Below, piece after piece: positions 1 to 64,000 of a DNA stretch of 64,000 nucleotides. A program made the position numbers and the translations under genes. Each line of letters begins with the position of its first letter. Position 1 is the stretch's first letter. Location: assembly GCF_004114535.1 (NCBI RefSeq), contig NZ_LBJC01000031.1, forward strand, positions 17,851 to 81,850. The letters run 5' to 3'. The notes beneath the pieces were generated by a model. The model had not been told where the DNA came from and searched no databases. It saw only the letters and a list, made by a program, of their open reading frames with translations. The DNA comes from Bradyrhizobium nanningense. GTDB lineage: Bacteria > Pseudomonadota > Alphaproteobacteria > Rhizobiales > Xanthobacteraceae.

Positions 1-187
1 GACAGGCACAAGCAATGGCAATGTTCAAGACCTTTATAAAAAAACCAGAACTACGGGGATAAATCGCAGCCGCGCGCAGCCGAAAGAACGCGAAAAGCGG
101 CGATTTTCCTCGCTCCACGCGGCTTTGGCCGGCGAATTTGATCCTTGCCGCAGCAGATGGGAGATTGCTGCGCAGGAGTTGAATGAA

Positions 188-820
188 ATGAACGAGGCAA
201 GGGTCGTCCCCTTTGTTAATCAAAAGGGGGGCGTGGGAAAGAGCACTGTGGTATCGAACATCGGCGTCGAACTCACCAGGCGCAGGCTACGGGTGGCGCT
301 TCTGGATACAGATCCACAAGGGTCATTGATTCTCTGGCGCGACGGGCGCGACGCCGAGTGGCCGTTCGTTCGGTCACTGCGATCGCGAGATCTGCCGAAC
401 TGGCTCTCAAAGGCTCGCAAAGAATTCGATGCGATCCTGGTCGACACCCCCGGTCACGATATGCGCAGCCTGGCGGAAGTCGCGGTGGTGGCCGATCTGA
501 CGATGATTGTCTCCCAGGCGACGGTCCTCGCGAACGCGGCGACCGCCTACGTCCGGAAGGCGTTCATCGACGCCGGCCTGCCGTACGCGATCGTCCTGTC
601 GCACGCGCCCGCGACGATGACCCCCCGATTGACGGCATGGCTCGATAAGCACAGGGAGCTGGGTGAGATCGCGGGCGGCTTCCTCGCTTATCGCGTCGAT
701 TTCCAGGACGCAGCGCTCCGCGGTCTCGGGGTGTCGGAGTACCGTCCCGATGGTGCGGCGGCCCACGAGGTGGCCCGCTTGACCGACTGGCTGCTGGAGC
801 GGTTGGAGCTGACGTCGTGA
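188..820 (+). CDS. ParA/Soj-type partition ATPase
   Basis: A 210-residue P-loop ATPase of the ParA/MinD superfamily. The deviant Walker A motif KGGVGKST lies near residue 13, followed by the switch motif DTDPQGS and the Walker B-like VDTPGHD, so ATP binding is expected. ParA proteins segregate plasmids and some integrative elements together with a small DNA-binding partner and a centromere repeat. The ATG used here follows an AGGAG about 10 bases upstream; an in-frame TTG further upstream has no comparable ribosome site. The stop overlaps the next start (GTGA), so the two genes are translationally coupled. It is short, without the N-terminal HTH of type Ia ParA, which points to a type Ib system with an RHH-like partner. 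Confidence 0.87.
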   Translation: MNEARVVPFVNQKGGVGKSTVVSNIGVELTRRRLRVALLDTDPQGSLILWRDGRDAEWPFVRSLRSRDLPNWLSKARKEFDAILVDTPGHDMRSLAEVAVVADLTMIVSQATVLANAATAYVRKAFIDAGLPYAIVLSHAPATMTPRLTAWLDKHRELGEIAGGFLAYRVDFQDAALRGLGVSEYRPDGAAAHEVARLTDWLLERLELTS

Positions 821-1125
821 AGAACCGCCCCTTAGATCAGGCCATCCGCGCGCAAGCCCTGCGCCGGGAGATCAAGCTGGCTGCCCAACGGCAGCCGGCC
901 GACGAGGTTCGGACGACCTATTCCATTGCGCCTGATGCCCGACGCGCGTTGAGGATGCTGGCGGCCTCGCTGGACTGCGCGGCGAACGACCTCATCTGCA
1001 TCGCGCTTGAAAATCTGCTGATGGCGCACGGTTCACAGCCAGTCTCCCTCACGCGAACCGACCTTCGCGACCAGTTGTCTCGCCTGGCGAGATCGCAGCC
1101 TCAAGAGCCGAACTCGGGCACCTAA
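817..1125 (+). CDS. small putative DNA-binding partner of ParA (copy 1)
   Basis: A 102-residue protein starting at a GTG that overlaps the ParA stop. The N-terminus is basic (RREIKLAA). A central stretch EVRTTYSIAPDARRAL is followed by an amphipathic LAASLDC..NDLI segment; this beta strand plus two helices resembles the ribbon-helix-helix layout of type Ib ParB/ParG/CopG partners. I assign that fold by pattern and context only. The coupled position downstream of parA and the adjacent repeat array support a role as centromere-binding protein and autoregulator. The C-terminal 25 residues are polar and probably disordered. A close paralogue lies 300 bases downstream. Confidence 0.68.
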   Translation: MKNRPLDQAIRAQALRREIKLAAQRQPADEVRTTYSIAPDARRALRMLAASLDCAANDLICIALENLLMAHGSQPVSLTRTDLRDQLSRLARSQPQEPNSGT

Positions 1126-1295
1126 GATCCGGGATGGTCCGAGCGCCCCAGTACGTTGCGCTAGATGCCTCCCGCCTTGCTCTCCGCCTCTCACGGGCAG
1201 AAATCCAATCCTTTAGGGCAGCCGACCGGAGGGACGTTGGGGGAAAGGAGGGCGGCAAATTTTTTTGTCGGCCCCCCGTTACATGGTATGAAAAA

Positions 1296-1404
1296 GAACA
1301 CTTCCCGGACATCTTGGAACACTTGTTCGGCGATAGGTTTTCACCATAGCCGGCCGGCCTGAACTTCACCAACAAGTGTTCCGAACATCCCAACAAGTGT
1401 TCTG
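1296..1404. repeat. centromere- or operator-like array of 21-bp-spaced repeats
   Basis: Four related sites sit between the two small DNA-binding protein genes. Two face one way: GAACACTTCCCGG at 1296 and GAACACTTGTTCGG at 1317. Two face the other way: AACAAGTGTTCCG at 1371 and AACAAGTGTTCTG at 1392. Within each pair the spacing is exactly 21 bp, two helical turns, so a bound protein would sit on one DNA face. The two pairs are mirror images about a GC-rich centre near 1350. The array ends just before the start of the second paralogue. Such arrays are typical of type Ib partition centromeres that double as operators. Function is inferred. Confidence 0.62.
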
Positions 1405-1416
1405 TCGAATCCATGA

Positions 1417-1788
1417 GTGTCGGTGTCGCGGCCGGCAAGTCCGGGTGCGGCGACCGCACAAGCGGCGCGGCGGGAGATCAAGCTAGCCAGTGAACGGCGA
1501 CCGGCCGAAGAGGTCCGGACGACCTATTCTGTCGCGCCAGATGCCCGACGCGCTTTGAGGGTCCTGGCCGCCTCGCTGGACTGCCCGGTAAACGACCTCG
1601 TCTGCGTCGCAATCGAGGACTTGCTGACGGCGCACGGCATAGGATGTCCGCCGCTCTCTGCGGACGAGGACCGCATTGCAGGACCGCCAACAAAGCACGC
1701 CTTCACGCGGACCGCTACCCTTTCGCACACCTTGCATCAGCTGCAGCGGTACCAGCTGCGGATCCTCGTAACACCTATAACCGACTAG
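1417..1788 (+). CDS. small putative DNA-binding protein (copy 2, paralogue)
   Basis: A 123-residue paralogue of the upstream small protein. Over the 57-residue core beginning RREIKLA, 44 positions are identical, including EVRTTYS and APDARRAL. The N-terminal extension (from a GTG start) and the C-terminal tail differ. The start lies only about a dozen bases after the last copy of the repeat array, so the array probably covers its promoter or leader. Two paralogous RHH-like proteins around one repeat array suggest a duplicated partition/autoregulation module, or one centromere binder and one transcriptional regulator. No family name is claimed. The GTG start is uncertain because no clear Shine-Dalgarno precedes it. 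Confidence 0.62.
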   Translation: MSVSRPASPGAATAQAARREIKLASERRPAEEVRTTYSVAPDARRALRVLAASLDCPVNDLVCVAIEDLLTAHGIGCPPLSADEDRIAGPPTKHAFTRTATLSHTLHQLQRYQLRILVTPITD

Positions 1789-1793
1789 GTGTT
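1770..1793. repeat. inverted repeat, possible oriT hairpin or terminator
   Basis: AACACCTA and TAGGTGTT form perfect 8-bp arms around an 8-base loop, overlapping the stop codon of the preceding gene and 64 bases upstream of the relaxase start. Relaxase genes of the MobV type often lie directly beside their oriT, which carries such hairpins, so this is a candidate nic region. No T-run follows, so an intrinsic terminator is less likely. Confidence 0.4.
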
Positions 1794-1856
1794 AGTCGCG
1801 TTTCCCACTTGCCGAGCGGGCGTGGATAAAGCCGTCAGTACGACGAGGACATCCGC

Positions 1857-2873
1857 ATGGGACCGCAATTCATTCGTTTCGACAAGTACGGCAAAGTCGG
1901 AGCGCACGCCAAGAATAGCTCGAAGCGCAAACGTTCGATGTTTGACATCGCTGCCGAGCAGGTGCGCGAGCCGTATGCTTGCCCTCATGTGACAGCTCCG
2001 AAGCCGCACATCCAGCGCTTCGGCTGCGATCCCCGTGAGGCGGTGGCAGTTGCGAGCGGCATTGCTGAACAAGCCGTCGATGCGCGAGGGCGTCGCCTTC
2101 GCAAGGACGCGCCACTTGTCCTTGGCGGCGTCATCTCGTGGCCCAAGCCGCTAGCCGAATGCCTTGAAGATGCCGAACAGATGGCCCGTTGGGCGGCGTT
2201 TCGTGATGATAGCATTGCCTGGATCCACCAGTATTGGGGCGACCATCTGATGAGTGTGGTCGAGCACGTGGACGAACCTCAACCGCACGTTCAGTTCATC
2301 GTCGTGGCCCCCCTCGATGCAAACCGCCGCATCCGCTTGACTAGTTTCCATCCAGGCCTCCGTGGGGAAAAGGCCGCAGCTGAGCGCGGCCTACCCAAGC
2401 GCGAGCAAAAGAAGGCCTATCGGAGCGCGCTGAAGGATTTCCAGGACAACTTTTATTATGACGTGGCCTCCCGGCACGGGTTGGCGCGCTACGGAAAGAA
2501 GCGCCAGCGCTACGAGCGCGACGAGTGGATGACCCGAAAGAAGGACAGGGAGGCGCTCGCAGAAGCAAGTCGACGCCATCGCCATCAGGCGCTCACGCTG
2601 ACCGAGCGGGCTGAAGTCCGCGCGAACGAGGCCATCGCTCTGGTGCAACAGGATGCTCACCTCCAGATCGCCGCTATCGAGGCGAAGGCTGACAAGCGGC
2701 TGGCGCTCGTGACCGAAACGGCCGCTAAGCATTACAGGAATTTGGCGACAAAATACGCCGATACGCGGAACAAGCTTCTGAAGAACGAGGCGACGATCTC
2801 CGCCCAGGCGGCAGAGATCGAGCGGCTTCAGGAGAGGCTGAGAATGATTGAAGCAGCGCCTAGCGCTCCATGA
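1857..2873 (+). CDS. MobV/Pre-type mobilization relaxase
   Basis: A 338-residue protein with the plasmid recombination/mobilization (Mob/Pre, PF01076-like) signature. The metal-binding motif of MobV enzymes, H-x-D-E-x-x-P-H-x-H, is seen as HVDEPQPHVQ at residues 137-146; the last histidine is Gln, a departure from the usual form. The N-terminus contains a basic patch (KNSSKRKR). The C-terminal third (about 235-330) is a long coiled coil rich in Ala, Glu and Lys. Such relaxases nick oriT for conjugative mobilization by a helper element. A GAGGA precedes the ATG. The gene sits between the partition genes and the tRNA-Tyr scar, marking this as the end of a mobilizable element. Whether it still cleaves is uncertain because of the altered motif. 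Confidence 0.8.
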   Translation: MGPQFIRFDKYGKVGAHAKNSSKRKRSMFDIAAEQVREPYACPHVTAPKPHIQRFGCDPREAVAVASGIAEQAVDARGRRLRKDAPLVLGGVISWPKPLAECLEDAEQMARWAAFRDDSIAWIHQYWGDHLMSVVEHVDEPQPHVQFIVVAPLDANRRIRLTSFHPGLRGEKAAAERGLPKREQKKAYRSALKDFQDNFYYDVASRHGLARYGKKRQRYERDEWMTRKKDREALAEASRRHRHQALTLTERAEVRANEAIALVQQDAHLQIAAIEAKADKRLALVTETAAKHYRNLATKYADTRNKLLKNEATISAQAAEIERLQERLRMIEAAPSAP

Positions 2874-2984
2874 TCAGGTCTCGTGTGCAGAAAGTGACCC
2901 AGGCGTGACCCAAGGGCCAACACCAGCCGTTTTGGCGACCTCAGCCTACCTAACCGCACAGAAATTTCGCAAGTATTTTCAAGA

Positions 2985-3050
2985 TGGTGGGGGGAGGCAG
3001 GACTCGAACCTGCGAAGCCATGAGGCGGCTGATTTACAGTCAGCTCCCTT
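2985..3050 (-). other. tRNA-Tyr(GTA) 3' fragment, attachment-site scar
   Basis: Read on the minus strand, this matches the anticodon arm (CTGACTGTAAATCAG, anticodon GTA), the long variable arm, the T arm (GGTTCGAGTCC) and the CCA end of a bacterial tRNA-Tyr. The first 20 or so bases, giving the 5' acceptor strand and D arm, are missing: homology stops at about 3050 and unrelated sequence begins. This is the classic footprint of integration by a tyrosine recombinase at a tRNA 3' end, or of a later deletion. It cannot give a functional tRNA. The genome should hold an intact tRNA-Tyr elsewhere. Confidence 0.88.
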
Positions 3051-3809
3051 CAAATCCGAACCGCAACCAGGAGCGTCCCGGGCCAGCCACCCCTCAAATC
3101 GAGAAGCACTTCACCGCCTCCGAAAGCTTCCGCGACGTCGTGATCGGGATGGTGGATGGCCTCACGGTCCCGTTCGCGCTCGTGGCGGGCCTTTCCGCGG
3201 CCGTTACCAACACGGACGTGATCGTCACTGCCGGCTTGGCCGAAGTTGTCGCGGGCGCGATCGCGAGGGGCCTTGGTGGGTATCTCGCTGCGCGCACGGA
3301 TGCAGTGCATTACGCCGCGGAAGAGCAGCGGGAGCACCGCGAACGAGAGATCAACGAGGTTGAGCAGATCATCCGCGAGTATGGCCTTGAGGGCGATGCG
3401 CTCAAGTCCGTTGTCGGTGCGGTCGCGTCAAACCGGCCAGCGATGGGCCGACTTCATGATGAGATTCGAGTTGGGGCTGGAGCGTCCGGAGCCGAAGCGT
3501 GCCCCGATCGGCGCCGCCACGATCGGAGGCTCGCATGTGATCGGCGGTCTGATTCCGCTCGCGCCCTACATGTTCGCCCACGACATCGGGACGGCGCTGT
3601 ATATCTCGGTCGCCGCGACCAGCGTCGCCCTGATCTGCTTCGGAGCGGTCAAAGGGCACTTCACCATTGAAGCAGAAGAGCGAGTCAGATTGGTGCAGCA
3701 GATTTTGCCCGCCGATTTTAGGTGGACGGAGGTCGAGAAATTCGAAGCGCTCGATCGTCGCCGCAGCGGTCGCGCTTTCCGCATCCCAAGGATAGCCCCT
3801 GGACGCTGA
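3051..3809 (+). pseudogene. VIT1/CCC1-family iron/manganese transporter remnant
   Basis: The reading frame encodes the core of a VIT1/CCC1 membrane transporter: FTASESFRDVVIGMVDGLTV, then a long glycine-rich membrane pair (LAEVVAGAIARGLGGYLAAR) and a second half with FMMRFELGL and GLIPLAPY segments. Three lesions are visible. No start codon exists between the tRNA scar and the first conserved residue. The frame shifts near 3440, where the conserved region continues one frame over. After the VKGHF segment the expected last membrane hairpin is replaced by unrelated polar sequence ending at 3809. This makes function very unlikely. Loss of its 5' end coincides with loss of the tRNA-Tyr 5' end, suggesting a single recombination event joined them. 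Confidence 0.78.
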
Positions 3810-4048
3810 GGCGTCACAAACCTCAATGACGCGCGGGAGGTGCTTGGCACTAACGTAGCGAGACAAACAAGGCCCGGTGGAATATGCCCCTTAAGGCGAC
3901 GCGACACTCGGCCGCGCGCCCGTCAGGACGCGGGATAGCTTTGGCACCGGTTGCATGGTCCACGAGTGTGGTCCAAGATGACGTTTACGGTCCATCATCT
4001 GCGGCGAAAAGCCGGTTCGGATCAAGCGCTTGATTGGGTTGCCGAGTA

Positions 4049-4122
4049 TGGCTGGGGAACCTGGATTCGAACCAAGACAAACAGAGTCAGAGTCTGTTGT
4101 GCTACCGTTACACCATTCCCCA
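4049..4122 (-). tRNA. tRNA-Gln (anticodon CTG)
   Basis: The 74-base minus-strand sequence folds as a complete tRNA including an encoded CCA. It has a 7-bp acceptor (TGGGGAA / TTCCCCA), a D arm with GGTGTAACGGTAGCAC, an anticodon stem ACAGA/TCTGT with loop CTCTGAC (anticodon CTG, reading CAG), and a T arm GGTTCGAATCC. All arms are intact, in contrast to the nearby tRNA-Tyr fragment. The 240 bases between the VIT remnant and this gene hold no feature I can support. Confidence 0.95.
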
Positions 4123-4267
4123 ACGGAATAGCTGAACAAATTCAATAACTTGCTGACTTGTTCAACTGTCGCCGGAAGCGCGTTTGGCGCAAATCACGGC
4201 TCAGGCGTGGCAGGGTTCTACCCGCTCGGCTCTGGGCTGGCAAGCGCTCCGGTGGATGGATCACAGC

Positions 4268-5240
4268 CTAGTCCAGCTTGATGTTCGCGGCCCCGATCAC
4301 CTTCTTCCAGCGCGCGGTCTCGGCGGCGATGTAGGCCGCGAACGGCTCGGAATCCACCGCGACCGCGGTGGCGCCGAGCTCGGCCAACTTCTGCACCGTC
4401 TCCGGCTGCTGCATGAAGGCGCGGATCTCGGCCGAGAGCTTTTCAACGATCGGCTTCGGCGTACCCGGCGGGGACGAAGAAGCCGTGCCAGGCCACCGCC
4501 TCGAAGCCGGGCAGGAATTCGGCGACGGCCGGCGCTTGCGGATCGAAGTCGGCGCGCTTGGGCGTTGCGGTCGCGAGCAGCGCGAGCTGGCCGGTCTTCA
4601 CCTGCGGCAGCAGCAGCGGCACGTTGTCGAAGGCGAGATCGATCTGCCCGCTCAGCAGATCCGTCAGCATCTGGCTCGAGCCCTTGTACGGCACGTGCAC
4701 CATCTTGGTGCCGGTCATCTGCTGGAACAGCTCGCCGGCAAGATGCTGCGAGGTGCCGACACCGGCCGAACCGAACGAGACCTTGTCCGGATTCGCCTTC
4801 AGATAGGCGATCAGCTCCGGCACGGTGCGCGCCTTGATCTTGTTGGGATTGACGACGAGCACGTTGGGCACGACGCTGATTTGGGCGATCGGCACCAGGT
4901 CCTTGTCCGGCTGGTAGCTGAGCTTCGGCCCGTAGAGCGACGGGTTGATCGCAAGCGCGGACGTGCTGGCAAGGCCGAGCGTGATGCCATCAGGCGCCGA
5001 TTTCGCCAGCCGGGTCACGCCGAGGATCGAGCCGGCACCGCCGACGTTCTCGACCACGAAGGGCTTGCCGAACTTCGTCTGCAAATGGTTCGAGACCATG
5101 CGCGCGAAGATGTCCGCCGTGCCGCCGGCCGCGAAGGGAACGATCACCGTCACCTGCTTGGACGGATAAACATCCTGCGCCTTCATTGGCGACGTCGTCA
5201 GCAGTACCGCCGACACAAGACCAAGCCACATCGATCTCAT
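4268..5240 (-). pseudogene. tricarboxylate-type (Bug/TctC) periplasmic receptor, one-base frameshift
   Basis: A TctC/Bug-family solute-binding protein with Sec signal peptide and the family motifs YPSKQVTVIVPFAAGG, NVGGAGS and a VPYKGSSQM loop. The frame runs to a premature TGA after GFFVPAGYAEADR. The expected C-terminus (TPKPIVEKLSAEI ... AANIKLD) continues one frame over to a stop at 4268. The total length of 973 bases equals 324 codons plus one base, so a single extra base in the CCC at about 4464-4466 explains it. It is either a real recent inactivation or a sequencing error. The chosen ATG has GGTGAGGA upstream. It is the last gene of the sugar-acid operon. No matching TctA/TctB membrane genes are in the window. 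Confidence 0.85.
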
Positions 5241-5297
5241 CGAAGTTTCCTCACCTTTCACTGTGTTGTTGATTGACTGCCGCGCGCGACAGGACTG

Positions 5298-6431
5298 TTA
5301 GAACGCGACCTCGTATATGTTCAGGATCGCATCCCGACCCAGATCGCGCGGATTATTGTCGAGCAGGCGGCGAATGGCGTGCGCCTCATCGGCCATCACG
5401 CCGAGATCATGTTGGGGCACGCCGAGCGCGGACAGCCGCATCTCGATGCCGAGGTTCTTGCAGAAGGCGTAGGTGGCGTCGAATGCGAGCTTCGGATCGT
5501 TGCGTTCCGGCAACCCAAGCGCAGCCAGCACCGCGACCGTCTTCGCCTCCACGGCCGGCATGTTGAAGGCCAGCGTATGCGGGAAGATCGCCGCGCAGGC
5601 CAGTCCATGCGCCACATGATGACGCGTGCCGAGGGGATAGGCCACCGCATGGCCGGCGGTCGTGTTCACCGGTCCCAGGCAACAGCCGCCGTAGAGCGAG
5701 GCCAGCGCCAGGCCGGCGCGCGCCTCGCGGTCGTCGCCGTCGGCGACGGCACGCTCGAGATAATGTCCGACCAGCCGCGCGCCTTCGAGCGCGTAGAGGT
5801 CGATCGCCGGATGCGCCTTGCGGCTGGTATAGGCCTCGACGCAATGCGCCAGCGCATCGACGCCGGTCGCCGCCGTGACCTCCTTCGGCACGGTCATCGT
5901 CAGGTCGGGATCGACGATGGCGATGTCGGCCAGCATGAAGCGGCTCTGCACCGCCTGCTTGTTCTGGCTGACGGGATCGGTGACGAGCGCACGGGTGCCG
6001 GCCTCGCTGCCGGTGCCGGACGTCGTCGGAACCTGCATCAGCGCAACGCTGCGGCCAGCCACCTTCTCGGGCCCGACGATGTCGGCAAAGGGCACGTCAT
6101 TCGTGCACATCACCGCGACCAGCTTGGCGAGATCCATCGCGCTGCCGCCGCCGAAGCCGACCACGAGATCGGGCTTGACATCGCGCGCCATCGCCACCGC
6201 CTTCTCGAGATTGGGCAGGTCCGGCTCGGGCTTGACCTCGCCGAACACCTTGACGGCGCCCGGCAGCGCCAGCGTGTCGACGCGGCGCGCGTTGAACGGG
6301 TCGGAGATCACCAGCGGCCGCTTGGCGCCGATCCGCTCGGCAAAACGCGCTGCGGCAATGATGGTGCCGTTGCCGAACTCCAGGATGGTGGGCCGCTGGA
6401 TTTCGATGGGCGTGAAGGCGTTGGTCATCAT
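5298..6431 (-). CDS. iron-containing alcohol dehydrogenase (maleylacetate-reductase type)
   Basis: A 377-residue group III alcohol dehydrogenase. The N-terminal NAD(P)-binding half carries GGGSAMDLAK. The helical metal-binding half has DALAHCVEAYTS and HGLACAAIFPHTL, which with the upstream Asp give the usual Asp/His3 iron ligands. The family oxidises alcohols or reduces aldehydes and maleylacetate; the substrate cannot be read from sequence. The gene starts about 10 bases after the PdxA-like gene and precedes the receptor gene, so it is in the same operon. Two adjacent ATGs (6431 and 6428) are possible starts. In context it probably handles a hydroxyaldehyde or hydroxyacid made by the other enzymes. 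Confidence 0.85.
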   Translation of the reverse strand: MMTNAFTPIEIQRPTILEFGNGTIIAAARFAERIGAKRPLVISDPFNARRVDTLALPGAVKVFGEVKPEPDLPNLEKAVAMARDVKPDLVVGFGGGSAMDLAKLVAVMCTNDVPFADIVGPEKVAGRSVALMQVPTTSGTGSEAGTRALVTDPVSQNKQAVQSRFMLADIAIVDPDLTMTVPKEVTAATGVDALAHCVEAYTSRKAHPAIDLYALEGARLVGHYLERAVADGDDREARAGLALASLYGGCCLGPVNTTAGHAVAYPLGTRHHVAHGLACAAIFPHTLAFNMPAVEAKTVAVLAALGLPERNDPKLAFDATYAFCKNLGIEMRLSALGVPQHDLGVMADEAHAIRRLLDNNPRDLGRDAILNIYEVAF

Positions 6432-6441
6432 GCGTTCGATC

Positions 6442-7479
6442 TCATGATTTCGATGCGGAGGCGCCAGCGGCCAGCCGCTCGGCATAGTCGATGGCCTCGA
6501 TCAGGCTGTGTTCGTTGGCGATGCCTTTGCCAGCGATGTCGAAAGCGGTGCCGTGATCGACGGAGGTACGGATGATCGGCAGGCCCAGCGTGATGTTGAC
6601 CCCAGAGAGCTCCTGCCAGCGGCCGGTCGCGGGATCGACCTGGAAGCCGAGCAGCTTGACCGGAATGTGCCCCTGGTCGTGATACATCGCGACCGCTGCA
6701 TCGTACTGGCCGGCGCGCAGCTTGACGAAGATGGTGTCGCCGGGGACGGGGCCGACGACATCGAGACCATCGGCGACCGCTTTCGCGATCGTCGGCGCGG
6801 AAACGTCGATATCCTGCCGGCCGAACAGGCCGCCCTCGCCGGCATGCGGATTGAGCGCGGCAATCGCGATCTTCGGCTTGGCGATGCCGAGCCGCAGCAA
6901 CGCGTCGTTGGTGAGGTCGATCACCATGCGCAACCGTTCCGGCGTCAGACGCTTCGGCACGTCCTCCAGCGCCACATGGGTCGAGACGTGGCTGACACGC
7001 ATGTTGCCATGGGCGAGCAGCATCACCGAGCCGCGCACGCCGGTGAGATGCGCCAGCATCTCGGTATGACCGGGGAAATGATAGCCTGCCTTGTTGAGCG
7101 CTTCCTTGTTGAGCGGCGCGGTGACGATCGCTGCGGTCCGGCCCGCCTGCGTCAGGCGCACGCCCTGCTCGATCGCCTTGTAGGCAAAGCGGCCGCCATC
7201 GGCGCTGAGCACGCCAGGCTTGATCGGATCGCCTTCGGCGTCGGCTTGCAGGTAGCAGAGGTTGGGCCAGTCACGCTCCGCCGTCGAGACTTGAGGGATT
7301 GCAATGTCGGTCCCGAGTACAGCCTTCGCGCCATCGAGCGCCGCGCCGCTGCCGATGATCAGCAGGCGCAGATCGCCTTTCGCGATCCGGTCCTTCAGCC
7401 CGACGCAGGCCTTGACGATGATCTCCGGCCCGATTCCCGCAGGATCGCCCATGGTGATGGCAAGATGACGAGAGGTCAC
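6442..7479 (-). CDS. pdxA2: PdxA2-type 4-phospho-hydroxyacid dehydrogenase
   Basis: A 345-residue member of the PdxA family with TMGDPAGIGPEI at the N-terminus, PGHTEMLA, NPHAGEGG and MYHDQGHIPVK, which supply the three metal-binding histidines and the phosphate site. Canonical PdxA oxidises 4-phosphohydroxythreonine in vitamin B6 synthesis. The divergent PdxA2 branch found next to DUF1537 kinases oxidises D-threonate or D-erythronate 4-phosphate with decarboxylation toward dihydroxyacetone phosphate. The neighbouring kinase makes that role more likely. The GTG start at 7479 overlaps the kinase stop (GTGA) and has GGGGAG upstream; a longer in-frame start at 7530 would overlap the kinase by 55 bases and is rejected. 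Confidence 0.86.
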   Translation of the reverse strand: MTSRHLAITMGDPAGIGPEIIVKACVGLKDRIAKGDLRLLIIGSGAALDGAKAVLGTDIAIPQVSTAERDWPNLCYLQADAEGDPIKPGVLSADGGRFAYKAIEQGVRLTQAGRTAAIVTAPLNKEALNKAGYHFPGHTEMLAHLTGVRGSVMLLAHGNMRVSHVSTHVALEDVPKRLTPERLRMVIDLTNDALLRLGIAKPKIAIAALNPHAGEGGLFGRQDIDVSAPTIAKAVADGLDVVGPVPGDTIFVKLRAGQYDAAVAMYHDQGHIPVKLLGFQVDPATGRWQELSGVNITLGLPIIRTSVDHGTAFDIAGKGIANEHSLIEAIDYAERLAAGASASKS

Positions 7480-8588
7480 GTCAGACTCCCCTTGCTGATT
7501 AAATGATTGTCTCGAAGTAGATCGCGCCATAGCTCGCTCGGGCCGAATGCGCCTGATTTCGAGATGACATCGACACCGGCCCAGCGGCCGCCTTGCAGGA
7601 TCGAACGCGGTAGTCCCGGCACGATACGCCCTGTCACCTGAAGCGCCTGAGCGCCAAGGGCAACGCAGGCCGCTTTCAGGGTCTCTCCACCGGCCACGAT
7701 CAGCGTGCCCGGCGGTTCGAGGGCCGCGATCAGCGCCGTCATCTCGCGCGCGATCCGGCGCGCCGCCTCGGCGCGCGACAGCCCGTCGGCAAGGGCAAAT
7801 TTGACCAGCGCCACGCCCTCGTCGGTCAGCTTGCCTCGAACGCCCGCACCACCCTCGCCTTCAGTCAGCGCAATCGTAGCTTCGCCACACGCCGCGAGCT
7901 GGGCCGCGGTGGCAGTTTGATCGGAGCCGAACAGGCCCAGCACCGGCAGATTCAATCGGCTCGGCGCATCGGCACGATGACCGCGGGCCAGCGCACCGGC
8001 CAAGCCGCCGCTGCCACACCACAGCATGGGCCCGGGCATGCGCCGCGCCATGTCGACGACGCGATCGAGGTCGAGGTCGCTCTCGGCATCGAACACCTGA
8101 ACACCGCCTTGCGAGAGCGTGCCAGGCGTGCCCTGTCGTGCCTCGATGCCGTCTTGGCTCAGTTGATCCAGCAAATTGTCGCCGACCCGATGCCAATCGC
8201 CATGCACCGTGCGCGCGAATTGCTGGCCACCGACGGTGCGACGCCCCTGATAATCGAACGCGGGCGCGACCACGCAGGAGGCCCAATGTCCGCTGCGCAG
8301 ACAGGCGCCAAGCTCGGCTGCCCACGGGCCCCGAAGGAGGCTGTCGACTTTCTTGTAGGCGATCGTCCCGCCCTGAAGGTACGGCACCAGTCGCCCAACG
8401 ATCTCGACGCTCTCGGCCTTCGACCGCTCACGGGTGCCGCTATCGATTGCGAGGCTCCCGGACTCTCGCGGCGCAAACCCTTCCGACCAGATGACATCGA
8501 ACGGTCCGCACAGGCCGACGAACTCCGCTGCGGTGTCGAGCGCACCGGTGAGATCGTCGGCCAACAGGCGGATGCTCGTCATCGTCAT
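7476..8588 (-). CDS. four-carbon acid sugar kinase (DUF1537)
   Basis: A 370-residue DUF1537 kinase. The N-terminal domain shows LLADDLTGALDTAAEF and the C-terminal nucleotide-binding domain shows IVAGGETLKAACVALG; both are signature blocks. Characterised members (DtnK, LtnK/OtnK, DenK types) phosphorylate D-threonate, L-threonate-derived keto acids or erythronate at O4. Which one applies here cannot be told from motifs. It is coupled on both sides: its ATG overlaps the stop of the FAD enzyme (ATGA) and its stop overlaps the start of the PdxA2-like gene. Kinase plus PdxA2 forms the core of a four-carbon acid route ending in dihydroxyacetone phosphate. Confidence 0.9.
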   Translation of the reverse strand: MTMTSIRLLADDLTGALDTAAEFVGLCGPFDVIWSEGFAPRESGSLAIDSGTRERSKAESVEIVGRLVPYLQGGTIAYKKVDSLLRGPWAAELGACLRSGHWASCVVAPAFDYQGRRTVGGQQFARTVHGDWHRVGDNLLDQLSQDGIEARQGTPGTLSQGGVQVFDAESDLDLDRVVDMARRMPGPMLWCGSGGLAGALARGHRADAPSRLNLPVLGLFGSDQTATAAQLAACGEATIALTEGEGGAGVRGKLTDEGVALVKFALADGLSRAEAARRIAREMTALIAALEPPGTLIVAGGETLKAACVALGAQALQVTGRIVPGLPRSILQGGRWAGVDVISKSGAFGPSELWRDLLRDNHLISKGSLT

Positions 8589-10024
8589 GCTGCTCCCGCG
8601 CCGAAGATCTTGCCCGGGTTCATCAAGCCGTTCGGATCGAACAGTCGCTTGATGTCGCGCATCAACTCGATGTCGTTGGGATCGGTGACGCGGGCGAGCC
8701 GGCCACGATTGGTAATGCCGATGCCGTGCTCGGCACTGATCGCCCCGCCCTGCGCCGCGGTCTCGTCGTCGACAATCTCATTGATCTCGGTCACCAGAGC
8801 AGCCGTCGCGGCCGGGTCCTGGCAACGGGCGCGATCGATCAGTGCGATGACATGGATGTTTCCGTCGCCGATATGGCCGTGCATCACCACGTTCGCATGC
8901 GGAACGGCGGCCTTGATGCGGGCTTCGACATTGGTGACGAAGACAGCCTGACGCTCCAGCGGTACCACGCTGTCATGCGACACGACATAGCCGCTGCGTT
9001 TGTTGCCTTCGGACACACTGTGCCTGACAGCCCAGATCGCCTTGGCCTGCGCGAGGTTGGACGCAAGGATTACATCCTCCGCAAGCCCGGCCTCCATCGC
9101 CTCCCCCAGCACCGTGGCGAGCGCCTCGTCGAGATCGACGCCCGCGAGCGTATCGGTGACTTCGACGATCAAATACCATGGCGTCGTCAGCTCGAAGGGA
9201 ATGGTCACATGCGGCACGGTCTCGGCGATCGCCTCGATCTGCGACCGCGACATGATTTCGAGGCTGCCGAGCCGGTCGCCGACCGTGCCGCGCAGGCGCT
9301 GCATGATCTCGAGCGCCTGCTCCACGCCCTGCAATTTCAGCAACGCCAGCGCCGAGCTGCGCGGCGGCGCGAACAGCTTCAGCACGGCCGCGGTGACGAT
9401 GCCGAGCGTCCCCTCTGCCCCGATGAAGAGCTGCTTGAGCGCGTAGCCGGTGTTGTCCTTGCGCAATGCGCGCAGGCCGTTGAAGACGCGTCCGTCAGCC
9501 AGCACGACTTCCAGCCCGAGCACGAGATCGCGCGTCGGCCCGTAGCGCAGCACTGCCGTGCCGCCAGCATTTGTCGAGATGTTGCCGCCGATCTGGCAGG
9601 AGCCTTCTGCCCCAAGACTCAAGGGGAAATAACGGTCGGCGGCGCGGGCGGCATTCTGCACGTCGGCTAGAATGCAGCCGGCTTCCACCGTGATCGTGTC
9701 GGCGAGCGGACTGACGTCGCGCACGGCCCGCATCCGGTCGAGTCGGATCACGACATTGCCCGGACGATCGTCCGGCGTCGCTGCCCCGCACATGCCCGTG
9801 TTGCCGCCCTGCGGCACGATTGCAAGCTGCCTCGCGCCGCAGAATTTCACGACGGCAGCGACCTCCGCGGTCGAGCCCGGTTTCACCACCGCGGCCGCGC
9901 GACCTTGATAGCGCCCGCGCCAGTCCACCACATAGGACTCCTGGTCGGACCCGGGCGCGATGACGTGCTTGTCGCCGACGATCGCAGCAAGCCCGGCCAA
10001 GGCATCCTGGAAAGAGTCGGACAT
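8585..10024 (-). CDS. FAD-binding 2-hydroxyacid dehydrogenase (GlcD/D2HGDH type)
   Basis: A 479-residue flavoprotein of the vanillyl-alcohol-oxidase/GlcD family. The PCMH FAD domain has VPQGGNTGMCGAATPDD and GAEGSCQIGGNISTNAGG. The C-terminal FAD-oxidase domain has HGHIGDGNIHVI, with the metal-binding histidines, and SAEHGIG near the end. Relatives oxidise D-lactate, glycolate or D-2-hydroxyglutarate and pass electrons to the quinone pool or a cytochrome. Four-carbon acid operons usually carry an NAD-dependent first dehydrogenase; here a flavoenzyme may take that step. It lies 27 bases after the lyase gene and overlaps the kinase start. Confidence 0.9.
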   Translation of the reverse strand: MSDSFQDALAGLAAIVGDKHVIAPGSDQESYVVDWRGRYQGRAAAVVKPGSTAEVAAVVKFCGARQLAIVPQGGNTGMCGAATPDDRPGNVVIRLDRMRAVRDVSPLADTITVEAGCILADVQNAARAADRYFPLSLGAEGSCQIGGNISTNAGGTAVLRYGPTRDLVLGLEVVLADGRVFNGLRALRKDNTGYALKQLFIGAEGTLGIVTAAVLKLFAPPRSSALALLKLQGVEQALEIMQRLRGTVGDRLGSLEIMSRSQIEAIAETVPHVTIPFELTTPWYLIVEVTDTLAGVDLDEALATVLGEAMEAGLAEDVILASNLAQAKAIWAVRHSVSEGNKRSGYVVSHDSVVPLERQAVFVTNVEARIKAAVPHANVVMHGHIGDGNIHVIALIDRARCQDPAATAALVTEINEIVDDETAAQGGAISAEHGIGITNRGRLARVTDPNDIELMRDIKRLFDPNGLMNPGKIFGAGAA

Positions 10025-10051
10025 CGGATCGCCCCGCCTTTCGCGCCGGCT

Positions 10052-10990
10052 CTAGGCGACGGCTGCGAATGCAGCGGCCGTCGCGAGCAGCTCCTTCGCC
10101 TGAGCTGACGGCAAGGACCCCAGCGGCGGCCGCAGACGCTGCCATCCGGCATGGCCGGTGCGCTCGGCCACCAGCATCTTCAGCGACGCCATCTGCGGGA
10201 AGCGCGACACCAGCTCGCGCGCCTTCACGATGCGCGCCTGCGCCGCCTTGAGCGCCGCGTCGTCGTCACTGTCGCGATAATGCTTGTAGACATAGGCAAG
10301 GTCGCGCGCGACCAGATTGGAGGTCGCGGTGATGCAGCCCGCACCGCCCCTGCGCAGCAACGGCAGCAGCAAAGGATCAGCTCCGACCAAGACTGAAAAG
10401 CCCGGGAAGCGTTCGACCATGGCGGTCATGTTGGCGAAATCGCCGGAGGAATCCTTGATGCCGGTGAAGGTGGCCGGATAGGCCTTGCGCAGCCGCTCGA
10501 TCAGCGCATGCGAGATCGGCTGCGCCGACATCTGCGGGATGTGATACAGCACGACCTTAAGCCTGGCATCGCCGATGCGCTGCACGACTTCACTATAGGA
10601 TGCAAAGATGCCGTCGTCCGTGACACCCTTGTAGTAGAACGGCGGCAACATCACGACGGTATCGACGCCGACCGAGAGTGCATGACGCGTCAGCGCAATG
10701 GTCTCGGTGAGCGCGGCGACGCCCGTTCCGGGAAGAAGCCGCTGCGGCGCGATGCCCGTGGCCACCGCCGCTTCGAGCAGCGCCATGCGCTCAGCCGCGG
10801 AGAACGAGTTCGCCTCGCCTGTCGTTCCCAACAGCGCGATGCCGTCGCAGCCTTCATCCAGCAGATAGCGGCAGTGCGCGACGAAGCGCGCATGATCGGG
10901 CGCGAGCTCGGCGTCGAGCGGCGTCAGCGCCGCGGAAAACACGCCATGTGGATGGAGCGATGATTTCGACAAACTTCCTCCGATCGTCAA
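10052..10990 (-). CDS. dihydrodipicolinate synthase/N-acetylneuraminate lyase family aldolase
   Basis: A class I aldolase of the DapA/NanA family, about 300 residues. GTTGEANSF forms the carboxylate-binding loop, Tyr149 (in VVLYHIPQ) is the proton relay, and Lys179 (in FTGIKDSSGD) is the Schiff-base lysine. This paralogue is probably catabolic, cleaving or dehydrating a 2-keto-3-deoxy sugar acid, since it leads an operon for acid sugars under IclR control. The start is unclear: the longest frame begins with TTG, while a second TTG six codons in (10972) lies directly after GGAGGAAG. It is the first gene of the leftward operon and diverges from the IclR gene across about 85 bases. Confidence 0.83.
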   Translation of the reverse strand: MTIGGSLSKSSLHPHGVFSAALTPLDAELAPDHARFVAHCRYLLDEGCDGIALLGTTGEANSFSAAERMALLEAAVATGIAPQRLLPGTGVAALTETIALTRHALSVGVDTVVMLPPFYYKGVTDDGIFASYSEVVQRIGDARLKVVLYHIPQMSAQPISHALIERLRKAYPATFTGIKDSSGDFANMTAMVERFPGFSVLVGADPLLLPLLRRGGAGCITATSNLVARDLAYVYKHYRDSDDDAALKAAQARIVKARELVSRFPQMASLKMLVAERTGHAGWQRLRPPLGSLPSAQAKELLATAAAFAAVA

Positions 10991-11074
10991 GGTATTGTTC
11001 GGAATGCGAACATTTGTTATTAGCTTGGCCTGTCGTAAAATCAGCTGGCAGCCACGTCAAGGGCGGTAGCTGCC

Positions 11075-11926
11075 ATGGCAAGGTATTCGAGCATGGCCAA
11101 GGTCGAAAAGAAGGCCACCAAGCGCAAATCGGAATCGCCCCCGAAAAATCCAAAGAACTACGTTGCTTCCGTCGGGAAGGCCTTTGCCGTGCTCCAGAGC
11201 TTCAGCAGCGAGGCTTTCGAGCTGACCCTGAGCGAGATTGCCGCAATTGCCGATCTCGATCGCGGGACGGCGTTCCGCCTGATCCAGACCCTGGTCGAGC
11301 TCGGCTATCTCCAGGCCGTTCCGCAAAGCCGCCGGTTCCGACTTGGCGTCGCTTGTCTCGACCTCGGTTACACCGTGCTCTCGCATGGATCGCTGCGGCC
11401 GATGGTCGAGCCGCTGCTGCGCGACCTCGTGCCGGATGTCGGCGACGCGGCCTCACTCGGCATCCTCGACGGCGGCGACGTCGTCTATCTTGCGCGGATC
11501 GGCGCGGGCCTTGATCGCCACAAGATGGACCGCCGGCCGGGCACGCGTATTCCCGCCTACAGCGCCGCACTCGGCCACGTCATGCTGGCGCATCTGGCGC
11601 AGGACGAGCAGATCGCGCGGCTGGAATCGCGCCCGCGCGTCAAACTGTCGGAGCGGACGCTGACCGATCTCGATGCCCTGCTCGCCCGGCTCGATCAGGT
11701 CAAGAAGAAAGGTCATGCCGTCTCCGACGGCGAGAACGCATATGGCCTGCGCACGCTGGCAACACCGATCTTCGACGCGCAAGGTCACGTGATCGGAGGA
11801 TTGAGCGTCACCGTCGATGCGATGCGCATGGACATGGCAGCCTTCCGTGATCAGGCGCTGCCGCGGCTGATGCAGGTGACGGCCCAAGTGCAGGATCTCG
11901 CGATCAAGTCGGGATTGACGAGCTGA
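11075..11926 (+). CDS. IclR-family transcriptional regulator (PcaR/PcaU-like)
   Basis: A 283-residue IclR regulator. The N-terminal winged HTH spans VASVGKAFAVLQSF through LTLSEIAAIADLDRGTAFRL, and the C-terminal effector-binding GAF-like domain has YLARIGAGLDRHKMDRRPGTR and YSAALGHVMLAHL. The effector domain resembles the PcaR/PcaU/PobR group, which respond to aromatic acids, but sugar-acid sensors also fall here. It is divergent from the lyase-headed operon, so it likely controls that operon and itself from the shared short intergenic region. A second ATG at 11093 is an equally good start. No perfect palindrome stands out between the two genes. Confidence 0.9.
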   Translation: MARYSSMAKVEKKATKRKSESPPKNPKNYVASVGKAFAVLQSFSSEAFELTLSEIAAIADLDRGTAFRLIQTLVELGYLQAVPQSRRFRLGVACLDLGYTVLSHGSLRPMVEPLLRDLVPDVGDAASLGILDGGDVVYLARIGAGLDRHKMDRRPGTRIPAYSAALGHVMLAHLAQDEQIARLESRPRVKLSERTLTDLDALLARLDQVKKKGHAVSDGENAYGLRTLATPIFDAQGHVIGGLSVTVDAMRMDMAAFRDQALPRLMQVTAQVQDLAIKSGLTS

Positions 11927-11942
11927 GCGCAGGTCGGCGCGA

Positions 11943-12845
11943 CTAGATCACGATATGATCGAAATCGGCGGCGATCCCAGTGTTCGGAAATATCCTCGCC
12001 GCCTCGGCCAAAATCTCATCGTCCTCGTACCGTCCCGACATATGGGTCAGCACGAGTTGGCGGACGTTGTTCGCGGCCGCAAAGGCGGCCGCTTCGGCCG
12101 CGGTGAGATGGCCGTAATTCCGCGCGGTTGCGGCGTCGCGTTCGAGGAACGTCGCCTCGATTACCAGCATATCGGCGTCAGCGACGTAGTTGGACAGTCC
12201 GTCGGTGGTCTCGATGTCGCCGATCACCACGAGTTTCCTGCCGCCGCTGGGCGGGCCCAAAACCTCTTCCGGATCGACCGCCCGGTCGGCGATCACGACC
12301 GCTCGACCTGCGGCCAGTTCGCCGCGCACGGGACCATCAGGGACACCAAGCGCTTCAAGGCGCTCGGGTCGAAGGTGGCGACGTGCGGGGCTTTGGAACA
12401 CGAAACCAAGACTATCGGTGTCGCGATGACGGACCGGAAAGCAGGCGATGGTGAAATCCCCCGCGTCGATGACCTGTCCTTCGGTCAGGGCTACGAACTC
12501 GACCGCGATCGGCGCCCCGCCCGCACCCCACAGGCCGGCGAGCATTCGGATGACGACGTCGAGTGTGCCCTGCCCGCCATGGACGTTCATCACCTCGGCG
12601 CTCTGCCGCAATCCCAGTGTTGAAAACAGACCGGGGATGCCGAGCACGTGGTCGAGATGAGCGTGCGTCAGCAGCACGCGGTCGAGCCGCCGAAAGCCCG
12701 CGCCGCTCCTCAAGAGCTGGCGTTGCGTGCCCTCCCCGCAATCGATCAGGATGCGCTTGCCCGCGGCCTCCACGAGGAGAGCCGGATGGTTGCGTTCCGC
12801 GGAGGGGACGCTTGCCGAAGTGCCGAGAAATGTCAGGGCGAACAT
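11943..12845 (-). CDS. rnz: ribonuclease Z (tRNA 3' endonuclease)
   Basis: A 300-residue metallo-beta-lactamase nuclease of the ElaC/RNase Z type. The zinc motif HAHLDH (in LTHAHLDHVLGIPG), the N-terminal FLGTSASVPS, and the C-terminal GDIETTDGL and YGHLTAAEAA blocks match the family. The product removes the 3' trailer of tRNA precursors. I start it at the ATG of MFALTFLGT; a longer in-frame extension of about 100 codons has no homology and strange composition. Convergent with the IclR gene. It is a housekeeping gene among catabolic operons. Confidence 0.9.
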   Translation of the reverse strand: MFALTFLGTSASVPSAERNHPALLVEAAGKRILIDCGEGTQRQLLRSGAGFRRLDRVLLTHAHLDHVLGIPGLFSTLGLRQSAEVMNVHGGQGTLDVVIRMLAGLWGAGGAPIAVEFVALTEGQVIDAGDFTIACFPVRHRDTDSLGFVFQSPARRHLRPERLEALGVPDGPVRGELAAGRAVVIADRAVDPEEVLGPPSGGRKLVVIGDIETTDGLSNYVADADMLVIEATFLERDAATARNYGHLTAAEAAAFAAANNVRQLVLTHMSGRYEDDEILAEAARIFPNTGIAADFDHIVI

Positions 12846-13212
12846 GATCGTCGATGTCCAGCGACCGCCCCTCGCCGCGACGACACGGTGGACGGTCTCA
12901 CCGCCCCCAATGCCACGCGAGCGGCAGCACGTACAGGCCCATCGAGCCGCTCGTGCGGTCGAGTTCGGTGACGCGTTTGACAGGTGGGGCAAAACAGCGG
13001 CACGCTGGCAGAATCGCCTTTCGTAAGTTCGTCTCCGCACCGAGGCCACCAGCCGTTCCGGACCAGGGCTGGTTCGGATCGCGAGGTCTCCAATCGGCAG
13101 CAGACCTGCTGCCCGTTGCGCGGTCTCCTCGTCACGTTTCAAACGTTGCATGATCCATGCATGGTCGGTTCGCGAATTGCAGCTTCGCGGCCGAGATGGA
13201 ATGGAGGTCTTG
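12846..13212. other. region without a supported gene
   Basis: About 370 bases between RNase Z and the amidase. On the minus strand, pieces of small cysteine-containing peptides appear in different frames (for example WPRCGDELTK and LFCPTCQ in one, CFAPPVKRVTELD and GLYVLPLAWHWGR ending at 12899 in another). This could be a decayed or frameshifted zinc-ribbon-like small gene, but no single frame has a start, ribosome site and continuous plausible protein. I do not call a gene. Confidence 0.3.
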
Positions 13213-14715
13213 ATGCAGAGAGCCGCAGGCGCTGCTGACTTGGATTACGGCTCGATCAGCGCACTTCTCGGCGCCCTGCACGCGCGCAAGGTGTCAGCGT
13301 CGGAGTTGCTCGAACACACGATTGCGCGCATCGAGGCGCTGGATGGCAAGATCAACGCCATCATCGTTCGCGATTTCGATCGCGCGAGAGAGGCCGCGCG
13401 CAGTGCCGATGCCGCGCTTGGCCGCGGCGAACGGAAGCAGCTGCTCGGCATTCCCGTGACGATGAAAGAACCGTTCAATGTTGCCGGCCTGCCGACGACC
13501 TGGGGCTTTCCGCATTTCAGGGATTTCCAACCGACGGAGGATGCGCTCGTCGTCTCGCGTCTCAAGGCAGCGGGCGCCATTATCGTCGGCAAGACCAATA
13601 TTCCGGTCGGCCTCCGGGATTTCCAGAGCTACAACGAGATCTACGGAACCACCAACAACCCCTGGGATCTCGGCCGCTCGCCCGGTGGCTCCTCAGGCGG
13701 ATCGGGAGCGGCGCTGGCCGCCGGCTTCGGTCCGCTCTCGATCGGCTCGGATATCGGCGGCTCGATCCGGGTGCCAGCGCATTTCTGCGGCGTGTTCGGA
13801 CACAAGCCGAGCCTCGGCTTGGTCCCGCTGCGCGGATACAGCCTGCCGCCGGCACTGCCCGTCCCTGGCCAGGGCGATCTCGCTATCGTCGGGCCGATGG
13901 CACGCACCGCCTCGGACCTCGCACTGTCACTCGACGTCATTGCCGGCCCCGACGAGTGGCGCGACGGGATCGGCTATCGCCTGGCGCTGCCCGCCCCGCG
14001 GCATGACCATCTCAAGGATTTCAGGATCCTCGTGATCGATACCCATCCGCTGATGCCGACGGGCGACGCCGTGCGTTCAGCCATTGGGCGATTGGCCGAC
14101 CGGCTCGACAGATCGGGCGCACGGGTCGCCCGCTCAAGCACCTCGTTGCCCGATCTTGCGGAGTCCGCGCGGCTCTACATGAAGCTGCTCAACGCCGCAC
14201 GAAGCCCGCGCCTGACGCCGGCCGCGCTCGCCGAGGCGCAAAGACTGGCCGCGGCCCTTTCGCCCGACGACCGCAGCCTTGAGGCCGAACGCGCCCGCGG
14301 CTGGGGCATGATCCATCGTGACTGGCTCGCGATCGATGCGGCGCGCCTGCAGCTGCAGCAGCGCTGGCAGCAGTTCTTCCGCGACTTCGATGCGGTGATC
14401 TATCCCGTCGCCGCCGTGCCGGCCTTTCCTCACGACCATTCCGAGCCGTTCGACGCGCGGCAGCTCGATATCGACGGCAAGCTCTACAACTACTCGGATG
14501 CGTGCTTCATCTGGGCCGACCCGGCTTCGACCTGCGGTCTGCCGGCAACCGCCGTTCCAATCGAACGAACGCCGACCGGCCTGCCCGTCGGCGTTCAGAT
14601 CATCGGGCCGTATCTGGAGGACCGAACGACGATTGCGCTCGCCGGCCTGATCGAACGCGAGTTCGGCGGCTTTGTCCCGCCGCCGGGGCTGCCTGCAACG
14701 CGATCTGCGAGATAG
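13213..14715 (+). CDS. amidase (amidase signature family)
   Basis: A 500-residue amidase-signature hydrolase. The catalytic Lys is in VTMKEPF, the glycine/serine loop is GRSPGGSSGGSGAALAAG, and the nucleophile loop is GSDIGGSIRVPA, giving the Ser-cisSer-Lys triad. The C-terminus CGLPATAVPI..GLPVGVQIIGP closes the fold. Substrates range over aliphatic and aryl amides; none can be named. The ATG at 13213 has GGAGG six bases upstream; in-frame ATGs at 13150 and 13201 are less likely. It stands alone and ends adjacent to the convergent TetR stop. Confidence 0.9.
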   Translation: MQRAAGAADLDYGSISALLGALHARKVSASELLEHTIARIEALDGKINAIIVRDFDRAREAARSADAALGRGERKQLLGIPVTMKEPFNVAGLPTTWGFPHFRDFQPTEDALVVSRLKAAGAIIVGKTNIPVGLRDFQSYNEIYGTTNNPWDLGRSPGGSSGGSGAALAAGFGPLSIGSDIGGSIRVPAHFCGVFGHKPSLGLVPLRGYSLPPALPVPGQGDLAIVGPMARTASDLALSLDVIAGPDEWRDGIGYRLALPAPRHDHLKDFRILVIDTHPLMPTGDAVRSAIGRLADRLDRSGARVARSSTSLPDLAESARLYMKLLNAARSPRLTPAALAEAQRLAAALSPDDRSLEAERARGWGMIHRDWLAIDAARLQLQQRWQQFFRDFDAVIYPVAAVPAFPHDHSEPFDARQLDIDGKLYNYSDACFIWADPASTCGLPATAVPIERTPTGLPVGVQIIGPYLEDRTTIALAGLIEREFGGFVPPPGLPATRSAR

Positions 14716-15321
14716 CTACGTCTTGTCGACCGACTGCGCCTCGACCGCCTGTACGGCAACGGTCGCGACCTGCCGCAGCGCTTCGCGATCGGCGCCGGAG
14801 GACGCCATCACGCCCATGCCGACGGACACGGCCGAGACATAGCGCGCCAGCGCGGCAGGATCGGAGCTCTCCTTGAGATCGCCTTCTGCCTTGGCGCGGA
14901 TGAAGCGGTCGCGGAGCTGGTCCTCGTTCTGGGCGCGGCGGGCGGCGAGCTCGAACGGGACATTCTCGGAGCCGCTGCCGCAGGCGATGCCGCCCTGCAC
15001 GAGCAGGCAGCCGGGCGGATTGGCGGGATCGGTCTGCTTGTCGGCGATGCCCATCAGCATCCGCTCGGCGACGTCGCGGGCGGTCGGAGCCGCGACCACC
15101 TCGTCCATCCAGACGCCACGCAATTTGGTGTAGCGGTCGAGCGCGGCCTTCAGCAGACCTTCCTTGTTGCCGAAACAGGCGTAGAGGCTCGGGGGATTGA
15201 TGCCCATGGCCTCGGTCAGCTGCGCGATGGTGGCGCCTTCGTAGCCATGGCGCCAAAACACTTCCATCGCCTGGTCCAACGCCGTTTCGGCGTCGAATTC
15301 GCGGGGGCGTCCCATGCGCAT
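14716..15321 (-). CDS. TetR-family regulator of the adjacent RND pump
   Basis: A 201-residue TetR/AcrR regulator. The N-terminal HTH reads GRPREFDAETALDQAMEVFW and YEGATIAQLTEAMGINPPSLYACFGNKEGL. The C-terminal ligand domain carries the GCLLVQGGIACGSGS segment seen in a subgroup near multidrug or solvent efflux genes. GGAG lies eight bases before the ATG. It is divergent from the RND genes, with a near-perfect palindrome just upstream of the membrane-fusion gene; a local repressor of the pump, relieved by a pump substrate, is the simplest model. Confidence 0.9.
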   Translation of the reverse strand: MRMGRPREFDAETALDQAMEVFWRHGYEGATIAQLTEAMGINPPSLYACFGNKEGLLKAALDRYTKLRGVWMDEVVAAPTARDVAERMLMGIADKQTDPANPPGCLLVQGGIACGSGSENVPFELAARRAQNEDQLRDRFIRAKAEGDLKESSDPAALARYVSAVSVGMGVMASSGADREALRQVATVAVQAVEAQSVDKT

Positions 15322-15488
15322 GTGCCTGTCTCCTCGGAATCGGCCAACCTTCTCAGGCTAACGCTTGCTCCTATCTATTTGTTCTAACTTTCTTTTTCTT
15401 GTGTCTTCCAATTGTCGCGGTATCGGCGTACATTTTTCTTAGCGATTGGTACATAAGTATCTTGCGCTGCGGTATCCAGCTCCACATC

Positions 15489-15504
15489 TGTAGTGAACAC
15501 TACA
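15489..15504. promoter_or_regulatory. candidate TetR operator
   Basis: TGTAGTGAACACTACA has perfect 7-bp arms around a 2-bp centre. It ends 16 bases before the ATG of the membrane-fusion gene and just before its ribosome site (TGGAG), inside the divergent region with the TetR gene. Size and placement fit a TetR dimer site blocking the pump operon. No second copy is seen. Confidence 0.55.
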
Positions 15505-15520
15505 TATCTGGAGCGCGCAA

Positions 15521-16762
15521 ATGCACCCCTCCCAAGAAACGTCTTCGGCCGGCCGTTTTCGCCGTCTTCTCGGCGGCGTCGCCATCGTCGGCGCCCTCGC
15601 CGCCGCCGGCTCGATCGCGACCGGCCACTACTTCCACGCCGCCCAGGCGACGGCAACGGCCGCCGCGGCTGAACAGGCCGTCCCCGTCACGGTCGCGCTG
15701 ATCGAACCCAAGCAGACCGTGCTGTGGGACGATTTCTCCGGCCGGCTCGAAGCCATCCAGCGCGTCGAGCTGCGCCCGCGCGTGGCCGGTGCGATTCTGT
15801 CGACCAACTTCACCGAAGGCGCGCTGGTGAAGGCCGGCGAGGTCCTGTTCAAGATCGACCCGGCGCCTTACGCGGTCGAGGTCGACAAGGCCAACGCCCA
15901 GCTCGAGGCGGCGAAGGCGCGCGTGGTGTTCACCACCAGCGAGGTCGAACGCGGCGCGCAGCTCGTCGGCAATGCCGTGGTGACACGGCGCGATTTCGAT
16001 CAGCGCGAGAATGCCAACCGCGAAGCGATCGCCAATGTGAAGGCGGCCGAGGCAACGCTCCAGACCGCAAAGCTCAATCTCGATTACACCGAGGTCCGCG
16101 CGCCCGTGGACGGCCGCGTCGGCAAGATCGAGGTCACCGTCGGCAATCTCGTCGCCGCCGGCACTGCCTCCCCGGTGCTGACCTCGCTGGTCTCGGTCAA
16201 TCCGATCTACGCCTCGTTCGATGCGGATGAGGAGGTCGTGCTGCGCGCGCTGAACTCGATCGCGGATGCCACGGGCCAGCGCGGCAAGCTCGACCAGATT
16301 CCGGTGGAGATGACGACCTCGGGCGGCCTTTCCGCCAAGGGCCACATCCAGCTGATCGACAACCAGGTCAACGGCCAGAGCGGCACCATCCGTGTCCGCG
16401 CGGTGTTCAAGAACGAGGATGGCCGCCTCATCCCCGGCCAGTTCGCCCGCGTGCGCATGGGCCAGCCGAAGCAGCAGACGCTGGTGATGATCGACGAGCG
16501 CGCGATCGGCACCGACCAGGACAAGAAGTTCGTGATGGCGGTCGGCGACGACAGCCGCGCGGTGTACCGACCGATCACGCTCGGCGGCGCCGTGGATGGA
16601 TTGCGCGTCGTGACCGCGGGCCTGAAGCCCGGCGACCGCATCGTCGTCAACGGCCTGCAGCGTGTGCGTCCGGGCGCCCTCCTCAAGACGGAGATCGCGG
16701 CGATGGGCGCGCGGGGGCAACAGGCTTCGAACCACAGCAACCAGGACGTGGTGCAACGCTAG
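15521..16762 (+). CDS. RND efflux periplasmic adaptor (MFP) subunit
   Basis: A 413-residue HlyD/AcrA-type membrane fusion protein. An N-terminal membrane anchor/signal (LLGGVAIVGALAAAGSIATG) is followed by the lipoyl half-motif (RVELRPRVAGAI), an alpha-hairpin (about residues 115-190, DKANAQLEAAKARV to AEATLQTAKLNLDYTEVRAP), the second lipoyl half (VDGRVGKIEVTVGNLV) and beta-barrel/MP domains. It connects the inner-membrane RND pump to an outer-membrane TolC-like channel; no channel gene is present here. It is the first gene of the pump operon. Confidence 0.93.
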   Translation: MHPSQETSSAGRFRRLLGGVAIVGALAAAGSIATGHYFHAAQATATAAAAEQAVPVTVALIEPKQTVLWDDFSGRLEAIQRVELRPRVAGAILSTNFTEGALVKAGEVLFKIDPAPYAVEVDKANAQLEAAKARVVFTTSEVERGAQLVGNAVVTRRDFDQRENANREAIANVKAAEATLQTAKLNLDYTEVRAPVDGRVGKIEVTVGNLVAAGTASPVLTSLVSVNPIYASFDADEEVVLRALNSIADATGQRGKLDQIPVEMTTSGGLSAKGHIQLIDNQVNGQSGTIRVRAVFKNEDGRLIPGQFARVRMGQPKQQTLVMIDERAIGTDQDKKFVMAVGDDSRAVYRPITLGGAVDGLRVVTAGLKPGDRIVVNGLQRVRPGALLKTEIAAMGARGQQASNHSNQDVVQR

Positions 16763-16768
16763 TTCTCT

Positions 16769-16899
16769 GTCATTCCGGGGGCGCCTAGCGCGAACTACGG
16801 TGCGCAACTGCGCACCTGAGGATCTCGAAGTAACAGAACTCCGACCGTTTCACCTCCGGATTCCGGCTTGGCGCACAATGCGCGCGCCCCGGAATGACG
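16769..16899. repeat. intergenic palindromic repeat (GTCATTCCGGGG family)
   Basis: GTCATTCCGGGG near the left end and CCCCGGAATGAC near the right end form a long hairpin spanning the whole gap between adaptor and pump genes. Such elements, with cores reading GGATTCCGG, are scattered between genes in Bradyrhizobium-like genomes (recall). Here it sits inside an operon, where it could reduce transcription or stabilise the upstream message. Confidence 0.6.
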
Positions 16900-16944
16900 G
16901 GGGAGTTGCCGGAGACACGAACGATATTGCCCAGGGGCAAGACC

Positions 16945-19900
16945 ATGAATCTCTCAAAGTTCTTCATCGATCGTCCGATTTTCGCCGGCGTGCTGTCGGT
17001 CCTGATTTTCCTCGCAGGGCTGATCTCGCTGTTCGCGATGCCAATCTCGGAATACCCCGATGTCGTGCCGCCCTCCGTCGTCGTGCGTGCGACCTATCCC
17101 GGCGCCAATCCCAAGGTGATCGCGGAGACGGTGGCAACGCCGATCGAGGAGCAGATCAACGGCGTCGAGAACATGCTGTACATGTCGAGCCAGGCGACCA
17201 CCGACGGCGCAATGACGCTGACGGTGACGTTCCGCCTCGGCACCGACCCTGATAGGGCGACGCAGCTGGTGCAGAACCGCGTGCAGCAGGCCGAACCGCG
17301 CCTGCCGGCGGTGGTGCGCCAGCTCGGCATCATCACCAAGAAGTCCTCGCCCGACCTCACCATGGTGGTGCATCTGCTGTCGCCGAACGGCCGCTACGAT
17401 ATGACGTATTTGCGCAATTATGCGGTGCTCAACGTCAAGGACCGGCTCGCCCGGATCGACGGCGTCGGTGACGTCCAGCTCTATGGTGCCGGCGACTATT
17501 CGATGCGGGTCTGGGTCGATCCGCAGAAGACCGCCGAGCATGGGCTGACCGCAAGCGATATCGTCAAGGCGATCCAGGCCCAGAACGTCGAGGCCGCCGC
17601 CGGCGTGGTCGGCTCCTCGCCCAACGTGAAGGGCATCGACCTGCAGCTCTCGGTCAATGCCGAGGGACGCCTTGCCAACGAGGACCAGTTCGGCGACATC
17701 GTGGTGAAGACCGGCGCCCGTGGCGAAGTCGTTCGCCTGCGGGACCTCGCGCGTATCGAGCTCGGCGCCTCCGAATACGGCCTGCGCTCGCTGCTCGACA
17801 ACAAGCAGGCGGTGGCGATCCCGATCTTCCAGGCGCCCGGCTCCAACGCGCTTCAGATCTCCGACAATGTTCGTGCCACCATGGCCGAGATCAAGAAGAA
17901 CATGCCCGAGGGCGTGTCCTACCAGATCGTCTACGATCCCACCCAGTTCGTGCGCTCCTCGATCGAGGCGGTGATCCATACGCTGCTCGAAGCGATCGCA
18001 CTGGTGGTGCTGGTCGTGATCCTGTTCTTGCAGACCTGGCGCGCCTCGATCATCCCGCTGCTGGCAGTGCCGGTGTCGATCGTCGGCACCTTTGCCGTGA
18101 TGCACGTGTTCGGCTTCTCCATCAACGCGCTCAGCCTGTTCGGCCTGGTGCTCGCGATCGGCATCGTCGTCGACGACGCCATCGTCGTGGTCGAGAACGT
18201 CGAGCGCAACATCGAGGCCGGGCTGTCGCCGCGCGATGCCACCTATCAGGCGATGCGCGAGGTGTCGGGACCGATCATCGCGATCGCCATGGTGCTGATC
18301 GCGGTGTTCGTGCCGCTCGCCTTTATCTCCGGCCTCACCGGGCAGTTCTACAAGCAGTTCGCGCTGACGATCGCGATCTCGACCGTGATCTCCGCCGTCA
18401 ATTCGCTGACGCTGTCGCCAGCGCTATCGGCCCTGCTGCTCAAGGGACATGACGAACCGAAGGACAAGCTGACGCTGATCATGGAGAAGGGTCTCGGCTG
18501 GTTCTTCCGCCGCTTCAATCGGGCGTTCACCTATTCGTCTGGAAGTTACAGCGGCACCGTTACCAAGGTGATCTCGGGCAAGGCCGCCGTGATGGGCCTC
18601 TATGTTGTGCTGGTCGGCCTCACCGCTCTGTTGTTCCAACAGGTGCCGAGCGGTTTCGTGCCCGGTCAGGACAAGCAATATCTGGTCGGCTTCGCGCGCC
18701 TGCCCGACGGCGCGACCCTCGACCGCACCGAAGAGGTGATCCGCAAGATGAGCGACATCGCGCTGACCCAGCCCGGTGTCGAGAGTTCGGTGGCCTTCCC
18801 CGGCCTGTCGATCTCCGGCTTTACCAATTCGTCCAATGCCGGCATCGTGTTCTCGACGCTGAAACCGTTCGACGAGCGGAAGGATCCCTCGCTGAGCGGA
18901 AATGCAATTGCGGCCGAGCTCAACAAGAAATATGCCGGCATCCAGGAAGCCTTCATCGCCATGTTCCCGCCGCCGCCGGTCAACGGCCTCGGCACCATCG
19001 GCGGCTTCAAGCTGCAGATCGAGGACCGCGCCGGTCTCGGCTATGACGCACTGAACGAGGCGACCAAGGCGTTCATGGCGGCGATGCAGAAGGCGCCGGA
19101 GATCGCCGGCGTGTTCTCGAGCTTCCAGGTCAACGTGCCCCAGCTGTTCGCCGACATCGACCGCACCAAGGCGCTGCAGCTCGGCGTGCCCGTCACCGAA
19201 GTCTTCAACACGCTGCAGATCTATCTCGGCTCCTACTACGTCAACGACTTCAACAAGTTCGGCCGTACCTATTCCGTCCGCGTCCAGGCCGACGCGCCGT
19301 TCCGCGCACGTGCCGACGACATCAGGCAACTGAAGGTGCGCTCGTCGTCGGGCGACATGGTGCCGTTGTCGGCGCTGCTCAAGATTCGCCAGAGCGCGGG
19401 GCCGGAGCGCGCGATCCGCTACAACGGATTCCTGTCATCCGACATCAACGCGGCGGCCGCGCCCGGCTTCTCCTCGGGCCAGGCGCAGGAGGCGGCGACG
19501 CGGATCGCGGCCGAGGTGCTGCCGCCCGGCTTTGCCTTCGAATGGACCGACCTGACCTATCAGGAATTCATCGCCGGCAATTCCGGCATCTGGGTGTTCC
19601 CGCTGGCGATCCTGCTGGTCTTCCTGGTGCTGGCAGCGCTTTACGAGAGCCTGACACTGCCGCTCTCGATCATCATGATCGTGCCGATGGGCCTCTTGGC
19701 CGCGATGTTCGGCGTCTGGATCTCCAAGGGCGACAACAACGTCTTCACCCAGATCGGACTGATCGTTCTCGTGGGGCTCTCGGCCAAGAACGCGATCCTG
19801 ATCGTCGAATTCGCGCGCGAGCTCGAATTCGCCGGGCGGACGCCAATCCGGGCTGCGATCGAGGCGAGCCGCTTGCGGCTTCGCCCGATCCTGATGACGT

Positions 19901-20133
19901 CGATGGCCTTCATCATGGGCGTGCTGCCGCTGGTGCTCTCGACCGGCGCGGGCTCGGAGATGCGGCGCGCCATGGGCGTTGCCGTGTTCTCCGGCATGAT
20001 CGGCGTCACCGTGTTCGGCCTGTTCCTGACGCCGGTGTTCTATGTGTTGCTGCGGACCGTCACCGGCATGAAGCCGCTGACGCATCACGGCAGCGACACC
20101 AGCGCGGCGCCAGTCCAGACCGTGAGCCACTAG
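16945..20133 (+). CDS. RND multidrug efflux permease (AcrB/MexF-type)
   Basis: A 1062-residue hydrophobe/amphiphile efflux (HAE1) pump. It has twelve membrane segments in the usual 1+5+1+5 layout. FFIDRPIFAGVLSVLIFLAG starts TM1, PISEYPDVVPPSVVV and ATPIEEQING open the porter domain, and GIVVDDAIVVVENVERN in TM4 contains the Asp-Asp proton relay. GLSAKNAILIVEFA in TM10 supplies the lysine. The second porter repeat holds FPPPPVNGLG. It forms a trimer driving proton-coupled export with the upstream adaptor. GGGGCAAG precedes the chosen ATG; an upstream in-frame start would extend into the palindromic repeat. Its stop overlaps that of the convergent TauE gene. Confidence 0.95.
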   Translation: MNLSKFFIDRPIFAGVLSVLIFLAGLISLFAMPISEYPDVVPPSVVVRATYPGANPKVIAETVATPIEEQINGVENMLYMSSQATTDGAMTLTVTFRLGTDPDRATQLVQNRVQQAEPRLPAVVRQLGIITKKSSPDLTMVVHLLSPNGRYDMTYLRNYAVLNVKDRLARIDGVGDVQLYGAGDYSMRVWVDPQKTAEHGLTASDIVKAIQAQNVEAAAGVVGSSPNVKGIDLQLSVNAEGRLANEDQFGDIVVKTGARGEVVRLRDLARIELGASEYGLRSLLDNKQAVAIPIFQAPGSNALQISDNVRATMAEIKKNMPEGVSYQIVYDPTQFVRSSIEAVIHTLLEAIALVVLVVILFLQTWRASIIPLLAVPVSIVGTFAVMHVFGFSINALSLFGLVLAIGIVVDDAIVVVENVERNIEAGLSPRDATYQAMREVSGPIIAIAMVLIAVFVPLAFISGLTGQFYKQFALTIAISTVISAVNSLTLSPALSALLLKGHDEPKDKLTLIMEKGLGWFFRRFNRAFTYSSGSYSGTVTKVISGKAAVMGLYVVLVGLTALLFQQVPSGFVPGQDKQYLVGFARLPDGATLDRTEEVIRKMSDIALTQPGVESSVAFPGLSISGFTNSSNAGIVFSTLKPFDERKDPSLSGNAIAAELNKKYAGIQEAFIAMFPPPPVNGLGTIGGFKLQIEDRAGLGYDALNEATKAFMAAMQKAPEIAGVFSSFQVNVPQLFADIDRTKALQLGVPVTEVFNTLQIYLGSYYVNDFNKFGRTYSVRVQADAPFRARADDIRQLKVRSSSGDMVPLSALLKIRQSAGPERAIRYNGFLSSDINAAAAPGFSSGQAQEAATRIAAEVLPPGFAFEWTDLTYQEFIAGNSGIWVFPLAILLVFLVLAALYESLTLPLSIIMIVPMGLLAAMFGVWISKGDNNVFTQIGLIVLVGLSAKNAILIVEFARELEFAGRTPIRAAIEASRLRLRPILMTSMAFIMGVLPLVLSTGAGSEMRRAMGVAVFSGMIGVTVFGLFLTPVFYVLLRTVTGMKPLTHHGSDTSAAPVQTVSH

Positions 20134-20858
20134 ACCAGGGAAATCCCTGAGAGCAGCAACAACACGAGCACGGTCTTGCGAAAGACCGTCTCGTTGACGC
20201 GGTGGAAGGCGATCACACCGAGCGCCGAACCGGTGAACAACGCCGGCAGGCTGATTGCGAGATCGACGAAGACCTTGGACGACAGGTCCTGATGTCCGAC
20301 CAGCAGCGTGATGGCGAAGAGCTGCATGGCGGCGATGAACGGCTGCACAAGGCCGCGTTGCTCGCTTTTGGGCATGCCGCGCATGTCGCACCAGATCGTG
20401 GGAACGGCGCCCGGCATTGCCGTCAAACCGCCGACGAGCCCGCCTCCGAACCCGATCAGCGCGACCCAATGCCGGCCGACGGCCTCGCCCGCCGTGACCA
20501 GCGTCGGCCGCAGCAGCATGTAGGCCGCATAGAGCGCGACGACGATGCCGAAGCCGCGACGGAGCAGATGCGTGTCGATGCTTTGCAGCAGCGATACCGC
20601 GATCGGAACGCCGATCAATCCGCCGACGATCAGCAGCAGACTGCCCTCCCAGCGGATGTTGCGCCGGAGCGCCCACAGATTGGTCGCCTGCACGCCGATG
20701 CTGCACGCCATCATCAGCGGCACGGCCTCAAGCGGCTGAAACACGCGCAGCAGGACAGCGCCGGCGACGGCCGAAAACGCGAAACCGGAGAGCCCCGAAA
20801 CGAAGGCCCCGGCGAATACGGCAACGCTCAGCAGAATCAGAGTCGTGACATCAGGCAC
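20130..20858 (-). CDS. TauE/SafE-family membrane permease
   Basis: A 242-residue integral membrane protein of the sulfite-exporter TauE/SafE (DUF81) family: about eight membrane helices in two repeats, each with a glycine-rich opening (FVSGLSGFAFSAVAG and FGGGLVGGLTAMPGAV). The family moves sulfur-containing organic anions or sulfite; this paralogue's substrate is unknown. The GTG at 20858 has GGAGGA six bases upstream and is preferred to a TTG at 20876. It is convergent with the RND pump and nearly touches the small gene upstream of it, so it may be co-transcribed with that gene. Confidence 0.86.
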   Translation of the reverse strand: MPDVTTLILLSVAVFAGAFVSGLSGFAFSAVAGAVLLRVFQPLEAVPLMMACSIGVQATNLWALRRNIRWEGSLLLIVGGLIGVPIAVSLLQSIDTHLLRRGFGIVVALYAAYMLLRPTLVTAGEAVGRHWVALIGFGGGLVGGLTAMPGAVPTIWCDMRGMPKSEQRGLVQPFIAAMQLFAITLLVGHQDLSSKVFVDLAISLPALFTGSALGVIAFHRVNETVFRKTVLVLLLLSGISLV

Positions 20859-20872
20859 GGACCGTCCTCCGG

Positions 20873-21091
20873 TCAATCGGTAGGAATCTGCGGAGCGTCG
20901 GCATCCAGGCCCTCGGGGCAGACGGCCGCCGTGTGCGCAAACGACATTTGTGTCGCCTGGGCGCGGGACCGTTCCAGGATTGCGAGTCCGACCAGCTGAA
21001 GAGTGACCAGCGCCGCGGTCAGAACGATCGCGACGATGTTGAAATTACGCGCGCTCGAAGGCCGGCTGGCCGGTGGGACGTTCACCCGCAT
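20873..21091 (-). CDS. small single-pass membrane protein, unknown function
   Basis: A 72-residue protein with a polar N-terminus (VPPASRPSSARNF), one membrane helix (IVAIVLTAALVTLQLVGLAIL) and a short tail with a lone cysteine. I do not recognise a family. It lies between the TauE gene and another small gene on the same strand and overlaps the latter by about 45 bases. The signal-anchor layout and clean ends suggest a real gene, but the start is uncertain (ATG at 21106 or 21091). Confidence 0.5.
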   Translation of the reverse strand: MRVNVPPASRPSSARNFNIVAIVLTAALVTLQLVGLAILERSRAQATQMSFAHTAAVCPEGLDADAPQIPTD

Positions 21092-21299
21092 CAGATCCGT
21101 GGGCATTTCTCGAAATATCCTTTTCCTTGCTGACCGAAATGATGTCGTTCAAAGGCAATGTTTCGTCCGGCCGAGCCAGCAGATGGTGATAGCGCCGCAA
21201 AGCGCGCTGAGCGTCGATCTTGCGCTGCTCGCGAAACACAGCACCGACGCGAGCGATGATGTCGCGGAACTTGTCGGCCATAAGTGCGATCCTTGGCAT
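21045..21299 (-). CDS. small basic cytosolic protein, unknown function
   Basis: An 84-residue protein beginning MPRIALMADKFRDIIARV, rich in Arg, Asp and Leu, with a predicted helical core (REQRKIDAQRALRRYHHLL) loosely reminiscent of short DUF1127-like regulators but lacking their signature. GGAG lies about seven bases before the ATG, a good ribosome site. The long overlap with the downstream small membrane gene means either coupled translation or that one of the two starts is wrong. Confidence 0.5.
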   Translation of the reverse strand: MPRIALMADKFRDIIARVGAVFREQRKIDAQRALRRYHHLLARPDETLPLNDIISVSKEKDISRNAHGSDAGERPTGQPAFERA

Positions 21300-21531
21300 G
21301 ACGATCTCCTCTCAACCTGTACGGGATGATGTTGAGATTCACTCCAGCCTGCTGTGAGTTGCTTCACAGAAAAAACTGACACGTCGAACAAGAAGCCGTG
21401 TGACGTGTCTCTAGAAGAGAACGAAAAACATCGCGTCATTCGATCGAACGACGCGCGATAACTTTCTAATGATGTTGCTGTTGGAACCTGGCTGCGAGCT
21501 AAAGCGATCAGTCCTATAACGCGGGTGCGCG

Positions 21532-22650
21532 TCAGTGCAGGAGCGGATTGGAAAATCCCGCCACGAGCTTGACGAGATCGGCCTGACGGGAAACGCTGGT
21601 CTTGGCGAAGACGCGATGCAGATGCGTCTTCACTGTCGTTTCGGCGATTCCCAGCGCCGCCGCCGTCTCCGGCACACCCCCGACCTCGACGATCGACTGC
21701 AGAACCCTCAGTTCCGCAGGCGTCAATTCGAAGGTGCGGTCGATCAGACCGGCACATGAGCGGCTGTCGAGTTCCGCTTTCCAGACAAGCAAGGCTCCGA
21801 CGGCCGACGTACGCTCCGTCGCGCCATCGCGCAGCAACGACGGCAGCGCAATCACGTGAGCGACGAAGTGCGATCCGTCATGCGACGTCAGAGGGATCTT
21901 TCGGCCCTCGGCCGCCGCGACGGCAACCTCTCCAGGGTCACGGAAGATGTTGCGCAGGTCCCGATTGGCCTCGGGCGATCTCGTCACCAGCCGGCCCGAA
22001 ATGGAGCGCAGAACATCGTCGGCGGCGAGGATCGTCTCCGCGGCCGGATTGCTGTGGACGATCCGGCAGGCGGAATCGAGCACGATGACGCCGGCATTCA
22101 GGCGGTCCACGACGTCGGCCATCGCGGTCGCGCGTTGCTGCTTCCGCTCGATCGCGCGGTTGATCATCAGCGCCCGGCTCGCATGCGGGACGAGGGACTG
22201 CATGCGCGCACGTTGCTCGGCATCGAGCATGTCCCTGCCCGGGATGACGGTCATCAACATCGGACACGGCGACGTCGACTGCTCCAGCACCACGTTGGCG
22301 ACGTCGACGCAGCCCTGGGGACGCAGCCATTCCTGATAGAAGCGCCCGCGGCGGTACTCGTCGAAATTCACGAGGTCCGGAATGTTGCGCACTTCGCCGT
22401 ACCGGGGGAGCCGGGCGAGCGGATCGTACTTTGAGTAGGTTTCGGAATAGAGCTGGATGTAGTGCGGATCGACCCCGCAATAATAATGGGTCGCACCGGA
22501 CTTGCTGACCGTATCCTTCGAAATCAAGCCACAGGCCCGGCTGCCGATGAACGCATTGAGCATGACGACGACTTCGGCCCACAGCTCAGGGTGGAGCCCT
22601 GCATCGTAGATGCTCTCGATCAGCTCGGCTTGCTGGGGAACTCGGGACAT
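21532..22650 (-). CDS. LuxR-type HTH transcriptional regulator (copy A)
   Basis: A 372-residue regulator with an N-terminal sensor part of PAS/GAF-like character (IYDAGLHPELWAEVVVMLN; LDSACRIVHSNPAAETIL resembles a PAS core) and a C-terminal LuxR HTH (LTPAELRVLQSIVEVGGVPE..LGIAETTVKTHLHRVFAKT). It ends RQADLVKLVAGFSNPLLH. A near-paralogue lies at 24409-25560 and a decayed third C-terminus at 22762-22845, so this subfamily has expanded locally. It has no receiver domain, so it is not a response regulator; the ligand is unknown. The ATG at 22650 is chosen over a TTG at 22668. Confidence 0.85.
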   Translation of the reverse strand: MSRVPQQAELIESIYDAGLHPELWAEVVVMLNAFIGSRACGLISKDTVSKSGATHYYCGVDPHYIQLYSETYSKYDPLARLPRYGEVRNIPDLVNFDEYRRGRFYQEWLRPQGCVDVANVVLEQSTSPCPMLMTVIPGRDMLDAEQRARMQSLVPHASRALMINRAIERKQQRATAMADVVDRLNAGVIVLDSACRIVHSNPAAETILAADDVLRSISGRLVTRSPEANRDLRNIFRDPGEVAVAAAEGRKIPLTSHDGSHFVAHVIALPSLLRDGATERTSAVGALLVWKAELDSRSCAGLIDRTFELTPAELRVLQSIVEVGGVPETAAALGIAETTVKTHLHRVFAKTSVSRQADLVKLVAGFSNPLLH

Positions 22651-22761
22651 CCGAAGAGCTATGGTCAAACGCGATTGCGGAAAATGTTCTTCATGCCCTG
22701 CGGCTATCGTGAGTCTGTCACGGCGACAAAAGGTTCAACCCCGACAGCGGGTTTGGGCGGA

Positions 22762-22845
22762 TCAATTGACGAACGGATTGGCAAGTCCCGCCGTGAGCTT
22801 GACGAGATCGGCCTGCCGGGGAACGCCGGTCTTGGCGAAGACGCG
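22762..22845 (-). pseudogene. remnant of a third LuxR-type regulator C-terminus
   Basis: The minus strand encodes RVFAKTGVPRQADLVKLTAG followed by LANPFVN and a stop. This matches the last 27 residues of the flanking regulator (RVFAKTSVSRQADLVKLVAG...), with strong DNA identity as well. Upstream of this tail the homology ends and no HTH helix or sensor part is present. It is a leftover of a duplicated or deleted paralogue lying directly upstream of copy A. Confidence 0.8.
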
Positions 22846-22854
22846 ACGCGTTGC

Positions 22855-23103
22855 TCATGCCTGGTCCCAGCCCTGCTTTTCCCTACACTCCGACCAGACC
22901 GGGGCGCGATAGATCTCATTCCCGCCGGCGTCCCTGACACGGATCCAGGCGTCACGATCGCGCAGATCGTCGCGCCAAATGAACAGGTGTCTGGCCATCT
23001 CGTCGGCAACGACGAACGTCGCGCCAGCTTGCTCGAAGATCATGCCGCCGGGATCGATCTTCACGATATTGCCGACCAGGAGGTCGAAAAAGAAACGGCG
23101 CAT
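22855..23103 (-). CDS. small DUF6894-like protein
   Basis: An 82-residue protein starting MRRFFFDLLVGNIVKIDPGG, with ATFVVADEMARHLFIWRDDL and a VRDAGGNEIYRAPVW end. The aromatic first strand, acidic middle and V-x-D-x-x-G turn fit the DUF6894 family of small rhizobial proteins of unknown function. Assignment is by pattern recall. It lies between the LuxR remnant and the AraC gene on the same strand. Confidence 0.6.
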   Translation of the reverse strand: MRRFFFDLLVGNIVKIDPGGMIFEQAGATFVVADEMARHLFIWRDDLRDRDAWIRVRDAGGNEIYRAPVWSECREKQGWDQA

Positions 23104-23205
23104 TTGATACTCCGGCTGCCGATGCCGCACTGTGGTCGCGTGTTCGCAATCAGGGATCAGGTCGAATCCCCGCACGCGGATTGAAATTGGGAAAGTCGCG
23201 CGCGG

Positions 23206-24180
23206 CTACGGCATCTCGCCGCTCCTGACGTCGCTCGGCGTCGCGTTATAGGTCCGGCGGAAGCAGCGGTTGAAATACGAGAGATCGCCGAATCCGACGT
23301 CGTAGGCGATCGAGCTCACCGTCCGCTCGGCATATCCGGGCTCGCGCAGCATGCGATGCGCGCGCTTGACGCGCTGCTCGATCAGGAAGGAGGAGAACGT
23401 CTTGCCGTCGGCCTCGAACAGGCGCTGGAGATAGCGCGGCGTCACGCCGAGCTCCTGGGCGACTGAGGCTACCGACAGATCCTGCCGCCAGCAATTGTTG
23501 GCAATGGAGACTTTCGCCTTCTGCAGCCGAGCCGCCTTGACGCCGCGCCGTCCGGCCAGCTCCCGCGTCTCGCCGCTCGCGCCGAGGACGACTGCCAGAA
23601 GATCATGCAGATGCCGGACCCCGAGTTGCCGGAGCTCGGGCGTCTCGAACGCTTTCTCCCGCACCAGCGTCACCGCATAGTCGACCAGCAGCCTGAGCCC
23701 GGTGGACCATCCCGGCATGACACGCATCACGGCATCATCGACATCCACGATCATCGGCGCCAACACACGCCTCGGCACACGCAGCGAAAAGCAGCCCCCC
23801 AGCGACAACCGTTCGAACGTCGTGACGTCCTCCGCGCTTGTCAGGACCGCCTCTCCCGCATGGAGCCTCAGGTCGTGCCCTCGCTCGGATATCCCGAGAA
23901 CGCCGGACCTGTTCACGATCAAGGCGAGACTGTCGTCGCCATCGGCCACCAGCTGCTTGGTGCGGATGACCCGCGCTCCGCACAATCCTCCGATCAACAA
24001 CTGGGCTCCCGGCAGGACGTGCGACGTGAAGCTCGCCGCGGCCGGCTTTCCTTCTCTTGCCTCGACCTCCGCCTTCAACACTCCGCGACAATAGAAATCG
24101 CGAAGCATCGAAATGCGCTCGCATTCTGGAATTTCGTTCGTTGAAACATTGAGAACCGAAAAATCAATCATGCTGCTCAC
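23206..24180 (-). CDS. AraC-family transcriptional regulator
   Basis: A 324-residue regulator with an AraC/XylS two-HTH domain at the C-terminus: LSVASVAQELGVTPRYLQRLF (first HTH) and TVSSIAYDVGFGDLSYFNRC followed by FRRTYNATPSDVR (second HTH). The N-terminal 200 residues form a cupin-like sensor similar to AraC-binding-like domain regulators (ARVIRTKQLVADGDDSLALI). A GTG start with GGAGAG upstream is used; an internal ATG three codons later is possible. The regulated gene is not evident; both neighbours on the same strand are other regulators or small proteins. Confidence 0.87.
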   Translation of the reverse strand: MSSMIDFSVLNVSTNEIPECERISMLRDFYCRGVLKAEVEAREGKPAAASFTSHVLPGAQLLIGGLCGARVIRTKQLVADGDDSLALIVNRSGVLGISERGHDLRLHAGEAVLTSAEDVTTFERLSLGGCFSLRVPRRVLAPMIVDVDDAVMRVMPGWSTGLRLLVDYAVTLVREKAFETPELRQLGVRHLHDLLAVVLGASGETRELAGRRGVKAARLQKAKVSIANNCWRQDLSVASVAQELGVTPRYLQRLFEADGKTFSSFLIEQRVKRAHRMLREPGYAERTVSSIAYDVGFGDLSYFNRCFRRTYNATPSDVRSGEMP

Positions 24181-24408
24181 TGCAATCTCTCCAACCGACG
24201 AGCAGGCCGGCCATTTGCTGTCGTTCCCTCACACGCGCTTTCGATGCCGACGCGGCATGTTCGTGCGGCGCACGCTGCTCTTCTTTTCGGAAGCGCGATA
24301 TACGAAAGTCTCGAATGACTCGCGTCCTGCGTTCGGATGACCCGCGAGATCGGCTCATCACAATGGATTGAGAGCGCGGCGCGTAACGTCGACGCATGTG
24401 AAAACGAA

Positions 24409-25560
24409 TTATACGGCCCCGTCGCCGCCCTGCGTTCGCCGCGCGAACGGCACGGCAAAGCCGGCGGCGATCTTCACCAGATCGGCCTGCCTGCCTGCGC
24501 CTGTCTTCTCGAACAGGCGCCCAAGATGCGTTTTCACCGTGGTCTCCGCGACGCCAAGCTTTGCAGCGATGTCGGGAACGCCGCCGATCTCTATGATTGC
24601 CATCAGCACGCGCAATTCGGACCGCGTCAGCCTGAAGGCCGCCGCAATCGCGTCGCTGGCGAGCAATGGCAGCATGGAAGCTCTTTGAACGAAGAGCATC
24701 GTGGCTGCAGCGTCGCGCGGTAGATTGCCATCCCGCTTCAGCGGAAAGGCATGGAGCAGATAATGCTGCCCATCGGCCGACGTCGCAAGCTCGATCTGAC
24801 GAGGAGTGTCGGAATGTGTGCCTGCATCGATTTCGCACAGGCCACGGAATATTTTGTCGGTCCGGGTGTTGCGGGCCACGATCCTGTCGCCAACCAGCGC
24901 AAGCAGGTTGGCATCGGCGAACAACTGGCGGCATGCCGCGTTGGCGTGGACGACCCGGCCGTCCGCGTCGAGCAGGCAGATCGCCGTGTTCAATCCGTCG
25001 AGCACGTCGGCAAGGTCGTCCACCGTATGAGAGCGGGCGCGGATGTGCCGGCCCATGAACTGCGACCGCTGGATGTGCGGGGCAAGCAGCCGCATGCGTT
25101 CACGCATGGAGTCGTCGACGGTTCCGCGGGAGCGATGGCGCAACACCTGGAGAATCGTGGTGCGGGCGACCGTCTTCTCGAGTGCGACCGTGGCGAGGTC
25201 GATCGCCCCTTGCGGTTCCACCCACTCGCGATAGAAGCTCGTATCCAGAAAATCCGCATGGGGCATGATGTCGGTGACGCCGATCGTCTGTTCGGACGCG
25301 CGAGAGAGATGGCGATCGAGCAGAAGGTCGAGCTCCACATAGCGGTCGCGATAAAGCTGGCGGAAACGCGCATCGGTTCCAAAATGCTGGTGAATCTCGA
25401 TCGAAAGCCGCGCCGAATCCCTGGACACGATCATCGCGGCACAACCGCCGACGTAATGCGCAACCTGCTCCAGTGCGCCGCTACGCAGCGCGGGATCGAC
25501 CGCCGCATCGTAGATCTCGCCGATGAGGGACGAGAACCGATTTGCCTGGTAGGTGGTCAT
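24409..25560 (-). CDS. LuxR-type HTH transcriptional regulator (copy B)
   Basis: A 383-residue paralogue of copy A. It shares FYREWVEPQGAIDLATVALE (FYQEWLRPQGCVDVANVVLE in copy A), the PAS-like LDADGRVVHANAACRQLF, and the C-terminal HTH LTRSELRVLMAIIEIGGVPD..LGVAETTVKTHLGRLFEKT. The shared FY-EW--PQG motif marks a distinct family of one-component LuxR regulators common in Bradyrhizobium-like genomes (recall). The input signal is unknown. AraC and DUF6894 genes separate the two copies. Confidence 0.86.
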   Translation of the reverse strand: MTTYQANRFSSLIGEIYDAAVDPALRSGALEQVAHYVGGCAAMIVSRDSARLSIEIHQHFGTDARFRQLYRDRYVELDLLLDRHLSRASEQTIGVTDIMPHADFLDTSFYREWVEPQGAIDLATVALEKTVARTTILQVLRHRSRGTVDDSMRERMRLLAPHIQRSQFMGRHIRARSHTVDDLADVLDGLNTAICLLDADGRVVHANAACRQLFADANLLALVGDRIVARNTRTDKIFRGLCEIDAGTHSDTPRQIELATSADGQHYLLHAFPLKRDGNLPRDAAATMLFVQRASMLPLLASDAIAAAFRLTRSELRVLMAIIEIGGVPDIAAKLGVAETTVKTHLGRLFEKTGAGRQADLVKIAAGFAVPFARRTQGGDGAV

Positions 25561-25859
25561 CGGGCGGACAACGCAATCTGCGCGCGCCCCGTGCGAGACG
25601 CAGAGCCCGCGATCCGGGAACCAGGGGAGAAGACGGGCCGGTCAATTGCCGCCTTCGACGAGGAAAAGACGTGGCAGCCAGATGCTGGAATATCGAACAT
25701 CGTCCTTGCGTAACGTCAACCGCAGGGTGCGGCTTGGACTGTTTCGCCAAAGACTAGGATAAATGCGAACAGCGCGCGGACTGTGTGCGATGAGTCACGC
25801 GCCTGCTCGCTGCGACTCGGGGCTGCCGTCCTGTCGGCTTCACGGCCGGCATCGGCAAT
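25561..25859. other. intergenic region without recognisable feature
   Basis: About 300 bases upstream of LuxR copy B and downstream of the secreted protein gene. I see no tRNA, long inverted repeat or convincing small gene. It should hold the copy B promoter, but no motif is clear. Confidence 0.3.
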
Positions 25860-26357
25860 CTATTTCCTGTTCTCCTCGCAGAACTTCAATGCGGCTAGCG
25901 CTTCGCCTGCGCGCGGTATCTGCATCTCGATACTGTCGTCATCATCGTCCTCGAAGTCGAGCGTGAGGCGCTTGGCCTTCGACAGGCGGTCCATCATCGA
26001 CTGGTCGTACTCGAAGATGCCGCGCACGGTGGTCTTGTCCATGACCTCCCACTTCGCTTTCTTCATGATATCCGCATCGTCAGTGCCGACATCGGCCCGG
26101 AGGATCTCGCCGGTCGTCTCCCACTCCCAGCCGTCGTAGATCATCACGATCACGATCGCCTTCTCGGAATAGGTGATCACGATGACGTAGTCGCGGTTCT
26201 CGTCATCCTTGTCCTTGTAACCCCGGCTCGCATTGCAATGGGTGTCCTGCGTCCGCTTCTCGATGGTCCAGTCGCCGACCCTGGATTGTTGCGCAAGTGC
26301 CGGCCCAGCGCCCAGGACTCCCGCGGTCAGCAAGACGGCGAGAAGGAATCGTTTCAT
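25860..26357 (-). CDS. secreted hypothetical protein
   Basis: A 165-residue protein with a clear Sec signal peptide (MKRFLLAVLLTAGVLG..ALAQQ) and a mature part with WTIEKRTQDTHCNASRGY, which resembles the start of invasion-associated locus B or related periplasmic domains (a WxxxC-type opening). Highly acidic near the C-terminus (FEDDDDDS). Two cysteines in the mature region could form a disulfide. No enzyme motif is seen. Longer upstream in-frame starts are rejected because the signal peptide begins at this ATG. Confidence 0.75.
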   Translation of the reverse strand: MKRFLLAVLLTAGVLGAGPALAQQSRVGDWTIEKRTQDTHCNASRGYKDKDDENRDYVIVITYSEKAIVIVMIYDGWEWETTGEILRADVGTDDADIMKKAKWEVMDKTTVRGIFEYDQSMMDRLSKAKRLTLDFEDDDDDSIEMQIPRAGEALAALKFCEENRK

Positions 26358-26594
26358 GTCGGCCTCCAGCGCGTTCCCCGGGCCGAGATGACCACCTCTG
26401 CGGGAGGGCCGCAAGGGTCCGCGCCAGCTGCAAGACGTGCCTGGATCCTTATCCGGCCCCGGCATTGGGTGCGGCCGCAGCGCACAAACCTGCCCCCTGG
26501 GTTCCGCGCGAAACCCCATTCCCCACGCGACGAAACACCCCTGAAACAGATCGCCGGTTAAGTGGTTGTCAAAACAAGTACAGGGACGGCCACC

Positions 26595-26678
26595 ATGCAA
26601 TTTCTTCTCGACCTGATCTACGAATATTCCTGCTGTCAAAACCTCGTCGCCCAGCCGCCACAGGAGGACGAGCTATGA
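26595..26678 (+). CDS. 27-residue small protein, upstream member of a micro-operon
   Basis: An ATG opens MQFLLDLIYEYSCC...PPQEDEL, 27 residues, ending in a TGA that overlaps the ATG of the next tiny gene (ATGA). It has an aromatic/hydrophobic first half with a Cys-Cys pair and an acidic tail. AGGGACGG precedes the ATG. The ATGA coupling to a gene with a strong ribosome site supports real translation, but it could be a leader peptide controlling the downstream gene. Confidence 0.5.
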   Translation: MQFLLDLIYEYSCCQNLVAQPPQEDEL

Positions 26679-26767
26679 TCGAGCTGATCTCCGCCCTTCT
26701 CGCCCTTTGCAGCGTCGGCGTTTTTGCGGCGCACGCGCTGGATGCGTACCGCACCACGCATTACTGA
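26675..26767 (+). CDS. 30-residue single-helix membrane protein
   Basis: The start is preceded by a near-perfect AGGAGG seven bases upstream. The 30 residues begin MIELISALLALCSVGVFAAH and end DAYRTTHY: one hydrophobic helix with a short polar C-terminus, typical of small membrane proteins that bind larger membrane complexes. It is translationally coupled to the upstream 27-codon gene. Because it is so short, most gene finders would miss it. Confidence 0.6.
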   Translation: MIELISALLALCSVGVFAAHALDAYRTTHY

Positions 26768-26786
26768 CCGCTTCGGTTCTCCGGCG

Positions 26787-27209
26787 CTAGAACGGCCGCC
26801 GGTAGAAATGCTCCGAATGCGTTGCCGGCGGAAACCGGTTGGCAAGCGCCAAGGCTCCCTTCTCGTCCGTCTCGAGCGCGATCTTCTGCGCCAGCATCAC
26901 ATCGCCGGGCACCAGAAAGCCTGACGGGACGAAGCACCAGCCCATCGTCGCATGCCCGGCCTCGTCGATCTCGTGGACATTGGCGGCCGTGCCGTAATGA
27001 ATACGGTAGGTCTTGCCGGTGTCACAGCCGACCACGTCGAAGTACCGGTGCTCTTCGAACTGCGCGCGCTGCGCCGGCGACAGCCATTCGGCCAGAAGCC
27101 GACGGCCCCGGGCATCCGGCGTGTTCTCGCCGAAGAACCGCCGATAGAGTTCACGCAGCGCATGCAGACGCGCACGCGCCGGCGCGCGGAGCCAAACTGC
27201 CGCGATCAT
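26787..27209 (-). CDS. conserved-looking hypothetical protein
   Basis: A 140-residue cytosolic protein with a basic N-terminus (RAPARARLHALRELYRRFF), a central YFDVVGCDTGKTYRIHYGTA and an end with LANRFPPATHSEHFYRRPF. The block GCDTGKTYRIHYG..ANVHEID looks like a small beta-rich domain seen in short rhizobial proteins; I cannot name it. It follows the 73-residue gene by 12 bases on the same strand, so the pair probably forms an operon. It converges on the small-protein pair. Confidence 0.6.
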   Translation of the reverse strand: MIAAVWLRAPARARLHALRELYRRFFGENTPDARGRRLLAEWLSPAQRAQFEEHRYFDVVGCDTGKTYRIHYGTAANVHEIDEAGHATMGWCFVPSGFLVPGDVMLAQKIALETDEKGALALANRFPPATHSEHFYRRPF

Positions 27210-27221
27210 GAGCAGCTCAGA

Positions 27222-27443
27222 TCAGCCGCCGACCAGGCGCGGGTAGAACAGCGTTTCCTGCGCGGTCGGATCGAACGATCTGATGCGGGTGACTTCGCCA
27301 GGCCCGGTTCGCAGGGCGGCGGTGAAGCCGGCGCCGGTCAGCTCCCGAAAGCGTCGTTCGGCTCGCGCCAGCGCTTCGGCATTGCCAGGATCAAACTCGT
27401 GGCGCGTATCGCCCGTCTGGTCCATCACGATCTGGGTTGCCAT
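27222..27443 (-). CDS. small hypothetical protein
   Basis: A 73-residue protein starting MATQIVMDQTGDTRHEFDPG, with AEALARAERRFRELTGAGF and an end with FDPTAQETLFYPRLVGG. The Q-x-V-M-D-x-T-G-D-x-R-H-x-F-D pattern is one I associate with small rhizobial proteins of unknown role beside phage-like or plasmid genes, with no assigned function. It is the first gene of a two-gene unit with the 140-residue protein. The ATG at 27443 is chosen over 27458. Confidence 0.6.
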   Translation of the reverse strand: MATQIVMDQTGDTRHEFDPGNAEALARAERRFRELTGAGFTAALRTGPGEVTRIRSFDPTAQETLFYPRLVGG

Positions 27444-27637
27444 GTTGAGTCTCCTCATGCCCAGCCCTGAATCTGATCAAAGCAAACGTCGTGCCGTCGG
27501 TTCCCGATAGCAACAACTTTCTCGCGCCAGCGCATCACGCCTTGCTGAACAAGAGCGTTTTCGAGCGAAGTGGACGCCGGTTCGCGTAAAGAAAACGCGC
27601 CAAAACAAGAATCGAGAGCGCCGAAACGGGGCTCTCG

Positions 27638-28453
27638 TCAGCGCAAGGCGGCCGCCCCTCCGCCCTCGTCGATCTGCCGGCCCATCAGCGCGATCGCCTT
27701 CTGATAGACGCCGGCCGCATTCCAGGCCTCGATGGCGGCGAAATTCGGCTCGCCCGGCTGGTATCCCGCTCCCGCGCGCCAGCCATGGGCCTTAAGGAAA
27801 TTCGCCGTCGAGTTCAGCGCATTGGCGGCCACATCGAGATTGCCGGTGCCGTAGGCCAGGATGTTCTTGGGCATGAACTGGGTCTGGCCGACCTCCCCGT
27901 GCATGGAGCCGCGGGTCGCCCCCGACAGCGTACCGCGGTCGATCAGCTTCAGGGCGGCATAGAGCTGGTCGGTGAAGAATTCGGGACGGCGGCAGTCATA
28001 GGCCAGGGTTGCGATCGACGACAGCATGTTCTGGTTGCCGCGTTGGCTGCCAAAGCCGGTCTCCATGCCCCAGATCGCGATCAAGGGTCCGGGCGGGACG
28101 CCGTAGCGCTGCTGGATGGAGGCGAACAAGGCAGCCTGCGACTGCTTGAGCTGCCGCCCCTTGGCGACGATGGTGGTGGCGCCGCGCTTGGCGAGGAACT
28201 GGTCGAGCGTCAACGAAAAGCTGCGCTGGCCGCGGTCGGCGGCGATGGTGGCACTGGCGTAGTTGGCCTGCATCAAGGCCGAGAGCGCGGTCTGACCGAT
28301 GCCCTTGCCTTGCGCCTCCGAGCTGAACTCGCGCTTCCAGGCCTCGAAGCCGCCGGGCCCGTTGCCGCAAGTGGCGGCCTCGGCCATGGACAGAGAGAGT
28401 AGCAGCGCGGTCGCGCCAATCACCGCCGTTGCGACTGTCCTGCCCTTGATCAT
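27638..28453 (-). CDS. lytic murein transglycosylase (MltB type, GH103)
   Basis: A 271-residue secreted muramidase. The signal peptide is VATAVIGATALLLSLSMAEA. The catalytic glutamate lies in GMETGFGSQRGN, and HGEVGQTQFMPKNILAYG matches the GH103 substrate groove. MltB-type enzymes cleave peptidoglycan to 1,6-anhydro-muropeptides during wall turnover or machinery insertion. The start at MIKGRTVAT fits the signal peptide; an upstream 41-codon extension is rejected. No peptidoglycan-binding domain is attached, so this is the short alphaproteobacterial form. Confidence 0.9.
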   Translation of the reverse strand: MIKGRTVATAVIGATALLLSLSMAEAATCGNGPGGFEAWKREFSSEAQGKGIGQTALSALMQANYASATIAADRGQRSFSLTLDQFLAKRGATTIVAKGRQLKQSQAALFASIQQRYGVPPGPLIAIWGMETGFGSQRGNQNMLSSIATLAYDCRRPEFFTDQLYAALKLIDRGTLSGATRGSMHGEVGQTQFMPKNILAYGTGNLDVAANALNSTANFLKAHGWRAGAGYQPGEPNFAAIEAWNAAGVYQKAIALMGRQIDEGGGAAALR

Positions 28454-28572
28454 TGCGCGTTCCTTTTGCTGCTGCGCGACCGGCTCGCGCGAGCGCATGA
28501 TCCTACGTCGGTTGCCATCGCTCAAGTCCCGACGGCACCAATCAATCCGGTCAAAGCCCTTGACACCAGCGG

Positions 28573-29376
28573 TCACGCCTCATCCGTTCCCAGCAGGAAA
28601 TCCACCATGATGCTCTGATGCCGCTGGTACATATCCGTGCCGGTCGCCGTGACACAGCCGAGCATTCGGGCTGCTGCGATGAATGGCGAGACCTCGGGCC
28701 TGGTGATGACGCAGCCGCAATAGGCCGACGGCGCGAGTCGCGCGACGTCGACCGGCAGCGGATCGCCTTCTTTCATCCCCGCGGGCGTCGCATTGGCGAC
28801 AAAATCGAAGCCGGCAGGGTCCATGGTGCCGGCCCGCACCGACGCCTTGCCGAGGGCGTTGAGCCGGCCGATCAGCGCGTCCCGGCGCCCGGCCAGGCCG
28901 TCATGAATGGCAAGCTCGCTGACGCCGGCCTCCACCAGCTCGAGTGCGATCGCCGATCCCGCACCGCCTGCGCCGACAAGCAGCGCCCGCATGCCTCTGG
29001 GATCGATCCCCTTCGCCCGCGCCGCACCGAGGAAGCCGAGACCATCCACCATGTCGCCGTGCCACGAGCCATCGGCGCGCCGCCGCATCAGGTTCACGAC
29101 ACCCAGGAAATGAGCGCGATCGGTCGCACTCGTGCAGGCCTGGTAGCAGGCGAATTTATGAGGGATGGTCACGACGATGCCGTCGAGGTTCTTCAGGCGC
29201 GCCGCGACCGAAAGGAAATCGGGCAAGTCCGCTGGCGCGACCTGAACGGGCATGAGAATGCCATCGTGCCCCCGCGCGGCAAAGGCGGCGCTCACGCCTG
29301 CCGGCGAGCGCACCTGCGCGATGGGATCGCCGACAATGACGTAGAGCCGTGTCGCACCTGTTGGGGCAGGAATCAT
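28573..29376 (-). CDS. shikimate dehydrogenase-like oxidoreductase
   Basis: A 267-residue AroE-family protein. The substrate domain has [18 protein letters not shown] (S-x-S site variant) and VVTIPHKF with the catalytic lysine. [10 protein letters not shown] segment supplies the catalytic aspartate, and [15 protein letters not shown] is the NADP Rossmann loop. As a second-copy type coupled by ATGA to a Baeyer-Villiger monooxygenase gene, it probably acts on a quinate-like or other cyclic hydroxyacid in catabolism rather than in aromatic amino acid synthesis. Substrate unknown. Confidence 0.83.
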
Positions 29377-31226
29377 GCCGTTCGAGCCGGAGCTGGGGAG
29401 CCGTCTCCCGAGGTCAGTTCGAGTCCATCCAGATTGCCTTCCTTGCGCCATTTGTCGAGCAGCCGCAGGAACGCCACCGGCCCGCGCCAATATTGGCTGT
29501 TTCTCGCCGCGATCGGATCGAACACGCCTTCGTTATTGTAGTAGCCGGGCGTGCATTCCGCGAGATAGGTCTGCCGGCCGATCGCGGCCTTGACGACCTC
29601 GTCGACCCAGGCATTCTCGGCGGCGAGCGTCGGCTCCAGCGTTCTGGCGCCGCGCTTGCGTGCCTGATCGATGACATAGGCGATGTGTCGCGACTGCTCG
29701 TCGATGATATGCGGGAAGTTGGCGCTCTGGCCGGCCTGCACCGTGACGATCAGGAAGCAATTCGGGAAGCCGCGGCTGTAGAAGCCGTGCATGGTCTTGA
29801 CGCCGCCCTGCCAGCGCTTGGACAGGCTCATGCCGTCGCGGCCATAGACCTCAAAGCCCATGCGGCGGGCGTAATCGGTGCCGACCTCGAAACCGCTGGC
29901 GTAGATCAGGCAGTCGAGCTCGTAGGCCCTGCCGCCAGCTACCACGGCGTTTTCCGTAATGCGTTCGACACCCTGCCCTCTGGTGTCGACAAGATGCACG
30001 TTGGGACGATTGAAGGTGTCGAGATATTCGTCGTGGAAACACGGCCGCTTGCAGAACGCCTTGTACCAGGGCTTGAGCGCGTCCGCCGTCGCCTTGTCCT
30101 TGACGACCGCGTCGACGCGGGCGCGGATCTCCTCCATCTTGCGGTAGTCGGCCCGCTCGATGACCTTCAGCGCCTCTTCCAGCGAGGTCACCGGTTGCGG
30201 CTGACGGCGCGGCGCCAGCAGGATCTCGCCGAGCAGACCGGTCCAGCCATCCTGCACCAGATCCCGCTCGAACGGCTCGCCTGATATCACGGCGGTGAAA
30301 TTGTCCATGCGCTCGCGCTGCCAACCGGGCTTGAGGCCCTGCGTCCAGCCCTGATCCGTCGGACGGTCGTCGCGCACGCCGATCGCGGACGGCGTGCGCT
30401 GGAAGACATAGAGCTCTTTCGCCGAACGGCCGAGATGCGGCACGCATTGCACGGCGGTGGCGCCGGTGCCGATGATGCCGACGCGCTTGTCGGCAAGTCC
30501 GGTCAGGCCGCCATCGGCGTTGCCGCCGGTGTAGCCGTAGTCCCAACGGCTGGTATGAAAGCTGTGGCCCCTGAAGGTTTCGATGCCGGGAATGCCCGGC
30601 AGCTTCGGCCGGCTGAGCGGACCTCCCGCGAGAATGACGAAGCGTGCGCGGATCTGGTCGCCCCGATCGGTCTCGACCAGCCAACGCGCCTCCCGCTCCT
30701 GCCACACCATCCGCGAGATGACGGTCTGAAACAGCGCGCGCTCGTAAAGACCGAAATGACGGCCGATGCGGCGGGAATGCTCATAGATCTCCGGCGCCCG
30801 GGCGTATTTGCGCACCGGCATGTAGCCGGTCTCTTCCAGCAGCGGCAGATAGATGTAGCTCTCGGTATCGCAGGCAGCCCCGGGATAACGATTCCAGTAC
30901 CAGGTGCCGCCGAAATCGGCGGCCTTTTCCACGATGCGGAAATCATCGATGCCAGCCTCGCGCAAGCGCGCGCCACAGAGAAGCCCGCCGAAGCCGCCGC
31001 CGACGACCAGCACCTCGGTCTCTTCACTGACAGGTGCGCGCGCAAATCCCGGATCGGCCCAGGGATCGTCAAGGTAGCGACCGAAATCGCCTGCGACCTC
31101 GACATACTGAGCCTTGCCCTCGGCACGCAAACGACGATCGCGCTCGTCGCGATAGCGCGCGCGGAGCGCCGCAATATCGACGGTAGGTTCGCCGGCTGTA
31201 CCGGTCTTGTGTCTTTCCGCTGACAT
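29373..31226 (-). CDS. Baeyer-Villiger-type flavin monooxygenase
   Basis: A 617-residue FAD/NADPH monooxygenase. It has an N-terminal FAD GxGxxG-like [17 protein letters not shown], the Baeyer-Villiger fingerprint [12 protein letters not shown], and a second dinucleotide motif [37 protein letters not shown] is typical of cyclohexanone/phenylacetone monooxygenases. An N-terminal extension of about 60 residues precedes the FAD domain, as in longer BVMOs. It likely inserts oxygen beside a ring or aliphatic ketone to give a lactone or ester. GGAGGAAATGC precedes the start. The stop overlaps the shikimate-dehydrogenase-like gene; the acyl-CoA ligase is divergent. Confidence 0.9.
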
Positions 31227-31402
31227 GCATTTCCTCCACGGAGAACGCTGCTTCGCCGGCAGCTCACTCACGTTAGCCCTGAAAAAGTGACGCATGCAAT
31301 CACGTCCAACGCTTTTTGCGTGAACGCCGCGCGGCGTTCCGCTAACCTGAAGCGCAAATCGCAAGCGTACGCCACGCAACGACGTGGCTTCCGGAGGAGA
31401 CC

Positions 31403-33028
31403 ATGCAGGGATTGATGATGGACATGCCGCTTCTGATCAGCGGCCTGATCCAGTATGCCGCCGATTATCACGGCGAGGCCGAGATCGTCGCACGCGAGAT
31501 CGAGGGCGACATTCATCGCTATACCTATGCGGACGCCCACCCGCGCATCAAGCGCATGGCGCTGGCATTGAAGCGGCTCGGTATGAAGCAAGGCGACCGC
31601 GTCGGCACACTCGCCTGGAACACCCACCGTCATTTCGAGATGTTCTACGCGGCGCCCGGCATGGGCTATGTGCTGCACACCATCAACCCGCGGCTGTTTC
31701 CCGAGCAGCTTGTTTACATCATCAACCACGCCGAAGACCGCCTGCTGTTCATCGACCGCGCCACGCTGCCGATCGTCGAGGCGATCGCGCCGCAGCTCAA
31801 GACGATCGAGGCCTATGTCGTGATGTCCTCGCACGAGCGGATGCCCGAGACGAAGCTAAAGAACGTGCATTGCTACGAGGAGCTTCTGGCACGCGAGAAC
31901 GACGCCGGATTCACATGGCCCGAGTTCGACGAGAAGTCTGCATCGACCATCTGTTACACCTCGGGCACGACGGGCAACCCGAAGGGCGTCATCTATTCGC
32001 ACCGCGCCGCGATCCTGCAGACCATGACTTGCTGCAATTTCGACTTCCTGCCGGGCCATGTCGAAGGCGTGCGCGAGGTGATGATGCCGATGGCGCCGCT
32101 GTTCCACGGCAATGGCTGGAACATGCCGTTCACCGCGCCCTATACCGGCTCGAAGCTGGTGCTGCCCGGCCGCAACTACGAGCCCGACAAGCTCTATGAA
32201 TTGCTCGAGGGCGAGAAGGTGACGCTCTCGGCCGGCGTACCGAGCTTCTGGCTGATCCTGCTCGACTGGCTCGGGCGCACTGGCAACAAATTCTCGACAC
32301 TGCGCGCAACGCTGTCGTCGGGCTCGGCCCCGCCGCGGGCGATGGTCGAGAAGCTGAAGCGCGAGTACGGCATCGACTACATCCAGGCCTGGGGCATGAC
32401 GGAGGCCCTGGGCTGCTCGATGCCGGGCTTGCGGCCCGGCTCGGAGCACCTCACAGAGAAGGAGAAGTTCGATCGGCGCCAGGTGTCCGGCCGCGCCTGT
32501 TTCGGCACCGCCTTGCGCATCGTCGACGACGCCGGAAACGAGCTGCCGCGCGACGGCAAGACCGTCGGTCATCTGCGCGCCCGCGGCCCCTGGGTCGCCT
32601 CCGGCTATATGAAGCTGGACGAAGGTCTCGACCGCGACGGCTGGCTGATCACTGGGGACATGGCGGTGATCGACCCGCAAGGTCACGTCACGCTGACCGA
32701 CCGCTCCAAGGACGTGATCAAGTCCGGCGGCGAATGGATCTCCTCGATCCAGCTCGAGGACGTCGCACTGTCGCATCCCGATGTGCTTCAGGCCGCGGTG
32801 GTCGCGATCAACCATGAGAAATGGCAGGAGCGCCCCCTCCTGCTCGTCGTCCGCAAGAAGGGCGCGACCGTCGACGGCCAGACGCTGCTCGAGCACATGC
32901 GCCCGAAGATCGCGAGCTGGTGGATGCCGGACGCCGTCGAATTCCTCGACGAGTTTCCAATGACGGGGACCGGCAAGGTGCTGAAGTCGGCTCTGCGCGA
33001 GAAATTCAAAGAGTATCGCGTCGCGTAA
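31403..33028 (+). CDS. acyl-CoA synthetase (AMP-forming ligase)
   Basis: A 541-residue ANL-superfamily ligase. The P-loop is [20 protein letters not shown], followed by [12 protein letters not shown] (A5), [17 protein letters not shown] (A7) and [20 protein letters not shown] (A8), with the catalytic lysine in [11 protein letters not shown] near the C-terminus. It activates a medium-chain, branched or aromatic carboxylate to its CoA thioester. It is followed 47 bases later by an acyl-CoA dehydrogenase and divergent from the Baeyer-Villiger gene, so ring-ketone oxidation products may feed this beta-oxidation entry. Confidence 0.9.
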
Positions 33029-33075
33029 GCCACCGCGCCCAAAAAGATTCCGTGCATCGATCGAGGAAGCCAAAG

Positions 33076-34287
33076 ATGCTCTACCCGATGTCGCCGAAGG
33101 TCGTCGAGCTCAAGCGCAAGCTCGAAAGCTTCATGGACCGGCACGTCTATCCGAACGAGGAGCGGTTCTATCGCGAGGCGGAAGAGCTGGGCCCCTGGAA
33201 GGTCTATCCCATCGTCGAAGAATTGAAGCCGCTGGCGCGCGCGGAAGGCCTCTGGAATCTGTTCCTGCCGGAATCCAGCCATGGCGCGGGCCTCACCAAT
33301 CTCGAATATGCCCCGCTCTGCGAAGTGATGGGCCGCTCGCATCTTGCGCCCGAGGTGTTCAACTGCTCGGCGCCCGACACCGGCAACATGGAGGTGCTGG
33401 AGCGCTACGGCACCGAAAGGGACAAGGAGCGCTGGCTGAGGCCGTTGCTCGCGGGCGAAATCCGCTCCTGCTTCGCCATGACGGAGCCTGCGGTCGCATC
33501 GTCCGATGCGACCAACATCGAAAGCTCGATCGTGCGCGACGGCGACCATTACGTCATCAACGGGCGCAAATGGTACACGACCAACGCGACCGATTCCCGC
33601 TGCAAGATCTGCATCTTCATGGGCAAGACAGACCCTGACAATCCGGACCGGCACAAGCAGCAATCGATGATCCTGGTGCCGATGGACACGCCCGGCATCG
33701 AGGTGAAGCGCCCCCTGCCGGTGTTCGGCTTCTACGGCGTGCCCGATCGGGCTTCCGAGGTCGTCTTCACCAATGTGCGGGTGCCTCGGGAGAACATGTT
33801 GCTCGGCGAGGGCCGCGGTTTCGAGATCGCGCAGGGCCGCCTCGGGCCCGGCCGCATCCATCATTGCATGCGGCTGATTGGATTAGCCGAACGCACGCTG
33901 GAGAAGATGTGCCGCCGCGTCCGCAGCCGCGTCGCCTTCGGCAAGCCGGTCTCCGAGCAGACGGTGACGCAGGAGCGCATCGCGGAAGCCCGCATCATGA
34001 TCGAGCAGGCCCGGCTGCTGACGCTCAACGCCGCCTATGCCATGGACACGGTCGGCAACAAGGTGGCGAAGAGCGAGATCGCCATGATCAAGGTCGCCGT
34101 GCCCAACATGGCCTGCCAGGTCATCGACTGGGCGATCCAGGCCCATGGCGGCGGCGGCACCTCCAACGATTTCGGCTTGACGCAGGCCTATGCCACCGCA
34201 CGCCTGCTGCGCCTCGCCGACGGGCCGGATGAGGTTCACCGGAACCAGATCGCACGCATCGAGCTGAAGAAATATTCGAACGCGTAG
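33076..34287 (+). CDS. acyl-CoA dehydrogenase
   Basis: A 403-residue flavoenzyme of the acyl-CoA dehydrogenase family. [16 protein letters not shown] is the FAD-contact signature, GRKWYTTNA the middle domain, and [20 protein letters not shown] with a RIELKKY end the C-terminal four-helix domain. The N-terminal helical domain is complete. The family dehydrogenates acyl-CoA to enoyl-CoA, passing electrons to ETF; the long branch resembling ACAD10/11-like enzymes also acts on hydroxyacyl-CoA. It forms an operon with the ligase. A hairpin follows its stop. Confidence 0.9.
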
Positions 34288-34292
34288 GGCGA

Positions 34293-34325
34293 CGGTGCCC
34301 TCTTCCGCAAGGGGAGAGGGCACCG
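34293..34325. terminator. bidirectional hairpin between convergent genes
   Basis: CGGTGCCCTCTTCC and GGGGAGAGGGCACCG form a long stem capped by GCAA, located six bases after the acyl-CoA dehydrogenase stop and 13 bases before the stop of the convergent receptor gene. There is no T-run, so it may act as a weak or Rho-assisted terminator, or protect both messages. Confidence 0.6.
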
Positions 34326-34338
34326 CAATGCACAGCCC

Positions 34339-35247
34339 TCAATTCACCACATAAACGTCGGGATCGGCGCTGGAGCTCGGCTTCTTGAAGGCGTTGCGCA
34401 AGGCGGACGACATCGGAACGTTATAGTTGAGCCCGTTCGGCGGCGTCGGCGATTGCAGCCATTTCTTGTAGAGCACCTCGATCTCAGGGCTTGCGTAGAG
34501 CTCCGCGGTGGCGCGATCGGCGAGCGCCTTGAACGGCGCATCCTCCCGCCTCAGCATGATGCCGTAAGGCTCCGGCTTGGAGAACGCCTCCTCGCTGATC
34601 ATGAAGGCCTGCGGCTCCTTCGAGCGCGCGATCGCGACCGCGAGCTGTACGTCGTCGAGGGCGTAGGCCTGGGCGCGATCGGTCTCCAGCAGCAGGAAGG
34701 CCTCGGCCTGGTCCTTGGCCGGCATGATGTTGATGCCGAGATTGCGCTCGGTGTTGACCTTGGCGAGCTGCGTCAGGTTGACCGAGCCGGCCACGGCCGT
34801 GACCGCCTTGCCTTTGAGGTCGTCGATGGTGTTGATCTTCGCGGCCTTCTTGGCGGCGAAGCGCGTCGCGCTGAGGAAATGCGTGTTGGTGAAGGCGACC
34901 TGCTTCTGGCGGTCGGCGTTGTTGGTGGTGGCCGAGCAGTGCAGATCGAGCGTGCCGTTGACCATCAGCGGGATGCGGTTCGACGAGGTCACGGCGAGCG
35001 TGTCGACGGCGATGTCGGGCATGCCCAGCTGCTTCTTCACGGCCTCGACGATCCTGAGGCAGATGTCCATGGCAAAGCCGACCGGCTTTTGGTTGCCGTC
35101 GAGATAGCTGAACGGGACCGAGGCCTCCTGATAGCCGAGCGTGATCTTCTTGGTCTCTTTGACCTTCTGGAGGGTACCCGACAGATCTTCGGCCGAGGCT
35201 GCACTCGCAAGACATGTCAGGGCCAGGATAACAATAGGTAGACGCAT
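34339..35247 (-). CDS. amino-acid-type ABC periplasmic binding protein
   Basis: A 302-residue family 3 solute-binding protein. Signal peptide MRLPIVILALTCLASAASAE, then the domain-1 LGYQEASVPFSYLDGNQKPV, the hinge segment DLHCSATTNNADRQKQVAFT and DDLKGKAVTAVAGSVN; this is the layout of glutamate/aspartate or polar amino acid receptors (GltI-like). No permease or ATPase gene is in the window, so it must work with a distant system. It is convergent with the dehydrogenase operon. Confidence 0.87.
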   Translation of the reverse strand: MRLPIVILALTCLASAASAEDLSGTLQKVKETKKITLGYQEASVPFSYLDGNQKPVGFAMDICLRIVEAVKKQLGMPDIAVDTLAVTSSNRIPLMVNGTLDLHCSATTNNADRQKQVAFTNTHFLSATRFAAKKAAKINTIDDLKGKAVTAVAGSVNLTQLAKVNTERNLGINIMPAKDQAEAFLLLETDRAQAYALDDVQLAVAIARSKEPQAFMISEEAFSKPEPYGIMLRREDAPFKALADRATAELYASPEIEVLYKKWLQSPTPPNGLNYNVPMSSALRNAFKKPSSSADPDVYVVN

Positions 35248-35379
35248 CGGCTGCTCCTCGAGGGGGCTGGCGCCTCCATGCCGGGCGCAAGCGCGGAATT
35301 TGATAGCGCGGCCTCGCTCCAGCCGCCAGATGTGCTTGCGCCTATCAGCTATCGCAGCCTTTGATATGAAGAGTGGCCC

Positions 35380-35799
35380 TTACGCGTCGATGCCGCGCTG
35401 GACCAGGATGCGCTCGGCACTGTCGTTCCAGACGTCCATCTTGGTGATCTTGCCATTGCGTACCACGAAGCGGTCGACGTAACGGTTGCCCTCGAACGGA
35501 GTGCCATCCATCCATTCGCCGTAGAGCGTGCCGACGCTGTAAACTACGGTCTCGCCGTCGCCGGGGCAGACGTCGAACCGGTCCATCCTCTTCTTGACCC
35601 AGCGGTAGCGCTTGGCGTTAAAAGCGGTCGGGCCGCGCGGATGATCGAACGTGCGCCCGCCGGTGAAGGTGATCACGGTGCCCGGCGCCATATAGGCCGC
35701 TGCAGCGTCCGGATCGGGAATCATCGAAGCCGTGAGATAGGCCTCGACGATCGCAGCGTCGGACAATTGAGCGTTTTCGGCTCTTGCGGCAACGGACAT
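35380..35799 (-). CDS. SnoaL/NTF2-like small protein
   Basis: A 139-residue protein with the cone-shaped alpha+beta (SnoaL/NTF2-like) pattern: an N-terminal helix pair (DAAIVEAYLTASMIPDPDAA), FTGGRTFDHPRGPTAF, and beta strands ending GNRYVDRFVVRNGKITKMDV and W. Members are isomerases, dehydratases, cyclases or ligand-binding proteins; no catalytic residues are diagnostic here. The internal ATG at MSVAARAEN is favoured. It is divergent from the amidohydrolase with about 145 bases between. Confidence 0.75.
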   Translation of the reverse strand: MSVAARAENAQLSDAAIVEAYLTASMIPDPDAAAAYMAPGTVITFTGGRTFDHPRGPTAFNAKRYRWVKKRMDRFDVCPGDGETVVYSVGTLYGEWMDGTPFEGNRYVDRFVVRNGKITKMDVWNDSAERILVQRGIDA

Positions 35800-35944
35800 G
35801 GCTGACTCTCCGGCGGATTCGCGGAATATTACGGCCACACGCGCGAAATCCGTGCATATATTTTGAACATTTGCCTCGCTACACTGCCGACAATCTGGAG
35901 CCGCCGATCCCGGCTGATTGCTCTAAATTACGTCCGCAAGAGCC

Positions 35945-37186
35945 ATGATCACCCAGCCCGCCTTCGACCTGATCTTCCGTAGCGCATTGTTGCGATCATC
36001 CGCCACGCCCGTCGATATCGGCATGAAAGGCGGCCGGATCGCCGCGATCGAGCCAAAGCTCGCCTGCGAAGCGGTCGAGGTCGATATCGGCGGGCGTCTA
36101 ACCCTGCCCGGCTTCGTCGACACCCACATCCATCTCGACAAGGCCTGCCTGCTCGACCGCTGTGGGCATGATCACGGCAGTCTCGGCGACGCTATCCGGG
36201 CGGTGTCGGCGATGAAGCGCGACTTCACCGTTGAGGACGTCTACGCCCGCGGCGCCAAGGTGCTCGAGCGCGCGATCGTGCGCGGCACGACGCGCATGCG
36301 CACGCATGTGGAGATCGATCCACGGATCGGCCTGCGCAGCTTCGAAGCAGTGAAGGCGCTGAGGCGCGATTACGCCTGGGCGATCGACCTGTCGCTCTGC
36401 GTCTTCCCGCAGGAAGGCCTGACCAACGATCCCGGGGCTGAGGACCTGCTGATCCAGTCCTTGCGCGACGGCGGCGACGTGATCGGCGGCTGTCCTTATA
36501 CCGACACCGATCCGGACGCGCATCTCGAGCGCATCTTCGATCTCGCGCAGAAGTTTGACGTCGATGTCGATCTTCACCTGGATTTCGATCTCGATCCCTC
36601 CTGGTTCCACCTCGACGAGGTCTGCCGGCAGACCGAGCGGCGCAACTATCACGGGCGGGTCACGATCGGCCATGCGACAAAGCTCTCGGCCCTGCCGCCG
36701 GAGCGAATGAAGGCTGCCACCGCGCAACTGACAAGAGCCGGCGTCGCCGTCACCGTGCTGCCGGCGACCGATCTCTATTTGATGGGGCGCGAGGCCACCC
36801 ACAACGCGCCGCGCGGGCTGACACTCGCCCACAAGCTCGCGGGCGATGGCGTCGTGTGCTCGGTCGCGACCAACAACGTGCTCAATCCCTTCACACCGTT
36901 CGGCGACGCCTCGCTGCTGCGGATGGCGAACTTCTACGCCAATGTCGCGCACGCCTCCGTGAACGATTTCGACACCTGCCTCGATCTCGTGACCGAACAG
37001 CCGGCACGGCTGATGAACCTCGACGATTACGGCATCAAGGTCGGCAATCCCGCCGATCTCATCGTGCTCGATACGCAAGACAGCCGCTTCGCCGTCGCCG
37101 AGCTGCCAGACATCATGATGGGCTTCAAGCGCGGCCGGCAGACCTTTGAGCGGCAGCGGCCCGTTCTGTTCCGGCCCGGGAGCTGA
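35945..37186 (+). CDS. cytosine-deaminase-like amidohydrolase
   Basis: A 413-residue cytosine-deaminase/AtzC-type metal hydrolase. Zinc ligands: DTHIHLDKA (HxH), DLHLDFDLDPSWF and a GHATKLS histidine, and an Asp in VATNNVLNPFTPFGDAS. The C-terminal beta-sandwich half returns in GNPADLIVLDT. The group includes cytosine and creatinine deaminases and ring hydrolases such as N-isopropylammelide aminohydrolase; the conserved NNV-NPFTP-GD is shared with cytosine deaminases. The substrate is probably a cyclic N-compound. The adjacent orphan amino-acid-type receptor might deliver it. Confidence 0.85.
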   Translation: MITQPAFDLIFRSALLRSSATPVDIGMKGGRIAAIEPKLACEAVEVDIGGRLTLPGFVDTHIHLDKACLLDRCGHDHGSLGDAIRAVSAMKRDFTVEDVYARGAKVLERAIVRGTTRMRTHVEIDPRIGLRSFEAVKALRRDYAWAIDLSLCVFPQEGLTNDPGAEDLLIQSLRDGGDVIGGCPYTDTDPDAHLERIFDLAQKFDVDVDLHLDFDLDPSWFHLDEVCRQTERRNYHGRVTIGHATKLSALPPERMKAATAQLTRAGVAVTVLPATDLYLMGREATHNAPRGLTLAHKLAGDGVVCSVATNNVLNPFTPFGDASLLRMANFYANVAHASVNDFDTCLDLVTEQPARLMNLDDYGIKVGNPADLIVLDTQDSRFAVAELPDIMMGFKRGRQTFERQRPVLFRPGS

Positions 37187-37393
37187 TCGCGTTTCCAGCC
37201 GAAACTCCAATGGTAAAATCGTGGGGAAACGCGGCCGATCATCGGGCGTTTCGCGCTGATTTTGCCGCGGATCTTTCCTCAAATCCGAGTCCGGTAGAAT
37301 CCCGGACCGTAGCTGCGCGCATTGCACAAGAGGCCGTCCGGATCATACTAAGGGGCGCTCTGAACCATCTGGGTTCAGTGGGGAAGTCTGTCT

Positions 37394-37714
37394 ATGTTCA
37401 GCGCATTCAGCAGCAACGATTATCGCTCCAATCGGGCCAACACGCCTGCGGAATCGGCCGTCAAACGATTGAATGGAATCGGCGAAGTCCTATCGAGCCT
37501 CGATATCTCGGCGATCCACACGCAGGACGACATGACCCGCGCGCTCTGGACGCTCGATACCGCCGACAAGTGCATCCGCATGATCCTTTCGGAGTTTCGC
37601 ACGGCGCCTGCCAAGGAGCAGGTCGTCCGCAAGGCCAAGAGCCTGATCGGTCTGATCGAGCTCGCCCGCGACGAAATCTCGAACTATCGCGACGACGGCA
37701 GGGTGTTGAGCTGA
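37394..37714 (+). CDS. hypothetical helical protein
   Basis: A 106-residue mostly helical protein (ESAVKRLNGIGEVLSSLDIS; DTADKCIRMILSEFRTAPAK) with a polar end. No signal peptide or membrane helix. I do not recognise a family. It lies between the amidohydrolase and the convergent DUF1932 dehydrogenase. It may be an isolated gene with its own promoter in the 200-base gap upstream, where no motif stands out. Confidence 0.55.
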   Translation: MFSAFSSNDYRSNRANTPAESAVKRLNGIGEVLSSLDISAIHTQDDMTRALWTLDTADKCIRMILSEFRTAPAKEQVVRKAKSLIGLIELARDEISNYRDDGRVLS

Positions 37715-37730
37715 ACGCACGCGTTCGGCG

Positions 37731-38645
37731 TCAGCGCTTGATCTTCGCCAGTATCCGGTCTGCCTCGGTACGCCAATCAGCGCTGCGGGCGAATTCCTTG
37801 GTGCCCCTGGCGCCGAACAGCCCTTCATCGGCGAGGTCAGCCACCCACGCCTGCCGTTCAGCAGTGCCTTGCGCGGACCATGGTGTCAGTCCCGCCTCAC
37901 GTACGGTCTCGGCAACCTCCCGCACTTCCTCGGCACGCCGGCGTCCGTGCTCGATCACGCGCTGGAAGAAATAGGCGCCCTGCTTCTCCCAGTTGATCCC
38001 GGGAAACGTCTCCGCGAGCGAGGCCAGCACGGCATCCTCGACCCCATAGGCGCGCGCGGTCGTGAAACTCTCGATGACCATGGCCTCAAGACCCTTGATC
38101 ATGATGCTGCGGCACATCTTCACCGCGGAGGACACACCGAGCTCGTCGCTCGCAACCTTCGCGGCAAAGCCGATCGCGTTCAAAAGCGGCTCGATCTCCC
38201 TCGCGCCGGGACCGCCGAGCAGCAGCGGCACCTTGATGCGATAGGGCGGCACCGAGGTCATCACCGCGCCCTCGACATAGCGACCGCCTCCGCCATCGAT
38301 CAGGGCTGACGCACGCTGCTTGGCGCCGGGAGAGGCCGAATTGAAATCGAGGAACCAGGTGCCCTGGTTGATCGCGGCGGCACAGGCCTTTGCCACCGGC
38401 ACGGCCTGGCTGGCGGTGACGGCGGAGATGATGAAGTCGCATTTCGCAGTCAGTTCGGCGTGCGAAACCGCGAGCGTCACACCGAATTTTGCCGCATGCT
38501 GCTTCAGCGAGGTACCCTGCTCGCTTCCGAGCTTGATGTCGTAGGCTAAGACCTTGATATCCTGCTGACGCAAATCCTCGGCCAGGATCCGGCCGACCTC
38601 GCCATACCCAACCAGCCCGATCTGCCAGCGCTTCGGATCGGCCAT
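37731..38645 (-). CDS. NAD(P)-dependent dehydrogenase with DUF1932 domain
   Basis: A 304-residue protein of the 6-phosphogluconate/3-hydroxyisobutyrate dehydrogenase clan. The N-terminal Rossmann motif is IGLVGYGEVGRILAEDL, and the C-terminal all-helical DUF1932 domain has SSAVKMCRSIMIKGLEAMVI with the catalytic lysine. The family acts on beta-hydroxyacids, but DUF1932 members are poorly characterised. It is the last gene of the LigI-GalB-GalC operon: its start overlaps the preceding stop by one base (TGATG). That places it in aromatic lower-pathway metabolism; it may oxidise a hydroxyacid intermediate such as 4-carboxy-4-hydroxy-2-oxoadipate or an entry substrate. Confidence 0.82.
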   Translation of the reverse strand: MADPKRWQIGLVGYGEVGRILAEDLRQQDIKVLAYDIKLGSEQGTSLKQHAAKFGVTLAVSHAELTAKCDFIISAVTASQAVPVAKACAAAINQGTWFLDFNSASPGAKQRASALIDGGGGRYVEGAVMTSVPPYRIKVPLLLGGPGAREIEPLLNAIGFAAKVASDELGVSSAVKMCRSIMIKGLEAMVIESFTTARAYGVEDAVLASLAETFPGINWEKQGAYFFQRVIEHGRRRAEEVREVAETVREAGLTPWSAQGTAERQAWVADLADEGLFGARGTKEFARSADWRTEADRILAKIKR

Positions 38646-39514
38646 CAGTTCAATCCTCGTGTCGTCTCGTCGAACAGCTCCTCGACCGCATAGCGGCGCG
38701 GGATCAGCGCCTGCTGGAAGGCGTAGTCGACAATCAGCTCGAGCGGCTTCCTGTTGGCCTCGATCCCGAACGCAACGAGATCGGGTGCGGTCGCAAGCCC
38801 TACCTGCTCCTTGTTCCGCTTGAGCAGATCATAAACGCCCGCGACCACGTCAGGACGGGATTTTGCGAGCTGCTCGGTCACGACCACGAGATGATTGACG
38901 GGCACGACGCCGCGATGGGCATACCATTTGGCGGCCTCCGCGGCCGGATCGGGGAAGAGTGGTTTCAGCTTGGGATCGTTCGAAGTCTCGCCAAGCACGG
39001 CATCGAGCTCGCCGTCGAGCAGCATTTGCAGGATCTTCTTGTCCTTGGCCGCGCGCTCGGTGGTGTCGACATATTCCGCCACGTGCGGATCCTCGAAGGT
39101 GATCCAACGGATCTTGTCGAGGTTGACGCCGTAGTCGTTGGCGAGGATGCCCCTGATCCAGGCGCCGGTCGTCGTCGTGAACGACCGGATACCGACGCGC
39201 TTGCCTTCGAGATCGGACGGTCCGAACGATCCACGTGCAGGATCGTAGAGCGCATAGGAATGCTGGAAGCGCCCGAGCATGGCCGCCGGCAACAGGACCA
39301 GCGGCTTGCCATGCGCCTTCGCCATTAGAAAGGTGACGATCGCCATCTCGCAGACGTCGAAGGCCTGCTCCCTCACCATCGGCTTGAACGCGGTGTTGGT
39401 CGGCGTGTACTCGATGAAGTCCAGGTCGAAGAGGTCGGAGCGCAGCGCGCCGCTCTTCACCGCCTGCACATGGGGGTGACTGCCGAGCACGGCCTTCAGC
39501 TTGAGACGATCCAT
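38645..39514 (-). CDS. Pht5-like (4,5-dihydroxyphthalate decarboxylase family) protein
   Basis: A 289-residue protein of the periplasmic-binding-protein-like fold (SBP/NMT1-like) that includes 4,5-dihydroxyphthalate decarboxylase. No signal peptide is visible (MDRLKLKAVLGSHPHV), so it is a cytosolic enzyme rather than a receptor. FEDPHVAEYVD, VGIRSFTTTTGAWIRGIL and PVNHLVVVTEQLAKSRPDV are the family-like blocks. Pht5 removes one carboxylate from 4,5-dihydroxyphthalate to give protocatechuate. In this operon, with LigI/GalB/GalC-type enzymes but no dioxygenase, it may decarboxylate a di- or tri-carboxylated aromatic or a ring-cleavage product. It is followed by an overlapping dehydrogenase gene. 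Confidence 0.72.
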   Translation of the reverse strand: MDRLKLKAVLGSHPHVQAVKSGALRSDLFDLDFIEYTPTNTAFKPMVREQAFDVCEMAIVTFLMAKAHGKPLVLLPAAMLGRFQHSYALYDPARGSFGPSDLEGKRVGIRSFTTTTGAWIRGILANDYGVNLDKIRWITFEDPHVAEYVDTTERAAKDKKILQMLLDGELDAVLGETSNDPKLKPLFPDPAAEAAKWYAHRGVVPVNHLVVVTEQLAKSRPDVVAGVYDLLKRNKEQVGLATAPDLVAFGIEANRKPLELIVDYAFQQALIPRRYAVEELFDETTRGLN

Positions 39515-39538
39515 CCACCCGCTCCGCTTGTCTTCGCC

Positions 39539-40222
39539 TTAGACGTCCTCGGGATTGTCGACATAGACGAGCCCGGCCTTCGCCAGCGCCTCCCGCATGT
39601 TGTACATGTCGAGCCCGAGTTCGCCCGAGGCCAGGCGCTTGCGCTTGCCGCCCTCGTCCGCGTTGCGCTTCTTCGCCTTCTCGGCGACCTCGGCTGCATA
39701 ACGCTTCGGCACGACGACGACGCCATCGTCATCGGCCACGACGATGTCGCCGGGGTCGACGTTGACGCCGGCGCAGACCACGGGAACGTTGACCGAACCG
39801 AGCGTGGCCTTGACGGTGCCTTTAGCCGAGACCGCACGCGACCACACCGGAAACCTCATCTCGTGCAGCGCCTTGACGTCACGGCAACCGGCATCGATGA
39901 TCAGCCCTTGCACGCCGCGCGCCCTAAGCGAGGTCGCCAGCAGTTCCCCGAACATGCCGTCGGTATTGTCGGTGGTGCAGCCGACAACGAGGACGTCACC
40001 CTTTTTGCACTGCTCGACGGCAACATGGATCATCCAATTGTCGCCGGGCTGCGCCAGCACGGTGACCGCGGGGCCGGCAATCGCAGCACCGGGCCAGACT
40101 GGCCGCAAATATGGCTTCATCAGGCCGATGCGGCCATAGGCCTCGTGAACGGTCGAGACGCCATATTCCGCCATGCCGGCGGGATCGGCGCGCCTGATGT
40201 TGCGAACGACGACCGGCTTCAT
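39539..40222 (-). CDS. galC: 4-carboxy-4-hydroxy-2-oxoadipate aldolase (LigK/GalC, RraA-like)
   Basis: A 227-residue class II aldolase of the RraA-like family. The active-site motif G-x20-R-D appears around [15 protein letters not shown], and [22 protein letters not shown] is the C-terminal signature of the LigK/HMG-CHA aldolase branch. It cleaves 4-carboxy-4-hydroxy-2-oxoadipate to pyruvate and oxaloacetate, the last step of the gallate and protocatechuate 4,5-cleavage pathways, and can decarboxylate oxaloacetate. The ATG at 40222 overlaps the stop of the GalB-like gene (ATGA) and is chosen over a longer start. Confidence 0.87.
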
Positions 40223-40932
40223 GCCAGCTCCTCCGCAACCGTCGGGAACAGGCGCTGATAGGCCTCGCCATAGGTCATGGGCACGCCGGTGTTGCGGCTG
40301 CCCTGGATGCCGCGGTTGAGCGCGACGCGCTCGTAATAGCCCCATAGATGCTTCTGCGCGGCCAGGATCTGGAACGCTTCGTATTTCTCCTTCCAGACCT
40401 CGTCGATCTTGAGCAGCAGATCCGGCTTGTAATTGCACTGCTCGGGCTGATGCGGCTCGAACAGGAAGACCGGCGGCGCGGAGTATTTGTACTGCGCGCC
40501 GGGCTTGTGGCCCATCGCCTGCGCGACCACGCGCGTCTCCTGCGCGAAATGCGCCGCGTTCGGATGGTCGAAATTATAGGGGTCCTCCAGCGCGTGCGTC
40601 AGCACGAAGCTCGGATTGAGCTCGCGGTAGATGTCGACCATACGGTCGAAATGCGCCTCGGTGAGCTTCAGTGGATAGTCGCCGCAGTCGAAGAACTCGA
40701 TCTCGGCACCCAGCAGCTTCGCTGCGCGCTCCGCCTCGTCCTTACGCCCGGCCTTGACCGATTCCAGCGTCGCGCCCTTCTCCTTCCAGGCGAACTGGCT
40801 CTCGCCGCGCTCGCCGAAGGACAGGCAGACGATCTTCATGCGATAGCCCTTCTTCGCGTGCAGCGCGATGGCGCCGCCGGCGCGCCAGACGAAATCGCCG
40901 GGATGAGCGGTGACCACGAGACCTGTCTTCAT
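40219..40932 (-). CDS. galB: 4-oxalomesaconate hydratase, GalB type (PIG-L family)
   Basis: A 237-residue zinc hydrolase-fold (PIG-L/LmbE) protein. The metal motif [12 protein letters not shown] replaces the deacetylase AHPDDE; this D-F-V-W-R-A-G-G pattern is the mark of GalB, the Pseudomonas gallate-pathway 4-oxalomesaconate hydratase. The later FDHPNAAHF supplies another ligand. It hydrates the keto or enol form of 4-oxalomesaconate to 4-carboxy-4-hydroxy-2-oxoadipate, the substrate of the next enzyme encoded immediately downstream with a 4-base overlap. Its start is 66 bases after the carrier gene stop. Confidence 0.87.
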
Positions 40933-40998
40933 GGGACGAATTCCCTCTTTCGTTCGTAAGCATCATAGGCTCCCTGCCTCATGCAGGCAGCAAGTTCC

Positions 40999-42300
40999 TC
41001 AAGCCATTGCGGCGGCTTGTTCCTCACCGTCGAGCACGCGTCTCAGCCGATCGCCATCGAGCGCCCCTTCCCATTTCGCAATCGCGATCGTCGCGACCGC
41101 ATTCCCGATGAGATTAGTCGGCGTCAGCCCCTGCGACATCAGGCGGTGGATGCCCAGCACCAGCGCGACGCTCGTGACTGGGATGGTGCCGGTGGCAGAC
41201 AACGTCGCCGCCAGCACGACGAAGGCGGCGCCCGCGATGCCCGCCGCGCCCTTGGAGGTCACGAGTAGGATCAGCAGCAGCTCGATCTGCTCAGCGAGCC
41301 CGAACGGCGTGTTGGTTGCCTGCGCCAGGAACACCGTGGCCGCGGCGAGGTAGAGGCAGGTGCCGTCGAGATTGAAGGAATAGCCGGTCGGGATCACCAG
41401 TCCGACCACGCTCTTCTCGCAGCCGGCCTTCTCCAGCTTGATCAGCATCCGCGGCAGCACCGTCTCGGACGACGTCGTGGCGATGCAGATCAGCAGCTCC
41501 TCCCAGATGTAGCGAATCAGTTTCACCAGCGAAAAGCCGCAGAGCCGCGCCACCGGCCCGAGCGCCACGACGATGAACATCACGCAAGTCAGATAGAAGC
41601 CGCCCAGCAGTTTTCCGAGCGAAGCCAGCGAGCCGACGCCGAACTTGCCCACCGTGAAGGCAATGGCCCCGAACGCGCCGATCGGTGCCGCCCACATCAC
41701 GAAGCCGACGACCGCGAACACCATCTTTGCGGCGATATCGATCAGATGGACCAGTGGCGCGCCGTGCTTGCCGAGCTGCACCAATGCAAAGCCGCACAGC
41801 ACGGAAATGAACAGCACCTGGAGAATGTTGCCTTCGGCGAAGGCGCCGATGAAGGTCGCAGGCACGATGTTCATCAGGAACGGCACGAAGCCGATCGCAC
41901 CGGTCTGCTTGACGTAAGGCTCGATCGCGCTGGCATTGATGCTGGCGGGATCGATGTTCATGCCGACGCCGGGCTTGAGCAGATTGACCGCAATGAGGCC
42001 GATGATCAGCGCAATCGTGGTCATGATCTCGAAATAGACGATCGCTTTGACAGCGACGCGCCCGACGCGCGCCATATCGGCCATATGGGCGATGCCGTGC
42101 ACGACGGTGCAGAAGATGATCGGCGCGATCAGCATCCGGATCGCCTTGATGAAGGCGTCCCCGAACGGCTGCATCTTGGCGCCCGTCTCGGGACTGACGA
42201 TCCCAAGGGCGATGCCGGCCGCCATGGCGATCAGCACCTGGATCCAGAGCTCCTTCCACCAGGCGCGCCCGCTCGGCTTGTCGACCGAGAGCGCCGTCAT
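40999..42300 (-). CDS. DctA-like dicarboxylate:cation symporter
   Basis: A 433-residue DAACS-family carrier. It has eight membrane segments and two re-entrant loops with the serine-rich TTSSETVLPRM, SFNLDGTCLYLA and the LLVTSKGAAGIAGAAF segment shared with GltP/DctA. It imports C4-dicarboxylates or related acids with Na+ or H+. Coupling by a 4-base overlap to the LigI gene suggests it brings in the pathway substrate, perhaps a pyrone or aromatic dicarboxylate rather than succinate. Confidence 0.9.
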   Translation of the reverse strand: MTALSVDKPSGRAWWKELWIQVLIAMAAGIALGIVSPETGAKMQPFGDAFIKAIRMLIAPIIFCTVVHGIAHMADMARVGRVAVKAIVYFEIMTTIALIIGLIAVNLLKPGVGMNIDPASINASAIEPYVKQTGAIGFVPFLMNIVPATFIGAFAEGNILQVLFISVLCGFALVQLGKHGAPLVHLIDIAAKMVFAVVGFVMWAAPIGAFGAIAFTVGKFGVGSLASLGKLLGGFYLTCVMFIVVALGPVARLCGFSLVKLIRYIWEELLICIATTSSETVLPRMLIKLEKAGCEKSVVGLVIPTGYSFNLDGTCLYLAAATVFLAQATNTPFGLAEQIELLLILLVTSKGAAGIAGAAFVVLAATLSATGTIPVTSVALVLGIHRLMSQGLTPTNLIGNAVATIAIAKWEGALDGDRLRRVLDGEEQAAAMA

Positions 42301-43181
42301 CGGTCGAACTCGAACAGGCGCGCGGGATTATCGACGAGGATCTTCTGCTGAAGCTCCGGCTCCGGCGCGAGCAGCGGGATCAGATCGACCAGGTCGCCGT
42401 CGTTCGGCATCGCCTTGACGTTGGGGTGCGGCCAGTCGGTGCCCCAGATGACGCGGTCGGGCGCGGTCTCGACGATCTTTCGTCCAAACGGCACCGCGTC
42501 GGTGAACGGCGGGCCGGCCGAGGACACCCGCTCCGAACCGCAGATCTTGACCCAGCATTTCTCGTCGCGCTGCATCAGCTCGATCAGGATCTTGAACGGA
42601 AGTTGGTCGAGCCCGTCGGAGGCCTTTACCCGCCCCATATGGTCGATCGTGTAGCTCAGCGGCAACTTTGCCAGCATGTCGGCATAGTCCGGCAAATCGA
42701 TCGCGTCGAAATGCAGGTCGACGTGCCAGCCGAGCGGGCTGACCATCGCGATGACGCGATCGAACACACCCTTGTCGGGCACGCCGCCGAGATGGCGGAC
42801 GAAATTGAAACGGCAGCCGCGGAAGCCGCCCTCGTGCAGGACGCGAAGCCCGCGCTCGGTGATGGTGTCGTCGATATTGGCGACAGCACGATAGGCGCCG
42901 TTACTCTGCGCGATGGCATCGAGCGCCACACTGTTGTCGGTTCCGTGTACGCTGGCGTTCACGATGACGGCCCGCTCGACCCCGAGCTTGGCATGCAGGA
43001 TGCGAAAATCCTCGAGCGGCGCGTCCGGCGGCGTGTAGGAACGATCCGGCGCATAAGGATATTTCGCGCCGGGCCCGAAGATGTGGCAATGCGCATCGCA
43101 GGACAGCTTCGGCAGCTTGAACCTGGGCGTGCGCGTGTTCGGATCCGGCGGCGGAATAGTCGGCGTGTACATCATCGTCAT
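42297..43181 (-). CDS. 2-pyrone-4,6-dicarboxylate hydrolase family (LigI-like) amidohydrolase
   Basis: A 294-residue amidohydrolase-2 protein. The metal/active site is CDAHCHIFGP (HxH) near residue 30 and GTDWPHPN near 265. The order of blocks (YTPPDAPLEDF, RAVIVNASVHGTDNS, FRGCRFNFV) is that of LigI, which opens the pyrone ring of 2-pyrone-4,6-dicarboxylate to 4-oxalomesaconate, the substrate of the GalB-like hydratase in the same operon. This ties the operon to the 4,5-cleavage route. The ATG overlaps the stop of the broken paralogue upstream (TGATG). LigI is metal-independent in some species. Confidence 0.88.
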   Translation of the reverse strand: MTMMYTPTIPPPDPNTRTPRFKLPKLSCDAHCHIFGPGAKYPYAPDRSYTPPDAPLEDFRILHAKLGVERAVIVNASVHGTDNSVALDAIAQSNGAYRAVANIDDTITERGLRVLHEGGFRGCRFNFVRHLGGVPDKGVFDRVIAMVSPLGWHVDLHFDAIDLPDYADMLAKLPLSYTIDHMGRVKASDGLDQLPFKILIELMQRDEKCWVKICGSERVSSAGPPFTDAVPFGRKIVETAPDRVIWGTDWPHPNVKAMPNDGDLVDLIPLLAPEPELQQKILVDNPARLFEFDR

Positions 43182-43983
43182 CAGCTGAACTTGAACAGGC
43201 GGGCGGGATTGTCGACCAGCAGCTTCTGCCGGATCTTTGCGTCGGGCGCGTAGAGGGGAGGCCGGTGATCTTGACCCAGCACTTTTCGCCCTTTTTCTGA
43301 AGGTCGAGCAGCGCTGTGAAGCCGGGATCGTCAAGACCTTTCGCAGCCTGCACCGTGCCCATGTGATCGATCACGTAGGGCGTCGGCAGCGCGGTGAGGA
43401 CGGGCGCGAATTCGGCAATCGTGCCCGGCTCGAAATAGACGTCGATATGCCAGCCGAGCTCCGCGACGCGGTGCACGATGCGCTGGAACTTGTTCATGTC
43501 ACCGACGCCGCCGAGGCGCTTGAGGAAGGCGAAACGGCAACCGCAGATGCCGGCCTTGTCGAGCGCCGCCAACTCCTTCTCGGTCATCTCGTCATTGACG
43601 TTGGCAATGCCCTTATAGGCACCCTCGCTCTGGGCGATGGCATCGGTGACGACGCGATTGTCGGTGCCGTGCACGGTGGCATTCACGATGACGCAGCGCT
43701 CGACACCGATCTTCTCATGGACGCTGCGGAACGCCTCCAGCGGCGCATCAGCCGTGTTGTAGGGACGCTTCTCCGCGAACGGGTAACGCGACGCCGGGCC
43801 GAAGATGTGAGTGTGGCTATCGCATGATTTTGCCGGCAGCTTGAACGACGGCATCTTGGGACTCGGATCCGGCGGGGCGATCGTCGGCATGGCTTTCGGC
43901 CCTGCGCCTTGCGCGCGCGCTTCGCTCGCGAGCGCGGCGCCCGCCAACCCGGTCAAGAGATGCAAGCACTCCCGCCTGTTCAT
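43181..43983 (-). pseudogene. twin-arginine-signal LigI paralogue with internal deletion
   Basis: The minus-strand frame starts with a twin-arginine signal (MNRRECLHLLTGLAGAALAS ending AQG), then the LigI blocks CDSHTHIFGP, RCVIVNATVHGTDNR and CGCRFAFLKRLGG, reaching KCWVKITGL. There the frame breaks: the expected middle (ERVSSAGPPFTDA-like through GTDWPHPN-like) is missing, and the remaining end, QKLLVDNPARLFKFS, follows one frame over to a stop at 43181. The junction near 43255-43265 removes about 55 codons including the second active-site motif. The paralogue was evidently an exported enzyme before the loss. It lies at the head of the operon behind TetR. Confidence 0.82.
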
Positions 43984-44057
43984 GTTTCCATCACCCCGTG
44001 ACATCGTCCGCCTGCGAGCGGAAGCGCCGTTACGCGCCTCCCCTCGGGTGGCTTCTT

Positions 44058-44768
44058 TCAAGTCTTGCTGCTGACGACCGGCCGCCGACGCGCCGGCGCG
44101 GCATGATCGAGCGGCGGCGCCTGGAACGAGGCAACCGTCGCCTGCACCAGTTGCTCGATGGCACCCGCGGCATCGCCGCCGTCGGCCTCGCCGCGCGACA
44201 AGCGCGAAACGCGGTCCGGCGTCACCAGCGAATAATAGAGCGCGCCGAGCAGGAAGTGGCTGCGCCAGACGATGTCGGTGCGCGGAATGTGCGGCAGGCT
44301 TTCGTGGATCGCATCGATGAAGGCGTGGCTGGTATCGTCAAAAGTCTGCGCGATGATCTTTCGCGCGACCTCGTTGCCTTCCGCCGACATCACGGCGCGC
44401 AGCCGCGTGAAGCGCGCCCCGCCGCCGGCGAGATCGCTGCCGGAGGTGAAGGCCGGCACCACGTAGGCGCGCACGATCGCTTCCAGCCGGTCCTGGAGAT
44501 CGCGCACGCGCTTAGCTGCCGCGAGCAGCTCCGAACGGCGCAGATTCATCGGCCCGCAATGGCGCCGATAGATCTCCAGCAGCAGACCGTCCTTGGTCTT
44601 GAAATGATAGGTCACGCTGCCAGGATTGGCCCCGGCGGCTTGCGCGATGTCGCGCACCGAGACGGCGTTGAAGCCGTTGGTGGCGAATAGCTCCTCGGCC
44701 GCGGCGAGGATTGCCTCGCGCATATTCGGCTTACGGGCCGTTTCCTTGCTGGTGGGCTTGCGTACCAT
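44058..44768 (-). CDS. TetR-family regulator of the aromatic lower-pathway operon
   Basis: A 236-residue TetR regulator. The HTH reads MREAILAAAEELFATNGFNA and VSVRDIAQAAGANPGSVTYH followed by FKTKDGLL; the C-terminal domain resembles TetR_C_33-type proteins (FTRLRAVMSAEGNEVARKII). It stands at the head of the leftward LigI/GalB/GalC operon and diverges from the receptor genes. A palindrome immediately upstream of its start is a likely binding site for self- and divergent control. The ATG at 44768 is chosen over an upstream start that would cover the palindrome. Confidence 0.88.
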   Translation of the reverse strand: MVRKPTSKETARKPNMREAILAAAEELFATNGFNAVSVRDIAQAAGANPGSVTYHFKTKDGLLLEIYRRHCGPMNLRRSELLAAAKRVRDLQDRLEAIVRAYVVPAFTSGSDLAGGGARFTRLRAVMSAEGNEVARKIIAQTFDDTSHAFIDAIHESLPHIPRTDIVWRSHFLLGALYYSLVTPDRVSRLSRGEADGGDAAGAIEQLVQATVASFQAPPLDHAAPARRRPVVSSKT

Positions 44769-44772
44769 GTGA

Positions 44773-44790
44773 TTTGTACTATCGTACAAA
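44773..44790. promoter_or_regulatory. candidate TetR operator
   Basis: TTTGTAC and GTACAAA form 7-bp arms around a 4-base spacer, five bases upstream of the TetR start and about 95 bases before the divergent receptor gene. Size and position suit a TetR dimer controlling both units. Confidence 0.6.
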
Positions 44791-44884
44791 AGATCAGGTC
44801 TCGTCAACAAAAACCATGGGCGGCGTCCAAGCGGGCCGGAAGACCGACGGCAAGCACGCAAACGCCCTCAAGGAGTGCTGGGAA

Positions 44885-45862
44885 ATGTTGGGTTTGAACA
44901 AGACGATCGGCGGTTTGGTGCTGAGTGCCGGTCTGCTGCTGGGCGGCGTCGCGCAGGCCGCCGACAATTATCCGAGCAAGCCGGTCCACATTCTGGTCCC
45001 CTATGCGGCCGGCGGCGCGGTCGACGTGCTCGCGCGCACGCTGGGCCAGGCGCTGGCGAAGACCTGGGGTCAGCAGCCGGTGGTCGACAATCGCCCCGGC
45101 GCCGGCGGCATCGTCGCCTCGCAGGCGCTGACGCAGGCCGCGCCCGACGGCTACACGCTGATCCTGGTGGCGAGCGGCCATCCGCTCAACCAGTTCATCT
45201 ATCCGAGCGTGCCCTACGACACCTTCAAGGACTTTACGGCCATCACGGAAGTGGCTTCCTCTCCGCTCGCAATCGTGGTGGCGAAGGACAGTCCTTACAA
45301 GGCGCTCGGCGATCTCCTCGTTGCAGCAAAGAAAGAGCCGGACAAGCTCTCCTATGGCATGTCCGGCAACGGCACCTCGGCGCATCTCGCCGGTGAACTG
45401 CTCAAGCACATGTCGGGCGCCAGGATCGTCGCAATCCCCTACAAGGGCGGCGCACCGGCACTGACGGCAGTGATATCAGGCGAGATCCCGCTCAGCATCA
45501 ATCCGCTCGCCGAAGCGATCGGCCAGCTCGAAGGCGGCCCGGTGCGCGCGCTCGCGGTGACCTCGGCCGAACGCTCCAAGGCCCTGCCGAACGTTCCGAC
45601 CGTCGCGGAGTCCGGCGTGCACGGCTATGACGTCTCGGTCTGGTGGGGCGTGCTGGGCCCGGCCAAGATGCCGCCGGAGATCGTGGCGAAGCTCGAGACC
45701 GATCTCAAGGCCGCGCTGCAGGATGCGAATGTGCTGTCGACGCTCGGCAAGATCGGCGCAACTCCGGTCGGCTCGTCCGCCAAGGATTTCGACGCCTATA
45801 TGCACGCAGAGGCGACGAAATGGGAGCCGGTGCTGAAGGCGGCCAATATCCGCGCGCAGTGA
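44885..45862 (+). CDS. tricarboxylate-type (Bug/TctC) periplasmic receptor
   Basis: A 325-residue intact TctC/Bug receptor. Signal peptide VLSAGLLLGGVAQAAD, then YPSKPVHILVPYAAGG, VDNRPGAGG, LSYGMSGNGTSAHLAGELLK and VPTVAESGVHGYDVSVWWG, all family blocks. Bug proteins bind di- or tricarboxylates, pyridine acids or aromatic acids. No TctAB genes are near, a common state in this lineage. It is divergent from the TetR-headed aromatic operon, so its ligand may be the same pathway's substrate. AAGGAG precedes the start. Confidence 0.9.
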   Translation: MLGLNKTIGGLVLSAGLLLGGVAQAADNYPSKPVHILVPYAAGGAVDVLARTLGQALAKTWGQQPVVDNRPGAGGIVASQALTQAAPDGYTLILVASGHPLNQFIYPSVPYDTFKDFTAITEVASSPLAIVVAKDSPYKALGDLLVAAKKEPDKLSYGMSGNGTSAHLAGELLKHMSGARIVAIPYKGGAPALTAVISGEIPLSINPLAEAIGQLEGGPVRALAVTSAERSKALPNVPTVAESGVHGYDVSVWWGVLGPAKMPPEIVAKLETDLKAALQDANVLSTLGKIGATPVGSSAKDFDAYMHAEATKWEPVLKAANIRAQ

Positions 45863-45872
45863 GACTCTTCAG

Positions 45873-46673
45873 ATGAAGCCCTTTTCCAGATGCCGGCCGT
45901 GCACCGCGCTGTTCCTCATTGCAGTCATCAGCCTGTTCGGCACGCCTGTGCGCGCCGACGGCGAAGCCAAACTTCTGGCGCCGAGCGGGGCGCTGCGCGT
46001 CGGCGTCTATCCGGGCAGTCCGACCTCGATGGTCTCGGATGCGGCCGGCAAGCCGCACGGCCTCAGCTACGATCTCGGCGCCGAGCTGGCGAAGCAGCTC
46101 GGCGTCGGCGTCGATTATGTCAGGTTTCAGCGCGTCGCCGACATCGTCAGCGCGATCCATGACGGCAAGGTCGACTTCACCGTGACCAACGCCACGCCAG
46201 CCCGCGCAAGCGAAGTGAGCTTCAGCCAGCCCGTGCTGGCGATCGAGCTCGGCTTTCTCGTCCCGGCGAAGTCACCAATCGGCAAGATCGAGGATATCGA
46301 CAAGCCGGGTGTGAAGATCGGCGTCACCAAAGGCTCGACCTCAGAGCGCACTCTTCCGACGAAGTTCAAGAACGCGACCATCGTCCCCGCCGAAAGCGTC
46401 AAGGCCGCCATCGGCATGTTCGGCCGCGGCGAGATCGATCTCTATGCGACCAACAAGCCGACACTGTTCGAGATGTCCGACCAGATGCCGGGCGCGCGGA
46501 TTCTCGACGGCAATTGGGGCCTGGAGCACATGGCCATCGCGATTCCCAGGGGACGCGAGGATGCCCTTCCCCTGCTCAACCGCTTCGTGGCGGACGAGCA
46601 ATCATCCGGCGCGCTCGACACGATCCAGCAGCAGGCGGGATTGCGCGGCGCGATCAAGGCCAAGCGCGAATAG
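45873..46673 (+). CDS. family 3 (amino-acid-type) periplasmic binding protein
   Basis: A 266-residue solute-binding protein 10 bases downstream of the Bug receptor. It has a signal peptide (ALFLIAVISLFGTPVRA), then LRVGVYPGSPTSMVSDAAGK, KVDFTVTNATPARASEVSFS and DIDKPGVKIGVTKGSTSER. The ligand could be an amino acid or a small dicarboxylate; no permease is linked. Two different receptor types in one short unit beside a TetR-controlled operon suggest that both serve a common substrate class. Confidence 0.86.
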   Translation: MKPFSRCRPCTALFLIAVISLFGTPVRADGEAKLLAPSGALRVGVYPGSPTSMVSDAAGKPHGLSYDLGAELAKQLGVGVDYVRFQRVADIVSAIHDGKVDFTVTNATPARASEVSFSQPVLAIELGFLVPAKSPIGKIEDIDKPGVKIGVTKGSTSERTLPTKFKNATIVPAESVKAAIGMFGRGEIDLYATNKPTLFEMSDQMPGARILDGNWGLEHMAIAIPRGREDALPLLNRFVADEQSSGALDTIQQQAGLRGAIKAKRE

Positions 46674-46801
46674 GCCTTTCATTCACGGTAGCACGCGCGC
46701 CGGCGCACAGCGTGCCACGAAGCGTAGCGCGCGACTCGAGTACCGTAAGCGCGTATCGCAGCGAAACTTTAATTCCGGTTGCCGTAAATCAACGCAACAA
46801 C

Positions 46802-46876
46802 ATGGACAAAGCGTCATTTGTGTTTTGCACGGCTCTGCGCGAGCACGGTCTGGAGAACATCGAGGACGACGAATGA
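46802..46876 (+). CDS. 24-residue leader peptide candidate
   Basis: MDKASFVFCTALREHGLENI with a short acidic tail, ending in a TGA that overlaps the ATG of the PepSY gene (ATGA). It lacks a clear ribosome site. The overlap suggests a translational leader, but it could be chance. Confidence 0.3.
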   Translation: MDKASFVFCTALREHGLENIEDDE

Positions 46877-47796
46877 GCAAACCCGCATTGTTGAGACTTC
46901 ATCGCTGGATTACTCTGGTCTTCGCCCTTCCCCTGCTCGCGATCATCGTCACCGGTCTGATCCTGTCCGTCGAGCCCCTCGTGCAAACGAGTGGCATTGG
47001 CGGTCCCGCGATCGAGGCCGGCCGTGTCGTCGAACTGATGAAGCGATACGATCCCGACGGCAAGGCGCGCGGGCTCTCCATCAACGCGGCCAGCCGGCGG
47101 ATCACGCTGCAGGGCACCAACGTGCCGGCGATCGATCTTTCAAGCGGCGAAGCCGCCTCGACCGGTTCAACCCTGTCGGATGTCTTCCTCTGGGCGCGGT
47201 TCACGCATGAACGACTGATGGGGCAGGCCTGGCTGGTGACGGCATCCACGCTGGCCATGGTGATCATCCTGCTGCTCGGCATCGTCATGGGATTGCCGCG
47301 GCTGCGCAATACGCTCTCGGGATGGCATAAGGCAACCGCGTGGTTCACGCTGCCGCTGATCCTGCTCAGTCCATTGACCGGCCTTTGCATGGCGTTCGGC
47401 CTGACATTCCAGAGTGGAGCTCCTCCGGCCGCAACCGGCCGCCCTCTCGCCCTACCCGACGCGACACGCATGGTCGCGGCCTCGCATGAGCTGTCGCATG
47501 TGATCTCGATCGGTACGCGCGGCGGCCGCATGATGGCGAGACTTTATGACGGCGGCGAGCTGCGCGCTTATGCCGTCACGTCGTCGGAGGTCACAGCGCT
47601 GCCGCGCAACTGGCCGCGCCTGATCCACGAAGGAAACTGGTCGGCCCTGATCGCCTCGCCGCTCAATGTCGTAACGTCGATCGCGCTCTTGACGCTGCTG
47701 TCGACCGGCCTCCTGATCTGGGCGCGGCGAACTTTGCGCAAGCGGCGACCGCGCGCGGACGGGCCGGCCGGCGCGGCCGTGGTCGGCGCCGGCTGA
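46873..47796 (+). CDS. PepSY-associated transmembrane protein
   Basis: A 307-residue membrane protein of the PepSY_TM (DUF3526-like iron-reductase-associated) type: HRWITLVFALPLLAIIVTGL is the first helix with the family-typical His-Arg-W, then a periplasmic PepSY-like part, a TM pair (VTASTLAMVIILLLGIVMGL with the GWHKATAWFTLPLILLSPLT helix) and a C-terminal TM. Such proteins are linked with siderophore or ferric reductase functions; a histidine pattern for haem is present but incomplete. Short for the family, with three or four TM segments. The start couples to the small frame upstream. Confidence 0.8.
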   Translation: MSKPALLRLHRWITLVFALPLLAIIVTGLILSVEPLVQTSGIGGPAIEAGRVVELMKRYDPDGKARGLSINAASRRITLQGTNVPAIDLSSGEAASTGSTLSDVFLWARFTHERLMGQAWLVTASTLAMVIILLLGIVMGLPRLRNTLSGWHKATAWFTLPLILLSPLTGLCMAFGLTFQSGAPPAATGRPLALPDATRMVAASHELSHVISIGTRGGRMMARLYDGGELRAYAVTSSEVTALPRNWPRLIHEGNWSALIASPLNVVTSIALLTLLSTGLLIWARRTLRKRRPRADGPAGAAVVGAG

Positions 47797-47808
47797 TCGC
47801 GCAGAGGG

Positions 47809-48948
47809 TCAATTGCGCGCGCTCGCCCGCACCTTCTCCGGTGCGACGCGCTGGAGGAGATCGCCATCGTCTTGGGCTGACGGGATCAGGATCGCGCGAT
47901 CGCGCGGCAGCGCTTCCGGCATCTCGTCGCGAATGAAGGCCACGAGCCTTTCCCTGATCTCGCAGCGAAGGTCCCAGGATTGCGGCGCGTTTCGCGCGCT
48001 GACCAGCGCCCGCAGCTCGATGGTGCGGGAGTCCGCGTCGATTACCTGAAGATTGACCACCGCCCCATCCCACAGCTTGGACTGTTTCACCGCCTCCTCC
48101 AGCCAGCGCCGAATGCGCGGAACGTCGGCGCGATAGTCGACGTGGAGCGCGATCACGCCGATCAGGGATGCGGTGTCGCGGGTCCAGTTCTGGAACGGTT
48201 TTTCGATGAAATACGAGAGCGGCACCACCATGCGGCGCCAGTCCCAAAGCCGGATCACGACATAGGTCGCAGCGATATCCTCGACCCATCCCCACTCGTT
48301 CTCGATGATCACGGCGTCCTCGATGCGGATCGGCTGGGTGATCGCGATTTGCAAGCCCGCGATCAGGTTGCTCAGCAATGGCCGCGCGGCAAGACCGACG
48401 ATGATACCGGCCGCGCCGGCGGAGGCGAACAGGCTGACGCCGTATTGCCTCACCGAATCGAACGTCATCAGCGCGGTCGACACCGTGATGATGACGATGA
48501 TGGTGTCGGTGACGCGCTTGAACACGCGGACTTGTGTCACGTGCTTGCGCGCGACGAAATTCTCCGCGACGTCGCGGAAATTCTGCAGGTAGCGCGCCGC
48601 GCTCATGTCGACGATCCTGATCGATATCCAGCCGATCAGGGCGATGACGGCCACGACGAACAGGCGCATCAGCGGTGTGCGGATCGTGTCGTCGAGCGGC
48701 GCAAGCGGCAGCACCAATGCGACGGCCGCCAGGCACAGCGCCAGCTGGGCCGGGCCCGACGTGCGCTCGATGAACACGCCGAGGAGCGGAAGGCGGGTCC
48801 CAAAGGCGCGGGTAAGTAGCCATTTGGCGATCCGGTAAAGCGAAAGCGCAAGGAGCATTGCTCCCGCAACGAGGCTGAGACCGATGAACCATGACGGTAT
48901 CCAACCGAACATCCTGTCGATGTCGGCCATCAAGGCCTGCCAATGCAT
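47809..48948 (-). CDS. MscS-family mechanosensitive channel
   Basis: A 379-residue membrane protein with three or four N-terminal helices, the pore-lining helix FASAGAAGIIVGLAARPLLS and the MscS beta domain (QPIRIEDAVIIENEWGWVED), followed by a cytoplasmic C-terminal region. The glycine/alanine-rich TM3 pattern with the following NLIAGLQI is diagnostic of MscS. It should open under membrane tension to release solutes. It is convergent with the PepSY gene, with stops 12 bases apart. It is longer than E. coli MscS, with an extra N-terminal helix. Confidence 0.9.
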   Translation of the reverse strand: MHWQALMADIDRMFGWIPSWFIGLSLVAGAMLLALSLYRIAKWLLTRAFGTRLPLLGVFIERTSGPAQLALCLAAVALVLPLAPLDDTIRTPLMRLFVVAVIALIGWISIRIVDMSAARYLQNFRDVAENFVARKHVTQVRVFKRVTDTIIVIITVSTALMTFDSVRQYGVSLFASAGAAGIIVGLAARPLLSNLIAGLQIAITQPIRIEDAVIIENEWGWVEDIAATYVVIRLWDWRRMVVPLSYFIEKPFQNWTRDTASLIGVIALHVDYRADVPRIRRWLEEAVKQSKLWDGAVVNLQVIDADSRTIELRALVSARNAPQSWDLRCEIRERLVAFIRDEMPEALPRDRAILIPSAQDDGDLLQRVAPEKVRASARN

Positions 48949-49075
48949 CGCTATTCCCCACGTTGCTCTGCGGTAGCCGGCTCAACGTCTCTCGACCGGC
49001 TTCGCTCCCCCGCCCTGTGCAACGCAGCATTCCGTAGGTGCAAGTGTTGCCGAACTGGGCTAATTTAGGGAGCTC

Positions 49076-50326
49076 ATGACTCGACGTAGCGGCAGCGCCG
49101 ATCTTCCCTTGCACACCGGACGGGTTCCGCCGTGGCTGGCGAGCCGCATGGCCTCGCTCGGGTCGATCGTCACGCAGGCGATCGTGCATCATTACGGGCG
49201 CGACGCCTTTCTGCAGCGGCTGTCCCACCCGTTCTGGTTCCAGTCGTTCGGCGCCGTGATGGGAATGGACTGGCACTCCTCCGGCATCACGACCTCGGTG
49301 ATCGGCGCGCTGAAACGCGGGCTGGGGCCGCTTCAGGACGAGCTCGGGATTTATGTCTGCGGTGGCAGAGGCCAGCATTCGCGCAAGACGCCGGACGAGC
49401 TGATGCAGCTCGGCGACCGCGTCGGATTCGACGGCGCGAAGCTGACCCGCGCCAGCCGCTTGGTGGCGAAAGTCGACAGCGCAGCCGTGCAGGACGGTTT
49501 CGATCTTTATCTCCACGGCTTCTTCGTCACCGCCGACGGCAAGTGGACGGTGGTGCAGCAGGGCATGAACGGCGACAAGCGCCAGGCCCGCCGCTACCAC
49601 TGGCATTCCGAGACGTTGCAGAGCTTCGTCGATGCGCCGCACAGCGCGATTGACGGACCGCAACAGGGGGAGATCGTCAACCTCACCGACCATCGCGCCG
49701 ATGTCTCACGCACAGCGCAGCTCGATCTGTTGGATGATCTCGGCCCCGATCGCATCGTCTTAGAATTCGAACGCCTCGTCGGGACTGTGTCCGAGCCGGC
49801 GCAGGCCATGCTGCCGCATCTGATCATGCCCGCGCATCACGATGTCAGGCCCAAGGACGTGTTCGCGCGCCGCCTGCACGGCACGCTCGCCGCAGCAGCC
49901 GAACGCGGCCCAGTTGATTTCCCGGAGCTCTTGCTGACGCCGGGCGTCGGTGCCCGTACCGTGCGCTCGCTGGCCATGGTCGCAGAGGTCGTTCATGGCG
50001 CGCCCTATCGCTTCGCCGACCCCGCGCGCTTCTCGCTCGCCCATGGCGGCAAGGACCGGCATCCCTATCCCGTGCCGATCAAGGTCTATGACGAGACCAT
50101 CCGCGTGCTGAAGGGCGCGATCCAGAGCGCCAAGCTCGGGCGCGAGGAAGAGATGCAGGCGATGAAACGACTCGACGATCAGGCGCGGCGGCTGGAGCGG
50201 ACCGCGCGCGGGCCTTCCGTGGAGAACTACATCGCCGGCGAGCGCGCCGCCTCGCCGGATCTCGACGGCCGCTCCGTGTTCGGCTGGGAGCGCGATCTTG
50301 CGGCAACAAAAAAGCGAACCGGCTGA
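49076..50326 (+). CDS. DUF763 family protein
   Basis: A 416-residue protein of the DUF763 family: DLPLHTGRVPPWLASRMASL at the N-terminus, FQSFGAVMGMDWHSSGITTS, ICVCGGRG-like IYVCGGRGQHSRKTPDEL, and HHDVRPKDVFARRLHGTLAA further on. The family is found in archaea and many bacteria; no function is established, though some members are adjacent to DNA repair or archease genes. The coding end carries AAAAAAGCGAACCGG, which forms part of a minus-strand terminator. Confidence 0.85.
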   Translation: MTRRSGSADLPLHTGRVPPWLASRMASLGSIVTQAIVHHYGRDAFLQRLSHPFWFQSFGAVMGMDWHSSGITTSVIGALKRGLGPLQDELGIYVCGGRGQHSRKTPDELMQLGDRVGFDGAKLTRASRLVAKVDSAAVQDGFDLYLHGFFVTADGKWTVVQQGMNGDKRQARRYHWHSETLQSFVDAPHSAIDGPQQGEIVNLTDHRADVSRTAQLDLLDDLGPDRIVLEFERLVGTVSEPAQAMLPHLIMPAHHDVRPKDVFARRLHGTLAAAAERGPVDFPELLLTPGVGARTVRSLAMVAEVVHGAPYRFADPARFSLAHGGKDRHPYPVPIKVYDETIRVLKGAIQSAKLGREEEMQAMKRLDDQARRLERTARGPSVENYIAGERAASPDLDGRSVFGWERDLAATKKRTG

Positions 50327-50338
50327 ACACCGGTCCGC
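50308..50338 (-). terminator. Rho-independent terminator of the small-protein genes
   Basis: On the minus strand GCGGACCGG and CCGGTTCGC pair (one G-U) around a 7-base loop, followed by six T residues. It ends transcription of the leftward small-protein genes and overlaps the 3' end of the DUF763 gene. Confidence 0.8.
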
Positions 50339-50360
50339 GAGTTGGTCGGGAGGAACCCTC

Positions 50361-50603
50361 TCAGATCTCGTCGGCCTCCGGCTTCTCGTCGAGCCGGTTG
50401 GCTGAATGGTCCTGATATTGTTCGGTCTGGATGGTCTTGCCGTCCATGCCGCGAATGTCCGAATGCTGCTTCTTGTCGCGGTTGGACAGGACCATGTTGT
50501 CGCCGATCTTGTCCTTGGGGATCTCGGACAGGGCACCGGTGCCGGTGCCCTTGCCGTGCATGCCCGATCTGAAGTGCGTCTTGCTACCGTGCCCAGCTGG
50601 CAT
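50361..50603 (-). CDS. small hydrophilic protein
   Basis: An 80-residue polar protein (MPAGHGSKTHFRSGMHGKGT; ALSEIPKDKIGDNMVLSNRD) with no hydrophobic core, probably disordered. Similar short proteins occur in Rhizobiales genomes without known function (recall); IGDNMVLSNRDKKQHSD is the best-looking conserved piece. A strong terminator follows. It belongs to a run of such genes on the same strand, which may be stress-responsive hydrophilins. AGGAGA precedes the ATG. Confidence 0.62.
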   Translation of the reverse strand: MPAGHGSKTHFRSGMHGKGTGTGALSEIPKDKIGDNMVLSNRDKKQHSDIRGMDGKTIQTEQYQDHSANRLDEKPEADEI

Positions 50604-50628
50604 CGGTTTCTCCTGTTGCAGTGATCTC

Positions 50629-50892
50629 TTAGTGCTTTTGCTGCGCCGCTGTCGGTTTCGGCGGCTTGTGACCGCTCTGGCCGGGATCGTTGTGCTTGTT
50701 GTGGTCGCTCTCCTGGCTGAGGCCGCCGCGGCTCACCGGAAACTCGCTGTGGCGCGCCTCCTGCCGTGCGCGATGAACAGCGGCATCCTGGGCCCTGAGG
50801 CCTGACGCCTGATCCAGCTCTCGCGCATCGGGAGCGTTAGGCTTGCGCTCGAGAATGCGCACCTGCTGTTCGTGGGTCTTTCTGCCTTGCAT
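50629..50892 (-). CDS. small hydrophilic protein (MQGRKTHEQQ type)
   Basis: An 87-residue protein starting MQGRKTHEQQVRILERKPNA, rich in Gln, Arg, His and Pro, ending in a Pro/Lys/His tail. The beginning QGRKTHEQQ-x-R-x-x-E is a motif I recall from many Rhizobiales small proteins of unknown role. Disordered, cytosolic. It lies 25 bases before the next gene of the run. The upstream ATG at 50904 is an alternative start. Confidence 0.65.
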   Translation of the reverse strand: MQGRKTHEQQVRILERKPNAPDARELDQASGLRAQDAAVHRARQEARHSEFPVSRGGLSQESDHNKHNDPGQSGHKPPKPTAAQQKH

Positions 50893-50907
50893 GGGAATCT
50901 CCAATCT

Positions 50908-51204
50908 TCACCTGCCGCCGCCCTTGCCGGCCTCGTCGTGTGAGTGATGGGAGTCGTGCTCGCCTCCGCCACCCGAGACGCTGCTGTGGCTGCGCTGCGA
51001 ATTGTCGGCGGGCGGCTTCTTCACCTCCAGAGGCGCCTTTGCATTCTCGTGCGAAGCGCCTGGTCCACCCTGACGGATGCTGTTGGGATCTTGGTGGATG
51101 TCGACATGGATGTCGCCCTCCTCAGCGATCTTGCTGATAGCCTTGATTGGTCGTGTTCTGCTTGATGTTGCCCTGCTGTCCCTGCTGGTCCGGGTTTTGC
51201 GCAC
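50908..51204 (-). CDS. possible small hydrophilic protein, start uncertain
   Basis: The C-terminal 70 residues (IAEEGDIHVDIHQDPNSIRQ; GGGGEHDSHHSHDEAGKGGG) look like a genuine low-complexity, histidine-rich small protein. However, no ATG or GTG opens this part; the only start is a TTG well inside the overlapping neighbour, and the first 25 residues are implausible. Either a rare start, a frameshift in a longer gene, or a decayed gene. A competing 28-codon frame begins MSTSTKIPTASV in the same region, with GGAGG upstream. Confidence 0.35.
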   Translation of the reverse strand: MRKTRTSRDSRATSSRTRPIKAISKIAEEGDIHVDIHQDPNSIRQGGPGASHENAKAPLEVKKPPADNSQRSHSSVSGGGGEHDSHHSHDEAGKGGGR

Positions 51205-51307
51205 GCTGCTGGCCGTGCGGCGTCTGATCAGCGGACATTTGCTTGCCGTCGCCGGTTCCCTTGCGGCTCTGATTTTGCGGCGGAACAGGTGGCATCTTGC
51301 TGGTCAT
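51122..51307 (-). CDS. small hydrophilic protein (MTSKMPPVPP type)
   Basis: A 61-residue protein beginning MTSKMPPVPPQNQSRKGTGD and ending QNTTNQGYQQDR. Rich in Gln, Asn, Pro and Gly, without hydrophobic residues, thus disordered. The P-P-V-P-P start and the K-x-N-T-T-N-Q-G-x-Q-Q-D-R end form a pattern I recall from short Rhizobiales proteins. First gene of the small-protein run. Upstream lies a 150-base gap shared with the P450 gene's end. Confidence 0.62.
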   Translation of the reverse strand: MTSKMPPVPPQNQSRKGTGDGKQMSADQTPHGQQRAQNPDQQGQQGNIKQNTTNQGYQQDR

Positions 51308-51458
51308 GATCTTGTCTCCCGTTCAGACGTGATCTGCGACATCTGCGGCCATGGAACCGTCGGCGCGTCCGATGTGCCCGTGACAACAAGGACGAACGGC
51401 ACACCGTTCCGGATTGATCCCGCTCGCCAAAGATTTTCCGCAGGGACGCCCGCTGGTG

Positions 51459-52730
51459 TCAATTCGCCGCGGTCAGGGAACGATCGATGCTTGCTTCGTT
51501 ACGCGCACTCGTCCGTGTTCCGCGGCCCTCGGCCGTGACGGGAAGTTTCGCGATCGCACGCAAGCCTGGCCGCTTGCGCCAGCGGACCTCGGCGGGATCG
51601 ACAGCCAAGCCAAGTCGTGGCCAGCGCACGAACAGCGCTTCCAGCGCGCAAGCCGCCTCGATGCGCGCGAGTTGATGGCCGAGGCAGAAATGGATTCCTG
51701 TCCCGAACGAGATGTGACGGTTCGGCTTGCGTTCGAGATCGAGGCTTTCGGGACGATCGTGCACCGCCGGATCCATGTTCGCGGCGGCGAGCATCACCAT
51801 GACACGATCGCCCTTCTTCAAACGTACGCCATCGACCTCGACATCCCGCCGTACATAGCGCGGCTTGGAGAACTGCACCGGCGAGACGAAGCGCAGGAAC
51901 TCCTCCACCGCAAGCCCGATACGGCTCCAGTCCTGCTCGAGCCAATCGCGCAAGTCCGGACTTCTGAGCAGCTCGTAGGCGGCACCACTGATGAGATGCG
52001 TGGTGGTCTCTGATCCCGCCGCGAGCAGCAGAAAGACCATCGAGACCATTTCATCCGGCGTGATTTGGCCGCCCTCGCGCTCAACCTGGATCAATTCGGC
52101 AATCAGGCCCTCGCCGCCCCGTTCGCGCGCGATCTGCAATTGGCGTTCGAGATAGGTGCGCATCTTGCGGAACGCGAATAGCAGTCGGAAGAAACTGACG
52201 ACATTGGTCAGCGAGGACATCTCGTTGGCCCAGGCGATGAACCGCGGACGATCCGCCAACGGCAGGCCCAGGAGCTCGGAGATCACCGCGAGCGGGAGGA
52301 TACGTGCGTAGCGCTGAACGAGATCGGCCGGACTTCCATTCGCGAACAGCTCGTCGGCGAGACCGTCGGCGATGACGCGGATGCGAGGCTCCATCGCCAC
52401 GATCGCGCGGCGGCGAAAGGCTTCGTCCACGATGCTGCGCAGCCTGGTATGGTCAGGCTCGTCCATCGTCAGCATGTTGTTGGCGATGGTCCTGACGTAT
52501 CGCGGCATCCACCAGCGCAGACCGGCGACGTCGCCATCTTCCTTGCGCAACGTGAAGGTCGAGCCGTCCTTCAGGACTTGCGCGGTGGCGTCATGGGTCG
52601 TGGTGATCCAGACGTCGCCGATCAGAGGGAAGCGCGTCGCGACCACGGGGCCGGACCTGCGCAACGTCGCAATGGCCTTGGGCGGATCGCGAAAGAAGGC
52701 CTCGCTAGTGAAATCGAGGCGCACGCTCAT
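51459..52730 (-). CDS. cytochrome P450
   Basis: A 423-residue soluble bacterial P450. The oxygen-binding I-helix is AGSETT (238-243), the K-helix E-x-x-R is in EEFLR (276-280), and the haem loop is FGTGIHFCLG with Cys349 as the thiolate ligand. It lacks a membrane anchor, so it depends on a ferredoxin and reductase; none is adjacent, though a ferredoxin-NADP reductase is encoded 500 bases away on the same strand. The class resembles CYP107/CYP109-like or rhizobial terpenoid hydroxylases, but substrate is unknown. The ORF end has a polar tail. Confidence 0.92.
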   Translation of the reverse strand: MSVRLDFTSEAFFRDPPKAIATLRRSGPVVATRFPLIGDVWITTTHDATAQVLKDGSTFTLRKEDGDVAGLRWWMPRYVRTIANNMLTMDEPDHTRLRSIVDEAFRRRAIVAMEPRIRVIADGLADELFANGSPADLVQRYARILPLAVISELLGLPLADRPRFIAWANEMSSLTNVVSFFRLLFAFRKMRTYLERQLQIARERGGEGLIAELIQVEREGGQITPDEMVSMVFLLLAAGSETTTHLISGAAYELLRSPDLRDWLEQDWSRIGLAVEEFLRFVSPVQFSKPRYVRRDVEVDGVRLKKGDRVMVMLAAANMDPAVHDRPESLDLERKPNRHISFGTGIHFCLGHQLARIEAACALEALFVRWPRLGLAVDPAEVRWRKRPGLRAIAKLPVTAEGRGTRTSARNEASIDRSLTAAN

Positions 52731-52827
52731 GGGATCACCGGACTGATTGCTGGCGTCTCACCCAGATGGTGCGGAGGGCGGCCGGTACAAGGGGGGGCTG
52801 CTCCTCGCCGGCTGCGAACGAAACGCG

Positions 52828-53151
52828 CTATCCACGTCCCGGCGAACGCTGGCCAGTCTTGCGCTGCTGCTGGGTGTAGGCGTCCCAATGGCTCCAACTG
52901 CCGTTGCTGAGGCTCTGCAGGTCAGTTGCGAGCGGACGGCGGGTGCGCTTGTCGTGATCGGCGATCACGCGCTCGGACTGCGCGATCTTGCGCTTGAGTT
53001 CCGCGATGGTCTTCTGGGTCTGGCCGTTCCGCTTCGACGAGGCGATCTCGCCCATCGTGAAGCGCGCGGTCTCCACCGCCTTCAACTCGGCGCGGTTCTT
53101 CTTCAACTGGACCCGGTGCCAGGCGATGTTGCTGTCGCTGTCCGCAACCAT
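52828..53151 (-). CDS. hypothetical coiled-coil protein
   Basis: A 107-residue protein, largely helical with heptad-like Lys/Glu patterns (VQLKKNRAELKAVETARF; KTIAELKRKIAQSERVIADH) and a basic tail. No signal or membrane segment. It is a single gene between the P450 and ferredoxin reductase genes, on the same strand. I do not recognise a family. The ATG at 53151 follows a short upstream in-frame start at 53178 and is preferred. Confidence 0.6.
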   Translation of the reverse strand: MVADSDSNIAWHRVQLKKNRAELKAVETARFTMGEIASSKRNGQTQKTIAELKRKIAQSERVIADHDKRTRRPLATDLQSLSNGSWSHWDAYTQQQRKTGQRSPGRG

Positions 53152-53246
53152 GTGGGAACTCCGCTGATTCGCTCCCACAGTGTATCAAGCGCCGAATCGG
53201 CGCCGCAACGCCCGCCCGAGGGCAAAAATACGGTCATTCTGCGGAC

Positions 53247-54020
53247 TTAGCGCTCGGCGAAGGCCTTTTCGACCACGAACTGGGCCGGCTCGCCGTGATT
53301 GCCCTCGACGAAGCCTCGCTCGCCCAGGAGCACGCGGGTGTCCGCCACCAGCGCCGGGCTGCCACAAATCATGACGCGATCATGGGCGGCTTCCAGGGCC
53401 GGCAGGCCGATATCGGCGAACAGCTTGCCCGAGGTGATGAGGTCGGTGATGCGGCCCCGGTTACGGAAGGGATCGCGCGTCACGGTCGGATAGTAGATCA
53501 GCTGTTCGCGGATGTATTCACCGATCAGCTCGTCCTTCGGCAGCGTCTGTGTGATCATCTCGCCATAAGCGAGCTCCTTGACGTGCCGGCACCCGTGCAG
53601 CAGCACGACCTTCTCGAACCGCTCGTAGGTCTCGGGGTCCTTGATCACGCTCAGGAACGGCGCAAGGCCAGTGCCGGTGCCGATGAGGTAGAGGTTGCGC
53701 CCCTCCTCCAGATTGTCGATCACGAGCGTGCCGGTGGCCTTGCGGCTGACAATGATCTCATCGCCTTCCTTCAAGTGCTGGAGACGCGAGGTCAGCGGCC
53801 CGTCCGGCACCTTGATCGAGAAGAACTCCAGCGTGTCCTCGTAGTTGGCGCTGGCGACGCTGTAAGCCCGCAGCAGCGGCTTCTCGCCGACCTTGAGCCC
53901 GATCATGGTGAACTCGCCGTTGCGGAAGCGGAAGGTCGGGCTGCGGGTGGTCTTGAAGGAGAACAGCGTGTCGGTCCAGTGGTGGACGCTCAAAACGCTT
54001 TCCTGATTGAAATTGCTCAT
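53247..54020 (-). CDS. fpr: ferredoxin-NADP+ reductase
   Basis: A 257-residue subclass I bacterial FPR. The FAD-binding R-x-Y-S motif is LLRAYSVASANYEDTLEFF, the NADP nucleotide loop is LIGTGTGLAPFLSV, and MICGSPALVADTRVLL is near the C-terminus, which extends to AFAER. It reduces ferredoxin or flavodoxin with NADPH or the reverse. It is divergent from the enamidase-like gene across a region holding a palindrome also present at the 6-hydroxynicotinate-reductase-like promoter, so it may supply reduced ferredoxin for the ring reduction. It is also a housekeeping oxidative-stress type, so the link is inferred. Confidence 0.92.
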   Translation of the reverse strand: MSNFNQESVLSVHHWTDTLFSFKTTRSPTFRFRNGEFTMIGLKVGEKPLLRAYSVASANYEDTLEFFSIKVPDGPLTSRLQHLKEGDEIIVSRKATGTLVIDNLEEGRNLYLIGTGTGLAPFLSVIKDPETYERFEKVVLLHGCRHVKELAYGEMITQTLPKDELIGEYIREQLIYYPTVTRDPFRNRGRITDLITSGKLFADIGLPALEAAHDRVMICGSPALVADTRVLLGERGFVEGNHGEPAQFVVEKAFAER

Positions 54021-54073
54021 CTCACCTTCCCTGTCGCTTCCAATGCGGTTTTCGAGGCGGGCCAGCTATGCGT

Positions 54074-54103
54074 CGTTTGTACACGATCATTCGTATACTA
54101 ATG
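54074..54103. promoter_or_regulatory. palindromic operator pair in the fpr / enamidase promoter
   Basis: CATTCGTATACTAATG (54088-54103) is a 16-bp palindrome with one mismatched pair. Just left of it is CGTTTGTACAC (54074). The same CATTCGTATAC core recurs upstream of the reductase-like gene (63788), and CGTTTGT..ACAAACG recurs at 63942. This suggests a shared regulator, with the MarR protein of the operon a candidate. Confidence 0.6.
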
Positions 54104-54179
54104 AATAATCCTGCTTGATCCCGGGGTCAAGGCTGCCCAAGATCGAAAGCGTTGCAGTTAGGAATAAGGAGCCCCTTCC

Positions 54180-55376
54180 ATGGCGCATGACGCACCCCAG
54201 GCCACCGGACCCTCGAAGCTCGTGATCCGGAATATCGGCCTGATCCTGTCCGGCGCTTTGGAAAAGCCGATCCTGGACGGCGACACCATCGTCGCCGAGA
54301 ACGGCAAGATCACCGCGATCGGCCGCTTCAAGGACGTCGACATCGAAGGCGCGACCACCATCGTCGACGCCCAGGGCACCACGGTGGCGCCGGGCCTGAT
54401 CGACAGTCACGTCCACCCCGTCGCCGGCGACTGGACGCCGCGCCAGAACCAGACCAACTGGATCGACAGCTACCTCCATGGCGGCGTCACCACCATGATC
54501 TCCGCGGGCGAAGTGCACATGCCAGGCCGCCCCCGCGACGTGGTCGGCCTGAAGGCGATGGCCGTGTTCGCCCAGCGCGCGTTCTGGACCCTGCGCCCCG
54601 GCGGCGTGAAGGTGCATGCCGGCGCGCCGGTGATCGAATGCGAGATGGTCGAGGAAGACTTCAAGGAGATGGCCGCCAACGGCGTCAAGCTGCTCGGTGA
54701 GGTCGGCCTCGGCGGCGTCAAGGACGGCCCGACCGCGCGCAAGATGGTGGGCTGGGCGCGCAAATACGGCATCCAAAGCACGATTCACACTGGCGGCCCC
54801 TCGATCCCCGGCTCCGGCCTGATCGACAAGGACGTGGTGCTGGAAGCCGACACCGACGTGGTCGGCCACATCAACGGCGGGCACACCGCGCTGCCCGACG
54901 ACCAGATCCGCTGCATCTGCGAGGGCTGCAAGCGCGGGCTCGAGCTCGTGCACAACGGCAATGAACGTTCGGCCCTGTTCACGCTGCGCACCGCGCGCGA
55001 GATGGGCGATCTGCACCGCGTCATCCTCGGCACCGACGCGCCGGCCGGCTCCGGCGTGCAGCCGCTCGGCATCCTGCGCATGGTCTCGATGTTGTCCTCG
55101 CTCGGCGAGCTGCCGGCGGAGATCGCGTTTTGTCTGGCCACCGGCAACACCGCGCGGATGCGGCAGCTCGATTGCGGCCTGATCGAAGTCGGCCGCTCCG
55201 CCGACTTCGTCATCATGGACAAGGCGCAGCACTCGCCCGGCAAGAACATCCTGGAGAGCGTCCAGCTCGGCGACCTCCCCGGCATCGGCATGACCATCAT
55301 CGACGGCATCGTGCGCACCCAGCGCAGCCGCAACACCCCGCCGGCGGGGAAAGTGCCGGAAGTGGTGGCGAAGTAA
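54180..55376 (+). CDS. enamidase-like amidohydrolase
   Basis: A 398-residue metal-dependent amidohydrolase. Ligand candidates: His77 and His79 (DSHVHPV), Glu174 (LLGEVGLGG), His203 (TIHTGG), His230 (GHINGGH) and Asp286 (GTDAPAG). This order, with a glutamate where other members use carboxylated lysine, is that of the enamidase of Eubacterium barkeri, which hydrolyses 1,4,5,6-tetrahydro-6-oxonicotinate to 2-formylglutarate and ammonia. Context agrees: the operon facing it at 63.7 kb encodes a 6-hydroxynicotinate-reductase-like protein and shares an operator. AAGGAG precedes the ATG. The substrate may also be a related cyclic amide. Confidence 0.78.
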   Translation: MAHDAPQATGPSKLVIRNIGLILSGALEKPILDGDTIVAENGKITAIGRFKDVDIEGATTIVDAQGTTVAPGLIDSHVHPVAGDWTPRQNQTNWIDSYLHGGVTTMISAGEVHMPGRPRDVVGLKAMAVFAQRAFWTLRPGGVKVHAGAPVIECEMVEEDFKEMAANGVKLLGEVGLGGVKDGPTARKMVGWARKYGIQSTIHTGGPSIPGSGLIDKDVVLEADTDVVGHINGGHTALPDDQIRCICEGCKRGLELVHNGNERSALFTLRTAREMGDLHRVILGTDAPAGSGVQPLGILRMVSMLSSLGELPAEIAFCLATGNTARMRQLDCGLIEVGRSADFVIMDKAQHSPGKNILESVQLGDLPGIGMTIIDGIVRTQRSRNTPPAGKVPEVVAK

Positions 55377-55387
55377 ACCACGGAAAC

Positions 55388-55487
55388 AGTGCCGTAGGGT
55401 GGGCAAAGGCGCGAAGTGCCGTGCCCACCATCCTCAATTTGAGGAAGAATCGTGGGCACGCTTCGCTTTGCCCACCCTACGGCACTG
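55388..55487. repeat. intergenic inverted repeat (GTAGGGTGGG family)
   Basis: AGTGCCGTAGGGTGGGCAAA and TTTGCCCACCCTACGGCACT form 20-bp arms in the gap between the convergent enamidase-like and MarR genes. A bidirectional terminator-like structure; the same family recurs at 59403. Confidence 0.7.
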
Positions 55488-55490
55488 TCG

Positions 55491-55946
55491 CTACCGCAGC
55501 TTATTCAACAGCGCCATCAACGTCTCGCGCTCCTTGGCGTCGAGCGGCGCCAGGGTCTCGCGGGTAATGGCGAGCGCATTGGGCGCGAGCTTTTCCGCCA
55601 GCTGCTGGCCAGCGCGCGTCAGGCTCACAAGCAGACGCCGTCCGTCCCCGGGGTCCTGACTGGTCTCGGTCAGGCCACGCGCTGTCAGGCGGTCGATCAC
55701 GCCCTTGATGGTCGCGACATCCATCGCCGTCAGCCGGCCGAGCTGGTTCTGCGAGCACGGACCGGTCTCGGCGAGCTTCGACAGCGCCGCCCATTGCGTC
55801 GGGGTCAGATTGGTGCCGATGTCGCGGGAGAAGATCGAGCTGTGGCGCTGCCAGACCTGACGCAGGATGAAGCCGACCTGCTCGTCGAGCACGTAAGGCG
55901 GTTTTCCCGGTTTGATGCTCTTCTTCGCCGTGACGCTTCTCGCCAT
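55491..55946 (-). CDS. MarR-family regulator, candidate regulator of the nicotinate-like locus
   Basis: A 151-residue MarR protein with the winged HTH DIGTNLTPTQWAALSKLAET, CSQNQLGRLTAMDVATIKGV and the wing DPGDGRRLLVSLTRAG. NicR, the repressor of nicotinate catabolism in Pseudomonas, is a MarR protein, and this one has the same family layout. It is the last gene of the leftward transporter operon, 25 bases after LivF, and may sense a pathway intermediate and bind the shared palindromes at 54.1 and 63.8 kb. Binding is inferred from co-location only. Confidence 0.85.
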   Translation of the reverse strand: MARSVTAKKSIKPGKPPYVLDEQVGFILRQVWQRHSSIFSRDIGTNLTPTQWAALSKLAETGPCSQNQLGRLTAMDVATIKGVIDRLTARGLTETSQDPGDGRRLLVSLTRAGQQLAEKLAPNALAITRETLAPLDAKERETLMALLNKLR

Positions 55947-55971
55947 CCGCTCGCAGCCCTTCCCTTTGCCC

Positions 55972-56676
55972 TTACAACGACAGATGCGCGTCGCGGATGT
56001 CGGGACGCGCGTCGAGCTCGGCCATGGTGCCGCCGAAGCAGATGCGGCCGCGCTCGATGATGTAGGCGCGGTCGGAGATCAGCCGCGCGAAATGCAGATT
56101 CTGCTCGGAGACGACGATGCTGACGCCCTCCTTCTTCATGGTCAGGATGGCATCGACCATCTGCTCCACGATCTTCGGCGACAGGCCTTCCGAGGGCTCG
56201 TCGAGCAGCACCAGCGAGGGATTGCCCATCAGCGTGCGGGCAATCGTCAGCATCTGCTGCTCGCCACCGCTCATGCGGCCGCCGGGACGGTTCTTCATCT
56301 CACCGAGATTGGGAAACAGCGCGAACAGCTTCTCGCGGGTCCAGTGCGGCGCGTTCGGACGCTTCGGCTGGCGGCCGACTTCGAGATTCTCCTCCACCGT
56401 CAGGTCGGTGAAGATGCGCCGTTCCTCCGGCACATAGCCGAGCCCTTCGCGCACGATCTCATGGGTCGGACGCAGCGAGACGTCCTTGCCCTCGAACACA
56501 ATGCGGCCCGAGCGCTGCGCGACGAGACCGACGATCGAGCGGAACGTGGTCGACTTGCCGGCGCCGTTGCGGCCGAGCAGCGCCACCACCTCGCCCTCCC
56601 CGACCTCGAAGCCGATGTCGAACAGGATATGCGCCGGGCCGTAGTGGCTGTTGAGGTCTTGCACCGCCAGCTTCAT
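55972..56676 (-). CDS. livF: branched-chain-type ABC transporter ATPase (LivF)
   Basis: A 234-residue ABC ATPase: Walker A GRNGAGKST, signature MSGGEQQML, Walker B LVLLDEPSEGL, plus the LivF-type EIVREGLGYVPEERRIFTDL. It energises a family 4 (HAAT) uptake system. Start overlaps the LivG stop by four bases. The transporter is downstream of the 6-hydroxynicotinate-reductase-like gene, so it probably imports nicotinate or a related aromatic or cyclic acid. Confidence 0.93.
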   Translation of the reverse strand: MKLAVQDLNSHYGPAHILFDIGFEVGEGEVVALLGRNGAGKSTTFRSIVGLVAQRSGRIVFEGKDVSLRPTHEIVREGLGYVPEERRIFTDLTVEENLEVGRQPKRPNAPHWTREKLFALFPNLGEMKNRPGGRMSGGEQQMLTIARTLMGNPSLVLLDEPSEGLSPKIVEQMVDAILTMKKEGVSIVVSEQNLHFARLISDRAYIIERGRICFGGTMAELDARPDIRDAHLSL

Positions 56677-57464
56677 GCTGAGGCTCCCTCACGATGGCGG
56701 GCGTCGTAGACGAGACCCTCGCCGAGATAGACCGCCTGCACTTGCGGATTGCCGCGCACCTCCGCCGGCGAGCCCTCGGCAATCAGCGCGCCGCGGTTGA
56801 GCACGATGATGCGGTCGGCATGCTCGAACACCACGTCCATGTCGTGCTCGGTGAAGAGCACGCCGATCGATTTTTCCCGCGCGATTCGAGCCGTGAGCCG
56901 CATCAGATCGACACGCTCGCGCGGCGCCATGCCGGCGGTCGGCTCGTCCATCAGCAAGAGCTTCGGCTGGTTGGCGAGCGCCACCGCAAGCTCGAGCCGC
57001 TTCAGGTCGCCATAGGCAAGCTCGCCGCAGGGGCGATCCGCATAACCGCCCATGCCGACCAGTTCGAGCAGACGGCCGGCTTCGTCGCGGTCGAACTTGG
57101 GTGCCGAACCGAACAGACTGAACAGCTGCTTCCCGTAGGAGATCAGCGCAACCTGCACGTTCTCGCGCACGGTCATGGTGGCGAAGGTCGCGGTGATCTG
57201 GAAGGTGCGCCCGACGCCGAGCCGCCAAACCTCGCGCGGCTTTCTGCCGGTGATCCCTTCGCCGAGCAGGCGAACATGGCCGGTATCAGGCTGGTTCTGG
57301 CCATTGAGCATGTCGAAGCAGGTGCTTTTTCCCGCGCCGTTCGGCCCGATCAGCGCCAGGATTTCGCCGGCCCGCAGCGAGAACGACACCCCGCGCACGG
57401 CGTGGATGCCGCCATAGGATTTGGTCAGACCTTCGACCGCGAGAAGTGGGGGTGCAACGCTCAT
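56673..57464 (-). CDS. livG: branched-chain-type ABC transporter ATPase (LivG)
   Basis: A 263-residue ABC ATPase: Walker A GPNGAGKST, the family GVGRTFQITATFATMTVREN, a signature-like ELAYGDLKRLELAVAL (the usual LSGGQ is replaced, as in many LivG), Walker B LLLMDEPTAGM and FTEHDMDVVFEHADRI. The ATG overlaps the permease stop (ATGA). It pairs with LivF as the heterodimeric motor. Confidence 0.93.
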   Translation of the reverse strand: MSVAPPLLAVEGLTKSYGGIHAVRGVSFSLRAGEILALIGPNGAGKSTCFDMLNGQNQPDTGHVRLLGEGITGRKPREVWRLGVGRTFQITATFATMTVRENVQVALISYGKQLFSLFGSAPKFDRDEAGRLLELVGMGGYADRPCGELAYGDLKRLELAVALANQPKLLLMDEPTAGMAPRERVDLMRLTARIAREKSIGVLFTEHDMDVVFEHADRIIVLNRGALIAEGSPAEVRGNPQVQAVYLGEGLVYDARHREGASA

Positions 57465-59350
57465 TCGGCGGACTCGATCGGCTTGGCAAGCAGGGGAGAT
57501 CCCGGCGGCGATGACTTCCGGCGGCGCTGCGCCAACGTTTCCAGCATGCCGACGATGCCCTTGGGGAAGACGACGACGATCAGCACGATGAAGCCGCCGA
57601 GCACGAGCTTCGACAGATCGGTCTGGCTGACCAGCCAGATGTTCAGAGCCTTGTAGACGATGGCGCCGATCACCGCGCCCGACACCGTCTCGACGCCGCC
57701 GAGCAGCACCATGACCAGCGCATCGACTGACAGCGAGATGCCGAGATTGTCGGGGAAGACGCTGCCCTTCAGATACGCGAACAGCGCACCGCCGATGCCG
57801 GCGGTCGTGCCGGCGATCACGAAAGCCGTCCACTGGATGCGCTTGGCGTTGATGCCGATCGCTTCGCTGCGCAGCAGCGAGTCGCGCGTGGCACGAAGCG
57901 CATAGCCGAACGGCGAGAACACCATGGCGCGCAGCGCGATGGTCACCAGCGCCGCAACGCCGAGCGCCAGCCAATAGAAATGCGACGGGCTCGCCGCCCA
58001 CTTTTCCGGCCAGACGCCCAATATGCCGTTGTCGCCGCCGGTGACGCTCACCCATTGGAACGCGATCGACCAGACAATCTGGGCGAAGGCCAGCGTCAGC
58101 ATCGCAAAGTAGACACCGGAGAGCTGCACGGCGAAGAAGCCGAACACGGCAGCGCCCATGCAGCCGAGCAGCGGACCGAGCAGCAGACAGACGATCATCG
58201 GCAGCCCCGCCATCTTGGCGAGGAACGCAACGCCGTACGCACCGAGGCCAAAATAGGCGGCGTGGCCGAAGGACGCGAGCCCGCCGACCGACATCAGGAA
58301 GTGCAGGCTGACGGCGAAGATCACGAAGATCGCGATCTCCGAGCCAACGGTCAGCGCGTAGTTGCCGGCAAACAGCGGCAGCGTCGCCGCGATGACCAGC
58401 GCCGCAAGTGCGGCCAGCCGCTCATTGGACGTCAACGGCCGCCACGGATTGACGGTGAGCCCCGGCGTCTTGCGCGCGGGCGCCTCCGGCTTGCCGAACA
58501 GACCCCAGGGCCGCACGATCAGCACCGCCGCCATCACGAGGAAGACCAGGATGATGGAGATTTTCGGGAAGATCAGGATGCCGAAGGCATTGAGCTCGGA
58601 GACCAGCACCGCGGCAACGAAGGCGCCGATGATGCTGCCGAGGCCGCCGATCACGACCACGACGAAGACCTCGACGATGATGCGCAGGTCCATCGCGTGG
58701 TGAACGGCGTCACGCGGGATCTGGAGCGCGCCGCCGAGGGCGGCCAGGAAGACGCCGACCGCGAACACCGATGTGAACAGCCATTTCTGATTGACGCCGA
58801 GCGCTGCGACCATGTCGCGGTCCTGCGTCGCGGCCCGTACCAGGACGCCCCAGCGCGTGCGCTGAAACAGCAGCCAGAGGATGCCGAGCACGACCGGTCC
58901 GAGCACGATCAGGAACAGATCGTAGCTCGGGATGTTCTGGCCGAAGAAATCGATGGCGCCCTTGAAGCCAGGAGCCCGGCGGCCGACAAGATCGTCGGGC
59001 CCCCAGATCAGCACGACAAGATCCTCGACCATCAAGGTCAGGCCAAAGGTCGCGAGCAGCTGGAACAATTCGGGCGCATGGTAGATCCGGCGGAGCAGCA
59101 CCATTTCGACGATGACGCCGATCAGCGCCACGGCGAGCGCCGCCAGCACGATGCCGCCCCAGAAGCCGAAGGCCCCCGACAGGCGCTCGGTCAGCGTGAA
59201 GGCAATATACGCGCCGATCATGTAGAAAGCGCCATGCGCGAAATTCACGATCCGCGTCACGCCGAAGATGATCGACAGGCCCGAGGCCACCAGGAACAGC
59301 GACGCCGCGCTGGCGAGACCGGTCAGAAACTGTACGACGTAAAAGGCCAT
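57461..59350 (-). CDS. fused LivH-LivM permease of a branched-chain-type ABC transporter
   Basis: A 629-residue membrane protein in which the LivH (about 1-290) and LivM (about 310-620) permeases are joined in one chain. The LivH half has GLSIIFGVTRIVNFAHGAFY and VIGGLGSIIGAFVAAVLVSE; the LivM half has VGGLASFGHAAYFGLGAYGV and the final VVFPKGIVGML. Normally these are two proteins. The linker of about 25 residues has a Pro/Lys-rich stretch (GKPEAPARKTPG). Fusions occur in several alphaproteobacteria. It is the translocation pore for the SBP, LivG and LivF encoded here. Confidence 0.92.
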   Translation of the reverse strand: MAFYVVQFLTGLASAASLFLVASGLSIIFGVTRIVNFAHGAFYMIGAYIAFTLTERLSGAFGFWGGIVLAALAVALIGVIVEMVLLRRIYHAPELFQLLATFGLTLMVEDLVVLIWGPDDLVGRRAPGFKGAIDFFGQNIPSYDLFLIVLGPVVLGILWLLFQRTRWGVLVRAATQDRDMVAALGVNQKWLFTSVFAVGVFLAALGGALQIPRDAVHHAMDLRIIVEVFVVVVIGGLGSIIGAFVAAVLVSELNAFGILIFPKISIILVFLVMAAVLIVRPWGLFGKPEAPARKTPGLTVNPWRPLTSNERLAALAALVIAATLPLFAGNYALTVGSEIAIFVIFAVSLHFLMSVGGLASFGHAAYFGLGAYGVAFLAKMAGLPMIVCLLLGPLLGCMGAAVFGFFAVQLSGVYFAMLTLAFAQIVWSIAFQWVSVTGGDNGILGVWPEKWAASPSHFYWLALGVAALVTIALRAMVFSPFGYALRATRDSLLRSEAIGINAKRIQWTAFVIAGTTAGIGGALFAYLKGSVFPDNLGISLSVDALVMVLLGGVETVSGAVIGAIVYKALNIWLVSQTDLSKLVLGGFIVLIVVVFPKGIVGMLETLAQRRRKSSPPGSPLLAKPIESAE

Positions 59351-59402
59351 CGGCGGTCCGGGTTGGGTGTTGCATCTCATCCCGTGCGGGGAGAGAGAGC
59401 TT

Positions 59403-59519
59403 CGTAGGGTGGGTTAGCCCTGCAGATGCGCGAAGCGCATCTGCTCGGCGTAACCCACCTCCTCTGGTTCTGCGGATGCAGACCGTGGTGGGTTACGCCT
59501 TCGGCTAACCCACCCTACG
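59403..59519. repeat. nested intergenic inverted repeat (GTAGGGTGGG family)
   Basis: CGTAGGGTGGGTTAGCC and GGCTAACCCACCCTACG are perfect 17-bp arms; inside are a second pair (GGCGTAACCCACC and GGTGGGTTACGCC) and a GATGCGC/GCGCATC-like stem. It fills the gap between the receptor and permease genes, a position where such elements can favour higher expression of the receptor over the membrane parts. Confidence 0.7.
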
Positions 59520-59529
59520 GCAGCGGAGT

Positions 59530-60732
59530 TCAATCCTTCGGCCGCAGCTTTCCGACTTCCGCGTCGCTCGGCAGGTAGTCCGCGCCCTTCTTGTAGGACG
59601 AATCCACCATCACGCCCTTGCCGTCCTTCAGCGCGGTCTTGCCGACGAAGGCACCGAGTGTCGATTGGTGATCGATCTTGCGGAAGGTGATCTCCCCGAA
59701 CGGCGACGGCACGGAGAGGCCTTCTGCCGCAGCGATCAGCTTCTCCGGATCGCTCGAGCCGGCCTTCGCCAGGATCGCAGCCGCCGACTTGATGGTCTGG
59801 TAGCCGACGATCGAGCCAAGACGCGGATAGTCGTTATACTTGGCCTGGTAGGCCTTCAGGAACGCGTCATGCTCGGGCGTCTTGATCGAGTACCAGGGGT
59901 AACCGGTGACGATCCAGCCCTCGGGCGTCTCGTCCTTGAGCGGATCGAGATATTCGGGCTCGCCGGTCAGGAACGAGACGACCTCACGGCCCTTGAACAG
60001 GCCGCGGGTGTTGCCCTCACGCACGAGCTTGACGAGATCGGCGCCGAAAGTGACGTTGAGGATCGCTTCGGGATTGGCGGCGGCAACCGCCTGCACCACC
60101 GGGCCCGCATCGATCTTGCCCTGCGGCGGCCATTGCTCGTCGACCCACTGGATGTCCGGACGCTTCTCCGACATCAGCTTCTTGAACACCGCGACCGCCG
60201 ACTGGCCGTATTCATAGTTCGGCGCGATCGTCGCCCAGCGCTTGGCGGGCAGCTTGGCGGCAGCCTCGACCAGCATCGCCGCCTGCATGTAGTTGGAGGG
60301 GCGCAGGCGGAAGGTGTATTTGTTGCCCTTGGACCAGGTGACGGCATCCGTCAGCGGCTCGGCCGCGAGGAAGAACACCTTCTTCTGGTTAGCGAAGTCG
60401 CTGACAGCAAGGCCGATATTGGACAGGAACGTGCCCGCGAGCATCGCAACCCCTTCGCTCGACACCAGCTCGTTGGCCGCTGTCTGCGCGTCCGCCGGCT
60501 TGCCGCCGTCGTCCTTGGAGATGACCACGAGCTTCTTGCCATTGATGCCGCCGGCCGCGTTGACCTCCTCGACCGCGAGCTGCCAGCCCTTGCGGTACGG
60601 GTCGGTGAAGGCCGGCAGCAGCGAGTAGCTGTTGATCTCACCGATCTTGATGTCCTGCGCCATCGCCGAATGAGCCATGCCGCCCGCCAGAAGCGCGAAG
60701 GCCGCTCCCACAAAAGTGTTTCTCGCTCGCAT
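59530..60732 (-). CDS. branched-chain-type (LivK-like) periplasmic receptor
   Basis: A 400-residue family 5 receptor: signal peptide FVGAAFALLAGGMAHSAMAQ, then IKIGEINSYSLLPAFTDPYR, the PBP1-like NAAGGINGKKLVVISKDDGG and NYEYGQSAVAVFKKLMSEKR. Relatives bind aromatic acids, amides or urea as well as leucine. It is the first transporter gene, about 80 bases after the AA-synth family gene, and lies before the nested repeat. Ligand likely the pathway substrate. Confidence 0.92.
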   Translation of the reverse strand: MRARNTFVGAAFALLAGGMAHSAMAQDIKIGEINSYSLLPAFTDPYRKGWQLAVEEVNAAGGINGKKLVVISKDDGGKPADAQTAANELVSSEGVAMLAGTFLSNIGLAVSDFANQKKVFFLAAEPLTDAVTWSKGNKYTFRLRPSNYMQAAMLVEAAAKLPAKRWATIAPNYEYGQSAVAVFKKLMSEKRPDIQWVDEQWPPQGKIDAGPVVQAVAAANPEAILNVTFGADLVKLVREGNTRGLFKGREVVSFLTGEPEYLDPLKDETPEGWIVTGYPWYSIKTPEHDAFLKAYQAKYNDYPRLGSIVGYQTIKSAAAILAKAGSSDPEKLIAAAEGLSVPSPFGEITFRKIDHQSTLGAFVGKTALKDGKGVMVDSSYKKGADYLPSDAEVGKLRPKD

Positions 60733-60810
60733 CCCAACCTCCAGTTTTGAACTCTACGTCTTCAGCGTGACCTTGTCGGGGAAGCTGTGCCCACCTCCCC
60801 GGTTCAAACC

Positions 60811-61395
60811 CTATCTCAGACCGTCTTCGCCCTTGATCTCCGCAACCGTGAGCCCACCGACGCGCGGCAACGGGCGCCCGCTGTCGGTGACAGCGACGGC
60901 GACCATGATCTCGTTGGCGCGCGGCGCGTCGTTGATCTGAACTTCCATGCCGTCGAAATGGCTGCGCACGAAGGCCGCGTCCTTGTGCCCGAGCGGAATG
61001 TCCAGCGTCGTGCCGGGCCCGCCGCGCTTCTTCGACGACGGGATCAACGCTGCGCCCTTGCTCAGGACTTTACGCACCGGCGCTCCCATTTTCGGGTGAA
61101 GGATCGCGGCGGCGTGTTCCAATTCGCCGTTCTCGCCGACGGCCGCGGCCTTGCCATAGCTCTGCGCCTTCGCGCCGTCGATACCGAGCGCCGCCACCGC
61201 GCGCTTCGACAAGAGCTCGCCGAGCTCCTCGCCGATCGCGATCAACGGCGAGAGGTCCTCGACATATTGTCCAGCGAAAGGATTTTCGATCACGGCAATG
61301 GCTGCGGCACGCCGGGTCGGCGGCGAGACCTGGCGGCCCATCTCCATCTGCGTCTCTTCGACGACTGTGACGATCTTGCGGATGATCGCGCTCAT
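60811..61395 (-). CDS. amino acid synthesis (AA-synth, DUF1185) family protein
   Basis: A 194-residue protein of the PF06684-type AA_synth family: IRKIVTVVEETQMEMGRQVS, IAVIENPFAGQYVEDLSPLI, GELEHAAAILHPKMGAPVRK and IPLGHKDAAFVRSHFDGMEV. The family name comes from weak early evidence; structures known from Bordetella and others suggest a ring-hydrolase-like or chaperone-like fold, and the true function is open. It follows the UPF0280 gene by 15 bases; the three-gene set reductase / UPF0280 / AA-synth looks like a recurring unit (recall), so it probably acts in the same pathway. Confidence 0.82.
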   Translation of the reverse strand: MSAIIRKIVTVVEETQMEMGRQVSPPTRRAAAIAVIENPFAGQYVEDLSPLIAIGEELGELLSKRAVAALGIDGAKAQSYGKAAAVGENGELEHAAAILHPKMGAPVRKVLSKGAALIPSSKKRGGPGTTLDIPLGHKDAAFVRSHFDGMEVQINDAPRANEIMVAVAVTDSGRPLPRVGGLTVAEIKGEDGLR

Positions 61396-61410
61396 GTTTC
61401 GCTTCCCTGT

Positions 61411-62307
61411 TCAGGCACCAACCGCGCTCTCCAGCAGACGCGGGCGCGTTCGTTGCTCTTCAATATCCTTAGGTCCGATGACAAGCATATCACCACAAAG
61501 CTGCAATACGGCACCCTCGATCAATCCGCGATCGAACAATTGACGTGCACATTCCGCGCCAGAATCGAGGGCGGCAGTGATCTCATCCTGTGACAATTGA
61601 CCGACATTTCGGGTGACAAGACGCGCGCCGAGATCGTTGTCGGGCTGAAGCTCGCAGGCCGGTTGCCTGACGACGGCAGGATGCCCCGGCAGATCGACGG
61701 CGTTGGCAATCACCGTCGCCGCGGCATCGGCCTGTGAAGCCGTCGCGGCCAGCACCGTCACCGCATCGGCAATCCCGAGCGAAAAGCTGCGGCCGTGCCG
61801 CCCGCTGGTCGCGACGCCCCCGACCTGGTCATCCGCATCGACCCTCATGGCTCGCATCACGCCGTCACGATCGGGACGATCCATCAGGCCAATCGAGAAA
61901 TTCTCGCCTTTGCCCAGATGAAGGGCGATGTCGCCGCCATTGTTGACATAGGCCCGATCGAGCGTCGCAGCGCCCAGCATGGCGCCGAGGATCTCCTCCG
62001 CCACGCTGCCGGCGACGGCGGCCATCGGCGTGATGAAGCAATCAGCGGCAAAGGGCGCCACCGCCGCGTGCATCCGGCACGCCACCACGCCCCTCAGCGA
62101 GGTGCGCTCCTCCGCAGCAGCGCGCAGCTCCGGCAGCTCCACGCAGAGCTCGTCAAGCAGCCCGGTGAACCGCCGCGCCGCAGCTTCATAGGCCGCTCGC
62201 ACCGCGTCTGTGCGCCCCCTCGCCTCAACGATCAGGTCAATCGGTCCATCCTGCAAATGCAGCCGCCGGCCATCAGACAGCAATGCGATTTGCGGCAGCC
62301 TCGTCAT
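61411..62307 (-). CDS. UPF0280 (ApbE-like fold) protein, candidate flavin transferase
   Basis: A 298-residue protein of the UPF0280 family. Its blocks follow those of ApbE, the FMN transferase: MAAVAGSVAEEILGAM, the substrate strand AYVNNGGDIALHL (ApbE N-x-G-G-D-I) at about 119-131, VATSGRHGRSFSLGIADAVT (ApbE T-S-G) at 165-184, and SQADAAATVIANAVD (ApbE A-D-a-x-a-T) at 191-205. It lacks a signal peptide or lipobox, so it would work in the cytosol. The start overlaps the reductase stop (ATGA). E. barkeri 6-hydroxynicotinate reductase is reported to carry covalent flavin (recall), so flavinylation of that partner is an attractive but untested role. Confidence 0.82.
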   Translation of the reverse strand: MTRLPQIALLSDGRRLHLQDGPIDLIVEARGRTDAVRAAYEAAARRFTGLLDELCVELPELRAAAEERTSLRGVVACRMHAAVAPFAADCFITPMAAVAGSVAEEILGAMLGAATLDRAYVNNGGDIALHLGKGENFSIGLMDRPDRDGVMRAMRVDADDQVGGVATSGRHGRSFSLGIADAVTVLAATASQADAAATVIANAVDLPGHPAVVRQPACELQPDNDLGARLVTRNVGQLSQDEITAALDSGAECARQLFDRGLIEGAVLQLCGDMLVIGPKDIEEQRTRPRLLESAVGA

Positions 62308-63761
62308 GCCCGAGGTCCTGGAATGGGGCTCTGCCAGGGCAACTGCCGGACATCCTCGCCGTTCTGCACCTCGGACAGCGGCTTTACGTAATCCATGTGG
62401 CCACCGAGCGCCGCGTAATCAGACAGCTTCATCGTGAACTCGATCGGCGCGACCAGCGCCGGCGTCGGCACATAGCCGAACGCACCCGCCGGCATCTGGG
62501 TGACATCGACCATGTAGGTGATGCCGCCGCCGGGCCAGACATAGACCGGCGCGCCGCCGCTGGTGACGCGCGTCAGAGCATCCTTCACCGAGCGCGTCAG
62601 CCGCACCGGATTGTCGGTGACGCCGGCGCGCAAGGAACCACCGGCGCCGGCCATGAACAGCACCGTGCACAGCGCCGGTTCGCAATTCTCCTGGATGCGC
62701 TCGACCGAGAACTTCAGATCGGCAGGCATCTCGGTCTCGACCGGCTTCAAGGCCTCGTCGAGCACGTAGTAGGACGAGTGCTCGCCGGTCGTGGACACCA
62801 TCAGCATGGTCAGACCGGGCTTTGCTTCTTTGGGATCGAACGGCCCGAGGATCGCCAGCGGATCGGAAATGTTGGTGCCGCCCCACCCCGTGCCGGGATC
62901 GGCGACCTGGAAATAGCGGCCGGGCGTCGAACGCCGGCCTTTCATCTTGATGCCGGTGTCGGCGATGTCGAGCAGCTTGCCGGCCTGATGCTCCGAGAGC
63001 ACCCCGGTGATGTGATCGTCGACCACGACGACCTCGTCGACCTTGCCGTGCCATTGTTTTGCGAACATGCCGATCGTCGCCGAGCCGCAGCCGACCCGCA
63101 TGCGCTCTTCCCTGATACCGTTGACGACAGGCGGCTCGCCGGCCTGCACCACCACGGTGGCGCCGCCGTCGATGGTGAGCTCGACCGCCTTGCAATTGGC
63201 GAGGTCCATCAGCGTATCGCAGGTGACGCGGCCCTCCTTCTTGGAGCCGCCGGTCAGGTGATGCACGCCGCCGAGCGACAGCATCTGCGAGCCGTATTCG
63301 CTGGTGGTGACGTGGCCGACTGCCTCGCCCTGCGCGCGCACGGTCGCGGTCTCCGGCCCGAGATAGCGGTCGGTGTCGATCTTCACCTTGACGCCGCAAT
63401 AGGAGAAGATGCCCTCGGTGACCACTGTCACCATGTCGACGCCGTCGACCTCAGCTGAGACGATGAAGGGCGCCGGCTTGTAGTCGGGATAGGTCGTGCC
63501 CGCGCCGATCGCGGTGACGAAGGTCGAGGGTTCGTGGACGATCTTGCCGTCCCAATCTTCCGTTCGGCTGAACGGGACCAGCTTGCCGCCATGCGAGACG
63601 GTGCGCTCCAGGATCACGTGCGGATCGACGCGGACGAGCTTGCCGTCGTGGTTGGCGTAGCGGTCGCAGGCACCCGCTGCGCCCGGCTTGATGTAACACA
63701 TCACCGGACAAGCATCGCAGCGGATCTTGTCGATGGCGGCGTTCGTTGTTTCAGTCACCAT
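62304..63761 (-). CDS. 6-hydroxynicotinate reductase-like Fe-S protein
   Basis: A 485-residue protein that I match by recall to 6-hydroxynicotinate reductase, which in Eubacterium barkeri reduces 6-hydroxynicotinate to 1,4,5,6-tetrahydro-6-oxonicotinate with reduced ferredoxin. The N-terminus has a C-x2-C-x3-C-x9-C set (Cys15, 18, 22, 32; RCDACPVMC) fitting a [4Fe-4S] cluster; more cysteines lie at 122, 181, 190, 225, 360 and 365. Later blocks are YGSQMLSLGGVHHLTGGSKK, ERMRVGCGSATIGMFAKQ and DPGTGWGGTNISDPLAILG. A DGGAT at 198-202 resembles flavinylation sites loosely. It is the first gene of the operon, with a palindrome 27 bases before its ATG. Confidence 0.75.
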   Translation of the reverse strand: MVTETTNAAIDKIRCDACPVMCYIKPGAAGACDRYANHDGKLVRVDPHVILERTVSHGGKLVPFSRTEDWDGKIVHEPSTFVTAIGAGTTYPDYKPAPFIVSAEVDGVDMVTVVTEGIFSYCGVKVKIDTDRYLGPETATVRAQGEAVGHVTTSEYGSQMLSLGGVHHLTGGSKKEGRVTCDTLMDLANCKAVELTIDGGATVVVQAGEPPVVNGIREERMRVGCGSATIGMFAKQWHGKVDEVVVVDDHITGVLSEHQAGKLLDIADTGIKMKGRRSTPGRYFQVADPGTGWGGTNISDPLAILGPFDPKEAKPGLTMLMVSTTGEHSSYYVLDEALKPVETEMPADLKFSVERIQENCEPALCTVLFMAGAGGSLRAGVTDNPVRLTRSVKDALTRVTSGGAPVYVWPGGGITYMVDVTQMPAGAFGYVPTPALVAPIEFTMKLSDYAALGGHMDYVKPLSEVQNGEDVRQLPWQSPIPGPRA

Positions 63762-63787
63762 GTCGAAGCCAGCAGGACCGCGGTTAT

Positions 63788-63803
63788 CATTCGTATACGA
63801 ACG
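63788..63803. promoter_or_regulatory. palindromic operator upstream of the reductase-like gene
   Basis: CATTCGTATACGAACG, containing the perfect palindrome TTCGTATACGAA, lies 27 bases before the reductase-like ATG. It matches the site at 54088 in 11 of the first 11 positions. A regulator bound here would overlap the promoter or transcription start. Confidence 0.62.
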
Positions 63804-63941
63804 ATGTTGCGCGCGCTCCCCTCCGGCTGTCAAGCGGCGGTGCAGTGCAAAAGATACAGCTGCCGCATAAAACCTCATTTGCCTATCCGCACTGTCCACA
63901 AAGAAGGCAGTCGCGCTGCAGTGCGGCATGCATGGCTTGCA

Positions 63942-63957
63942 CGTTTGTGTACAAACG
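63942..63957. promoter_or_regulatory. second palindrome far upstream of the reductase-like gene
   Basis: CGTTTGT and ACAAACG form 7-bp arms around GT. Its complement shares CGTTTGTACAC with the sequence at 54074. It may belong to a gene reading rightwards out of the window, or be an auxiliary site for the operon. Confidence 0.45.
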
Positions 63958-64000
63958 GTATCGTCGCGGTCGAGATTTGGCAGCAATTGCCGCGAGCTTG

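Follow-up and report, generated by a model that had tools for sequence, protein, structure and literature searches.

A candidate reductive nicotinate catabolic cluster in Bradyrhizobium nanningense with proposed functions for two uncharacterized proteins

Described clusters and the locus in the window

The cluster for reductive nicotinate fermentation in Eubacterium barkeri was reportedly described by Alhapel and colleagues in 2006. A nicotinate degradation cluster and its pathway have likewise been described in Azorhizobium and the Bradyrhizobiaceae, including A. caulinodans and B. japonicum, in the passages of PMC3511419 used here, so the opinion in a sequence-only reading of the present DNA that such a route in an aerobic soil bacterium is little described is not supported. 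The locus considered here, within a window of 64,000 nucleotides from Bradyrhizobium nanningense, is an instance of this already described pathway. As judged from the sequences, it very probably comprises most of a gene cluster by which an aerobic alphaproteobacterium degrades nicotinate reductively, a degree of confidence that concerns the nicotinate pathway as such and excludes the individual helpers proposed below.

All of the genes that the sequence-only reading had named between 53247 and 63761, encoding a 6-hydroxynicotinate reductase homologue (HnR), an enamidase, a ferredoxin-NADP reductase, an ABC transporter and a MarR regulator, were found there (Pfam/NCBIfam profile searches; Table 1), and its description of a cluster with its own transporter agrees with the ABC transporter genes in place beside the MarR gene. 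Two core genes that it had left unnamed encode an ApbE-like protein and a DUF1185 (AA_synth) protein. In E. barkeri, E. aggregans and Acetobacterium bakii, HnR, the ApbE-like gene, dehydrogenase subunits, enamidase and DUF1185 all lie within about 13 kb.

Table 1. Genes and operator-like sites of the locus (positions in the window)
Feature	Position	Strand	Evidence
Ferredoxin-NADP reductase, Fpr-like, divergent from enamidase	53247..54020	-	NF008178
Two adjacent operator-like sites (54076-54087, 54090-54101), one mismatch each	54076..54101	.	between ferredoxin-NADP reductase and enamidase genes
Enamidase homologue	54180..55376	+	PDB 2vun E 5e-109; 46% identity to E. barkeri enamidase
MarR-family regulator, proposed reader of operator-like sites	55491..55946	-	PF01047 3e-11
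ABC transporter, four genes	55972-60732	-	profile matches
ABC ATPase, LivF-like	55972..56676	-	profile matches
ABC ATPase, LivG-like, start inferred	56673..57464	-	profile matches
Fused ABC permease, LivH- and LivM-like halves	57461..59380	-	two BPD_transp_2 stretches
Periplasmic substrate-binding protein, branched-chain-amino-acid-type ABC transporter	59530..60732	-	Peripla_BP_6 1e-68
DUF1185 / PF06684 'AA_synth' protein	60811..61395	-	Pfam 1e-75; PDB 2qtp 1e-88; neighbours
ApbE-like protein, proposed HnR flavin transferase	61411..62307	-	NF003322 421 bits; 4 bp overlap with HnR
HnR, 6-hydroxynicotinate reductase homologue, 485 aa	62304..63761	-	41% identity to E. barkeri homologue
Palindromic operator-like site, 28 bases upstream of HnR start codon	63790..63801	.	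exact match to TTYGTRTACRAA; recurs in relatives
Second operator-like site, upstream of dehydrogenase genes	63944..63955	.	palindrome scan; relatives

The reductase, ring opening and operator-like sites

HnR and the enamidase both align over their full length with E. barkeri proteins, as expected from the sequence-only reading, which had named a 6-hydroxynicotinate-reductase-like Fe-S protein and an enamidase-like hydrolase. For HnR the partner is the homologue encoded near the enamidase gene of E. barkeri VPI 5359 (188/454 residues identical), and no Pfam or NCBIfam match was obtained at E ≤ 0.01. The cysteines of its Fe-S-type motif (Cys15, 18, 22, and 32) are invariant in 49/49 HnRs, as is Ser376, which lies in the motif [AST]-G-G-S. 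Two other candidate flavin sites were ruled out, namely Thr382, which is replaced by Cys in the aligned clostridial forms, and the stretch T-I-D-G-G-A-T, which is not conserved. An N-terminal ferredoxin domain is absent from the window HnR, with no ferredoxin motif upstream, and among frames holding the core Cys motif it is absent in all 43 from alphaproteobacteria and present in all eight from clostridia or deltaproteobacteria. Because the window HnR does not have this domain, the electron route of the anaerobe is not directly transferable to it. The domain is treated as a feature of the clostridial form and is no requirement in PMC3511419, where a proteobacterial homologue is counted as a 6-hydroxynicotinate reductase. 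A sequence search found no relative of HnR with a solved structure, and its model (mean pLDDT 70.8, 9 sequences) had no Foldseek match in the PDB at E ≤ 0.001 and a top Z no higher than 4.3 by VIA-align, a result that does not in itself establish a new fold. In the class of E. barkeri, HnR was found in only two of 291 genomes (G250 and G251), and since both were already known, the class-wide search gives no independent replicate.

The enamidase shares 177 of 385 aligned residues with the solved E. barkeri enamidase, and the runner-up to 2vun among solved structures reached only 7e-06. The motifs HVH, GEVGLG, HTGG, HINGG, and G-x-D-A-P, which we take to include metal-site residues, are all kept. 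At the HnR loci of other alphaproteobacteria a caprolactamase-like pair often stands in for the enamidase, and the two were seen together at no single HnR locus examined; this lactamase variant predicts ring opening at the cost of ATP. A literature search found no paper linking nicotinate, hydantoinase and 6-hydroxynicotinate. The DUF1185 protein perhaps also acts around ring opening. Its gene accompanies the others in lineages ranging from Clostridia to Alphaproteobacteria, and the structures matched by its model (pLDDT 65.8) at E ≤ 0.001 were DUF1185 structures only, a structure paper on it having already been published.

The operator-like palindrome occurs at four places in the 64 kb, all within the two divergent promoters of the cluster, the pattern itself having been derived from two of the four. 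A scan of the host-family loci that allowed one mismatch found it in 16 of 17 family genomes, and under a stricter pattern the window sites went undetected and there was one site each in two loci of other families (L066 and L073). Between 53100 and 55600 no consensus promoters or terminators were found above chance. The substrate of the ABC transporter could be one other than nicotinate.

Flavin transfer, electron supply and substrate

The 6-hydroxynicotinate reductase of E. barkeri carries a covalent flavin. We propose that the ApbE-like protein installs the covalent flavin of HnR, a role suggested by genome comparison and by alignment. HnR and the ApbE-like gene occur together in 28/28 HnR genomes in a sample of 190 and in 32/32 in a sample of 398, and the gene was found in none of the 162 and 366 genomes of these two samples that have no HnR; at one HnR locus outside both samples an adjacent ApbE-like gene is missing. 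The family to which the protein belongs presumably goes by the name UPF0280, for which a literature search found no paper. Its resemblance to the ApbE FAD:protein FMN transferases extends to a Pfam ApbE match at E ≤ 0.01 in ten of ten aligned members (best 7e-07), although the window protein scores 22.6, under the gathering cut-off of 25.6, and to weak matches of the family profile to the transferase structures 6nxj and 6nxi. The active-site residues of Vibrio cholerae ApbE include Ser241, Asp285, and the catalytic His257, according to the portion of PMC12052999 used here. In the 6nxj alignment Ser168 and Asp194 of the ApbE-like protein are the counterparts of Ser241 and Asp285, and both are kept in 51/51 sequences, as is GGD. 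His257, in contrast, has no counterpart in the alignments, and for this reason we class the protein as ApbE-like and not as a member of ApbE, and the canonical ApbE target motif D-x-x-[ST]-G-A-[ST] is present in 0/49 HnRs. These two differences, together with the low Pfam score and the HnR locus that has no adjacent partner gene, would also suit a protein that is no flavin transferase and assists HnR as a chaperone, as a subunit or in the handling of flavin. We consider this possible but somewhat improbable, given the invariant Ser, Asp, and GGD, the tight co-occurrence with HnR, and the fact that the partner enzyme is of a kind with a covalent flavin.

The ferredoxin-NADP reductase (163 bits to its profile, under the cut-off of 390) was seen in none of the HnR loci examined outside the host family, and we first believed it to be an incidental neighbor, a view that was rejected as the host family does have the gene, which adjoins the enamidase in 14 of the 17 HnR-bearing genomes sampled there. 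It might nevertheless serve general metabolism or the cytochrome P450 at 51459-52730, whose gene is its same-strand neighbor both in the window and in a single relative (G213), and so lie beside the cluster by chance. This is unlikely, as in 12 of those 14 genomes no P450 homologue was found beside the reductase in the stretches read, the genome has two further reductase paralogues (63-65%), a ferredoxin gene precedes the reductase in four of the family genomes, and its promoter contains the same palindrome as that of HnR. On these comparisons the reductase is taken to belong to the cluster, and the NADPH-to-ferredoxin supply put forward in the sequence-only reading has gained support. That no nicotinate dehydrogenase lies in the window, as also stated there, is literally true and yet misleading, since a two-gene Fe-S/Mo/cytochrome c hydroxylase has its first start codon 10 bases past the last base of the window (L009:15861), and the idea of a cluster lacking its own dehydrogenase is ruled out as a window-edge artefact. 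One gene has Fer2 and Fer2_2 ([2Fe-2S]) domains and the other MoCoBD (molybdopterin) and cytochrome c domains; homologues of the pair lie near HnR in 17/17 HnR-bearing genomes sampled in the host family, the window included. The input of the cluster is therefore most likely nicotinate, and the suggestion that it might be 6-hydroxynicotinate for want of a dehydrogenase is not supported. HnR alone leaves the substrate unfixed, because most other genomes of the class pair it with another hydroxylase, and about half of them with another ring-opening enzyme. Many alphaproteobacterial homologues (64-71% identity) keep such company, and 6-chloronicotinate enters the same pathway in strain SG-6C in the part of PMC3511419 drawn on here; both would fit a cluster whose substrate is not nicotinate itself but a different pyridine carboxylate, or else 6-hydroxynicotinate or 6-chloronicotinate imported from outside. 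We regard this as very unlikely for the present locus, where the enamidase matches the E. barkeri type and where, as in relatives, the two molybdenum hydroxylase genes have a suitable composition and run divergently from HnR, with palindromes lying in between.

Proposed pathway and relation to known clusters

From homology, gene order, co-occurrence and the palindrome pattern, all directly observed, we infer the substrates, reactions, flavin step, electron route and regulation as follows. The ABC transporter would import nicotinate or a relative, and the dehydrogenase just past the window would convert nicotinate to 6-hydroxynicotinate, passing the electrons to cytochrome c. HnR, its covalent flavin attached by the ApbE-like protein, would then reduce the pyridone ring to give 1,4,5,6-tetrahydro-6-oxonicotinate, with electrons flowing from NADPH first to the ferredoxin-NADP reductase and then to a ferredoxin whose gene lies elsewhere. 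The enamidase would open the ring to yield 2-formylglutarate and ammonia, with the DUF1185 protein acting at this stage, and the MarR protein would control both divergent promoters through the shared palindrome. The cluster also points to a way in which an aerobe might power an enzyme that was discovered in an anaerobe.

The essence of a broader and tentative proposal, which we hold to be quite possible though short of probable, is that HnR and its ApbE-like partner form a portable pyridone-reducing module. The partner would act in the cytosol as a flavin transferase of a separate type and place the flavin on the invariant Ser376 at [AST]-G-G-S, aerobes would have given up the ferredoxin domain within HnR in favor of a supply fed by NADPH, and ring opening would be either hydrolytic, by enamidase, or ATP-driven, by a caprolactamase-like HyuAB.

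The E. barkeri cluster (genome locus L040) shares HnR, the ApbE-like gene, the dehydrogenase subunits, the enamidase and DUF1185 with the window. The HnR encoded there carries at its N terminus a domain containing two Cys motifs of ferredoxin type, whereas that of the window does not, and the molybdenum protein of E. barkeri is divided between two frames. The ABC transporter, MarR regulator and ferredoxin-NADP reductase belong to the window only, none of them having been seen at the E. barkeri locus. The window holds the same kind of cluster as that described for Azorhizobium caulinodans and the Bradyrhizobiaceae, in an account (PMC3511419) whose passages used here are silent on any operator, on a ferredoxin-NADP reductase and on the lactamase variant, and leave the ApbE-like and DUF1185 proteins unnamed. 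What the comparison of many genomes would add to that description is testable roles for these two proteins of unknown function.

The nicotinate-type cluster and its probable dehydrogenase

We regard the ten genes at 53247-63761 of the window (G000:C74:17851-81850, in a genome of 8.29 Mb) as one functional cluster. Its minus-strand genes, from the 6-hydroxynicotinate reductase homologue (HnR) through the MarR regulator, follow one another with short gaps or overlaps.

Gene layout of the cluster, in window coordinates
Feature	Position	Strand	Remark
HnR	62304-63761	-	
ApbE-like protein, NF003322	61411-62307	-	
DUF1185 protein	60811-61395	-	
Substrate-binding protein, fused permease, two ATPases, MarR regulator	down to 55491	-	in this order after the DUF1185 gene
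Enamidase	54180-55376	+	divergent from the ferredoxin-NADP reductase gene
Ferredoxin-NADP reductase	53247-54020	-	divergent from the enamidase gene

The nicotinate-type cluster recognised by the sequence-only reading is real, and that reading was right apart from the dehydrogenase and the novelty. Its suggestion of an input other than nicotinate arose because the window edge cuts off the dehydrogenase genes. A search for the Fer2_2 domain gave 15 matches, one of them on the window's contig beyond the window end (C74:82085). The stretch read there (L009) has one gene for a [2Fe-2S] protein and another whose product, of about 1170 residues, combines molybdopterin-binding with cytochrome c domains. 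The ATG of the first of these hydroxylase-type genes lies at L009:15861, 10 bases past the window. This make-up resembles the NicAB type of Pseudomonas putida. A homologue of a fused Fe-S/Mo protein lies beside HnR in 23 of the 27 other HnR-bearing genomes of the class, replacing the cytochrome c type.

With the Eubacterium barkeri enamidase as query, 11 loci were obtained: that of E. barkeri itself (L040), nine whose enamidases are 60-97% identical to the query (L041-L049), and L050, a weak match of 25%. HnR is present in all ten of L040-L049, truncated in L042 (edge of the stretch) and L044 (end of the contig). The ApbE-like gene adjoins HnR in nine of the ten (in L044 the contig ends inside HnR, and an ApbE-like copy lies on another contig of that genome), and DUF1185 is likewise found in nine, the exception being the cut L044.

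HnR and its partner proteins

The ApbE-like gene follows the distribution of HnR exactly at two scales: both are found in the same 28 of 190 class genomes, the ApbE-like gene nowhere else, and in the same 32 of 398 phylum genomes, there on the same strand with matches at most 570 bp apart. These samples are not independent draws, as they have genomes in common (positives including G000, G028, G037, and G066) and are related by descent. In the family sample, HnR occurs in 17 of 61 genomes and the ApbE-like gene adjoins it in 16 of the 17; in G196, a genome 74% complete, no ApbE-like gene lies next to HnR and DUF1185 follows HnR directly. All ten ApbE-like members tested match Pfam ApbE (E <= 0.01), and a profile built from ten members weakly matches FMN transferase chains of the Vibrio cholerae type (6nxj, E 0.003). 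According to the available text of a 2025 review (PMC12052999), Ser241, His257, and Asp285 are conserved in ApbE, and the target has the motif D-x-x-[ST]-G-A-[ST]. We use the name ApbE-like because Ser168 and Asp194 match Ser241 and Asp285 in 51 of 51 sequences, His257 has no counterpart, and the target motif is found in 0 of 49 HnRs. Among the invariant hydroxyls of HnR, Ser376 in [AST]-G-G-S (49/49) has the surroundings most like that motif, and Thr296 in [WI]-G-G-T, judged by eye, is a weaker candidate. Flavin transfer would thus be the likeliest role of the ApbE-like protein. A second, more distant copy occurs in three of ten genomes compared, on contigs other than that of HnR (G252:C76, G253:C29, and G259:C95).

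In HnR itself, all 49 sequences of a set without L042, L044, L047, G028, and G064 keep C15, C18, C22, C32, C225, and C360. Frames with the core CxxC[PS]xxC...GAC motif differ by group: all eight from Clostridia and Deltaproteobacteria have two ferredoxin-type Cys motifs upstream of it, and none of the 43 from Alphaproteobacteria does when followed upstream as far as the nearest stop codon. Three frames were excluded for lack of the core motif: L042, which is cut, L047, which contains unknown bases, and, in L053, the second part of a broken HnR. Besides a covalent flavin, the E. barkeri enzyme reportedly (Alhapel, 2006) contains one [2Fe-2S] and two [4Fe-4S] clusters, which would agree with a ferredoxin domain that houses two of them. 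The broken HnR, of G028, consists of two overlapping pieces in different frames (L053, 8824 and 9510), and the G066 match (G066:C1:1610114-1611538) contains one in-frame TGA; either may reflect frameshift, decay, or sequencing error.

DUF1185 occurs in 37 of 190 class genomes, comprising 26 of the 28 with HnR (absent from G066 and G184) and 11 without. Of its subtypes, one is often encoded behind the ApbE-like gene and another beside the enamidase. The structure paper (PMC2954203), in its available text, tied DUF1185 to amino-acid metabolism through a chorismate-mutase-like fold and nearby branched-chain transport genes; here the branched-chain-type transporter is part of a pyridine cluster, and that link is therefore doubtful. 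Several loci carry the two subtypes in tandem (e.g., L066 from 11311 and L109 from 6775), and in the window genome the second subtype is encoded on a contig other than the cluster's (G000:C54:13628-14203). In G060:C7 (L079), from a genome without HnR, the gene right after DUF1185 encodes an enamidase relative of 40% identity.

Two proposed ring-opening enzymes

Nine of the 28 HnR-bearing class genomes have, together with HnR, an enamidase that is 71% or more identical, counting G071, where the two genes are on separate short contigs and their order is inferred; in one further genome (G001) it lies elsewhere. HyuA of a caprolactamase-like pair accompanies the HnR module in 13 of the 28, and in ten of these the stretch read also covers HyuB; HyuA is on another contig together with the ApbE-like gene in G087 and about 19 kb from HnR in G186. 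The pair scores best against caprolactamase subunits, below the cut-off. Neither enzyme is seen in five of the 28 (G044, G064, G105, G122, and G135), of which G064 was read on short contigs only and the G044 stretch stops at a contig end. Enamidase and HyuA share an HnR locus in none of the 28. A quickly built tree with 33 HnRs (G028 and G064 excluded, and five rows of ambiguous label disregarded) requires five changes between the two labels, at least three of them forced by well supported branches. We infer that enamidase and HyuAB substitute for one another at a single step. More distant enamidase relatives (37-40%) occur at other places in the genomes of G060, G064, G104, and G185, and G082 (L080, L081) has enamidase and DUF1185 with no HnR found, so that their substrate may come from elsewhere.

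Proposed regulation and electron supply, and known relatives

The palindrome TTYGTRTACRAA, allowing at most one mismatch, has seven matches at four places in the window against 0.22 expected, all within the two divergent promoters of the cluster. The pattern was derived from two sites near 63.8-63.9 kb, and the independent evidence is therefore the pair at 54.1 kb together with the relatives: 36 places in 25 stretches of 17 family genomes (four being the window's own), none inside mapped cluster genes, with matches in 16 of the 17 genomes and none in G198. The MarR protein would be the obvious candidate reader. Loci of other families have one palindrome of this type each at L066:3673 and L073:4189.

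The ferredoxin-NADP reductase gene adjoins the enamidase in 14 of the 17 HnR-bearing family genomes (the window, G213, G214, G205, G229, G196, G195, G202, G249, G207, G246, G242, G198, and G230). No such gene lies within the 9 kb read beyond the enamidase in G194, neither gene is seen in G232, and in G248 the neighbourhood is cut by the contig end. A ferredoxin gene precedes the reductase gene in G195, G202, G246, and G230, and two close homologues of that ferredoxin are encoded elsewhere in the window genome. A cytochrome P450 gene (51459-52730, minus strand) and a small-protein gene (52828-53178, minus strand) adjoin the reductase gene here, both doing so in only one relative (L120) among the loci compared.

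The locus is of value for its partner proteins, for the exchange of the ring-opening enzyme, and for its shared palindrome, each of which can be tested. Neither UPF0280, a name for the ApbE-like family, nor the combination of nicotinate, hydantoinase, and 6-hydroxynicotinate gave a match in a literature search poor in subscription journals, and we therefore make no claim that the ApbE-like and HyuAB points are unpublished. The cluster itself, whose kind of route the sequence-only reading considered little described, is mostly known: the available text of PMC3511419 already presents it in four relatives, with a pathway via tetrahydro-6-oxonicotinate, and that of PMC9304392 gives the same route for E. 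barkeri and A. caulinodans.
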